Shown here: positions 1 through 40,257 of the stretch, in pieces
Position numbering within the stretch: position 1 is the first letter of the stretch
How the letters are laid out: every line of letters starts with the position of its first letter
From: Candidatus Altarchaeota archaeon
GTDB taxonomy: Archaea > SpSt-1190
Assembly (NCBI GenBank): GCA_018220955.1
Contig: JAAOXV010000013.1
Span: 1-40,257 of the forward strand
Length of the DNA stretch: 40,257 bases
Reading direction: 5' to 3'
The notes under the pieces: model-generated
Databases searched by the model: none
Told to the model about the DNA's origin: nothing
The model's input: the letters and a program-made list of their open reading frames with translations, nothing else
Program-made: the position numbers and the translations under genes

Positions 1-408
1 ATTGAGGCAAGAAAAGCTGGCATAGACTGTCAGGTTATACATGCACCCTCGGTCATAAACGTTATCTCACGAACTGGGCTTTCTTCTTACAAGTTTGGTC
101 GGATAGTTACACTCTCAAAACCATTTGAGTCTGATAAAAAGAAAATCGAATCAAATCTCAAGACTGACCTGCACACACTTGTCCTGCTAGACCCTGTTAT
201 TGATATGCAAATGGGTCTAGCTATCCTCAGTCAATTCAATATCAAATCCAAACTAATTGCATGTGCAAGACTTGGAACCAAAACAGAAATGATAAAATAT
301 GCATTAGCAGCAGAGCTGGAAAAAATAGATTTTGGGGACCGCCCGCATTGTTTGATTATTCCGGCAAAGCTTCAATTCTTTGAGCAAGAATTTCTCGAGC
401 TATTTTAG
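1..408 (+). CDS. dphB: Diphthine synthase, C-terminal part (5' end outside window)
   Basis: Frame 1 is open from base 1 to the stop at 408. 'GLSSYKFGRIVTL', 'LHTLVLLD' and the C-terminal 'IDFGDRPHCLIIPAKLQFFE' match archaeal DphB. Confidence 0.9.
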   Translation: MEARKAGIDCQVIHAPSVINVISRTGLSSYKFGRIVTLSKPFESDKKKIESNLKTDLHTLVLLDPVIDMQMGLAILSQFNIKSKLIACARLGTKTEMIKYALAAELEKIDFGDRPHCLIIPAKLQFFEQEFLELF

Positions 409-1043
409 CACTCGCCTGTTTCAGTAATTTGTCTGACCCAAACATCTTGTTCTTGATAGACAGCGGTCCCATTGAATATTCTATAATTTGTTTGGTCGAT
501 ACATCTTTCATCGACTAGCTCATCCACACTGTCAATCAGACCTTCTAATTCAGACCAATCTAGCTCAGGTAGAAGAAGGCTAAAATTGAATTTAGCTGAG
601 ATATGGTGTTCGCTTGTGATTTCTCTTGAAATAGTGAGTATGTTTTCATTAAGTGCAAGATTGACCCTCCAAGCACCAGAATAACGACCTAATTCATTGA
701 TTGCAATCTGGTGAACAAAAAAAGCTGTTGTATAATCGTCATCCTGTTCTTCACAAGGGATACCGATAAAATCCCGCTCGCCGATAGAGATTAAGCCACA
801 ACCGCCAAGACCGCCACGTCTAAGAATATTCTTGGCTGCCTCTTGTGCCCAACTTTCCTGACTTAGCTCAGCATATCTTTGAGCGTTCCTGCCCATATAC
901 ATTAGGTCGACCAAGTTCATATCATCAGCGCTTGTTTCAAGTATTCGGGTTTCTTCTGACATATAAACAATATACAGGGCTCCAACTACACCTAACAACG
1001 CACCAGCGAGTATTGCCACCATCTGAGCTCCAATACCTTTCAT
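405..1043 (-). CDS. Small membrane-anchored pilin-like protein (MKGIG.. N-terminus, 4 Cys)
   Basis: 212-aa ORF, N-terminal hydrophobic helix after MKG, last gene of the minus-strand operon; converges on dphB. Confidence 0.75.
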   Translation of the reverse strand: MKGIGAQMVAILAGALLGVVGALYIVYMSEETRILETSADDMNLVDLMYMGRNAQRYAELSQESWAQEAAKNILRRGGLGGCGLISIGERDFIGIPCEEQDDDYTTAFFVHQIAINELGRYSGAWRVNLALNENILTISREITSEHHISAKFNFSLLLPELDWSELEGLIDSVDELVDERCIDQTNYRIFNGTAVYQEQDVWVRQITETGEC

Positions 1044-1462
1044 TCAACCACTTCCTCCAGACCTGAGTAGATTATTAGTGAACCTCCGGGTGGTATGGCG
1101 TGAATCGCCATTGCTCTACCGCCATCACCAGTCGAGCTGATTATGCTTCCTGACTGATTGAGCAACACAAAATTCTCACCATAGCTCATTAGCTCGATTG
1201 TTATGTTTCCTTTGCTAGTTAGCTCACTGTTGATTTTGACTGCCTCACTTAGCTGGTTAAAGAACGGCTCGCCACCACTTGTTCTCATAGTGATTGCTTG
1301 TAGATACGGATAACCAGGTTCAAGTCCTTGTCTTAGCTGGAACTCGGTTATTGACCTGAAATTATAGCTGATGGCTAGGATGATTCCTAGCGCAAGCGAA
1401 AATCCCATCATAAACATTGATGCAACATTTACTCCGGTTTTTGCTCCTGCTATACTTGCCAT
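1040..1462 (-). CDS. Pilin-like single-TM protein
   Basis: ORF 1040..1483; internal ATG at 1462 (MASIAGAKTGVNVASMF..) overlaps the upstream stop codon; N-terminal TM, extracytoplasmic tail. Confidence 0.7.
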   Translation of the reverse strand: MASIAGAKTGVNVASMFMMGFSLALGIILAISYNFRSITEFQLRQGLEPGYPYLQAITMRTSGGEPFFNQLSEAVKINSELTSKGNITIELMSYGENFVLLNQSGSIISSTGDGGRAMAIHAIPPGGSLIIYSGLEEVVE

Positions 1463-2238
1463 TAGACTTCGCCTCCATACCAATCAGCTTGCCCAACTAG
1501 CTCGCGCATCCAGCCAGCTGTCTGTAACCACTTGTTTTCTGGGTCACATCCAGGTTTGACAGCTATTCCAAGATAACCTAGGTGATTTGAGCCACTGGAT
1601 TCTATTGTGACTGGCAGGATATAGTATGCCATAGTGGTTGGTTGACATGTGCTGATAGCCCCGATACCACGGTCATTCTCAGCCTGTTTTGTGATATCGC
1701 TTATAAAATCGCAATAACCTGCCTGCAAGTCCCGATAACCTTCGCAAATCCCGGTTGCATCCATCATAGTCTCGCCACCGCTTCTGAACGGAAATCCCCC
1801 ATCTAAATCATCAACATAGCTGTGAATTAAGCTAGTCATTTCTCCAAGTATACAGCTGTCGATCAAAGGAGCAAGAAGGTCAACCTGAGAATTAATTTCA
1901 GCTGAAAATTCTTTTGAACCATCTTTCCAACCATCTGGGGTTGAGTAACCAACAAGACATGTGGCCATATCAGCTGTCTGAATTTCACTCCACACCATTT
2001 CATCTGTGTTATGGTTATACAATACTCCGACCAGCTGATATGTTGGAATGACTGGCAGTTCTAACCCAGTGTTCACAATTCCATCCCCTGCCATCCAATG
2101 AGCTGAAAAAAACGCGATTCGAACAACAGCCCACTTTTGAATAGTTGATATTGTAATTGTGGAAAACATGGCTGCAATGCTGATAGACAATAAAGCGATA
2201 ACAATGATGCCAGCAAACCAACCGGTTGAACCTTTCAC
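1462..2238 (-). CDS. Pilin-like single-TM protein (MKGST.. N-terminus, 6 Cys)
   Basis: 258-aa ORF with MKG start and hydrophobic helix; overlaps its neighbours by a few nt. Confidence 0.75.
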   Translation of the reverse strand: MKGSTGWFAGIIVIALLSISIAAMFSTITISTIQKWAVVRIAFFSAHWMAGDGIVNTGLELPVIPTYQLVGVLYNHNTDEMVWSEIQTADMATCLVGYSTPDGWKDGSKEFSAEINSQVDLLAPLIDSCILGEMTSLIHSYVDDLDGGFPFRSGGETMMDATGICEGYRDLQAGYCDFISDITKQAENDRGIGAISTCQPTTMAYYILPVTIESSGSNHLGYLGIAVKPGCDPENKWLQTAGWMRELVGQADWYGGEV

Positions 2239-2645
2239 TCTATTACCTCCTGGTCAATTCCCTGTTCACCTGCACCACTCCAAAAAACGAACCGTTCATA
2301 ACCATCACCACTAAAGACAGAGTCGATTTGACCTGGATATGTGGCCCAGGCAAACTGATAGCTCTCGCCGTTTTGGCTTGGGGTGATGATTCCTGTTGCT
2401 GAGCTGTCGGGTGAGCTGATACGATATACTGATTTGATTGAGTCAAGAATAAGCTGAGAGTCGGAATGCATTCCAGATATGGTGGCACAGCTGGCATACT
2501 TACCAGTGTAAATTCCGAGATTGGTGACAAGCGTGGACCGCGCCATTAGTGATGACATGGCCGCAACAGCTATGAGTAGTGTACCAAATAAAAACAGGTT
2601 TTTGTAAAGGTCTGTTGATACTGCAACGCTCTCGTCCACTCCCAC
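2235..2645 (-). CDS. Pilin-like single-TM protein
   Basis: 136-aa ORF (GTG start), N-terminal TM, collinear in operon. Confidence 0.65.
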   Translation of the reverse strand: MGVDESVAVSTDLYKNLFLFGTLLIAVAAMSSLMARSTLVTNLGIYTGKYASCATISGMHSDSQLILDSIKSVYRISSPDSSATGIITPSQNGESYQFAWATYPGQIDSVFSGDGYERFVFWSGAGEQGIDQEVIE

Positions 2646-2678
2646 ATAGCCAGAACCCTGCCAGGATATTTATCTGTT

Positions 2679-3134
2679 TCAATAGCCTGTAAGCGAAATG
2701 GTTTCATCATTCAAATTGATTTTGGCTGTTCGCGTGAATCCAATTGGTGCCAGGAAAACTGTTTGATCTGGCTTAGTTGTTGCAAGTGCAGTACATCCAG
2801 ACAAGGCAGTGGTGAATCTTGGAATCATTACACACACAACTCCGTGTGAGCCAAAACATAGTTCGTTTATTTTTTCTTTGATGTCTTGTGGCACTTCCCA
2901 TCCATCATTTGCAGTATAGCTGATACCACTACAAGGCCCAATCAACACATAATAGTTGCCTGGAATAGTTACAAAAGCTTCATTTTGAATCTGGTCTCGC
3001 ATTTTTCTTGCAGTCAAGTCAAGTCGAGTGTTCTCGCCAGTCAGCAATCCAATAATCTGCTCAAGTTGAGCCGAAGAAATAAGAGCTACAAGCCCTAAAA
3101 TCAAGATAATGAATAGAGGGGTTATCCCTCGCAT
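2679..3134 (-). CDS. Pilin-like single-TM protein (MRGIT.., 4 Cys)
   Basis: 151-aa ORF, MRG followed directly by a hydrophobic helix. Confidence 0.75.
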   Translation of the reverse strand: MRGITPLFIILILGLVALISSAQLEQIIGLLTGENTRLDLTARKMRDQIQNEAFVTIPGNYYVLIGPCSGISYTANDGWEVPQDIKEKINELCFGSHGVVCVMIPRFTTALSGCTALATTKPDQTVFLAPIGFTRTAKINLNDETISLTGY

Positions 3135-3135
3135 T

Positions 3136-3573
3136 TCACCACATCCCGCTTGCTTCCATTATATCATTGGTAGCAGTATGGCATCTGTCTGGATCAAAGT
3201 ATTGATTCAGCTGAACTTCAGAGACAAATCCCTTTTTCCAGAGATACACAGCGCAATCACACGGATTAAGAACTTCACCTTCTTCAAATTCTTCGCGTGT
3301 GAAATACTTGGTGGTCAATGCTGCTGCAGAGACACTTGCTTTTGCCAGATTGGTTTCATCAATTGTGGATTCCACAAAACCATTGGTTTCCCAAGTCCTG
3401 CAAAAAGTTGTTAGATAATTTTCCGCGTTTCCTATCTCTATTTCACCTAGCCAATCATCAAAGGTCTGGGTTGCCTGGGTTTTTGAAAGCAGTTGATACA
3501 TTGTGATTCCAACTACCAATGCCAGTAAAAGTGTGATAATAATCCAAATCGGTTGTGATGCTTGACCTCTCAT
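3136..3573 (-). CDS. Pilin-like single-TM protein (MRGQA.., 4 Cys)
   Basis: 145-aa ORF, MRGQ start resembling a class III prepilin leader, followed by a TM helix. Confidence 0.75.
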   Translation of the reverse strand: MRGQASQPIWIIITLLLALVVGITMYQLLSKTQATQTFDDWLGEIEIGNAENYLTTFCRTWETNGFVESTIDETNLAKASVSAAALTTKYFTREEFEEGEVLNPCDCAVYLWKKGFVSEVQLNQYFDPDRCHTATNDIMEASGMW

Positions 3574-3581
3574 TTTGTCAC

Positions 3582-4430
3582 CTAGCTAAGTTTAAACGGA
3601 TTTGATATTAATGCATATGCATCCTCTGAATTCTTGAGTGCTGCGGTGATTTTGTTTTGTTGATCGATAACATCTTTACACATATAGGCTAGTGCCTCAC
3701 CACAACTGTTGTCAAAAAAGCCCTCAACAAGACCTATTACATAGTCTTCATCTTCAAGAGAACTCATGTCTATTTCTACAATATAATTATTAACACAATC
3801 CATACAAATAATCAGGTTTGGACATAATGAATCTGGACACCAGCTTGCTAGGATGACCGCCTTTTTTTCTATATTAGCCAAGGACTTTACTACACCTAAT
3901 GGAGAAATTGTTGAGATTCTCCGAATCGGGTCATCTTCTGGAACATCATTCTTTAGCTGTTGTAAAAAGGCTAGGTACTCATTTTCAATCGCGCTGATTA
4001 TGGTTGTGCTTGGTGAAAAGCCCTGACCAGGCGCAGATGTTTGCCCCCATGTTGAACATTTTAGAACAAGACTGGTAAATACAGTTTGTTGGTCAGAAAT
4101 CACCGATGCTTCAATACCTTCAATCGTATTTACCAGCTTGTTATCAATCAACCCACCTCCTGATGATAGAGCACACTCAAGCGGACTATCACATTTTAGT
4201 TTGTGTTCAAAATAGAGTGCCAAATAAGAGCGCTCTTGTTGGGTGATTTGTGCTGACCCCATGGTCACTGAGCTGAGTATCTTGGTTTCCATTGATGCGA
4301 AGCCAAGCTTTGATTGAAGCGGGTTAGAGATTCCAACACCAAAATTAAAAATAAAGATTAAGACATTTATGATTATGATTGCAGTGACGACCCCTACTGC
4401 TAACCGAATGGTTGAATTTACTTCAGTCAT
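3582..4430 (-). CDS. Membrane-anchored Cys-rich protein
   Basis: 282-aa ORF, N-terminal TM, ectodomain with 'CPDSLCPNLIICMDC' cluster. Confidence 0.75.
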   Translation of the reverse strand: MTEVNSTIRLAVGVVTAIIIINVLIFIFNFGVGISNPLQSKLGFASMETKILSSVTMGSAQITQQERSYLALYFEHKLKCDSPLECALSSGGGLIDNKLVNTIEGIEASVISDQQTVFTSLVLKCSTWGQTSAPGQGFSPSTTIISAIENEYLAFLQQLKNDVPEDDPIRRISTISPLGVVKSLANIEKKAVILASWCPDSLCPNLIICMDCVNNYIVEIDMSSLEDEDYVIGLVEGFFDNSCGEALAYMCKDVIDQQNKITAALKNSEDAYALISNPFKLS

Positions 4431-4915
4431 ATAACTCCTCCTGGTGACCCGCTCATTATGTCGCGAGCTATACTCATGATTATCTGGTCTTTCTCAAGCT
4501 CATCTAGCTCGCCATCAACCGGCGGCAGTGATAATCTTATTCCAATTAGCTCTTCTATTTCACCAGCTCTAGTGTCTCTGTCCTGCCCTGCATCTATGAG
4601 CTCAAGGTAAATCGCACAACCGAGCTTGCATTTTGTATAATCAGTACCACAATTCAAACTAGTGCTTCCGTATGTGGAATACAGCTTTAGGTCAGACTTG
4701 TATGTTTCCCAAGCAGCCCTTGTGAAATAACCACTGTAAAACTCACCGCATGCAGTTTCAAGTGCGTTTGAATCACCTGTTCTAAAATACCAACCTGTTT
4801 CAATGTCTATACCCATCTTGACTTTTCCGAGTGCTTGAAAACTCACACCCGACATTACAAGTGCTATCAAAATACCTACAATCAATCCGACATGGATGGT
4901 TTCAATACCTTTCAA
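4427..4915 (-). CDS. Pilin-like single-TM protein (MKGIE.., 4 Cys)
   Basis: 162-aa ORF; MKGIETIHVGLIVGILIALVMSG leader/helix. Confidence 0.75.
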   Translation of the reverse strand: MKGIETIHVGLIVGILIALVMSGVSFQALGKVKMGIDIETGWYFRTGDSNALETACGEFYSGYFTRAAWETYKSDLKLYSTYGSTSLNCGTDYTKCKLGCAIYLELIDAGQDRDTRAGEIEELIGIRLSLPPVDGELDELEKDQIIMSIARDIMSGSPGGVI

Positions 4916-4919
4916 ACCA

Positions 4920-5477
4920 TCACCTCAGGAGCTTGCCTGAGCATGCAGATTCAATCATGTTTGAGTCAACCGCGTTTGGTTTACATGGACTGCTGATGAC
5001 TTGAATCATACCTTCAAAACACTGAATTTCGTCATCTGGACAGCTTGCATGACAGAGCTCATATGTCCTGATTATGTTTGAGCAAGCGTTTATGCATACT
5101 GAAATCTCATCTGATTGGATGTATCCATCGCCAGCACAGTGTCTGGTCTCCTCACCAGAATAACATTCAGTTGCATATTCTTCTATTATCTCACCGCAAC
5201 AGCGCCGCAGGTCTTCATATGGTTTCATCATATCATGAATCTTGAAAGTTTCCAAAATCTCTTTTGCATTGTATTTTTGTGAGCCGGCTGATAACCAGTC
5301 TGAACAGATAGTTTGCATATCAATTGGGTTCATTCGATTGCTCTGTGACTCACCTATCTTCCAAATATTTTCTATTCCCAGGCTGCTCTGACCGATTATT
5401 TTAAACCCGAGTATAAGTAAGGTGCCTGCGATGATTATGCCCATAACAACTGGAATGATTTGACCTATATCTGACAT
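4920..5477 (-). CDS. Single-TM protein with 12-Cys ectodomain
   Basis: 185-aa ORF; N-terminal TM then Cys-dense region. Confidence 0.75.
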   Translation of the reverse strand: MSDIGQIIPVVMGIIIAGTLLILGFKIIGQSSLGIENIWKIGESQSNRMNPIDMQTICSDWLSAGSQKYNAKEILETFKIHDMMKPYEDLRRCCGEIIEEYATECYSGEETRHCAGDGYIQSDEISVCINACSNIIRTYELCHASCPDDEIQCFEGMIQVISSPCKPNAVDSNMIESACSGKLLR

Positions 5478-5510
5478 TATTTTGAATGAGCTCTGCCGGT
5501 ATTTATTGAT

Positions 5511-5666
5511 TTATGTGGGTAAAAAACTCAATAATGGCTCGAGCATTCGTTTCAAAATCGGTGCAAGGAACTTTATTGTGATTAATATCCCGATAAGCAC
5601 AAGAACAATCAGGATTACGAATCTGAGCCCGCCCTCAGACATCTGGCCTTTTATTCCATCTGCCAT
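5511..5666 (-). CDS. 51-aa single-TM protein with KGQMSEGG motif
   Basis: Manual translation: MADGIKGQMSEGGLRFVILIVLVLIGILITIKFLAPILKRMLEPLLSFLPT; overlaps the end of the upstream gene by 16 nt. Too short for the ORF track. Confidence 0.65.
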   Translation of the reverse strand: MADGIKGQMSEGGLRFVILIVLVLIGILITIKFLAPILKRMLEPLLSFLPT

Positions 5667-6025
5667 GTATGAACTATTGTGCCCTGATAGTAAAGGTTTA
5701 TTCTTTCAGCGACAGAGAACTGTTCTATCGGAATTTCTATGACAGTCATGCTTCCTGCTGGCATATTGTTTGGAATATCTATCAGAGCTTCACCAGTGTT
5801 TGTCACCACCATAATCTCAAGCTCGCCACCAGCAACAGGCATATCGGGTATGATTTTCAGAAGATTGCCGGAAAGCCGATAATAGAATTGACTGTCACCA
5901 ACAGACAGGACCTCGATATCCCTTGCCTGAAGCATGAATACGATTGACAGGCTGGCTATTATCAAAATCACTATAACCACCATGCCAGCAATCCGCTTGA
6001 ATCCTTGTTCACTCATCTTTTCCAC
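5651..6025 (-). CDS. Single-TM protein, operon member
   Basis: 124-aa ORF, hydrophobic N-terminal helix, overlaps neighbours. Confidence 0.7.
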   Translation of the reverse strand: MEKMSEQGFKRIAGMVVIVILIIASLSIVFMLQARDIEVLSVGDSQFYYRLSGNLLKIIPDMPVAGGELEIMVVTNTGEALIDIPNNMPAGSMTVIEIPIEQFSVAERINLYYQGTIVHTWQME

Positions 6026-6348
6026 CCTATATCAGTGACCTGAACACAGACCGAGCTGTCTTGTTTCCAGGCTTCTATCTTGTATTGCTTGCCGACAGTG
6101 AGTTCAAATTCTCCTTGAAAATCAAGTGGTGACTCGCCGCATCTCGCATAGCTGGCCTGAAAGAGATCGAGTAAATCCATTTTGGTCTTGGGCACAAATA
6201 TCCCGGTTGATTCGCCTGAGCTATTGGCATCTTCAATCAGACTCTGAATTGAGATTTCACCTGTGTCAGAATGTGTATTGATATAGCTAACAAGAAAAAC
6301 AAAGAAAACTAGTGCTAGTATAATGGTCACGATTGCATCGAGTTCCAT
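6013..6348 (-). CDS. Single-TM protein, operon member
   Basis: 111-aa ORF, N-terminal TM (AIVTIILALVFFVFLVSYI), 2 Cys. Confidence 0.7.
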   Translation of the reverse strand: MELDAIVTIILALVFFVFLVSYINTHSDTGEISIQSLIEDANSSGESTGIFVPKTKMDLLDLFQASYARCGESPLDFQGEFELTVGKQYKIEAWKQDSSVCVQVTDIGWKR

Positions 6349-6458
6349 TATATCCCTCCAAGTGCACTAGAGATTTTTCCAAATATCTTTAGTCCAAAAG
6401 TCAGAAACAGCAGTAACAATACAACTGCGCCAACCATCCAGATTGCTTTTTCCTCCAT
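6348..6458 (-). CDS. 36-aa single-TM protein, operon member
   Basis: Manual translation: MEEKAIWMVGAVVLLLLFLTFGLKIFGKISSALGGI; its TAA overlaps the next ATG (TAATG). Confidence 0.6.
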   Translation of the reverse strand: MEEKAIWMVGAVVLLLLFLTFGLKIFGKISSALGGI

Positions 6459-6469
6459 TTTTACACCTC

Positions 6470-6664
6470 CTATATTCTAGCTCCTATCATTTCACCAACA
6501 CTTGATGCCATTGCAGTTACTTTTGTTTTTAGCTGAGTAGCGGCCAAGCTTGCGAGCCCAGACATAAATCCAGACCCCAGTGACCTAAATATAACAATGA
6601 TGGTGGCAAAAGCGATTAACAATCGTAAAAGTGCCATTATCGGAATTTCTGTTTTTTCACTCAT
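6470..6664 (-). CDS. 64-aa membrane protein, operon member
   Basis: ORF with central hydrophobic helix and a glycine/alanine-rich second half. Confidence 0.7.
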   Translation of the reverse strand: MSEKTEIPIMALLRLLIAFATIIVIFRSLGSGFMSGLASLAATQLKTKVTAMASSVGEMIGARI

Positions 6665-6859
6665 TCAACCGACCCCCAGTCCTAGAAAACCTTTGCTGAT
6701 TCCAGATAATCCAGCTGATAGAAACTGACCTGACCCAGCTATCTGGAGAAAGAACCATCCGCCAGCCATGAATAAAGAGACGATTGCACCTATTTTGACA
6801 AGCGATATTGCAGATTCCAGCAGAAACGGGACTGTGTTCAAATAGTCTTCCAAGCTCAT
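6665..6859 (-). CDS. 64-aa membrane protein, operon member
   Basis: MSLEDYLNTVPFLLESAISLVKIGAIVSLFMAGGWFFLQIAGSG..; stop adjoins the next gene; GTG at 6868 is an alternative start. Confidence 0.7.
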   Translation of the reverse strand: MSLEDYLNTVPFLLESAISLVKIGAIVSLFMAGGWFFLQIAGSGQFLSAGLSGISKGFLGLGVG

Positions 6860-6860
6860 A

Positions 6861-7010
6861 TTATGCACCTATTGTATCAGATATCACCAGCATACTCTTA
6901 TAGATAATTGACTTGCCTTGGTTCAAAAAGAAAGTAGAGCCAGGACCAATCATTATCCAAAGCACCAATGCTATCACGACTATCATGATTATGAGTTGCC
7001 ATCCTTGCAT
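6861..7010 (-). CDS. 49-aa single-TM protein, operon member
   Basis: Manual translation: MQGWQLIIMIVVIALVLWIMIGPGSTFFLNQGKSIIYKSMLVISDTIGA; fills the gap between neighbours exactly. The tracked ORF 6898..7089 is the wrong frame. Confidence 0.65.
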   Translation of the reverse strand: MQGWQLIIMIVVIALVLWIMIGPGSTFFLNQGKSIIYKSMLVISDTIGA

Positions 7011-7208
7011 TTAACCACCTAGGAAATATCTTATCGGAGTTTTGCCGATTGTGTTCAATAGAGCCACTATTGGTGTGGTTGCCACCCAAGCTATCTGCAT
7101 CACTCCTTTTACGACGCCGGGCGGCACACCGAGTAATACAAATATAACTATTGATAACAAAATCAGCGCCGGAATTGCCTGAATCATCCAGTTTGTCGGC
7201 TGCTCCAT
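7011..7208 (-). CDS. 65-aa membrane protein, operon member
   Basis: ATG at 7208 overlaps the TadC-like stop (TGATG); MEQPTNWMIQAIPALILLSIVIFVLLG.. Confidence 0.7.
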   Translation of the reverse strand: MEQPTNWMIQAIPALILLSIVIFVLLGVPPGVVKGVMQIAWVATTPIVALLNTIGKTPIRYFLGG

Positions 7209-9133
7209 CACCACACCACCGAGGATGCCATGCCTCCGAATATCATGGCTACACACACGGTTGTGATAGCATAAACCACCACACCGACTGTTAACATGTT
7301 TCCTATATTTGCGTATATTGTCATTTTGTCCCATCCGTCCAGGAGTCCACCAACGAATGTGCCGAGTATTGTCATTGTAAGTAGTATGTATATTCCAATA
7401 ATAAGCTGTAGGAATGAGGGTTGGATGATGCCTTCTACATTGATAAACTGAGAAACATAGCTATAGCCAACCATCTCTCCGCCGACAAGTGAGCTGACCT
7501 GGCGGACAATCTGCATTAGGATATTGCTGGTTATCTCACCAAGCCCAACAATCGTGCCGGTGACGAGTGGAATCAAAAACATTCCCTGAAATTTCAGACC
7601 ACTCACTGAGTCAGACATCATATCAGTTATTTTGTCTTTTACATCCTGCATGTTTTTCAGATAACGAGATACATTAATGGCGGTCGAACTAGCGCTGTAA
7701 GGACCTTTTTCAGCACTCTTTAACAGAATCAACATAATATTTTTTATTAAGTTAGATGGGAAGCTCAACATTGCACCATGCTGTTCATCAAAAAGCGATT
7801 TTTCAAGTGGCCAGCCAAGTCGACGGACCCTGGTGGATGCAGCATGAAAAAACAGTTCGACCTCAGTTCCTTTCATCCTACCAGCTACGTCTTCAATTGC
7901 CTCTTCGATAGGGACTCCTTCTGACATAACGCTACCGAGCTGATAAAGTCCAGATGCAAATTCCTTTTCCAGTACCTCCACCCGCTTCTTTGTCTCTATA
8001 TTTTCCTGCGCCCAGCTAAGTAGATAAAGTCCAATCGGAAGGCCAATCGCAATTATGCCAGGCAAGGTGGAGACAGCTGGCGATGTATCTGAATGTACCA
8101 TTGGTATAATGATGTATGGATCACTCATAAACCACAATAATTGGATGGCTCCGAACAACAAGGCACTGAGCAGCATGAGCGGCCAGACATTATAGCTCTT
8201 GCCGAATAACCGGAGTCTGTATTTGGTTTTGCTATAAGTAATTTCAGAAAGATTGCTGGGCCGTTTGCCGAGAATATAGACGACTGTGAGCGCAAGTACG
8301 AGCGGAAGCACGAAATCATAAATAATAAACATTGGCGGGCCAAAGTTACCACTTGAAGCAAATATACTGATGATTGGTGCCATGACCAGCAACAAGACAG
8401 GTAGCATCACACCGAACGCGTTTGCTATCATGACTGGTGTGCCGAGTCCTCGTGCAAATCCCTCCATTACGCCCTTGGTTCCATCAAGCACGACTGACAC
8501 TGATTTCTCAAGTGTTCTCCTTTTCTTGTCCCCTGTTTCTCTCATTGAGCTGGCCACAAGATAAATGGCCTCTGAGAAATGCGAAGACCATTCCTTTGCT
8601 TCAAGTGAATAGTCTGAAAGTGCTTCTTGCATATCTGGTTTGTTTCTGGTTTCAACCTCCCACAGCAGCCGCTTGAATACCCTGCCCAGCGGGTCAGGTA
8701 AATTTGCAGCAGTGAATGCTACACTACTTTCTAGATTGGGCGTCACCTCCATTGCGATTACCAGATACATAATCGCCAAAGGCGATTGGCCGAGCAGCTG
8801 CATTCGTCTGATTCTTGCCAAATATTTTGGATAATACACAAAGCTGGCAAACACAAAGAGCGGCAGCAGAAATGCGAAAAAGCTGGTTATGTCAGAACCA
8901 GAAAGCAGGAAGATGACCGAAATCGGAAGAGAAAAGACAGCTGCAATCACGCCAAGTGAGACCGCGCATTCAAAGCTGGTTTGAATCTCTGCCATTCTTA
9001 ACTCCTTGTCAAAGTCTTCATATTTCCAATTGATGTTTAGAACTTCGTGTGCCTTTTTTGCAGCTCGCTCATATCTACCCAGATCCAGTTCCTGGTCTTT
9101 TAGGAAAGTCTCATAATAATGGCTTTTTTCCAC
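7208..9133 (-). CDS. TadC/FlaJ/GspF-type membrane assembly protein with two T2SF-like domains
   Basis: 641 aa, repeated arrangement of cytoplasmic helical domain plus paired TM helices; 'LYQLGSVMSEGVPIEEAIEDVA' is typical of T2SF; follows the secretion ATPase. Confidence 0.85.
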   Translation of the reverse strand: MEKSHYYETFLKDQELDLGRYERAAKKAHEVLNINWKYEDFDKELRMAEIQTSFECAVSLGVIAAVFSLPISVIFLLSGSDITSFFAFLLPLFVFASFVYYPKYLARIRRMQLLGQSPLAIMYLVIAMEVTPNLESSVAFTAANLPDPLGRVFKRLLWEVETRNKPDMQEALSDYSLEAKEWSSHFSEAIYLVASSMRETGDKKRRTLEKSVSVVLDGTKGVMEGFARGLGTPVMIANAFGVMLPVLLLVMAPIISIFASSGNFGPPMFIIYDFVLPLVLALTVVYILGKRPSNLSEITYSKTKYRLRLFGKSYNVWPLMLLSALLFGAIQLLWFMSDPYIIIPMVHSDTSPAVSTLPGIIAIGLPIGLYLLSWAQENIETKKRVEVLEKEFASGLYQLGSVMSEGVPIEEAIEDVAGRMKGTEVELFFHAASTRVRRLGWPLEKSLFDEQHGAMLSFPSNLIKNIMLILLKSAEKGPYSASSTAINVSRYLKNMQDVKDKITDMMSDSVSGLKFQGMFLIPLVTGTIVGLGEITSNILMQIVRQVSSLVGGEMVGYSYVSQFINVEGIIQPSFLQLIIGIYILLTMTILGTFVGGLLDGWDKMTIYANIGNMLTVGVVVYAITTVCVAMIFGGMASSVVW

Positions 9134-9166
9134 ATTTTCAAGTAAATGCCCAAGTATTTATCTCTT

Positions 9167-11371
9167 CTAGATGTTCTTACCAAGCCATCTTTCCCAACGG
9201 ACATAGACTTCTTTTGCATCAGCAGCGCCAAGCTCTTGTGAAACCGAGTCACTTATCATATGAAATATGTCATTTGATTGAACAACAAAACCTGCCTCGA
9301 GCAGCTCTGGTTTACCAGTCGAGTCAGCTACCTCGACCAACCTTTGTTTAATTTTGGCCCTGAGTTCGATATTATCCCAAACTTCATCAAAGTTACCGAC
9401 CCAAGCTCTAACTCGGCCAGCGATTGAGTTGATTACCTCGCTTTCTCCATCAAGCAAAACCTTGGTCGGCTCAATCCGGTCTGTCTTTGCATTATACTTC
9501 ATAAGGTCAACAAATCCGTGTTCCCTTAATGGATCATCTTCCCAGTGTTTGCGAACCTCGGTTATCTGAACCAGCCGACGAGCCTTATGCAGGCCGTCAG
9601 CAGTTTTGATTGGGTTCGCGACCAGTATTATGTCTGTTGCTTTAAAGCTGGTTCTTGGTATACCAAGGTCATTCACGACTCGGTCGAACACCCCATATGG
9701 TGAGTCGCCGTGTATGGTTCCAGCTACTACATTGGCCAGTGCACCCACTCGCATGGCCTCATATAATGCAATCGCTTCCTTGCTTCTAACCTCACCAATT
9801 ATGAGTGCACTGTCACCCAGACGCAAGCTAGTCCTGATGCCAGCAGCCGCATCCAGCTCGCTCTCCACACCTACAATCGGGCTCCTTACCTTCATTGGTT
9901 GGATATTATATCCCAACTCCATGAAATGTCTGACTGGTAGCTCAAGTGTGTCTTCGATTGTGATAATCCTATATCGCCTCATTATCTCTGTCATCAAGCT
10001 TTGTAGAACCGAAGTTTTCCCAGCTCCTCTTGTACCTGCGACCAGCATGGTTCTTGAACCATCAACAAAAAAGCTAATCAATCCGGCTGCGAGAGGTGAC
10101 ATCATTCCATGTTTGATGAATAAGGGTAAGGTCCAGGGTTTGGCACGATGTCTCCTAATTGCAAAGCTTAGCCCAAATGGACTCAGACTCTTGGTGATGG
10201 CTGCCACTCTGGCTCGAACCTGACCAAACTCGATATGAGTGTCTAAGACTGGATTGCTTTCATCGAGTGGTCTACCTGACTGTAATCTGAGTCTGGCCGC
10301 CCAGCTCTGAGTTTCCTCATAGGTTGGAAATATGTTAGTTTCACAGTCTTCTGCATCAGCATGATACACAAACACCGGATTTACTAGTGGTGCGTTTATG
10401 GTGATGTCCTGAATATGTGCATCCATTAACAAGAGCTCAAGCACACCAAAACCTACTGTTTCTCTAGTAATGATGTCTGCCAGCTTTTTCTTGTCAAGCT
10501 TGATTCGTCTATTATGTGCCTCTTCCTCAATCATATCTGCAGCTATGTTGTAGATTGCATCTCGTATGGCCTGCGGGTCCACCATTTCATCAGTTTTTGG
10601 TTTATACGCAATCAGACCTTCTTTGATTTTTTCAATTATGCTATATTCAATCTCGCTTAGCTTGAACTCAGGCGGGAGAATATGATAAAACAGTCTAACT
10701 CCTTCTGGTTTTCTAATTATGGTTACATCGGCCTCGCCGACCTTGTATGAATCTATTTCCTCACCGGCCGGATATTGGGCCATCAGCTTGGTGAATGTGA
10801 AATTAGGTCTAACACTTGGTCGGAATATTCGTCTATAGACTGTTCGATCACCTATTTTGTATCCTTCAAGCAGGGGCTGAACAAGCTTGATTAGCTGAAG
10901 TGATTCAAATGTTTCAATCAAGCCAGTCAGAATCTTTACATAATGAAATCGCCATTTTCGATAATTGGAATATACTTCTCGACCTGCCTCAATTTCCTGC
11001 CATCTTTTTTCTCTTTTTAGCTCAACATATGCACCAATTGGGTCTCTAATTGCAGTTCTTGAAATCATTTGCGCAAACTCAACCCACTCTTCCCCAATCG
11101 TGCAACCAGATGGTCTGACTTCTTCTGCACTCAGCTTCAAGCTATCAATCGAGTTTGCCAGCTCGACCAACATTCCAGTCTGCCTTTCATCATACTCACG
11201 TATTCGTCGCTCAATCAACACAAGTAAGTCCAGCTTCCTGAGCTTGCGAATAGCGAGTATGACTTGTTCCATACAGGCCTCGCTTTCCTCTATGGCTGGT
11301 GGAAACGGTTTTCCTGTCAGGTTCATCTCTAGAACTTTTTTATCCCCTACTTGCCTTGTTCGATAATCCAC
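9167..11371 (-). CDS. Type II/IV secretion (TadA/GspE/VirB11-like) ATPase
   Basis: Walker A 'GTRGAGKTS', 'IITIEDTLEL' (Asp-box region), 'ALIIGEVRSKEA' (Walker B), 'VAGTIHGDSPYGVFDRVV' (His box). GTG at 11371 sits about 25 nt from a TATA box; the tracked ORF uses TTG at 11386. Confidence 0.93.
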   Translation of the reverse strand: MDYRTRQVGDKKVLEMNLTGKPFPPAIEESEACMEQVILAIRKLRKLDLLVLIERRIREYDERQTGMLVELANSIDSLKLSAEEVRPSGCTIGEEWVEFAQMISRTAIRDPIGAYVELKREKRWQEIEAGREVYSNYRKWRFHYVKILTGLIETFESLQLIKLVQPLLEGYKIGDRTVYRRIFRPSVRPNFTFTKLMAQYPAGEEIDSYKVGEADVTIIRKPEGVRLFYHILPPEFKLSEIEYSIIEKIKEGLIAYKPKTDEMVDPQAIRDAIYNIAADMIEEEAHNRRIKLDKKKLADIITRETVGFGVLELLLMDAHIQDITINAPLVNPVFVYHADAEDCETNIFPTYEETQSWAARLRLQSGRPLDESNPVLDTHIEFGQVRARVAAITKSLSPFGLSFAIRRHRAKPWTLPLFIKHGMMSPLAAGLISFFVDGSRTMLVAGTRGAGKTSVLQSLMTEIMRRYRIITIEDTLELPVRHFMELGYNIQPMKVRSPIVGVESELDAAAGIRTSLRLGDSALIIGEVRSKEAIALYEAMRVGALANVVAGTIHGDSPYGVFDRVVNDLGIPRTSFKATDIILVANPIKTADGLHKARRLVQITEVRKHWEDDPLREHGFVDLMKYNAKTDRIEPTKVLLDGESEVINSIAGRVRAWVGNFDEVWDNIELRAKIKQRLVEVADSTGKPELLEAGFVVQSNDIFHMISDSVSQELGAADAKEVYVRWERWLGKNI

Positions 11372-11388
11372 TAAAGTCTCTGACAAAG

Positions 11389-11401
11389 CTGGATATAAAT
11401 C
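11389..11401 (-). promoter_or_regulatory. TATA-box promoter of the secretion/pilus operon (putative leaderless start at GTG 11371)
   Basis: ATTTATATCC on the minus strand, about 22 nt before GTG. Confidence 0.55.
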
Positions 11402-11450
11402 TGTTCATCACTCAAATCTGGTTACAATCATAAAATGACAAGCTTTAAGT

Positions 11451-11900
11451 ATGACTCTGACTAAATCTTGCATGACCAAAAAAGCAAAAATCATGATGGA
11501 AACTGTTGAGACCACAAACAAGAGACAATACCATTTGTATCTCATTGATACAGGTTCTTATGAGGCGCCAACAGAAGAATCCCATAAAAACATAGTTGCT
11601 TTGATTGATACTGCTGATCCGTTGGAGTCGATTGATACTGCCAACTATCTTGCCATTGATGTTCCAACAGCGACCCCTGACAACCTAAGAGGATTGATAG
11701 GGACTAGACTTAATAAATTAAAATACAAAACAGATACAGGTTCAGATCGTATTACTAGACATACACCTATTGATATGCAGTTGGTGGATTTCAAAGAAAA
11801 ACAGATGATTGTGTTGTATACTGAAAGGATTGATGTTGCTGCAAAACTTGAAGCCATTAAACAAGGCTTTGAAAAAGACCTGCATTATTACTCTAGTTGA
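11451..11900 (+). CDS. Hypothetical soluble protein, divergent from secretion operon
   Basis: 149-aa ORF; no family recognised; start could be a downstream ATG. Confidence 0.55.
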   Translation: MTLTKSCMTKKAKIMMETVETTNKRQYHLYLIDTGSYEAPTEESHKNIVALIDTADPLESIDTANYLAIDVPTATPDNLRGLIGTRLNKLKYKTDTGSDRITRHTPIDMQLVDFKEKQMIVLYTERIDVAAKLEAIKQGFEKDLHYYSS

Positions 11901-11914
11901 AATCTGGATTTATT

Positions 11915-11997
11915 GGCATACCAGCACGACCCCACCGCAGTGGGTTCAGTCAAAAAGCCTGTCATCGGCATACCAGCACGACTGTAGTTGGGTCTAT
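11915..11997 (+). repeat. Two imperfect direct repeats sharing GGCATACCAGCACGAC
   Basis: Exact 16-mers at 11915-11930 and 11967-11982, each followed by related (g/t)-agt-(t)gggt sequence. Confidence 0.7.
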
Positions 11998-12033
11998 CTA
12001 GCCACCAATGCTCTACTAGTTTTGGTGCCCTAT

Positions 12034-12183
12034 ATGGGTGAGGTGAAGTGTCCTAACTGTAAGAGACAGTGGCCAGATGACGGGGGTGCGGGTTTGGTCA
12101 GATACTATCAATGTCCAATCTGCGGAACAGTGTTTGCAATAAACCAAGAGTTAAATCAATTAACTCTTAAAATATTCAGTTAG
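12034..12183 (+). CDS. Small zinc-ribbon protein (49 aa)
   Basis: MGEVKCPNCKRQWPDDGGAGLVRYYQCPICGTVFAINQELNQLTLKIFS: paired CPxC motifs; internal ATG in ORF 11809..12183. Confidence 0.6.
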   Translation: MGEVKCPNCKRQWPDDGGAGLVRYYQCPICGTVFAINQELNQLTLKIFS

Positions 12184-12424
12184 GACGGCTCCTTCCCTTT
12201 TCCTGAAAATAGGTGTTTTTTCCATAAAGTGAATAAATGACATGATTATTATGAACATCGACATTTTAAACAACAATTATTTTTCACATAAAATGCTTTG
12301 ATGAGCACATTTTTCAAAGGTGTGAATAAGTGGTTATTTGGATAGTTTCACATGGTTAGGAGCACTCAATCATAGTAACAAGACCCCTAAGGGTTTGGGT
12401 TTGTTTAAAAGCAAACCGCCAAAG

Positions 12425-12435
12425 TCTTTTATACC
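12425..12435 (+). promoter_or_regulatory. TATA box of S-layer gene
   Basis: CTTTTATACC about 95 nt upstream of the ATG; predicts a ~70-nt leader. Confidence 0.5.
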
Positions 12436-12459
12436 AGAGTCCGACTAAGGGTTCTACAG

Positions 12460-12477
12460 GGGTGACTACAGTTACCC
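12460..12477 (+). promoter_or_regulatory. Hairpin in predicted S-layer mRNA leader
   Basis: GGGTGAC-TACA-GTTACCC (7-bp stem, one G-U); AAGGGT at 12447-12452 could instead pair with ACCCTT at 12474-12479. Confidence 0.45.
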
Positions 12478-12527
12478 TTGTCGAAAAGTAGTTCGGCGAA
12501 AGCAGGACTACAAAAAGGTGAACGAAC

Positions 12528-14759
12528 ATGCAAGAAATAAAAGGAAAAATTAAGGTAGTTGCAGCAGCTTTGGCTGGGGGCCTCATGATAGGGGCAACAA
12601 TGGCTGGAGCAGTAGCAGCAAACCTTGGAGACCTACCAGCTCCGTTCGTAGAGAACAGTCAGCTGAACTCGCAGATCGTCATTGGTGCAAATGCAGCAGT
12701 AGCAGATGTTATTGCAGCAGCTCAGGTTTCGGCCGCACTCGGTGAATATATGATCAGCGCAGTATCAACTGGTGGAGCAACAACAGTCAGTGGCGGAACA
12801 CAAGACGAAGACGTTCTTGGAGCAGCGGTATACATCGGCTTAGGCAAGTATACTTTCAAGGATAACGACATTCCGAAACTACAGGACACTGAAATTAGTT
12901 TCAGTGATGACACATTTGATATCCACGAGGAAGTTATATTGGGTCAAACAAACCTGAAACTGGTTACTGGTGTAGGTACATCGGACATGTCTGGTATCAA
13001 TGATGCAGACACTTATGGCAGCGACGTAGCTTCCAAGACCTATATGAAGGTCACAGAGGACGACATCACATACAAGTATGTATTTGACGACAACGTGCCT
13101 GTTGGAGACATCGACACTACTCATCTATTGAAGATAAACTTCTTGGGTAGCCAACTCGAAATTTCAGCAGCAACCGAGTCTAACAATGCAACTTCAGGTG
13201 TGGACGAGGTTACCGTATCAATCGGTACTGAGTACGTTCTCGCACAAGGAGCAACAGCTGTTGTTGACGCTAAGACTGTTACAGTTGACACAATAGGCGA
13301 CTCTTCAGTAGCACTTTCGATTTCAGGAAGCGGCTGCTCTGATACAGACTTTGTAAGCTCAGGATCTACCTGGGAAACAAGCTGTGGAGTTGACGTGAAA
13401 GTCGAGAGTATATTGTATGTTGACGCAGGTCACGCTGACAACAAGGTAAAGGTTAGTATTGGTACAGATATTACCAAGACCTACAAGCACGGAGAAGCAT
13501 ATATCGGATATGAAGACGAAGACACTCCAACATGGGTATGGGACATCCTAATAGGTGTAGACGACAAGATTGATTCAATCGGTGTTGCATACAACTTGGA
13601 TATAACCAGCCTTGACGACTCGCCGATTTCGGTGGGTGGAGAGCTAGCTCTTCCAGGAGATTTCGTAGTGCTCAGGCTTGTAGACTACAATACTGATACC
13701 TATGGTCAGTTTGATGTCAAAATAGACAGCTCTGAAAAAATCTATGACGCAGCTGGAACAAACTTGTACGTGAGCAACCTACCAGTGCTTATATTTGATG
13801 GACCAGAAGACGATTCATTCGCAGGTGGAAGTTGGGAATCTGAAAAGATTGCTATACACTTAAACGCCACGGGTGCATATATCGGATACTGGGACACTGA
13901 TAAGAGCAAGTGGTTGTACCATGGCAAGAACGAGACCAACACTATTGGTGGTGGACTTAACTTCACTGCAAACTGGGATACTGCAGTTAACATCGTGCAG
14001 GATGACTCAATAATTGATGTCTACCTGAGAAACGCAGGATACCCAACCAGTGTCGATGCAGAGGCATACTTAGATGTCAGCGGTCACGCAGACACTCTAA
14101 TAATTGACCCAGCAGACGACCTGAGCTCATTGGGAGCAACAGCAAACCAGGCTGAATCTGGCGAAGTTACTCTTGGTGGTATTGATATCAGTACCTACAA
14201 GACCGATGTCAGAAGCAACTATGGTATAGTATTGTTAAACCCAGACAGCAACGGTGACACCGATAAGGTGAAGTTCCAAGTACCAGATGAACAGGTTAAA
14301 GTTAACGTATATCTAGGTGACCCAACTGGTGGAGCAACCGCTTCAGCAGCAGACATTACCTACACATACGCACCGATAACCACCGAAGTAGCAGTTATGG
14401 ATAGCGAGGCAAGTACCACACAACCGATGATCGTCATTGGTGGACCAGGTATCAACAGCCTAGCACAACAGCTATTAGGAAGCAGGGAAACTAGCTTTGA
14501 GGAATGGAAGACATTCTTCGGATACGATGACGCAACTGCCACAGGCAAAGGTGTTATCAAAGTCTATGACGCTGCAGACACACCTTGGACACAGCCCGCA
14601 GTACTAATTGCAGGTTGGGAAGCAAAAGATACCAGAGCAGCTGGTTACATATTTGCTAAATATCTCAGCCAAGAAGCAGTTAGCGAGTGGGACAGTAAGA
14701 CTAAGGTCGTAATTTCTGGTGAAACAGTCACTGGATCTACAGTCTCGTCAACCGAATAG
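12528..14759 (+). CDS. Methanococcus-type S-layer protein
   Basis: 743 aa, signal peptide, N-terminal 'NLGDLPAPFVENSQLNSQIVIGANAAVADVIAAAQVSAAL' and C-terminal 'MIVIGGPGINSLAQQLL' typical of the archaeal S-layer family; AGGTGA Shine-Dalgarno 6 nt before ATG. Confidence 0.9.
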   Translation: MQEIKGKIKVVAAALAGGLMIGATMAGAVAANLGDLPAPFVENSQLNSQIVIGANAAVADVIAAAQVSAALGEYMISAVSTGGATTVSGGTQDEDVLGAAVYIGLGKYTFKDNDIPKLQDTEISFSDDTFDIHEEVILGQTNLKLVTGVGTSDMSGINDADTYGSDVASKTYMKVTEDDITYKYVFDDNVPVGDIDTTHLLKINFLGSQLEISAATESNNATSGVDEVTVSIGTEYVLAQGATAVVDAKTVTVDTIGDSSVALSISGSGCSDTDFVSSGSTWETSCGVDVKVESILYVDAGHADNKVKVSIGTDITKTYKHGEAYIGYEDEDTPTWVWDILIGVDDKIDSIGVAYNLDITSLDDSPISVGGELALPGDFVVLRLVDYNTDTYGQFDVKIDSSEKIYDAAGTNLYVSNLPVLIFDGPEDDSFAGGSWESEKIAIHLNATGAYIGYWDTDKSKWLYHGKNETNTIGGGLNFTANWDTAVNIVQDDSIIDVYLRNAGYPTSVDAEAYLDVSGHADTLIIDPADDLSSLGATANQAESGEVTLGGIDISTYKTDVRSNYGIVLLNPDSNGDTDKVKFQVPDEQVKVNVYLGDPTGGATASAADITYTYAPITTEVAVMDSEASTTQPMIVIGGPGINSLAQQLLGSRETSFEEWKTFFGYDDATATGKGVIKVYDAADTPWTQPAVLIAGWEAKDTRAAGYIFAKYLSQEAVSEWDSKTKVVISGETVTGSTVSSTE

Positions 14760-14785
14760 GGTCTTAGACCCTTTCTTTTTTATTT
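14758..14785 (+). terminator. Intrinsic-type terminator of S-layer gene
   Basis: AGGGTC-TTA-GACCCT hairpin followed by TTCTTTTTTATTTTTTT; stem begins inside the TAG stop codon. Confidence 0.75.
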
Positions 14786-14846
14786 TTTTATATCTGGGCG
14801 TCAGCCCTATCAAAATAGTTTTAAACCCAGACCAAGCTCTTGAGAT

Positions 14847-15389
14847 ATGGGACTCAGACCTGGTTGGTGTTACCGAAAGCCGAAAAGACCGGCCTATACG
14901 CGTATCGCTAACAAAAAGATGAAAAAAGCATTTATTAGAGGTGTACCAGGCATAAGAATCCCTTTGTTTGATATGGGCAATAAGTCCAAGCGACAATGGA
15001 AATATGAGATAGACTTGATATCCAAGGATGAGATGCAGCTCAGGCATAACCAGCTAGAGGCGGCCAGGCAGACGATAAACAAAGAGCTTGTTAATATCTA
15101 TAGTAAACAGGGATTTTTTATGCGTCTTAGAACTTATCCACATCATGTAATGAGGGAGAATCCAATTGCGACAGGTGCAGGGGCTGACCGATTCCAGCGT
15201 GGGATGAAAAAATCGTTTGGCAAACCGATTGGCCGAGCTGCTCGAGTCAAGCCTGGCAGTATCATTTTTTCAATTTGGGTGGACAATATCGATAAGATTG
15301 ACATAATAAAGGCTGCAATGAGACGTGCAGCCCAGAAGATGTCTGGTCAATATACTATCAAGATAGACAAGTATGACGGCACGCTTTAA
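14847..15389 (+). CDS. rpl10e: 50S ribosomal protein L10e (uL16)
   Basis: 'MGLRPGWCYRKPKRPAYTRIANKK', 'YPHHVMRENPIATGAGADRFQRGMKKSFGKPIGRAARV' match L10e. Confidence 0.95.
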   Translation: MGLRPGWCYRKPKRPAYTRIANKKMKKAFIRGVPGIRIPLFDMGNKSKRQWKYEIDLISKDEMQLRHNQLEAARQTINKELVNIYSKQGFFMRLRTYPHHVMRENPIATGAGADRFQRGMKKSFGKPIGRAARVKPGSIIFSIWVDNIDKIDIIKAAMRRAAQKMSGQYTIKIDKYDGTL

Positions 15390-15426
15390 TCATAGCGTTT
15401 ATTAAAGAGTCAGCTAAACTATTATT

Positions 15427-15831
15427 GTGCTTTCATCGATATTACGAGCCTTTGGAGTAAAGAATGAACAGCCAAAGGACTTGGATGGAAAAATGGACGC
15501 GGTCCTGTCAATAGTTGGTGAGGTCAGGGATGAACTCAAACCGCTTGGACCTGATGGTTCAAGAGTAAGTCGACTTGAGATGATGTTGTCTACCATATCT
15601 CAGCTAGCTCCTGGTGACAGGGACATAGTCAGACAAGAGCTTGACTCACTTGAGGTTGATGAACAAATACTTGAGTTTTCAGACAAGCCAAAAAATATCG
15701 AAGAGATAGCAAAAAAAATAGGCAGAAGCTATGGATATACAGCCAACCGGCTTAGGAAGTTAATGAGGTTGGGGCGAGTTATGAGAAAACGGGATGCAGT
15801 TACGAGAAAATATGTTTATATGAGGCTTTGA
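15427..15831 (+). CDS. Winged-HTH-containing hypothetical protein
   Basis: GTG start; C-terminal 'KNIEEIAKKIGRSYGYTANRLRKLMRLGRVMRKRDAVTRKYVY' HTH. Confidence 0.7.
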   Translation: MLSSILRAFGVKNEQPKDLDGKMDAVLSIVGEVRDELKPLGPDGSRVSRLEMMLSTISQLAPGDRDIVRQELDSLEVDEQILEFSDKPKNIEEIAKKIGRSYGYTANRLRKLMRLGRVMRKRDAVTRKYVYMRL

Positions 15832-16754
15832 TCAAGTCGCCATTTTTGTTCAAACCAAGCTTTTTCAGGCGAGATTGCTTTGTCTTTGTGAACCAGTCCT
15901 GACCAGGCAATCATTGCACCATTATCTCCAGCTAGCTCAGCTGGGACCACGAACGACTTGGCCCCTCTTTCTTTACACATGATATCCATCATCTCCTGCA
16001 ACCGTTTGTTCTGAGCCACTCCACCAACTAACAAGAGATTTTTTTTATCCAAGTGCGCCATTGCACGCTCGCTTATCTCTGTTAGCATAGCAAAACAGTG
16101 TTCCTGAAATGAATAAGCTATGTCTGCTTGGCTTTCTTGTTCAATAAGATTGGCTGCATGAGTGACTAGGCCAGAATAGCTTAGGTCCATTCCTTTGACT
16201 ATATATGGCATCTCGATAAATTTTTTTCCAGTTTTTGCCAGCTTTTCTATTTTTGGTCCACCAGGATGACTCAAGCCGAATTTTCTGGCCAACTTGTCGA
16301 CCGCATTGCCTAGCGAAATATCTTGGGTTTCCCCAAAGACCCGCCATCCTTGGTTGTCTGCGATTATCTGAGTATTCCCGCCACTCACATAGACCACCAG
16401 TGGGTCGGTCACACCAGTCGATTTTAACCCTATTTCTATATGTGCCTCTGCGTGATTGACTGGTACAAGCTTTGTTTTGTATTTGACAGCTAGATATTTG
16501 GCGATTATCATTCCGACCTTTAAGCAATGACCTATCCCTGGCCCGGCCGAGTATGCGATTAGTTCTGGTGGTTCTATCATCCCAGCTTTGATAACACTGG
16601 CCGCATTCCTTGCCAGAAAATCTGCTGACTCGCTTGGATGAATTCCACCAGAATCTGGCTCAAACATCCTAACAACATTGCTAGCTATCTTGTTGTCTAT
16701 CACCATCCCGACCCCAAAGCTATGTGCGGTCGACTCTATGCCAAGCACTTTCAC
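15816..16754 (-). CDS. kae1: tRNA N6-adenosine threonylcarbamoyltransferase Kae1 (not fused to Bud32)
   Basis: 'GIESTAHSFGVG', 'NHAEAHIEIG', 'VSGGNTQI', 'GGVAQNKRLQEM' motifs; 312 aa. Confidence 0.95.
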   Translation of the reverse strand: MKVLGIESTAHSFGVGMVIDNKIASNVVRMFEPDSGGIHPSESADFLARNAASVIKAGMIEPPELIAYSAGPGIGHCLKVGMIIAKYLAVKYKTKLVPVNHAEAHIEIGLKSTGVTDPLVVYVSGGNTQIIADNQGWRVFGETQDISLGNAVDKLARKFGLSHPGGPKIEKLAKTGKKFIEMPYIVKGMDLSYSGLVTHAANLIEQESQADIAYSFQEHCFAMLTEISERAMAHLDKKNLLLVGGVAQNKRLQEMMDIMCKERGAKSFVVPAELAGDNGAMIAWSGLVHKDKAISPEKAWFEQKWRLDQSLI

Positions 16755-16775
16755 TTGGCAAATCTGCTCAAAAGT

Positions 16776-16795
16776 TTAAAAGAACATTCTTTTAA
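16776..16795. promoter_or_regulatory. Palindromic bidirectional promoter between kae1 and GT2 gene
   Basis: TTAAAAGAA-CA-TTCTTTTAA perfect 9-bp inverted repeat; each arm ~22-25 nt from a GTG (16754 minus, 16817 plus). Confidence 0.55.
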
Positions 16796-16816
16796 TCCAT
16801 CAAACGCTTGGTAGTT

Positions 16817-18034
16817 GTGGAAATCTGGAATCTTTTGTTATTAGGCATAATCTATGTGACATTGTTTTTCGGGCTTTTCTGGATTTTGATTTATTTGAAT
16901 GGCCAGCCAGTTCAGAGAAAGAGCAAGAGAAAACCATTTGTTAGTATACTTGTTCCAGCACACAATGAGGAAAAAGTGATAGCTGAGTCAGTGAAAAATC
17001 TGAAACAGCTAAAGTATCCAAGATTTGAAATAATTGTAATAGATGACGAGTCTAGCGACAGGACAGCTGAGCTGGCAAAAAAGGCTGGCGCAAGAGTGAT
17101 TAGTCCAAAACGATCAGGCAAGGCAGGTGCATTGAACCAAGGCCTGAAGATTGCTAAAGGCGAGATAATCGCTGTGGTGGATGCAGATACCTTAGTCGCA
17201 AAAGACGCGCTTGAGAATGCAGTAAAATATATGACAGATGATATTGCGGCCGTGATTGCGAGAATTTGTGTGGAAAATGATGAAACCGCGCTTGGCTCGG
17301 TTCAACGGCTTGAATACAATATCAGCAATTTTGGACGTATGATGGCTTCTTGGATAGGTTGTTTGAACATATTGCCGGGTGCGCTTTCATTGATAAGGCG
17401 GGATGTTTTGGATTCAGTGGGTCCGTTCGACACAGATAGTATCACCGAGGATTATGAGATGGGAATGAGGATAGTCTCACAAGGACACAAGATTGCTTAT
17501 GCGCAAGAATCGCTTGCATATACACATGTGCCGGCAAACATATCGAGCTGGTTTCGTCAAAGAATCAGGTGGTTCAGAGGTAGGGTGGAGACCCTGTGGA
17601 AATACAAGCATATGCTGTTCAATAAAAAATATTACCCGCAATCACATTATCTGGCGGTCGAGCTCTTATCATTTTTCGTGATTTTCATGACGACATTGAT
17701 TACTATCAGATATGCCTATACTTTTTCAAAAAAGATTTATTTGTTTGTTGTGTCTAAATTCATTTCACAGATGTTGCCTGTTTTTGGAGGCAGTATTCCT
17801 ATTATGAACATCAAAAACAGAATACTTTTCAGTAATTGGACAGTCAACCTGTTTTTGTTTGTATCTGGCTATTTGTTTTTGTTCCAGATTGGTGAGCTAT
17901 ACAAGAACTGGAATCAGGACAAAGAAAAACCCATGAATTTTTTAATATTCTTTTTAATATATACTCGCGTGCTTGCATTTGCATGGCTAAAAGGGGGATG
18001 GAATGTGATAACCGGGGCTGAGAAAAAATGGTGA
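16817..18034 (+). CDS. Family 2 processive-type glycosyltransferase, membrane
   Basis: 'VSILVPAHNEEKVI', 'DDESSDRT', 'DADTL', 'TEDYEMGMRI', 'QRIRWFRG' (QxxRW); C-terminal TM helices. Start TTG 16808 or GTG 16817. Confidence 0.9.
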   Translation: MEIWNLLLLGIIYVTLFFGLFWILIYLNGQPVQRKSKRKPFVSILVPAHNEEKVIAESVKNLKQLKYPRFEIIVIDDESSDRTAELAKKAGARVISPKRSGKAGALNQGLKIAKGEIIAVVDADTLVAKDALENAVKYMTDDIAAVIARICVENDETALGSVQRLEYNISNFGRMMASWIGCLNILPGALSLIRRDVLDSVGPFDTDSITEDYEMGMRIVSQGHKIAYAQESLAYTHVPANISSWFRQRIRWFRGRVETLWKYKHMLFNKKYYPQSHYLAVELLSFFVIFMTTLITIRYAYTFSKKIYLFVVSKFISQMLPVFGGSIPIMNIKNRILFSNWTVNLFLFVSGYLFLFQIGELYKNWNQDKEKPMNFLIFFLIYTRVLAFAWLKGGWNVITGAEKKW

Positions 18035-18687
18035 AAAAATTTATTAGAATGGCATTATTACTCTCGACCATAATCTTCTTGTCTGGTATTTTCCTTGGAG
18101 TCAATATAGACAAGCTTCAGCAAGACCATGTTGTCGAGATTCTTAAAACAGAGTGGGATGAGCTTGAGACTGTCCAGTTGTTGTTGTTGATGACGTCTGT
18201 AAACACAACCTGCCCAGAGAGCCCTAGAGAAGTACTTTATCCAATTTACAAAAAGCTAGAGGATGCCAGACAAACCTTTGAGATTTTTTCAGATGGGCGA
18301 TTCATGCTTGATCAAGAGAGATATGATGCGATTTCCGGTGATTATCTTCATTTGAATATCCGAGCTTGGTTGATGTCCGAAGAGCTTAGGGCGAGATGTG
18401 GAGAATTTCATACAGTCGCATTCTTCTTTGTTCCTTCTGAACCAAACTGTATGGCAGAGCGAGATGTGCTTGAGGGTTTGAAAGATGAGTATGGAGACCA
18501 GTTTATGTTATTCCATATTGATATGACCCAAGAAAACCCTGCGCTCGAGAGCCTAAAAGCACTTTACGACATTCCTGGTGCGCCAGCAATCATTGTTGAT
18601 GGACAACACTTGTTCCGCGGCTTTGTTGGTAAGACTACCATAAGTGCAGTGTTTAATGATGATGAATATGAAAGCCCTGTCACTTAA
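18028..18687 (+). CDS. Membrane-anchored thioredoxin-fold-like protein
   Basis: N-terminal TM; 'VAFFFVPSEPNCMAERDVLEGL...DIPGAPAIIVDGQHLFRGFVGKT' resembles a Trx fold with cis-Pro. Confidence 0.55.
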   Translation: MVKKFIRMALLLSTIIFLSGIFLGVNIDKLQQDHVVEILKTEWDELETVQLLLLMTSVNTTCPESPREVLYPIYKKLEDARQTFEIFSDGRFMLDQERYDAISGDYLHLNIRAWLMSEELRARCGEFHTVAFFFVPSEPNCMAERDVLEGLKDEYGDQFMLFHIDMTQENPALESLKALYDIPGAPAIIVDGQHLFRGFVGKTTISAVFNDDEYESPVT

Positions 18688-19045
18688 ACAGCCTTGGGCT
18701 GAGCTGATAGTTTCTGGAAAAAAAACAATCGAGACCCGGACCTGGAACACGAAGTTCAGAGGAAAGTTTCTTGTGCATGCATCCAAAACTCTGGATAGAC
18801 TGGCTTGTCAGCGCTTTGGGTTTGATACTCATGAGCTTGAACAAGGCGCAATAATTGGTCAGGCCGAGCTGGTTGATACAAAAGAGTATATGACTCAACA
18901 GGACTATTTGGATGATTCAGAAAAGCATCTGGCTGCCCATTGGGAGTTCAAGAGACCAAAGTTTGGTTTTGTTTTGGTTGATGTTACAAGACTTAAGCCA
19001 ATCAAGTATAAGGGCGCGCTTGGATTTTTTGAAACACAAATCTAA
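18668..19045 (+). CDS. ASCH-domain protein
   Basis: 'MKALSLKQPWAELIVSGKKTIETRTWNTKFRGKFLVHASK' is a typical ASCH N-terminus. Confidence 0.9.
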   Translation: MKALSLKQPWAELIVSGKKTIETRTWNTKFRGKFLVHASKTLDRLACQRFGFDTHELEQGAIIGQAELVDTKEYMTQQDYLDDSEKHLAAHWEFKRPKFGFVLVDVTRLKPIKYKGALGFFETQI

Positions 19046-19785
19046 TCCACATCAATTCTAGGTGCCAACACATATACAAGCTGAACATTATCATCCTTAA
19101 ACTCCAGCCTGAGTGGATAATCTGTTTTGAATTCTATGCTTGCAAGTGAACCGATTTTTGTTCCTTTCATCATTTTTGATAGGTACTCCAGACTGTACTT
19201 GGCCCTTGCACCGCCTTTGACATCAATCGACTCAAGACCCTTGTCCTTTTTTAGAATGGTTTCTGTTTCACCCAAGTCACCTTGGGCAATCAAGTGCATA
19301 GTATCATGTTTTGCTACAAAAACGACCGCATCGCTGACCACAGATGCATCATCCACTGACTCCTTTAACAGGTTAGACTCCATTATTAGCTCTGCAGTAA
19401 ATTGCAGGTTCGGTTCTTGTTTTGGTCCACCCTCTAAAGCGAGCAGCGGTATTGAAAACTTTCTGGTTGCCCTACCAGCAAACTCTAGCTCAAGCTTGCC
19501 AGCCGATATGCTTAGATTCATTGTGTCAGTTCTACCAACCCTTCGCAGAACCTGATACAACTTATCCATATTGATACCAATACTGGTTTCTTCATCGATT
19601 TCATATGACTCAAAAGCTGATTTATCTATAGTGATGCCAATCATTGCAACATTTGCAGGGTCAGTCGCCCTCAACAGCATTCCGGTTTTTGAGAACTGGA
19701 TTATCACATCGTCCTTGACTAGCTCATAGGCTGCCTTAATCAGATTGACTAACAAGCTCGGATCGTTCAGTCTTGCTCCAAACAT
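19042..19785 (-). CDS. pcn: DNA polymerase sliding clamp (PCNA)
   Basis: 'MFGARLNDPSLLVNLIKAAYELVKDDVIIQFSKTGMLLRATDPANVAM' and C-terminal 'VLAPRID'; GGAGGT before ATG 19785. Confidence 0.95.
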   Translation of the reverse strand: MFGARLNDPSLLVNLIKAAYELVKDDVIIQFSKTGMLLRATDPANVAMIGITIDKSAFESYEIDEETSIGINMDKLYQVLRRVGRTDTMNLSISAGKLELEFAGRATRKFSIPLLALEGGPKQEPNLQFTAELIMESNLLKESVDDASVVSDAVVFVAKHDTMHLIAQGDLGETETILKKDKGLESIDVKGGARAKYSLEYLSKMMKGTKIGSLASIEFKTDYPLRLEFKDDNVQLVYVLAPRIDVD

Positions 19786-20095
19786 TTTTCCATACCTCCA
19801 ATATATTTTTGTAATTCTCAGGTTCAAATCCTTTGACTCTTCTTAAGATTTCCCCATCTATCCCAGATTCGCCGGCCCAGCCAATAACTGTAACCTGCAC
19901 GCCTGGCTTATAGCTTTCTAGTCGTTCTATCATCTCAATAGAGTTGAAAAACACGCTCTTTGAGCCAGACCCATCATCAATGATTATTTTTCCATTATCT
20001 TGCTCAACCGAAACCACAGTGCCATAAACTCGGACTCGCTTGTCAGCTGGTTTTGTCTCATTCAGAACTTTTAGAACAGCTGGCCAGCGTCTCAT
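19736..20095 (-). CDS. OB-fold nucleic-acid-binding protein (RPA/Stn1-like)
   Basis: 'KRVRVYGTVVSVEQDNGKIIIDDGSGSKSVFF' OB-fold signature; overlaps pcn by 50 nt. Confidence 0.75.
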   Translation of the reverse strand: MRRWPAVLKVLNETKPADKRVRVYGTVVSVEQDNGKIIIDDGSGSKSVFFNSIEMIERLESYKPGVQVTVIGWAGESGIDGEILRRVKGFEPENYKNILEVWKNVWSKTERSELVSQSD

Positions 20096-20143
20096 TCTAA
20101 ACGCTCACTGCATAGTTTATAAATCTGCCAGACTGAATTTTTA

Positions 20144-20704
20144 GTGAACAAGCTTTTGGCATTTTTGCTGGCGGTTTCAACTGTTTTTGCAGGAGTCGAG
20201 ATTTCTCCGAATCTTGTTCAAATGTATGTCAATGAGACCATAGTCTTTAGTATAACCGCGATTGGTGAGGGTTCAATTGGGCAGCTGTATGTGACCGGGC
20301 CTGGACTTAGCTTTTCAAAAGAGATGTGGGCCGGGCCGTATGGGACTGAGACAGATATAGATTATACTGCTGAGCAAACAGGCGAATTTGAGATTGTTGC
20401 CTTTTTTGATGATAGTAATGCAAGCGCAAGTGTGACAGTTCTAGCTGCTGTTGGACCCGATAGTTTTCTGCAAGAGCTTGATGAGCTTAGACAGACTGTA
20501 TCAGATGAACAAAAGTTGAGTGAGCTTGATGCGATTCAGGAGATGTATGAACAAGGCAAACATGATCTTGCAAGAATTCAGCTTGATAACTTTGATAGCC
20601 AACAAAGCCAAGAGGAAACCGTAGTTTCCAGACTTCCAAGAATTTTGTTAATACCAATAATTGTCGTCCTAGTTGCTGTTTTAGTGCTTTATTTCGTGCA
20701 ATGA
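20144..20704 (+). CDS. Secreted/surface-anchored protein
   Basis: GTG start, signal peptide, beta-rich ectodomain, C-terminal TM; TATA (TTTATAAAT) about 26 nt upstream. Confidence 0.65.
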   Translation: MNKLLAFLLAVSTVFAGVEISPNLVQMYVNETIVFSITAIGEGSIGQLYVTGPGLSFSKEMWAGPYGTETDIDYTAEQTGEFEIVAFFDDSNASASVTVLAAVGPDSFLQELDELRQTVSDEQKLSELDAIQEMYEQGKHDLARIQLDNFDSQQSQEETVVSRLPRILLIPIIVVLVAVLVLYFVQ

Positions 20705-20738
20705 TTTATATTCTCAAGTTCTAAACCCATTTTGGGGT

Positions 20739-20954
20739 ATGGGTATGAATATATTCAATCTATGGACCGATGGGCTTGGAAGGCTCGGAGCATCACTTGT
20801 AAATTCAGTAGATGATGTAATGTCGTTTTTCCAATCTAGAGAGGTCCTTCGTGAGCTTCCCAAGACAAAACAAGGTTTTAATAGAAAGAAATTAAAGAAA
20901 ATGGTGAGGTCTTTAAAGAGGCGGGGAATGCTTGAGACGGTGTTCCTGTTATGA
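20739..20954 (+). CDS. Small basic hypothetical protein
   Basis: 71-aa ORF overlapping the ATP-grasp gene by ATGA. Confidence 0.55.
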   Translation: MGMNIFNLWTDGLGRLGASLVNSVDDVMSFFQSREVLRELPKTKQGFNRKKLKKMVRSLKRRGMLETVFLL

Positions 20955-21820
20955 AAATCGCCATATTAGGCAAAAACCCTAAAGCGTCGCCATCGAATTT
21001 AAAGATTTTTGAAAGTATGAAAAAAACCATGCCATGCACATTGTATGCCGACATACAGAAACTAAATCTCTTTGTTGGAGATGAGTGTAAAGTCTTGTAC
21101 AAAGGAAAGGACCTGGCAGAGTTTGATTTGATTTATCCAAGAATCAATCCAAGCTTGGCTGATTTTGGATACATAACTGTTAGAATGTTTGAAGATAGTG
21201 TTTATACACCCATCAGCTCAGATGCGATAAGAGCCTCACATGATAAATTTCTGACTCTTGAAGTTCTTGCGCGCGCCGGCCTACCTATTCCAAAGACTAT
21301 TCTCACAATTGGTAGAGAGAAAATGAATAAAGTGTTTGAGCAGATTGGTTTTCCAATGGTGCTTAAGCTTTTGTCAGCCTCTGGTGGGAAAGGTGTTCTG
21401 ATGGCATCTGATATTAAGGAGGCAAAGGGCATAGCAGACACACTTCATTGGTTTAAGCAACCAGTGTTTGTAGAAGAGTTTATAGAAAATCCGGGTGAAG
21501 ATATCAGACTCTTTGTTATTGGTGATGAGGTAGCAGGGGCCATGAAACGGGTGGCGAGCAAAAGCGACTTTCGGTCCAACATTCATGCTGGTGGAAAAGG
21601 TGAGAGATATGTGGCAACCCCAGAAGAAAAAGAGTTGGCAATAAAGGCCTCACAGGCAATTGGTGCAGATATAGCAGGTGTAGATATTCTTCATAGTCAG
21701 AACGGGCCGTTCATAATCGAGACTAACATATTTCCTGGACTCAAAGGAATAATGGAAGCTACCAAAAAAGATATACCAAAACTGATTGCTGGATTCTTGC
21801 ATGACAAAATCAAAGCTTGA
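20951..21820 (+). CDS. RimK/LysX-type ATP-grasp ligase
   Basis: 'GFPMVLKLLSASGGKGVLMA', 'VFVEEFIENPGEDIRLFVIGDEVAGAMKR', 'GVDILHSQNGPFIIETNIFPGLKGI'. Confidence 0.9.
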   Translation: MKIAILGKNPKASPSNLKIFESMKKTMPCTLYADIQKLNLFVGDECKVLYKGKDLAEFDLIYPRINPSLADFGYITVRMFEDSVYTPISSDAIRASHDKFLTLEVLARAGLPIPKTILTIGREKMNKVFEQIGFPMVLKLLSASGGKGVLMASDIKEAKGIADTLHWFKQPVFVEEFIENPGEDIRLFVIGDEVAGAMKRVASKSDFRSNIHAGGKGERYVATPEEKELAIKASQAIGADIAGVDILHSQNGPFIIETNIFPGLKGIMEATKKDIPKLIAGFLHDKIKA

Positions 21821-21908
21821 TATCTCCGGTTCGTTCAACTATAGTAGCGAGCAGGCCATAATATAGCGGTGACAAAAGCAACAGTGTCGCGATACCTGCA
21901 AGACTCAT
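21810..21908 (-). CDS. Candidate 32-aa single-TM protein downstream of hef
   Basis: Manual translation: MSLAGIATLLLLSPLYYGLLATIVERTGDIKL; minus strand after hef; overlaps the 3' end of the RimK-like gene. Confidence 0.35.
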   Translation of the reverse strand: MSLAGIATLLLLSPLYYGLLATIVERTGDIKL

Positions 21909-21931
21909 AGGCGGTCAGTGCACTTGTCCTA

Positions 21932-23968
21932 TTAAACTGTTTTGGTGTATGGTGAGTTTAACACCTGCCGAATCTTCTCAGCCTTCTTAGCCCCTACTCC
22001 TTCCACTGACTTAAGCTCATCTATGCTGGCTGCAAACACAGAGGCCGGACTGCCGAACTTATCGAACAATCGCCTGACCAGAGTCAGGTTTATTCCTGGC
22101 AGGGAGGCAACAAGTCTTTCCTGCATTTTGTCGAGTGTGGCTGCTTTGGCCATCTTGATACTTGGTTTTCTAGCTTCACCATGCTCACGCTTTGACAAAG
22201 CTTCCAAAAATCTAGCTGTGTCTTCTGGACTAGCTGTGAAAACAACCGGTATCTCCCAGTTGGATATCAAGCTAGCTAGTGCGCCGCGAATTGCGTTTGG
22301 ATGAACGGCCCGATGGCCGAACAGATTGTAACCTTCTATCAAGATGACTGGCTTATCATATGCCTCCTTTAGCTCAGCCAGCTGTTGGAACAAGCGTCCA
22401 TCAACAATACTATTTACAAAGTCAGCAGCCGTCTTTCGCTCCACCACCATCCTATCGCTTATTACAAAATCACCAATCGTGATTCGTTTTATCTTGACAG
22501 ACTTCAGCAACCTGGCGACTTCGAGCTCTCTATCATCAGCTATTATGAATGGACCTTTGTCACTAAAAGAACCTAATGTGATTTGAGATTTTGCTGATGG
22601 CTTGACCCCAGCTATCGCGGATGCCATTCGCTTTTCTTTGGCCCTAGTAGCATAGAAGAGCGCATCTTCCCTTGTTCCGATTGTGGCTAGTATCAGGACT
22701 TTTCCGCCTTTCCTGAGCCTACCCTTTCTTTGAATATGCCGAATTGCACTGGGAACAGGTTCGTAAAAAACAACTCGGTCGACCGACGGAATATCAATTC
22801 CTTCTTCTGCTACTGATGTGGCTATAAGCACAGAGAACTCATGATTTCTGAAAGCTTCTATAGTTTGTTTTTGCTTTTTCTGTGTCATTCCACCCTTTTG
22901 TCCACCAAATCGTTTTGCACTTATGCCGGCCTGGTCTAGTAGCTCAATCAGCTCTTCCACTTGGTCTCTATAATGTGCAAACAGGATGGCCTGTTTAATG
23001 CCAGTCAGGTATTTGACCACCAGTTTTGTTTTTGGGTGCGCCAACTTAATCGGGGTTGGCAATCTACCAGCAAGCTCCCTGCCTGCCCGGGTTTTGTCCT
23101 TGCGCATCCGGTCGATAAACCGACCATATGCCTGCATACTTTGTGTTCCCAACAGCTCGAGCGCGTGCAGACCCTTGATACTACCAGCCAGCGCGCTCAT
23201 GGCATTCGGGTCGTCTGTTACTTTGTCCTGTAGGCCAAGCAAGGTCTTTTTTCTAATCTTGGATAGGTCTGCACTTTTCAGATAACCTGTTTTTTTCAAA
23301 AATCGTAAGTATTCTCCAACTACCTTTTTAGCGTTTGAAATAACAAGCTTGTACTCAGCTGGTAAGCTTGTCTTTATCCATTGAATCTGTTTTTCCTTTA
23401 CATAAGGTCTAACATCTGAGTCATTCTCTGATCGGGTCTCGATTTGCTTGATATAAAGATTGTCGACTATCTCTTGTATCCCAGCTGTGTCAGTGCCAGG
23501 TGATGCTGTCAATGCCAAAATCAGTGGTGATTTTGATTGTTCAGTAAATTTTCTAGCAAGATAAACATAAGCATAGTTACCTGTTGCCCTGTGGGCCTCG
23601 TCAAAAACAATTAGTGAAAAATTATTTAGCTTGACTGAATCCCTCAACAAATCACTCTGCACGCTCTGAGGTGTGGCAACAAACCAGTTGCTGTTTTTCC
23701 ACAATCCCTTTCTATGTTCAGGTGAGGTTGTCCCAAGTATGGTGACTGGCTCAATTCCTGTCTGCGCTTTGATGGTTTTTGCATGTTGCTCGACCAGCGG
23801 CTTGGTTGGTGCGAGAATCAAAATCTTCCCAGTTTTTTGTCGAATCAACCCGAGCATCACTGCTATGAGGGTCTTCCCTAGTCCGGTCGGCAAAACCACC
23901 AGTGTGTTAGCCCTTACGCATTCTGCAAGAATTTTTTCTTGATAAAGTCGAGGTTTTGTGCTAATCAC
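21932..23968 (-). CDS. hef: Hef helicase/nuclease (FANCM/XPF family)
   Basis: 'LPTGLGKT', 'DEAH', 'HIQRKGRLRKG', ERCC4 nuclease 'VVERKTAADF', tandem HhH C-terminus. Confidence 0.95.
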   Translation of the reverse strand: MISTKPRLYQEKILAECVRANTLVVLPTGLGKTLIAVMLGLIRQKTGKILILAPTKPLVEQHAKTIKAQTGIEPVTILGTTSPEHRKGLWKNSNWFVATPQSVQSDLLRDSVKLNNFSLIVFDEAHRATGNYAYVYLARKFTEQSKSPLILALTASPGTDTAGIQEIVDNLYIKQIETRSENDSDVRPYVKEKQIQWIKTSLPAEYKLVISNAKKVVGEYLRFLKKTGYLKSADLSKIRKKTLLGLQDKVTDDPNAMSALAGSIKGLHALELLGTQSMQAYGRFIDRMRKDKTRAGRELAGRLPTPIKLAHPKTKLVVKYLTGIKQAILFAHYRDQVEELIELLDQAGISAKRFGGQKGGMTQKKQKQTIEAFRNHEFSVLIATSVAEEGIDIPSVDRVVFYEPVPSAIRHIQRKGRLRKGGKVLILATIGTREDALFYATRAKEKRMASAIAGVKPSAKSQITLGSFSDKGPFIIADDRELEVARLLKSVKIKRITIGDFVISDRMVVERKTAADFVNSIVDGRLFQQLAELKEAYDKPVILIEGYNLFGHRAVHPNAIRGALASLISNWEIPVVFTASPEDTARFLEALSKREHGEARKPSIKMAKAATLDKMQERLVASLPGINLTLVRRLFDKFGSPASVFAASIDELKSVEGVGAKKAEKIRQVLNSPYTKTV

Positions 23969-24033
23969 AGCTAAAATTGCTTTCAGAGTTTAAAACCAGT
24001 AGGGATAAATACAAAGTATGCCGCTGTTCATTT

Positions 24034-24672
24034 ATGGCATTAGATTTGAGCGTATTTCAATTATATGCCACAGATGTCGTATGGACCTTTGCAGAGGCTT
24101 TAGTGCTTTTGCTAGCAGGTATCATCGCAGGAAAAATATTAGGGAGAATAGTAGAAACAACTCTTAAGAAAATAAAGTTCAGAGAGACGCTAGAAAGTCT
24201 GAAAATGGAGCCAACTTTTATTGGACTTGATATAGTTGGTCTAGCCAAACTCTTTGTTCAGTGGTATACCTATCTATTCTTTATATTGGCAGCATTCCAA
24301 CTGCTCGATATACCAGCTCTTGAGCTCTTTATTCAAGAGATTCAGGCATTCCTACCCCCGATAATTGAAGCAATCTTGATTGCATATATCGGTATACAGG
24401 TTGCTGGGTATGTTAAAAGCGGTTTGGTTAAAGCAACAATGCCACAAAAGAAGTTGATAGCAACAATAACCTATTACTTCATGATATACCTGACAATGGT
24501 ACTTTCGTTGACAGCAATTTACCCAAGCGGCGCAGAACTTCTGAATTATCTGTTCATGGTGCTAATCGCATCAGCAGGATTTGGACTCTCGTTGGGAATG
24601 GGAATCGCAGTCGGACTAGGTACAAAGGACATTGTGGCTGGTAGTGTCAAGAAATATGTGAAAGCAAAATGA
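24034..24672 (+). CDS. MscS-type TM-helix membrane protein (short)
   Basis: ~5 TM helices, 'LGKILGRIVETTLKKI' and 'GLSLGMGIAVGLGTKDIVAG' typical of the MscS TM-helix family; no following beta domain. Confidence 0.7.
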   Translation: MALDLSVFQLYATDVVWTFAEALVLLLAGIIAGKILGRIVETTLKKIKFRETLESLKMEPTFIGLDIVGLAKLFVQWYTYLFFILAAFQLLDIPALELFIQEIQAFLPPIIEAILIAYIGIQVAGYVKSGLVKATMPQKKLIATITYYFMIYLTMVLSLTAIYPSGAELLNYLFMVLIASAGFGLSLGMGIAVGLGTKDIVAGSVKKYVKAK

Positions 24673-25418
24673 GACTTGAATTCCTTGGAACTGGAGGTGG
24701 GAGGTATACAACCTTTACTCAGCTCCGGGCCACTGGGGGATTCAGAATAGTCAGTGACACGACAGTTCACATTGACCCTGGACCTGGGGCGATAAGGAAC
24801 TACAAAGAGTTCCGATTCCCCCTTAATTTTTCTTTTATTTTCATAAGTCATAAGCATCTTGATCATATCAATGACATACATGTACTAATCGAGGCGATGA
24901 CACAGGGATGCAAGAGAAAGCACGGAACCGTTTTTGGTCCAAAGACTGCTATTGATTTTATTGCAGATTACTATGATGATTGGATTGAGAAACAAACAGT
25001 CAAGACAGGCGACAAGCTTAAGCTAGACAAAATGACAGCGGAATTCACTTCAACCAAACACAACGATTCTTCTGCACTTGGAGCTATCTTTTCTGATGCT
25101 CGCACAAGCGTCTGGTATAGCTCTGACACCAAGCTAATCGAGCCGCACTATAAGCTAAGGCCAGACGCAGCTATAGTGAATACTCAGCTGCCACACGGTT
25201 ATAGACCTGAGGACAGAATGAGCATAGATGGGTTGATAGACTGGGCGCAGGAAACAAAGCCAAAGCTGATTATAATGCAACATTTTGGCATGAATTTGTT
25301 GAAGCAAGGACCTGAAAAAGAAGCGCTGCGTGTTCAGGATAAGACCGGTATCAGGACCATCGCTGCCAAGGACGGACAGGTGGTTGAGCTAGAAAAAGAG
25401 ATAGAAAAGGTTATTTGA
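24669..25418 (+). CDS. Metallo-beta-lactamase-fold hydrolase
   Basis: 'GTGGGRYTTFTQLRATGGFRI', 'SHKHLDHINDI', 'MQHFGMN' motifs. Confidence 0.85.
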   Translation: MRLEFLGTGGGRYTTFTQLRATGGFRIVSDTTVHIDPGPGAIRNYKEFRFPLNFSFIFISHKHLDHINDIHVLIEAMTQGCKRKHGTVFGPKTAIDFIADYYDDWIEKQTVKTGDKLKLDKMTAEFTSTKHNDSSALGAIFSDARTSVWYSSDTKLIEPHYKLRPDAAIVNTQLPHGYRPEDRMSIDGLIDWAQETKPKLIIMQHFGMNLLKQGPEKEALRVQDKTGIRTIAAKDGQVVELEKEIEKVI

Positions 25419-25438
25419 GTCAAGATAGATAACTTGGA

Positions 25439-26581
25439 ATGAGAGCTCTGATGGTTTTTGCGCTTATAGTCATTTCAGGATTTTGCTTAGATTCGTATAA
25501 AATAGGTGCGGCAGAAATGCAATATACCGCCAACTTTTTTGTACAAGGCGATAGTGGCACCATCACGGTTTTGGAGTATCCAATAACAACCGCTCGCCAG
25601 ACTGTAAGCTGTTCATCAGACCAGCTCAAGTTTCCGCCCTATGAACTGAACATGGTCTGTAATGTGTCAACAAATCCGATTCAGAGCTTTTCTTTTGAAT
25701 CATATGAACAAATCAGCTTTACTGATTCATCAGCTGAAATGATTGAGCTGGCTCAGTCACTCAGCGCGAACTCAAGCTTTCAGACAGCTATAAACATAGC
25801 TAGTTGGATTAGAAATAACCTAGAGTATGACTCTGCCTATGGCGAGCTTGTAAGAACAGCCAGTCAGACATTTGATACCAGAAAAGGAACATGTGATGAA
25901 TGGACACATCTGTTTTTGGCCTTGATAAAATCAGTTGGATACGAAGCTAGATATGTAGCTGGTTATGCGCTTGGCTCGGCGGGTTGGGAGCCGCATGCCT
26001 GGGCAGAAGTATGGACTAGATATGGCTGGCAGGGATTTGACCTGACTTTTGGACAGTATGGTTATGTGGATGGCACTCATATAGCGTTTGCGAAAACAGC
26101 AGGCGGAACCAAGAGCTATTACAATGTTTCTTATCTTGGCTCACTCGATATAGAGGATGATATACATGTTGAGATTCTTGATTACACGGAGATTGAGCTA
26201 GTTGGAGAACTTCGGGTCGGAAACCTGACCGGCAATCAGACTACTGTGATGACACTTGATGTGAACAACCTGTTTGATTGGAAGATTGGGTTTGAAGCTT
26301 TGTATGGCCTTCCGAACAACCTGGATATCAGCTTGTTGGACGCACCACAGATAATCGTGCTTGAACCTGGAAATAACACCATTAAATGGATACTAAGAAC
26401 ACCTGAAATCGAGCAAGGCCATAGCTATGTTGTACCAATTTCTGTTGGACTCGGAAATTTTCAATTTTCCACAAGCTTTGGACTTTCACCTGAAGCTCGG
26501 TCTTTGTCTTTACCATCACAGTCTTGGTTAAGCCAGCTCTTGGAAAAACTTATTAGCTTGTTTGACCGATTTTTTGTGTGA
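25439..26581 (+). CDS. Surface transglutaminase-like protein
   Basis: Signal peptide; 'TRKGTCDEWTHLFLALIKSVGYEARYVAGY...PHAWAEVW...GFDLTF' Cys-His-Asp triad; C-terminal hydrophobic anchor. Confidence 0.88.
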   Translation: MRALMVFALIVISGFCLDSYKIGAAEMQYTANFFVQGDSGTITVLEYPITTARQTVSCSSDQLKFPPYELNMVCNVSTNPIQSFSFESYEQISFTDSSAEMIELAQSLSANSSFQTAINIASWIRNNLEYDSAYGELVRTASQTFDTRKGTCDEWTHLFLALIKSVGYEARYVAGYALGSAGWEPHAWAEVWTRYGWQGFDLTFGQYGYVDGTHIAFAKTAGGTKSYYNVSYLGSLDIEDDIHVEILDYTEIELVGELRVGNLTGNQTTVMTLDVNNLFDWKIGFEALYGLPNNLDISLLDAPQIIVLEPGNNTIKWILRTPEIEQGHSYVVPISVGLGNFQFSTSFGLSPEARSLSLPSQSWLSQLLEKLISLFDRFFV

Positions 26582-27450
26582 TAAATTTCCTAGCACTGGC
26601 TGGTCTTGCTTTGTTCTTATGGCCCTATCTAGGAGTGATTGGATATTCACTTGTTGTTTCAGTTATTCTCTATGAAATATATAAAAAACGGCCTGGAAGA
26701 CCAACAGCCATTTTATTGTCTGCTCTAACCACTATTCTGTTTATCCTATTATTTTATTTTCTATTCAATTATGCGGCCGCCCAGATTTCATCTCTGACTG
26801 AAATCTATAATAGCATTGATCCACAGGATACCCTGAACTTAACAGATATCCAGGCAGGTCCACTCAGAAACTTTATCACAAGCATATTATTCTCGATTCC
26901 AGGTATCTCTGCAAGAATTGTACTTTTTATATTTTTGATTTACTATTTTCTTTTGGATGGCCCGATTCTGGCCGGGTATCTGTTTGATATGATGCCAAAA
27001 CAAGGCAGGGAAAAGCTAAAAAAACTTCTTTGGCATAACCTTAGAACCATTATACTCGGAGTTTACCTAAGCCTGTTTTTGTTTATGAGCTACAGCTTTT
27101 TCATATTGTTTTTCTTTAAGATTCCTAATTCAATTTTTCTTACATTGGTAATAGGTTTGTTTGGAGTCTTGCCTCTTTTTGGTGGTTGGCTTGTTTATCT
27201 TTATGCGATTTATATCAAACTGATGGCTGGTGAGATTGTATCAGCGGTTGTAATTGGATTGCTTTTGCTTGCCTGGCAGCCAGTCGATTTCTGGCTTCGC
27301 CTCAAGTTCAGAGGTAAGATACATCCAGCTGTTTTCCTTATCTCACTGACAGCTGGTCTTTCTGTTTTTGGCTTTTCAGGAGTGGTGTTAGGCCCAATAA
27401 TCGTAAGTTTCTTGATGACGATTGCATCTATGAAAGAACAATCCGTTTAG
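26578..27450 (+). CDS. AI-2E/PerM family transporter
   Basis: Multi-TM; 'FGVLPLFGGWLVYLYAIYI', 'KIHPAVFLISLTAGLSVFGFSGVVLGPII'. Confidence 0.88.
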   Translation: MINFLALAGLALFLWPYLGVIGYSLVVSVILYEIYKKRPGRPTAILLSALTTILFILLFYFLFNYAAAQISSLTEIYNSIDPQDTLNLTDIQAGPLRNFITSILFSIPGISARIVLFIFLIYYFLLDGPILAGYLFDMMPKQGREKLKKLLWHNLRTIILGVYLSLFLFMSYSFFILFFFKIPNSIFLTLVIGLFGVLPLFGGWLVYLYAIYIKLMAGEIVSAVVIGLLLLAWQPVDFWLRLKFRGKIHPAVFLISLTAGLSVFGFSGVVLGPIIVSFLMTIASMKEQSV

Positions 27451-27457
27451 GATTAAT

Positions 27458-28069
27458 ATGACTTCTTACTACTCTTGTTTTGTGGACCCTTTGAAATTAG
27501 CTATGACTGATCTTTGGTATATGGAGCCACAGCTGGTTAGGATTATTGAATCAGGTGAAATGGATCCCTGGAATCTTGATTTAAAAGAGATTAGTCAATC
27601 ATATATTAAACAGTTCAAGAAAAAACAAGACTTACGGGTTTCTGGTAATGCGCTGATAATACTGGCGCTTTTGCTAAAAATGAAAAGCGATGTGTTTGAA
27701 GAAAAACAGGAAAAGCCAGAAGAGCATATGGAGCTTAAGCTTGAAGCTCCAGATATCGAAATTATCCCGCTGTCCCGAAGGGTTGAAAGAAAAGTGACAG
27801 TCTTTGAGCTACTGGATGCGTTGCGGGACGCGTTCGAGCTAGAGAAAAGAAAGATAGAGTCAAAGACTCATAGCTTTGAGCTCAAGTTTTGCATGATAGA
27901 TTTGTCCAAGATAATAGAACGACTTCTAAAAAACTTACATGGTGAAATGATAGTTGATGGGATTGGTTCCCTAAGCTTTCTCGCACTGTTACATTTGGCA
28001 ATGAAAGGGGTGATTGATATTGAGCAGCAGAGCTGGAATGGACCGCTCGTTGTTAAAAGACTGGCTTGA
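27458..28069 (+). CDS. scpA: Segregation and condensation protein A (kleisin)
   Basis: 'MEPQLVRIIESGEMDPWNLDLKEISQSYI', 'LLKMKSDV', C-terminal wHTH 'FLALLHLAMKGVIDIEQ'. Confidence 0.92.
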   Translation: MTSYYSCFVDPLKLAMTDLWYMEPQLVRIIESGEMDPWNLDLKEISQSYIKQFKKKQDLRVSGNALIILALLLKMKSDVFEEKQEKPEEHMELKLEAPDIEIIPLSRRVERKVTVFELLDALRDAFELEKRKIESKTHSFELKFCMIDLSKIIERLLKNLHGEMIVDGIGSLSFLALLHLAMKGVIDIEQQSWNGPLVVKRLA

Positions 28070-28568
28070 GGCAGCGCTCTTTATTTCAGGTCGGACCATG
28101 AGCATAGATGAGCTTGTCAAACTGTCAGGGGCAGGTAGATACGACGTTATAGAAGAGCTGGATCATCTATCAGAAAAGCATCAAGGGCCGATTGTACTGG
28201 TTAGAACAGACACAACTGCTAAAATGACGCTGCAGGACAAGTATCAGAAAGAGCTTTGGATGCTTGGTCACCCTGAACTTGGTAAGGGCGAGCTGAGAAC
28301 CTTGACAGTCGTAGCTTATTATGAGCCCATAAAACAGAGTGATGTAGTTAGGATGAGAGGGAATAAAACCTATGAACAAGTGGCATCACTTGAGTCAAAC
28401 GGATTTGTGCGTAGCCAGAAATTTGGTAGGACAAAGGTTTTAAGACTTGGACACAAATTTTTTGAGTATTTCGGTGATGAAGTTGCTGAACGGATTAGAA
28501 ATTCGGGTGCTTCTGCCCAAGTTGAATCTCAAGGGCAGGAAGATGGGCAAGATTTGGAGGGCCTATGA
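28038..28568 (+). CDS. scpB: Segregation and condensation protein B
   Basis: 'LLKDWLEAALFISGRTMSIDELVKLSG', 'LSKGELRTLTVVAYYEPIKQSDVVRMRG'-type segment; overlaps scpA. Confidence 0.92.
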   Translation: MDRSLLKDWLEAALFISGRTMSIDELVKLSGAGRYDVIEELDHLSEKHQGPIVLVRTDTTAKMTLQDKYQKELWMLGHPELGKGELRTLTVVAYYEPIKQSDVVRMRGNKTYEQVASLESNGFVRSQKFGRTKVLRLGHKFFEYFGDEVAERIRNSGASAQVESQGQEDGQDLEGL

Positions 28569-29319
28569 TAGCTTTGTCTTTGAAGTTTCAGGCGAAAAAC
28601 GATACTTAATTGCCAGACCAGGCGGTTTTTATCTGGCAGACTATGCGCCAAAAGGCAAGGCAGGAAATTTTTCACTTTTTCTGAGACGCCGATTGAATGG
28701 TAGAAAAATAGAACAAGCTGAGCAGCTTGGGCTTGATAGGATTGTGATTTTGAGAACTGCGGATAGTCAGCTTATTCTTGAGCTATTTGGCAAGCTTAAC
28801 ATAATTTTGACTGATTTATCAGGCACAATAATACATGCGTTGTCTGAACGCGATTGGAGTAAACGGTCAATCAGACCAGGTAAAACCTATGTTCCACCAG
28901 AATCATTTGATTTTTTATCAATCGGTAAGCAGGCCTTTGTTGAGCTAGTGACAGACAAGAACAAGTCAGAGCTCGCCAAGCTGCTTGGAATAGGGCGGAT
29001 GATAGATGATGTATGGGGGGTGCCAGAGGAATTATGGGACCATCTCAACCAAATTGATGTTGACCCAGACTTGATTGAGGCGAAGTTCAAACAACTTGAC
29101 CTTGAAAAAGGAAGATCAGAAAAAAGTTCTAAAACAAAAAAGCTTGAAAAAAGCATAGCCAAACAGAAAAAAACGATTGAGCAATATGAAGAAAGGGCGA
29201 CAGAACTTAGGAACACAGCTGAACAGATGTTTTCAAGATTGGTTGAGTTTGATGACCGACTTTCAAATGCTAGGAAAACTAAGCAGAAAAGGTTAAAAAT
29301 TACCCTTCCTCTTGTTTGA
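28543..29319 (+). CDS. Truncated NFACT-N (RqcH/Tae2-like) protein
   Basis: 'SLFLRRRLNGRKIEQAEQLGLDRIVIL', 'ELFGKLNIILTDLSGTIIHALSERDWSKRSIRPGKTYVPP' NFACT-N motifs, then short coiled coil and stop; ATG 28543. Confidence 0.8.
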   Translation: MGKIWRAYDSFVFEVSGEKRYLIARPGGFYLADYAPKGKAGNFSLFLRRRLNGRKIEQAEQLGLDRIVILRTADSQLILELFGKLNIILTDLSGTIIHALSERDWSKRSIRPGKTYVPPESFDFLSIGKQAFVELVTDKNKSELAKLLGIGRMIDDVWGVPEELWDHLNQIDVDPDLIEAKFKQLDLEKGRSEKSSKTKKLEKSIAKQKKTIEQYEERATELRNTAEQMFSRLVEFDDRLSNARKTKQKRLKITLPLV

Positions 29320-30501
29320 GTGGAATCAGACTATCTCGACTTTCTGCTGGTAATTTTCTGGACATTTATTGCAGTCGTGTCTACTAAATTTTCAGACCTA
29401 CTTAGTATGGAACACAGTCTATTGATAACCCTGCAATTTTATTTACTGTTTCTGTATGTGATTGCGTCTGTGTTTTTCCGCTCAATGAGAAAGGCCTTAA
29501 TAACTGCGTTGCCGGCAATCTACACGGTCCTTGTGCTCAGTTTCGTTCATTTGATGATGTTTCCTGAATATGATGCAATCGCGCCAATGTCATATTTTGT
29601 CACATTACTCTTTGGATTTTTGATTACTTTATTTTTTGGATATATCCATTATACCAAGAAAAAACCACTCTACCGGATTTATAGACAGTATAAACTGATA
29701 ATTGCGCTAGTATTTTTGCTCTTGGTGGTTTTGTTTTCTGGCCTAGCTACTCAAGCACTGATGTTTCAATTTGGCGTGCTTTCTATAATTGGCATCTCGC
29801 TCGCATACTTGATTTTTCTATTTTTCTTCCCGCCTTTGTTGAGGATAGAAAAGGCAATCACTTTAGCAGAGCAGCTGACTGATGATGAAAGAAAGCTGAA
29901 GCGGTATGCGGAAAATTATGGTAAAGACAAACAAGTCTATCCGTTCTATGCTGCCTGGCTCGGCGTGGCGGTCAGAGACATAGAGCAGTTTATTGACCGA
30001 CTTGAAGCCAAGGGCTATATGGGACACAACTTTTTCTCAATGCATAATGGAGTATTCTGGTTTCTTGCAATTTTCTCATTTGTGCTCGGGATAACATCTT
30101 CTTCACTTGACCCTAGTTTAGTACTTTATTTGCCGGCCATATTTTTTTACTTGATTGGCATTGCATCGCTTGGTCCACAAATGGTGGGCAATAGAAGCTT
30201 CCGTCGAATGCTTGGGCTTGTGTTTTTGTTAGCTGGCCTATCTATCTTTAGAATGATTAGCCTGACTGTGTTCAAGTTTGCGGCAGTTGGAGCCTTGATT
30301 GCGCTTGTTGCCATTTATTTTGCATACAAGGACGATGAGTTTATCTCAATCCTGTTTGTTGCATTCTTTGTTGGCCTATTATACTTGGTCGGTTGGTCGA
30401 TTTACAAGCCATATATACTTGCTAGCCGAACCGTGCCATTCTTTATAACTTTCGTAGTTTTTGCCATGCTTGCGCTTGAGCTCGTATTCAAAACTTATTA
30501 A
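29320..30501 (+). CDS. Polytopic membrane protein, family not recognised
   Basis: 393 aa, many TM helices, soluble insert around 'KAITLAEQLTDDERKLKRYAENYGKDKQ'. Confidence 0.7.
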   Translation: MESDYLDFLLVIFWTFIAVVSTKFSDLLSMEHSLLITLQFYLLFLYVIASVFFRSMRKALITALPAIYTVLVLSFVHLMMFPEYDAIAPMSYFVTLLFGFLITLFFGYIHYTKKKPLYRIYRQYKLIIALVFLLLVVLFSGLATQALMFQFGVLSIIGISLAYLIFLFFFPPLLRIEKAITLAEQLTDDERKLKRYAENYGKDKQVYPFYAAWLGVAVRDIEQFIDRLEAKGYMGHNFFSMHNGVFWFLAIFSFVLGITSSSLDPSLVLYLPAIFFYLIGIASLGPQMVGNRSFRRMLGLVFLLAGLSIFRMISLTVFKFAAVGALIALVAIYFAYKDDEFISILFVAFFVGLLYLVGWSIYKPYILASRTVPFFITFVVFAMLALELVFKTY

Positions 30502-30523
30502 AACAGCTCGGCAAGCTCAGTGA

Positions 30524-31138
30524 ATGAAGCTTGGAGACTTTGTAAAGGTTGAGTATACTGGCAAGCTTGAGGATGGAACAGTGTTTGATTCAACTGACCC
30601 GACTCAGATGGAGAATGCGACCGGGCCTATAATAGTGGTACTTGGTGCAGGGCATCTTATTCCTGGATTAGACAAAGAGCTACTTAATATGAAGCTTAAA
30701 CAGGAAAAAGAGGTTTTGATTGAACCAAAGGACGGTTTTGGTAATAGAGACTCAAAGAAAATAAAAATTTACAAGGCTTCTGCATTCAAAAAAGATGATA
30801 TGCGGCCTATGCCAGGGGCAAGAGTGTTGATAGATAATAAACTGGCGACCATACTGTCGGTTTCAGCTGGTCGAGTGGTGGTGGACTTCAATCATCCGCT
30901 TTCTAGCAGAAAGCTTGTTTACAAGCTTAAATTGATTGAACAAGTCAAGGATTTGGAAAAACAGGTGGCTGGTCTACTCAAATTTCATCTTGGCGGCTCG
31001 CCGAAATTCAAGCTTGACACAGAATTGAATCAGCTTAGTATTGAAGATGTGTCTGAGCCGATTCAGCAGGGCCTGGAACAGGAGGTCAAGCGATACACAT
31101 CTTTTAAAAAGGTCCTGTTCATAAGTAACAAAGGTTAG
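30524..31138 (+). CDS. FKBP-type peptidyl-prolyl isomerase (archaeal long form)
   Basis: 'GDFVKVEYTGKLEDGTVFDST', 'LGAGHLIPGLDKELL', IF-domain insert. Confidence 0.93.
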   Translation: MKLGDFVKVEYTGKLEDGTVFDSTDPTQMENATGPIIVVLGAGHLIPGLDKELLNMKLKQEKEVLIEPKDGFGNRDSKKIKIYKASAFKKDDMRPMPGARVLIDNKLATILSVSAGRVVVDFNHPLSSRKLVYKLKLIEQVKDLEKQVAGLLKFHLGGSPKFKLDTELNQLSIEDVSEPIQQGLEQEVKRYTSFKKVLFISNKG

Positions 31139-31146
31139 GTGATTAA

Positions 31147-32247
31147 ATGAAGAGTCTCGTAAAGTCTGCAAAAACAAGAGCAAAAAAGACAAAGGATACT
31201 GAATTCGAGGAGTTTCTTGCTTCTCATGTTCCGGCCATAACAGTGGTCGGTGTTGGTGGAGCTGGGGGTAATACAATAACCCGGCTTATTGAAATGGGTG
31301 TTGAGGGGCCGAACCTGATAGCTGTGAACACAGATGCTCAGGATTTGACCAAAATTAAAGCACACTCAAAAATTTTGATTGGTCGAGAGATTACTCGCGG
31401 CCTTGGAGCTGGCTCTGATGTATCTGTTGGTGAGCAGGCAGCCAGAGAGGATGAGTCTAATCTGAAAAAGGCAATAGCTGACTCAGATTTGATATTTGTT
31501 ACCTGTGGTCTTGGTGGAGGAACTGGGTCGGGAGCGGCTCCTGTCGCAGCTGAGATAGCAAAGAAGTCTGGCGCGCTCACGATTGGCGTGGTGACATTAC
31601 CATTCGAGAACGAAGGGATGTTGAGATGGGAAAACGCACGTTACGGACTCGACCGACTACAAAAGCATGTGGATGCCTTGATTATTATACCAAACCAGAA
31701 GCTGTTGGACATAGTTCCAGATTTGCCGCTCGTGACAGCATTCAGAGTGGCGGATGAGGTATTATCAAATGCAGTTCGGTCAATCACCCGAGCTGTTACG
31801 AGTCAAGGACTGGTAAATGTGGATTTTGCTGACCTTCGAGCTATTATGAAGGATGCTGGTGCTGCACTGATTGGTGTTGGTGAAAGCGACTCAGAAAAGA
31901 GAGCAGATGAGGCAGTAATGCGGGCAATAAACAATCCATTACTTGATATAGACATAACTGGTTCAAAGGGCGCGCTCATATATATTGAGGGTGGAAAAGA
32001 CCTGAAGCTGGAAGAGGCATATCACATAATCGACCTTATCTCAGAGCATTTGAGCAAGGATGCCAAGCTTATCTGGGGAGTCGGATTGCCAGATGAAACA
32101 CTCGGTAACACACTTAGGATACTCGTAATTGTGACAGGTGCAAATGTCAAGGAATTTTATTACCCAGATAAAGAGATAATTGAGAAGCGTGAGAAAGACA
32201 GTATGCAAGACAAGTTTGGGATAGAATTCATTGAGGTAGAAGAGTAA
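31147..32247 (+). CDS. ftsZ: Cell division protein FtsZ
   Basis: 'VGGAGGNTITRL', 'GLGGGTGSGAAPV', 'TLPFENEG'. Confidence 0.97.
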   Translation: MKSLVKSAKTRAKKTKDTEFEEFLASHVPAITVVGVGGAGGNTITRLIEMGVEGPNLIAVNTDAQDLTKIKAHSKILIGREITRGLGAGSDVSVGEQAAREDESNLKKAIADSDLIFVTCGLGGGTGSGAAPVAAEIAKKSGALTIGVVTLPFENEGMLRWENARYGLDRLQKHVDALIIIPNQKLLDIVPDLPLVTAFRVADEVLSNAVRSITRAVTSQGLVNVDFADLRAIMKDAGAALIGVGESDSEKRADEAVMRAINNPLLDIDITGSKGALIYIEGGKDLKLEEAYHIIDLISEHLSKDAKLIWGVGLPDETLGNTLRILVIVTGANVKEFYYPDKEIIEKREKDSMQDKFGIEFIEVEE

Positions 32248-32399
32248 TGCTAAAGGATTATAGGCGGGTTATGAAGACAGCCAAGAGGCCGAGTTGGGAG
32301 GAGTTCAAACAAGCTTCGAAGATAACCGGACTAGCAATGCTTATAATCGGGTTTCTGGGTTTGATGATATCTATGGTATTCCAATGGATGGGTGTGTAA
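32247..32399 (+). CDS. secE: Protein translocase subunit SecE/Sec61-gamma (50 aa)
   Basis: Manual translation: MLKDYRRVMKTAKRPSWEEFKQASKITGLAMLIIGFLGLMISMVFQWMGV; between ftsZ and spt5; not in ORF track. Confidence 0.88.
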   Translation: MLKDYRRVMKTAKRPSWEEFKQASKITGLAMLIIGFLGLMISMVFQWMGV

Positions 32400-32846
32400 A
32401 TGCCGATATGGGCTGTAAGAACAACATTAGGTAGGGAGGCAAGCGTGATGGAAGGGATAGCCCAAGCAGCGCGCAAGTTTAGCCATCCTATCTTTTCGCT
32501 TTTGTTACCAAAGGAAGTAAAAGGTTATGTGTTGATTGAAGCTGAGTCAATGGGTACTATCAGAGCAGCTATACGGGGCGTTAACCATGCTAGAGGGATA
32601 GTAGAAAAGCCGGTCGGTATGAAAGAGGTCGAGCATTTTCTAGAGGCAAAGCCGGCAGAGATAAAAATGAAGAAAGGGGATACGGTTGAGATGGTATCAG
32701 ACCCATTCCGTGGTGAGAAAGCCAAGATAATCAGGGTAGACCCAACCAAGCGAGAAGTGACAGTTGAGATGGCCGAAGCAGCCATACCCATACCAATGAC
32801 TGTGCCAATTGAAGCGGTCAGACTAATAAAATCAAGTGATGAATAA
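32400..32846 (+). CDS. spt5: Transcription elongation factor Spt5/NusG
   Basis: 'PIWAVRTTLGREASV', KOW 'GDTVEMVSDPFRGEKAKIIRVDPTKREVTVEM'. Confidence 0.95.
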   Translation: MPIWAVRTTLGREASVMEGIAQAARKFSHPIFSLLLPKEVKGYVLIEAESMGTIRAAIRGVNHARGIVEKPVGMKEVEHFLEAKPAEIKMKKGDTVEMVSDPFRGEKAKIIRVDPTKREVTVEMAEAAIPIPMTVPIEAVRLIKSSDE

Positions 32847-33307
32847 TGACAATGCAAAAAATAAGTGTGATGATAGATGCAGGAAAAGCATCGGCTGGGC
32901 CGCCACTTGGCCAGGCACTCGGTCCGCTCGGTGTATCAGTCCAAAATATTGTGGCTGAGATAAACAAGAAAACAGCCGAGTTTCAGGGCATGCAGGTACC
33001 AGTCACGATTAAGATAAATCCGACTACAAAGGCATTTGAGATAGAAGTAGGAACACCACCAATAACTGCGATAATCAAAAAGGAAATAGGAATAGAAAAA
33101 GGAACAAGCGATGGCTCGATTGTGGGTGACATATCATTGGAGGCACTTGTTAAGATTGCAAAATCAAAACAATCTAAGATGAATGCAGCCAGTTTGAAAG
33201 CAGCTGTGAAAGAAGCGGTTGGGACATGCGTGTCGCTTGGCGTGACGGTTGATGGCAAGCATCCGAAAAAGATGATAAAGGAAATAGATGGGATGGATAT
33301 CAAATAA
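32846..33307 (+). CDS. rpl11: 50S ribosomal protein L11
   Basis: 'GKASAGPPLGQALGPLGVSVQNIVAEINKKTAEFQGMQVPV'. Confidence 0.97.
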   Translation: MTMQKISVMIDAGKASAGPPLGQALGPLGVSVQNIVAEINKKTAEFQGMQVPVTIKINPTTKAFEIEVGTPPITAIIKKEIGIEKGTSDGSIVGDISLEALVKIAKSKQSKMNAASLKAAVKEAVGTCVSLGVTVDGKHPKKMIKEIDGMDIK

Positions 33308-33357
33308 TTTTTGTTCTCTTAACTTAAAGTATATAAAATCACAGTTTAACGTTTAAA

Positions 33358-34683
33358 GTGGTAAAAACCAAAACTGAGGGGCAAGAGCATAAAGCCAGTT
33401 CAAAAAAAACATCTAAAGATAAGGCAATTGCTCAAAAAGAAAAGAACGATTTGAAAAGCAATGTGGAACTTGGAAGAGAATTGGACTTATACATAACAAG
33501 CGAGCTTGTAGGACAGGGATTGCCATTACTCACTTCTAAAGGAGCTACCTTCAAAAGAGAAATTGAACGTTTTGTAATGGATGAAGAGATAGCAAGAGGG
33601 CATTTGCACACATCAACACCTATCATGGCGAAAAGTGATTTGTACAAAATATCAGGTCATTGGGCTCACTATAAGGACTCTATGTTCTGTGTGAAAATGA
33701 ATGATGAAACCTATGCCCTTAGACCTATGGCGTGTCCTTTTCATTTTTTGTTATATAAAAGAAAACCTAGAACATACAAGGAACTTCCATTAAAATACGC
33801 CGAAATAGCAACTCTTTTTAGAAATGAAAAATCAGGAGAACTTCGAGGTCTGGATAGGGTAAGACAATTTAATCTGGCTGATGCACATATCATCTGCAGA
33901 CCAGACCAGCTAGAAGAAGAGTTCAAGGAAGTTCTAAATTTAATTAATTATATTATGGAAACATTAAACATCACTGATATTTGGTACCGATTTTCCAAAT
34001 GGGATCCGAAAGACAAGGAAAAGTACATAGATGATCCTGCGGCCTGGGACGAATCACAAAAAATGATGAAATCAATTTTGGATAACTTAAAAATAAAATA
34101 TATTGAGGCTGATGGAGAAGCCGCGTTTTATGGACCTAAATTGGATATCCAATATAGGGATATTTATGAAAGAGAAAATACTTTGATAACAGTTCAGATT
34201 GATTTTGCTCTTCCATCTAGGTTTAACTTAACTTATGTAGATAAATCTGGAGATGAAAAAATACCTGTAGTGATTCACAGGTCATCTTCTGGCGCTACTG
34301 AAAGAGTTATGGCATATTTGTTGGAAAAAACTCAGGGGAAACTGCCTACATGGTTATCTCCAATACAAGCAATTGTTTTGCCAATTAGTGAGAAGAACGA
34401 AGCTTATTCAACAAAAGTTTTCCAAGAACTAAAAAAACGCAAGATCAGAGCTGAATTAGACTTTAGCCAAGAAACTATCGGTAAAAAAATAAGAAATGCT
34501 CAGCTAAACAAAATTAATTATATGATTATACTTGGTGATAAAGAACAAGAACAAGAACTTATTTCTGTTAGACGTAGAGATGGAAAAATTTACCAAGCTG
34601 TCAAGTTGAATGATTTTATCACAAGAGTTAGTGAAGAAATAAAAGAAAGAAAGGCAGAGCTTCATTACTCGCAACCGTTATAG
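33358..34683 (+). CDS. thrS: Threonyl-tRNA synthetase, catalytic + anticodon-binding domains only
   Basis: 'LRPMACPFHFLLYK', 'FRNEKSGELRGLDRVRQFNLADAHII', 'AAFYGPKLDIQ', 'VIHRSSSGATERVMAYLLE', 'IGKKIRNAQLNKINYMIILGDKE'; no TGS or editing domain. Confidence 0.92.
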   Translation: MVKTKTEGQEHKASSKKTSKDKAIAQKEKNDLKSNVELGRELDLYITSELVGQGLPLLTSKGATFKREIERFVMDEEIARGHLHTSTPIMAKSDLYKISGHWAHYKDSMFCVKMNDETYALRPMACPFHFLLYKRKPRTYKELPLKYAEIATLFRNEKSGELRGLDRVRQFNLADAHIICRPDQLEEEFKEVLNLINYIMETLNITDIWYRFSKWDPKDKEKYIDDPAAWDESQKMMKSILDNLKIKYIEADGEAAFYGPKLDIQYRDIYERENTLITVQIDFALPSRFNLTYVDKSGDEKIPVVIHRSSSGATERVMAYLLEKTQGKLPTWLSPIQAIVLPISEKNEAYSTKVFQELKKRKIRAELDFSQETIGKKIRNAQLNKINYMIILGDKEQEQELISVRRRDGKIYQAVKLNDFITRVSEEIKERKAELHYSQPL

Positions 34684-34733
34684 AACTTAAAAGCTTCAGG
34701 AAACCTTAATTATCAACCACAGCATTTTGTTTT

Positions 34734-34940
34734 ATGGAGCTAGCTTTGTCGATAGACGAGATAAAGAAGATTGAGAAAGAGAAAGGAATAAAGCTAAAAC
34801 GAATCAGAAAAGAGGACGTCAAGTTTCTTGAAAAACCGAGCTGGGCAGAGAAAAAACAGGACGGACTAGCTATAGAAGTGCCGGCCGAGCTGGGCTATGA
34901 GTTGTTCAAAACATACAAGGTAAAAATAATACGGAAATAG
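34734..34940 (+). CDS. Small charged hypothetical protein
   Basis: 68-aa ORF with its own upstream intergenic region. Confidence 0.5.
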   Translation: MELALSIDEIKKIEKEKGIKLKRIRKEDVKFLEKPSWAEKKQDGLAIEVPAELGYELFKTYKVKIIRK

Positions 34941-34955
34941 TTAGAACCTCAATGA

Positions 34956-36062
34956 ATGAAAGAGTTTTATAGCCAGTCATTTAATGATGATGTGAGTCAG
35001 CTTAAGGCAATTGGACTAGTGGTTTCTAATCTTGTTGGTATCGGACTTATACTTCTACCATACCTGTTCCAACAGTCAGGACTTTTCCCGGCCTTACTTA
35101 TTATGTCGGCGGTTGCGATATTGCTCAATATTTTTAGCTATGTGTTGCTTGATTTGATAGACACAAAAGGAATGTTGGCTAATATAGAAGCAAAGCTCAA
35201 GTACAAACAGCTCGTACCGCTTTCACTCTTGCTTGTCTCAGTCGGTGCAATGGCCTCATACATTTTTGCATCTGGACAACAACTCTTTGCTTGGTTGAAT
35301 ATCGATCCGCATTATGGTAGCGCCCTGTTTTTTGTTTTGGCGGCTCTGTTGATACTCTGGGATTTCGGGCTTTCAGTTGAGATGTCGATGAATTTGGGAC
35401 TTTTACTGATGTTGGCACTGCTTGTGTCGATGGGAGTCAGCACCGGGCTTTCAGTGTGTCAGAACTGCATCTTTGGCACAGAGTTCAACCCAATCCTACT
35501 TATTTCTGTGTCTGCATTTGCATTATTTGGGCACTTTGCAATGCCACAAGTCATCAAGCTAGCCGGTAGTAAGGAAGCGGCAAAACAGGCCTTCTTTTCT
35601 GGATTTTTCCTAGCATTCATATTTTATGTTCTTTATGGTACACTTATCAGTACGGTTGCAATAGTGGAACCAGTCAGCACAGCCAGTCTTGCACTTATTT
35701 TCCCGCCAGCACTTGCTGCACTGATATCTTTGACAGCCTTGCTGGCATTTTATACTTCATTTATCGGTATTGGTGTCTCGACCGTCCACTTAATCAGAGA
35801 TGAAATGAAAATGCCGAAAAAAGCATCAGTCATACTTGTCTTGCTATTGCCAGCATTGCTCTATATATCTGTTAGAGAATATGCGCTCTTATCAATTATT
35901 GAACTGGTTGGAAAGTTCGGTGGCGGCGGGGTTTTGTTGTTTTCTGCCTTGGTCTGTTATGCACATTCAAAATCAGATACAGAAAAAAGCATTCCAAGTA
36001 TTGTTTCAAAAACTTTGTTCTTTTTGTTTTTAACTGCAGCTCTATGTGCGTTCATATTTTGA
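34956..36062 (+). CDS. APC-superfamily amino acid permease
   Basis: ~11 TM; 'GLVVSNLVGIGLILLPYLFQQSGLFPAL', 'ALFGHFAMPQVIKLAGSKEAAKQAFFSGF'. Confidence 0.8.
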   Translation: MKEFYSQSFNDDVSQLKAIGLVVSNLVGIGLILLPYLFQQSGLFPALLIMSAVAILLNIFSYVLLDLIDTKGMLANIEAKLKYKQLVPLSLLLVSVGAMASYIFASGQQLFAWLNIDPHYGSALFFVLAALLILWDFGLSVEMSMNLGLLLMLALLVSMGVSTGLSVCQNCIFGTEFNPILLISVSAFALFGHFAMPQVIKLAGSKEAAKQAFFSGFFLAFIFYVLYGTLISTVAIVEPVSTASLALIFPPALAALISLTALLAFYTSFIGIGVSTVHLIRDEMKMPKKASVILVLLLPALLYISVREYALLSIIELVGKFGGGGVLLFSALVCYAHSKSDTEKSIPSIVSKTLFFLFLTAALCAFIF

Positions 36063-36792
36063 TGACCTCTATTCCCACAAGTTCAGCTAGCTTAAGCACT
36101 TTTTGTCTATCTTGACTTTTCAGTCCTTTCCATTCGATTGCGAGCTTTTCTGGTCTTGGGACTGTCCGGTCAATCGCCTGTTCTAACATAGCTTGGTCAA
36201 ACGAGCCTATCCGATAGTCTGGGCACAGGTGTCCATAATGCATACCAGCTAAGACTTGTTTAGTGAATTTTGGTGCATAATGTGGACCGCCCACACCGAT
36301 AAGAGATTCTCCAACTAGCTCGGTGTCAAGCAAATGAACTATGGTGTCAGCGGCAGCTTTTAGTGCTCGCTGGTCCTTCCACTGTTTTTCTGTTGAACCA
36401 ACTTCAATAAACACGATTGGTAGTTCAAAACTAGGACCATGATGCGTTACCTCTAGACTAACCTCATAGCTTAGGGATTGACTTGTTTGTATTTTACTGA
36501 ATTTTCTGATAGCTTCGCTTACATACAAAGCAGGCGAGATGCTTAGTGTTTTGTCATTTCCACCAAAATCCGCAGTCCCCCAGTTTCCTGGTGAGTGGGC
36601 TGTTAAGCTTGGTCGTTCAGAAACACTCTTATGTGAGCTGGCCACCAGTATCAAATCCGCAGTTTCTTTTTCAAGCTCGGTCAAATCAACTATGCTTGAT
36701 TCAAACATTTTGACCTTTGTTCTCCCGGCCAGCTCTTGCTCAATTCCTTGACTTGCAAGGTTTCCTGAACTCCCTACCACTAATTTTTTCAC
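36052..36792 (-). CDS. dtdA: D-aminoacyl-tRNA deacylase DtdA (DTD2/GEK1 family)
   Basis: 'SSHKSVSERPSLTAHSPGNWG', 'EVTHHGPSFELPIVFIEVGSTEKQW', 'GVGGPHYAPKFTKQVL', 'GHLCPDY'. Confidence 0.95.
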   Translation of the reverse strand: MKKLVVGSSGNLASQGIEQELAGRTKVKMFESSIVDLTELEKETADLILVASSHKSVSERPSLTAHSPGNWGTADFGGNDKTLSISPALYVSEAIRKFSKIQTSQSLSYEVSLEVTHHGPSFELPIVFIEVGSTEKQWKDQRALKAAADTIVHLLDTELVGESLIGVGGPHYAPKFTKQVLAGMHYGHLCPDYRIGSFDQAMLEQAIDRTVPRPEKLAIEWKGLKSQDRQKVLKLAELVGIEVIKI

Positions 36793-36840
36793 AGAATAGT
36801 CTGTGTAAAAGTTTTATTAAGTTCTCGCTTTTCTGTAGAT

Positions 36841-38238
36841 GTGAAAATTAGTTCTGTTTCGCCGTTTGTCTGGGAGATTCAACCAGAGCAATCTATGCAT
36901 GTGCCAGTTAGAGTATATGCAAATAAGTCTCAGCTTGAGCAAATGAAATTAGACCGAACCTTCAAACAAGCCATGAACACTGCTTCGCTTGAGTCTGTAG
37001 AAAGTCCTGTGTTGGTTATGCCTGATGGGCATGAAGGATATGGATTTCCGATAGGCGGAGTTGCTGCGTTTCCACAAGACAATGGTTTGGTAAGTCCTGG
37101 TGGAATCGGGTATGATATTAACTGCGGCGTTCGACTCTTATTGACTGAGCTGACTCTTGATCAGATAAAGCCAGAGATTAGTAAGCTGACAGACCAGATG
37201 TTTTTAGCTGTTCCAAGTGGGCTTGGCTCAAAATCTCGGCTTAGGTTAAAAAAAGAGGAGCTGACTGAAATAGCAGCATCAGGTATCAAATGGGCGATAA
37301 ACAAAGGTTATGCTAGTAAACAGGATGCACAAAGAACAGAAGAGTTTGGCTCGATGAAGGCAGACCCTGGATACTTGAGTGAACGGGCAGTCCAGCGTGG
37401 ACTTGGTCAGATTGGTACACTTGGTGCTGGTAACCACTTTCTTGAGATACAACTAGTGGAAAAGCTGTTTGACATAAAAATTGCAGATGCTTTTGGACTT
37501 GAACAAGGAAAAATCGTGATTATGGTTCACACTGGTTCAAGAGGATTTGGTCATCAGATTGCTAGTGATTATATCAAAACCATGATAGCTGCATCAAAAA
37601 AACAAGGGATAAGATTAGCTAGCAAGGAGTTGGCTGCGGCCAGACTTGACACAGATGAGGCGCACAGATATCTTGAATCCATGAAATGCGCAGTAAACTT
37701 TGCGTTTGTCAATAGACAGATGATTTCCTATCGGATTGGCGAGCTGTTCAACAAATTCTTTGGAACCAAGCTGAGCTTGTTGTATGATGTGGCTCACAAT
37801 ATTGGAAAGTTCGAGAAACACCAGGGCAAGAAGCTGTTTGTTCATAGAAAAGGAGCCACACGAGCATTTGGTCCTGGGAGAACAGAGTTGCCCTTTGAGT
37901 TTAGCAAGACCGGTCAGCCAGTGATAATTCCAGGTTCAATGGGGACCGCGAGCTATGTGATGGCAGGCTGTGGTGCGAGCCAGACTTTTGAGTCAAGCTG
38001 TCATGGAGCTGGTCGAGTTCTGAGTAGATCGGCTGCTAGGAAAAAATTAGCTGGAATCAATATCATGAAACAGCTTGGTCAGAAAGGCATTTTGGTCAGG
38101 TCAAAGTCAATGAAGGTTCTGGCAGAAGAAGCACCTATGGCATACAAGGACATTGATGCAGTGATTGATGTAATAGACAAGACAGGCATTTCTTCAACAG
38201 TCTCTAGAAACACTCCTATAAGCGTAGTTAAGGGGTAG
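36841..38238 (+). CDS. rtcB: tRNA-splicing ligase RtcB (no intein)
   Basis: 'MPDGHEGYGFPIGGVAAF', 'SPGGIGYDINCGVRLL', 'GAGNHFLEIQ', 'HTGSRGFGHQI', 'CHGAGRVLSRSAARK'. Confidence 0.97.
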   Translation: MKISSVSPFVWEIQPEQSMHVPVRVYANKSQLEQMKLDRTFKQAMNTASLESVESPVLVMPDGHEGYGFPIGGVAAFPQDNGLVSPGGIGYDINCGVRLLLTELTLDQIKPEISKLTDQMFLAVPSGLGSKSRLRLKKEELTEIAASGIKWAINKGYASKQDAQRTEEFGSMKADPGYLSERAVQRGLGQIGTLGAGNHFLEIQLVEKLFDIKIADAFGLEQGKIVIMVHTGSRGFGHQIASDYIKTMIAASKKQGIRLASKELAAARLDTDEAHRYLESMKCAVNFAFVNRQMISYRIGELFNKFFGTKLSLLYDVAHNIGKFEKHQGKKLFVHRKGATRAFGPGRTELPFEFSKTGQPVIIPGSMGTASYVMAGCGASQTFESSCHGAGRVLSRSAARKKLAGINIMKQLGQKGILVRSKSMKVLAEEAPMAYKDIDAVIDVIDKTGISSTVSRNTPISVVKG

Positions 38239-38268
38239 ATATTTAATACTAAAAAATCGAAGATTAAC

Positions 38269-38400
38269 ATGGTTAAGCCAACTGATTTTGTGGCCAGCTA
38301 TTCAAATATGGCTTTTTATTCAATTTTTGTCATGATTGGTGGAGTGTTCCTTACCGGTCTTTGGTTGGCGATTTTGTTTGTTTCAATATTTACAGGCTAG
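38269..38400 (+). CDS. 43-aa single-TM protein
   Basis: Manual translation: MVKPTDFVASYSNMAFYSIFVMIGGVFLTGLWLAILFVSIFTG. Confidence 0.5.
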   Translation: MVKPTDFVASYSNMAFYSIFVMIGGVFLTGLWLAILFVSIFTG

Positions 38401-38437
38401 TTCGAAACTTACTTTAATAGTGATTTTTTATGTTTTT

Positions 38438-40257
38438 GTGAAAAGATATGAGAGGCAGACAGGTTTGATAGACCAGAAAAAGTTGGCTGGCTCAAAAATA
38501 GTTATAGCTGGGCTTGGCGGACTTGGCTCGCCAGCTGCACTTTATTTGGCAGCTGCTGGTATTGGCGAGCTAGTTTTAATCGACCATGATAAACTGGAAG
38601 AGTCAAACTTGAACCGTCAGATTTTGTATTCAGAAAATCAAATTGGCGAGAAAAAGGTTAAGCTAGCTAAGCAAAGATTATTAGACCTTAATTCAAGCAT
38701 CAAGATAACTATACTTGACAAGATACCGGCAAAAATTGACGCAGATGTATTTCTTGATTGTCTTGATAATTGGACAGCCAGAAAGAAATTTTGGAAGCTT
38801 GCGCTTGAGTCAGGTGTCCTTGTTCACGGTGCTGTCGAACACGACAAAGGCGAGCTGGCGGTTATTATAGACAAAAAAAGTGCAGAACTGATTCTTAAAA
38901 AACAGAAGTCGGGCTGTCAGCGTATCCTTGGACCTGCAGTAGGTACAATCGGTTCAATGATGGCACTCAAGACACTTGAAATTCTTAAGAAAAAGCCGGC
39001 CAGCTCATATTTTCTTAGCTTTGATGGAAACGAGATTTCCAGATATCCAATCAATACTAGCTTAACCGTGCCAGACTGGGATATGATAATAGTCAGGTAT
39101 TCTGAAATCTGGACTAAGAGTGATATGACCAAGAGAAAAATGGAGCTAAAGCTTATCGACAATCTCAGAAAGGCAGTGCCAGATGCTAAAATCACACGAT
39201 TGCATGGTAGAATCTTGATTGAACCATATTCAGAAAACTTGCTTAAGTCAGCTGCCCAGGTCTTTGGTGTAAAATCTGTTAGTCCAGTCATCAAGCTTGG
39301 ACACGCAGAGTTTGAATCAGAGCTAACCAGACTTATTCCTATATTGGTTCCTGTCAATACCAGCTTTCGCATCACAGCCAATCGAGCTTGGAAGCAGTAT
39401 GCCACAAGCTCAACCGAGCTCAATAAACGATTTGGCCAACTTGTGCTTGAGCTTGTTGAGGGTGTAAGAGTTGATTTGACTTCAGCTCAGTTGAATTTGG
39501 AAATAGAGGTCAACAAGAACTCGGTTTTTGTTTTTACTGATAGGCGTGATGGACCGGGTGGACTTCCGCTTGGTGTTGGTGGTAAGCTACTTTTGCTCTT
39601 TTCTGGCGGACTTGATTCTCCGGTAGCTGCATACTTACTTGCAAAACGCGGAGTTGAGTCAGACCTACTGTTTTTGAATCCTCTTAGTGATGTGTTAGAA
39701 TCCAAGGTTTCTAATGTATATCATTCAATGAAATCCTGGTTGCCAGAAGCTCAGATGTTTGTGATAGACACAGCTAGCGCGGTTGACCAGATAAAACAAA
39801 AAGTGAACGAAGGCGAAAGACAAACTGTTCTGAAGAGACTATTATACCGAATAGCTGAAAGAGTTGCACTTGAACAAGGATATGACGCAATCGCTACAGG
39901 CGAGAGCCTTGGTCAAGCATCTTCACAAACACTTCAAAGCTTGGCAGTTATTCAACAAGCAATCAGCACAACTGTTATCAGACCTTTGATTGGGTTTAAC
40001 AAAAATGAGACTATTAGATTGGCAAAACAGATTGGAACCTATGATGTTAGCTCAGCTATTGAGGAGTTCTGCTCACTGGAATCCCACTCGAACGCATCAC
40101 CTGAAATAGCAGAGACGCTTAGACAGGAGACTAAGCTAGAGTTTGATATCGAACAACTTAGTGGGTCAATAAGAAAAGCAAAAAATGCCCCGGTCCCTGA
40201 CCTTAAGCCTGAAAGTATGACTGGACTTGAGCTTGTGAGGTTATGGGAAGGAATGCC
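38438..40257 (+). CDS. E1-like (MoeB/ThiF) adenylyltransferase fused to THUMP-PP-loop ThiI tRNA sulfurtransferase; 3' end outside window
   Basis: GTG 38438, frame verified open to the window end. E1: 'KRYERQTGL', 'IVIAGLGGLGSPAALYLAAAGIGELVLIDHDKLEESNLNRQILYS', 'DCLDNWTARK'. ThiI: 'IIVRYSEIWTKSDMTKRKMELKLIDNLRKAV', 'LLLFSGGLDSPVAAYLLAKRG', 'IATGESLGQASSQTLQSL', 'RPLIGFNKNETI'. Confidence 0.9.
   Translation, partial: MKRYERQTGLIDQKKLAGSKIVIAGLGGLGSPAALYLAAAGIGELVLIDHDKLEESNLNRQILYSENQIGEKKVKLAKQRLLDLNSSIKITILDKIPAKIDADVFLDCLDNWTARKKFWKLALESGVLVHGAVEHDKGELAVIIDKKSAELILKKQKSGCQRILGPAVGTIGSMMALKTLEILKKKPASSYFLSFDGNEISRYPINTSLTVPDWDMIIVRYSEIWTKSDMTKRKMELKLIDNLRKAVPDAKITRLHGRILIEPYSENLLKSAAQVFGVKSVSPVIKLGHAEFESELTRLIPILVPVNTSFRITANRAWKQYATSSTELNKRFGQLVLELVEGVRVDLTSAQLNLEIEVNKNSVFVFTDRRDGPGGLPLGVGGKLLLLFSGGLDSPVAAYLLAKRGVESDLLFLNPLSDVLESKVSNVYHSMKSWLPEAQMFVIDTASAVDQIKQKVNEGERQTVLKRLLYRIAERVALEQGYDAIATGESLGQASSQTLQSLAVIQQAISTTVIRPLIGFNKNETIRLAKQIGTYDVSSAIEEFCSLESHSNASPEIAETLRQETKLEFDIEQLSGSIRKAKNAPVPDLKPESMTGLELVRLWEGM

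Follow-up and report, generated by a model that had tools for sequence, protein, structure and literature searches.

The 19 neighbouring genes at positions 405–11371 on the minus strand of the analysed DNA (a stretch of 40,257 nt, here called the window) encode one ATPase, one membrane platform protein and 17 small proteins. In our reading, to which we give a probability of about 0.6, they encode a type IV filament machine of the sort found in DPANN archaea, which builds a heteropolymeric pilus or pseudopilus. Most likely, its product is a filament on the cell surface by which other cells are gripped. The interpretation is based on gene content, conserved gene order, enrichment of signal motifs, promoter-like boxes, a prepilin peptidase encoded in the genome and vertical inheritance. 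The core of the machine is already known in related archaea, and almost all of its many other subunits are uncharacterised; the new elements are the ordered set of genes found across the class, its division into four predicted promoter units, the statistics on the signals and a list of parts.

The genes are numbered g1–g19 from the upstream end. In agreement with the initial annotation of this DNA as to place, number and content, they run from the ATPase gene g1 (11371–9167) through the platform gene g2 (9133–7208) to the last of the 17 small genes, which ends at position 405. Membrane helices had been described in all products except the ATPase, in N-terminal or central position, and the predictions agree: each of the small proteins (36–282 aa) has one N-terminal membrane segment that starts by residue 17 (17/17), g2 has eight segments and g1 has none. 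At its downstream end, the cluster faces a convergent, contig-truncated TP_methylase (dphB-like) gene. On the upstream side, the plus strand carries a gene for an S-layer family protein (12528–14759; PF05124, 1.9e-15), divergent from the cluster and separated from it by one or two unknown small genes. A 149-aa protein with no Pfam match is encoded between the two (11451–11900, plus strand).

The g1 protein (734 aa) is a secretion-type ATPase of the VirB11/GspE/TadA-like type (PF00437, T2SSE, 5.9e-17). In a PDB search, its closest solved relatives are archaeal GspE (2oap, 8.7e-38), CpaF and FlaI. With the archaeal GspE/FlaI ATPases (2oap and 4ii7) it shares the catalytic domain, aligned over about 430 residues and including the Walker A motif GTRGAGKTS and a GEVRS segment, but an additional conserved stretch at its N-terminus, about 210 residues long, lies outside the PDB matches. 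Orthologues of g1 in the class are 51–73% identical. The g2 protein (641 aa) is a TadC/FlaJ/GspF-like platform; the window copy is below the T2SSF cut-off (17.6 versus 25.2 bits), and six of 10 orthologues match T2SSF, the best at 2e-08. BLAST between the two halves of g2 gave no internal similarity, and a single-protein contig search with g2 gave no relatives; the named relatives discussed below were gathered by a search with the ATPase alignment. The type IV filament core proposed for this pair is supported by homology, through PF00437 and 2oap for the ATPase and through the orthologues for the platform.

The cluster was initially described as a single operon starting from a TATA box at about position 11395. 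This box is present as TTTATA (11393–11399, minus strand), at −28 from the g1 start, and a TATA-like box lies at the same place in the related loci L041–L043. The single operon probably gives way to four predicted units: only three internal gaps exceed 30 nt; they precede g2, g11 and g16, each is exactly 33 nt long and each is associated with a TATA-like TAAATA box on the minus strand. These boxes are situated at 9155–9162 (−27 from the g2 start; TAAATA there in L040, L041, L043 and L044), at 5499–5507 (−28 from the g11 start; TATA-like at the same place in L041–L045) and at 2666–2674 (−27 from the g16 start; conserved in L042), and such boxes recur at matching places in most of the relatives checked. 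A spacing of −27 or −28 is typical of leaderless archaeal promoters. The hexamers TTTATA and TAAATA together occur 21 times on the minus strand of the whole window, and the chance of such a hexamer within an 8-nt zone is about 0.004 per site. On the basis of these boxes at leaderless-promoter spacing, the cluster is probably divided into four leaderless units: g1, g2–g10, g11–g15 and g16–g19.

Among the small genes of the second unit, all on the minus strand as are those of units 3 and 4, g3 (7011–7208; 65 aa) is recognized by its family profile in six relatives (8e-26 to 4e-31), and g7 (6348–6458; 36 aa), a candidate Flp-like subunit, also in six (about 1e-20 to 1e-22), with orthologues of 36–37 aa in the same slot. 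The genes between them have positional orthologues only, by size and slot for g4 (6861–7010; 49 aa) and by position for g5 (6665–6859; 64 aa) and g6 (6470–6664; 64 aa). A profile in six relatives was likewise obtained for g8 (6013–6348; 111 aa), which has conserved cysteines. The positional orthologues of g9 (5651–6016; 121 aa) are 9–22% identical, and g10 (5511–5666; 51 aa) corresponds to genes of 39–52 aa in the same slot of L041–L046.

Three genes of the third unit are paralogues with a common cysteine motif: g11 (4920–5477; 185 aa), 37–42% identical within the family, g12 (4427–4915; 162 aa, starting MKG; profile and alignment) and g14 (3136–3573; 145 aa, starting MRG), whose profile matches reach 2e-66 in L042, 2e-71 in L046 and 7e-33 in L047. 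For g13 (3582–4430; 282 aa), L042 has a gene of 282 aa at the same slot, starting MKG, and g15 (2679–3134; 151 aa, starting MRG) has a profile match in L042. The fourth unit comprises g16 (2235–2645; 136 aa), g17 (1462–2238; 258 aa, starting MKG; positional orthologues by slot in L042 and L046), g18 (1040–1462; 140 aa; by slot in L046) and the last gene g19 (405–1043; 212 aa, starting MKG), whose positional counterpart is the last gene of L046, a larger one.

Genes of the same sizes occupy slots g3–g11 in 6/6 genomes of the same family wherever the contigs extend that far; in most of the six, these include a gene of 36–37 aa and one of 39–44 aa. In L042, of this family, the gene order continues to g17. 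In L046, from another family of the same class, slots g3–g19 can be traced, mostly by order and size and not by sequence, with two extra genes and a much longer last gene. Since the g3–g11 order, including the genes of 36–44 aa, recurs in the family and L046 maintains it through to the last gene, we consider the 19 genes to be real. Of the small genes, g3, g7, g8, g11, g12, g14 and g15 are detected in relatives by sequence profiles. Iterated profiles for g4, g5, g6, g9, g10, g13 and g16–g19 revealed no relatives beyond those given by slot and size; the one exception is a pairwise match of g16 to the L042 gene at the same slot (7e-04). Most of the small proteins have diverged past sequence recognition while the gene order stays, and the cluster illustrates how such components can be identified from their order where sequence comparison no longer detects them.

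Pfam and NCBIfam searches with the 17 small proteins found no curated family, no pilin family and no match to Flp, TadE or TadF. AF2 models, built from seven sequences for g8 and 11 for g11, have mean confidences (pLDDT) of 83.5 and 81.1, respectively. The g8 model consists of a membrane helix and a small alpha/beta ectodomain, and that of g11 of an N-terminal helix, of low confidence past residue 25, and an all-helical, cysteine-rich ectodomain. The small ORFs had been expected to be conserved and pilin-like in structure: their slots are indeed conserved in relatives, but the g8 and g11 models gave no significant match in a Foldseek search against the PDB. Their modelled ectodomains could be new folds.

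The proposal of many mutually divergent pilin-like proteins is supported by the 17 small single-TM proteins and by their enrichment in class III-like signals. The start M[KR]G is found in 5/17 small proteins versus 0/237 background proteins with an N-terminal membrane segment (P = 7e-7), and a broader class III-like motif in 6/17 small proteins of the window (P = 8e-4) and in 92/209 proteins of 19 related clusters versus 13/223 in the background (P = 8e-22); the P-values are indicative, since gene starts were called automatically and the relatives are not independent, and the backgrounds were drawn from a limited set of contigs. In some orthologous loci, the broader motif is near-universal (12/15 in L050 and 9/10 in L052), whereas 11/17 small proteins of the window carry no class III signal recognizable by it. 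The Pfam model Class_IIIsignal (PF04021) remains below cut-off across the genome, with zero matches in the window. In the orthologous cluster L050, one gene (5866–10344, minus strand) encodes a single-TM protein of 1492 aa that carries a class III-like signal and is a candidate giant adhesin.

No prepilin peptidase gene had been seen, which is correct for the 19-gene locus but not for the genome: contig C20 of the same genome encodes a Peptidase_A24 prepilin peptidase (L060, 1093–1839; 4e-11, over cut-off). This is the sole Peptidase_A24 found in the genome, and it is unlinked to both pilus loci. The second pilus-type locus, L036 on contig C3, is composed of an ATPase gene, two T2SSF-like genes and genes for proteins with MKG signals; among its proteins are those starting MDRMKGQLSIDYA and MEGRMKGQFYVV.

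In the machine that we propose, the g1 ATPase, judged by its homology, would drive the g2 platform, and g2 would extract many different single-helix prepilin-like proteins from the membrane and add them to a single pilus or pseudopilus, a heteropolymer. Subunits with an M[KR]G signal would be processed by the C20 peptidase. The shaft, comparable to that of Flp-type pili, could consist of the tiny unit 2 proteins (g3–g7 and g10; 36–65 aa, almost only helix), and the larger, fast-diverging and partly cysteine-rich g11–g19 from units 3 and 4 could make up a tip or adhesive complex by which a partner cell would be recognized and held. This division into shaft and tip, and contact with a host, are inferences; as a precedent, the Kil Tad pilus of Myxococcus has a tip of minor pilins that acts on other cells (PMC12075869). 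A fuller picture, which we put forward tentatively and regard as doubtful in its entirety, would be a surface machine in which about 17 different pilin-like subunits assemble together, their ectodomains of new folds and their genes in a class-wide fixed order, with a shaft of tiny helix-only proteins and a lineage-specific tip by which symbiotic archaea would seize or penetrate host cells.

The core proteins are common to type II secretion, and the six tiny helix-only proteins could instead make a short piston of a pseudopilus, pushing out surface or S-layer-associated proteins without a long filament. The first large gene next to the cluster on the opposite strand is that of the S-layer family; it is, however, divergently transcribed and adjacency by itself is weak, and co-transcription with the cluster is seen for no gene that could encode a substrate. 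To our knowledge, archaea of the DPANN kind have neither an outer membrane nor a secretin to push through, and we regard secretion of this type as unlikely. The lack of a clear class III signal in most of the small proteins, the ectodomain models of g8 and g11 unlike solved structures and the strictly kept order, which suggests a fixed-stoichiometry complex, would also suit a membrane-bound complex that forms no filament, most of the small proteins being permanent single-pass parts of a contact or transport channel that crosses the envelope and is remodelled by the ATPase and the platform. The enrichment of class III signals here and their frequency in L050 and L052 argue against such a complex, as does the formation of filaments or pseudopili by named relatives of the core, so that it appears rather improbable.

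An archaellum or a conjugation (VirB11) system was considered because the FlaI and VirB11 models match g1, weakly, with 126 and 63 bits; these scores are far under the cut-offs of 550 and 250, and the cluster lacks VirB or other conjugation genes as well as a FlaH-like gene. A KaiC-type match above the cut-off occurs only once in the genome, on another contig. Both identities were rejected on the sub-cut-off ATPase scores and the gene content, and the chance that either is correct is very slight.

The filament machine favoured here has published counterparts. Makarova, Wolf and Koonin described in 2019 DPANN 'dark matter' pilus islands with TadC and predicted diverse pilins (PMC6393860, Fig. 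2A), in which TadC and a FlaI-type ATPase (printed FliI) stand beside many signal-bearing proteins without detectable homologues. That source gives a figure and a general prediction only (PMC6393860), and the likeness is drawn at that level; to it, the present analysis contributes the promoter units, the gene order across the class and the statistics on the signals. For cluster-2 DPANN and Undinarchaeota, Hamm et al. (2024) described a pair of conserved type IV pilus loci that include CpaF and TadC, and proposed a role in host interaction (PMC11291902). An ATPase–TadC pair of this type is present in the 19-gene cluster, but those loci were chosen for a coiled-coil attachment protein (PMC11291902), and by a crude heptad score the cluster encodes none; by this score, only a few of the named loci have one. 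The initial annotation had allowed that the pair might belong to an already characterised locus: it does resemble described DPANN loci, but these are functionally uncharacterised (PMC6393860, PMC11291902). We therefore regard the cluster as a variant among such DPANN pilus loci; its core is not new. Tad/Flp pili including Myxococcus Kil have in common with it a CpaF-like ATPase, a TadC-like platform, very short helix-only proteins and many minor-pilin-like proteins (PMC12075869). The cluster differs from them in having no pilin-family match, 17 subunit genes and no secretin or TadZ gene.

Each of the 10 class genomes has the g1-type ATPase. In a sample of 394 archaeal genomes, 169 have it at E ≤ 1e-60. 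Among the best 80 named relatives, nearly all were deposited as DPANN lineages; three are labelled otherwise (Aminicenantes, Methanosarcinales and Euryarchaeota) and may be mislabelled bins. In the ATPase tree, the class forms one clade (support 100/99), with the window beside L042, which is consistent with vertical inheritance within the class. Where at least 3 kb of downstream sequence was available, 22 of 44 named TadC loci, mostly from Woesearchaeota, have at most one same-strand gene after the pair, so the ATPase–TadC pair can exist without the set of small proteins. Long runs of single-TM genes are found in L112, L114, L124 and L128. The source genome is of 0.64 Mb and its relatives were deposited as DPANN, in keeping with the DPANN-like archaeon first suggested; this tiny archaeon is probably symbiotic.

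For the question of how DPANN archaea recognize and hold their hosts, the cluster provides a class-wide parts list, with a motor, a platform and candidate shaft and tip proteins in four predicted promoter units, and specific proteins can therefore be expressed, located and imaged.

Two observations concern the genomes compared. G007, of the same class, has 3.8 Mb, versus 0.6–1.1 Mb for class genomes, with 6% contamination, and is possibly a composite bin. In G185, G213, G212, G133, G292 and G248, the ATPase matches lie within open frames of 1263–2013 aa, which suggests inteins or fusions.

Follow-up and report, generated by a model that had tools for sequence, protein, structure and literature searches.

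The window analysed here, a stretch of 40,257 nucleotides of Candidatus Altarchaeota archaeon SpSt-1190 (GenBank assembly GCA_018220955.1), ends in a gene that joins an E1 adenylation domain of the MoeB/ThiF type to the s4U8 enzyme ThiI within one open reading frame. As judged from its relatives, the encoded protein is an E1-ThiI-rhodanese fusion whose tail would be a compact rhodanese. The modifications s4U8 and s2U34 usually come from separate enzymes, each with its own sulfur donor; in this polypeptide, the two tRNA sulfur pathways appear to be connected. Our preferred reading, to which we assign a probability of roughly 0.6, is that a single rhodanese persulfide would feed two outlets, namely s4U8 formation by the ThiI part and the production, by the E1 part, of a ubiquitin-like protein (Ubl) thiocarboxylate that serves NcsA in s2U34 formation.

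The frame runs from the GTG at 38438 to 40255 with zero stops and is unclosed where contig C45 (40257 bases), and with it the window, ends. This start is preferred over the TTG at 38336 upstream, since the relatives begin at a matching RY.RQ motif. Alignment with these relatives indicates that 48 residues (by G003) or 47 residues (by G002) are lost to the contig end. The source genome comprises 0.64 Mb in 77 contigs and is 90% complete. The preliminary description had proposed an E1-ThiI fusion in one polypeptide, and this is borne out by four Pfam domains lying in order in the single open frame, all exceeding their cut-offs (Table 1), while the stop between the domains near 39040 that would have separated them is not present in the frame. 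An assembly chimera, a frameshift or read-through can be ruled out, because the same joined frame occurs inside single contigs of two independent genera. Between RtcB and the fusion lies a possible 43-aa hydrophobic ORF (38269-38400, plus strand), which starts MVKPTDFVASYSNMAFYS.

Table 1. Features of the fusion gene and its product in the window
Feature	Position	Strand	Remarks
E1-ThiI-(rhodanese) fusion gene	38438..40255	+	GTG start; 606 codons; open at contig end
E1 adenylation domain, MoeB/ThiF type	38462..39040	+	residues 9-201; Pfam PF00899 ThiF, E 2.4e-40
Cys160	38915..38917	+	counterpart of E. coli ThiF Cys184 by alignment; present in G006 and G005, absent from G002
ThiI N-terminal ferredoxin-like domain	39083..39283	+	residues 216-282; PF22025 ThiI_fer, E 1.9e-12
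THUMP tRNA-binding domain	39350..39541	+	residues 305-368; PF02926, E 1.1e-7
ThiI PP-loop catalytic domain	39572..40141	+	residues 379-568; PF02568, E 2.2e-48
PP-loop SGGLDS	39602-39619	+	within ThiI PP-loop catalytic domain
Cys545	40070..40072	+	E. coli ThiI Cys344 position; conserved in all fusions holding that region
First strand LELVRLWEGM of C-terminal compact rhodanese	40226..40255	+	cut by contig end; from alignment with full-length relatives

The adenylation and PP-loop motifs are intact, as the preliminary description had stated: the GxGGLG nucleotide loop, the SNLNRQ arginine and the DCLDN aspartate are all present in the alignment of the E1 part to ThiF/MoeB. The best PDB match of the E1 part is E. 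coli ThiF (1zud, E 6e-27), the ThiI part matches B. anthracis ThiI (2c5s, E 1e-53), and the protein passes the NCBIfam model TIGR00342 ThiI with 266.2 bits against a cut-off of 264.5. The CxxC structural zinc pairs of MoeB/ThiF E1 enzymes are absent from every fusion examined. In E. coli ThiF, Cys184 is reported to link with ThiS; the aligned Cys160 is not essential to the fusion family as a whole, since G002 is devoid of this residue. Cys545 we take to be the equivalent of E. coli Cys344, based on alignment to ThiI structures together with general knowledge of the E. coli enzyme. None of the five ThiI-bearing fusions features the CxxC downstream of the PP-loop that marks Fe-S type archaeal ThiI, in which they differ from most archaeal ThiI compared. 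By these residues, the ThiI part is assigned an E. coli-type cysteine anatomy lacking the archaeal CxxC. The full-length model reaches a mean pLDDT of 78 and a pTM of 0.47, so that the predicted domains may be regarded as credible and their mutual arrangement not; a fold search with this model retrieves ThiI, ThiF, MoeB and Uba4.

Full-length fusions are found in G006 (JAAOXX010000072.1, 645 aa) and G002 (JAUUZA010000014.1, 647 aa), which belong to the same Altiarchaeota family but to two other genera, and are 44% and 43% identical, respectively, to the window protein over nearly its whole length, so that the one-frame fusion is seen in three genera. Moreover, G003 carries a ThiI-rhodanese half at the start of one contig and an E1 start at the end of another, and G004 a ThiI-rhodanese half at a contig start; both are probably the same fusion split by assembly. 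In G005, the E1 domain is joined directly to the rhodanese tail (292 aa), and ThiI was not found by family searches of the genome. This protein is a natural ThiI-less version, and the gene content suggests that its lineage lost ThiI and kept E1, rhodanese, Ubl and NcsA. In G001 (87% complete), neither E1 nor ThiI was detected, although Ubl and NcsA are present.

Among the matches listed for 397 archaeal genomes, none outside the family spans E1 and ThiI, and a pattern-based scan of 85,488 species (one genome per species), which may miss distant fusions, gave no such match beyond the G002 and G006 contigs. In the ThiI tree, the fused domains form one clade (SH-aLRT 94) that is nested in a wider ThiI-rhodanese group (98) and lies away from L013 and L017, which are ThiI proteins of the same class. 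Long ThiI frames considered as further fusions (L139, L140, L141, L031) encode ThiI, in some cases together with a rhodanese, and no E1 was recognised in them, while the candidate from an aenigmatarchaeote (L072) proved to be two overlapping genes for a PP-loop-only ThiI-like protein and ThiF. The latter locus (392-4282) encodes IscS, IscU, a cysteine synthase-like protein and this overlapping pair, and constitutes a separate-gene parallel to the fusion. Second ThiF-domain proteins with long N-terminal parts occur in G002 (L119, 1114-2220) and G006 (L120, 912-1877), with no link to Ubl or ThiI within the stretch fetched.

The relatives share a C-terminus of about 50 residues with an invariant cysteine in the consensus KYLFVCKxG. 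This persulfide cysteine is present in the full-length relatives, and the window sequence stops before it. Hence, the search for a rhodanese beyond position 40257 succeeded insofar as the relatives possess a compact one, while the end of the window gene itself lies outside the assembly; the window copy presumably ends like its relatives. The Pfam rhodanese match to the G002 tail (E 0.023) is below the cut-off, and genome searches of G002 and G003 again place a weak Pfam rhodanese match exactly at the fusion tail. Alignment of the tail by HHalign with MoeB- and ThiI-type rhodaneses gives a probability of 87%, and a profile of ten tail sequences retrieves mostly rhodaneses from the PDB, with E values of 0.001 and 0.007 for the top two. 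In the full-length model the tail is predicted as strand, Cys loop, helix and strand, whereas the model of the isolated tail is of low confidence (pLDDT 48). The same compact form is found on ThiI of other archaea (L132-L136), and larger rhodaneses with the same core on ThiI of still others (L138, L140, L141); the compact form lacks a stretch that L140 and L141 possess.

The genes next to the fusion connect it with tRNA 2-thiolation. In G003, the fusion stop (878), the start (875) and stop (1063) of a 62-aa Ubl and the start of NcsA (1056) interlock with overlaps of 4 and 8 bases. In G006, the order is fusion, a DUF123 gene on the opposite strand, Ubl, NcsA and Suf-type genes; in G002, fusion, DUF123 gene and Ubl are followed by the contig end; and in G005, E1-rhodanese precedes Ubl and NcsA. 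The Ubl of all four genomes ends in [RK]VWSGG. A search of the window genome for a GG-ending carrier of the MoaD/ThiS/SAMP kind, as the preliminary description had suggested, was successful: contig C77 (2268 bases) opens inside a Ubl (13-186; PF02597 above cut-off, C-terminus VWSGG), which overlaps with the following NcsA gene. The best match of this NcsA is NF047749 NcsA, below cut-off; it also matches the U34 thiolase 6scy and keeps the three Fe-S cysteines. Immediately upstream of its fusion gene, the window carries RtcB; in G002, RtcB and then transporter genes precede the fusion, and in G004 they precede the Ubl-NcsA pair. Because of this gene order in the relatives, C77 probably continues C45 across a gap estimated at about 150 bases, which would code for the 48 residues and the first part of the Ubl; the contig ends show no overlap of at least 8 bases, and the junction is drawn from gene order. 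In G004, MoeA comes after the ThiI-rhodanese piece, and Ubl and NcsA are located on another contig after RtcB and the transporter genes (L005/L093 and L092), so the fusion seems to have been displaced from Ubl-NcsA in this lineage.

With respect to the gene inventory, the fusion is the only E1 found in the window genome, the other match being a weak Rossmann hit, and the C77 gene is the only Ubl over cut-off. The genome also encodes IscS-IscU and a SufS-like protein, and no other rhodanese was found by family searches, on which all gene absences reported here rest at genome completeness values of 72-90%. The link to Urm1/Ncs6 logic drawn in the preliminary description is therefore supported, since the fusion of the relatives sits in a gene run with a GG-ending ThiS/SAMP-type Ubl and NcsA/Ncs6, while a single E1 and a single Ubl were found in the window genome. 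None of the seven genomes yielded a JAB protease, the presence of which would point to conjugation of Ubl to proteins.

In E. coli ThiI, sulfur is transferred from IscS onto the rhodanese Cys456 and Cys344 is used in addition, while methanogen ThiI and Ncs6 rely on three cysteines, two of them in a CxxC, with an Fe-S cluster (PMC5372739). Uba4, in turn, adenylates Urm1 and thiocarboxylates it through its own rhodanese (PMC7527816). Because the fusions hold the E. coli cysteine pair and are devoid of the CxxC of Fe-S ThiI/Ncs6, the sulfur of the ThiI part most likely arrives as a rhodanese persulfide, and since this pair is combined with a Uba4-like E1/rhodanese pair, one rhodanese serving both E1 and ThiI would be the simplest joint reading. 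The enzymatic steps, the sharing of one persulfide and the nucleosides made we infer as follows. A cysteine desulfurase of the IscS or SufS type would load a persulfide onto the cysteine of the compact rhodanese. At the first outlet, in cis, a tRNA bound by the THUMP and ferredoxin-like domains would be adenylated at U8 by the PP-loop, and Cys545 would help to release the sulfur, yielding s4U8. At the second outlet, the E1 part would adenylate the neighbouring Ubl at its C-terminal GG, and the resulting acyl-adenylate would react with the rhodanese persulfide to give a thiocarboxylate, in the manner of MOCS3/Uba4; Ubl-COSH would then leave and feed the neighbouring NcsA for s2U34 formation. 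The E1 outlet is supported by G005, which retains E1-rhodanese, Ubl and NcsA without ThiI, suggesting that E1 and Ubl can serve NcsA in its absence, and the ThiI outlet by the existence of ThiI-rhodanese relatives lacking E1. Several points count against this sulfur hub: the rhodanese is compact, scores below the Pfam cut-off and is modelled with low confidence in isolation, the end of the window copy lies outside the assembly, E1 and ThiI went undetected in G001, the zinc site that stabilises the structure of MoeB/ThiF/Uba4 is missing from the E1, and in G004 the ThiI-rhodanese piece adjoins MoeA with the Ubl-NcsA pair on a separate contig.

The preliminary description had sulfur passing from a Ubl thiocarboxylate to tRNA within this enzyme, which in these words is not supported. 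We consider it unlikely that the E1-made Ubl-thiocarboxylate, rather than a rhodanese persulfide, is the s4U8 sulfur donor of the ThiI part in the same chain. The covalent joining of E1 and ThiI and the adjacent gene for a GG-ended Ubl are in favour of such a channel; on the contrary, the ThiI part keeps the two-cysteine, rhodanese-fed anatomy of E. coli, without the CxxC that provides cluster ligands in Ncs6/TtuA, a rhodanese presumably suffices for L132-L136, which have no E1, the adjacent NcsA is the normal and obvious user of Ubl-COSH, and in G005 the set of E1, Ubl and NcsA persists in the absence of ThiI. Rather doubtful, too, is a wider extension according to which the Ubl thiocarboxylate hands sulfur directly to the ThiI part, s4U8 then arising by a ubiquitin-like carrier route in a single chain, or the persulfide is switched between U8 and U34 as a regulated branch point. 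It is likewise improbable that co-expression or stability alone joined E1 to ThiI-rhodanese, each part acting separately, with the rhodanese feeding only ThiI and Ubl drawing on sulfide or another donor. Such a purely physical coupling would be consistent with the ThiI-rhodanese relatives without E1 and with the use of sulfide by some archaeal thiolases (PMC5372739); however, the rhodanese stayed on E1 when the G005 lineage lost ThiI, which argues that it serves E1, and no other rhodanese was found in the window genome.

In E. coli, ThiF works together with ThiI on ThiS, and a role of the E1 part in cofactor synthesis, acting on MoaD for molybdopterin or on ThiS for thiazole, has accordingly to be weighed. 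The MoeA gene next to the ThiI-rhodanese piece of G004 and the MoaD-MoaE proteins of G004 and G001 would fit this role, yet it is highly improbable, given that MoaE was not found in the window genome (G000), G002, G003, G005 or G006 and that Ubl and NcsA form a coupled gene pair. Matches to Thi4 and ThiG were discarded, as they are short and partial, of the kind given by other barrel or flavin-binding proteins.

Several known systems share traits with the fusion. Like E. coli ThiI, the relatives carry THUMP, PP-loop and rhodanese in one chain with a Cys344/Cys456-type pair, but the E1 corresponding to the separately encoded ThiF forms the N-terminal part of the chain, the rhodanese is of the compact form, and the surroundings, with Ubl and NcsA, are those of tRNA 2-thiolation instead of thiamine. 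Like MOCS3/Uba4/MoeZ, they unite E1 and a C-terminal rhodanese in one chain, with a GG-ended Ubl and Ncs6 as client; in contrast to that layout, which G005 matches exactly by its rhodanese directly after E1, the fusion has a whole ThiI in between, no Zn site and a compact rhodanese. E1, Ubl and an Ncs6-family thiolase also form a set in the Haloferax UbaA-SAMP2-NcsA and the TtuC-TtuB-TtuA systems, although UbaA and TtuC are fused to neither ThiI nor a rhodanese. The archaeal proteins L132-L136 are the nearest relatives of the ThiI-rhodanese part and share its compact tail, but they have no E1 domain, and unlike at the fusion loci no Ubl or NcsA was recognised in the stretches fetched. Methanogen ThiI is an archaeal s4U8 enzyme as well, though its [3Fe-4S] cluster needs a CxxC and a third cysteine, and it has no rhodanese (PMC5372739).

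In the portion considered, the account of archaeal E1 fusions by Makarova and Koonin lists fusions with a TBP-like domain, Ubl and Jab, besides E1-ThiI gene links and rhodanese-ThiI fusions, and contains no E1-ThiI fusion (PMC2948915). MoaD-MoeB and MoeB-rhodanese are among the fusions named in a survey of archaea, in whose main text ThiF, THUMP and thiouridine do not occur (PMC11237513). Hence, the parts of the fusion are known, and the E1-ThiI-rhodanese architecture appears to be unreported in the portions of the open-licence literature consulted. From which donor archaeal ThiI and Ncs6 obtain their sulfur is an open question (PMC5372739). As an E1, an s4U enzyme and a presumably shared rhodanese stand beside Ubl and NcsA, with a ThiI-less version at hand, the shared-persulfide hypothesis is testable with few proteins.

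Elsewhere in the window, a minus-strand cluster (405-11386), in which several short proteins with hydrophobic, pilin-like N-termini precede a large membrane protein and a Walker-motif ATPase, resembles type IV pilus or archaellum-type secretion. The plus strand at 33358-34683 encodes a protein of 441 aa that resembles aminoacyl-tRNA synthetases and is apparently a ThrRS lacking the editing domain at its N-terminus, and a D-aminoacyl-tRNA deacylase-like gene lies nearby on the minus strand (36052-36792).
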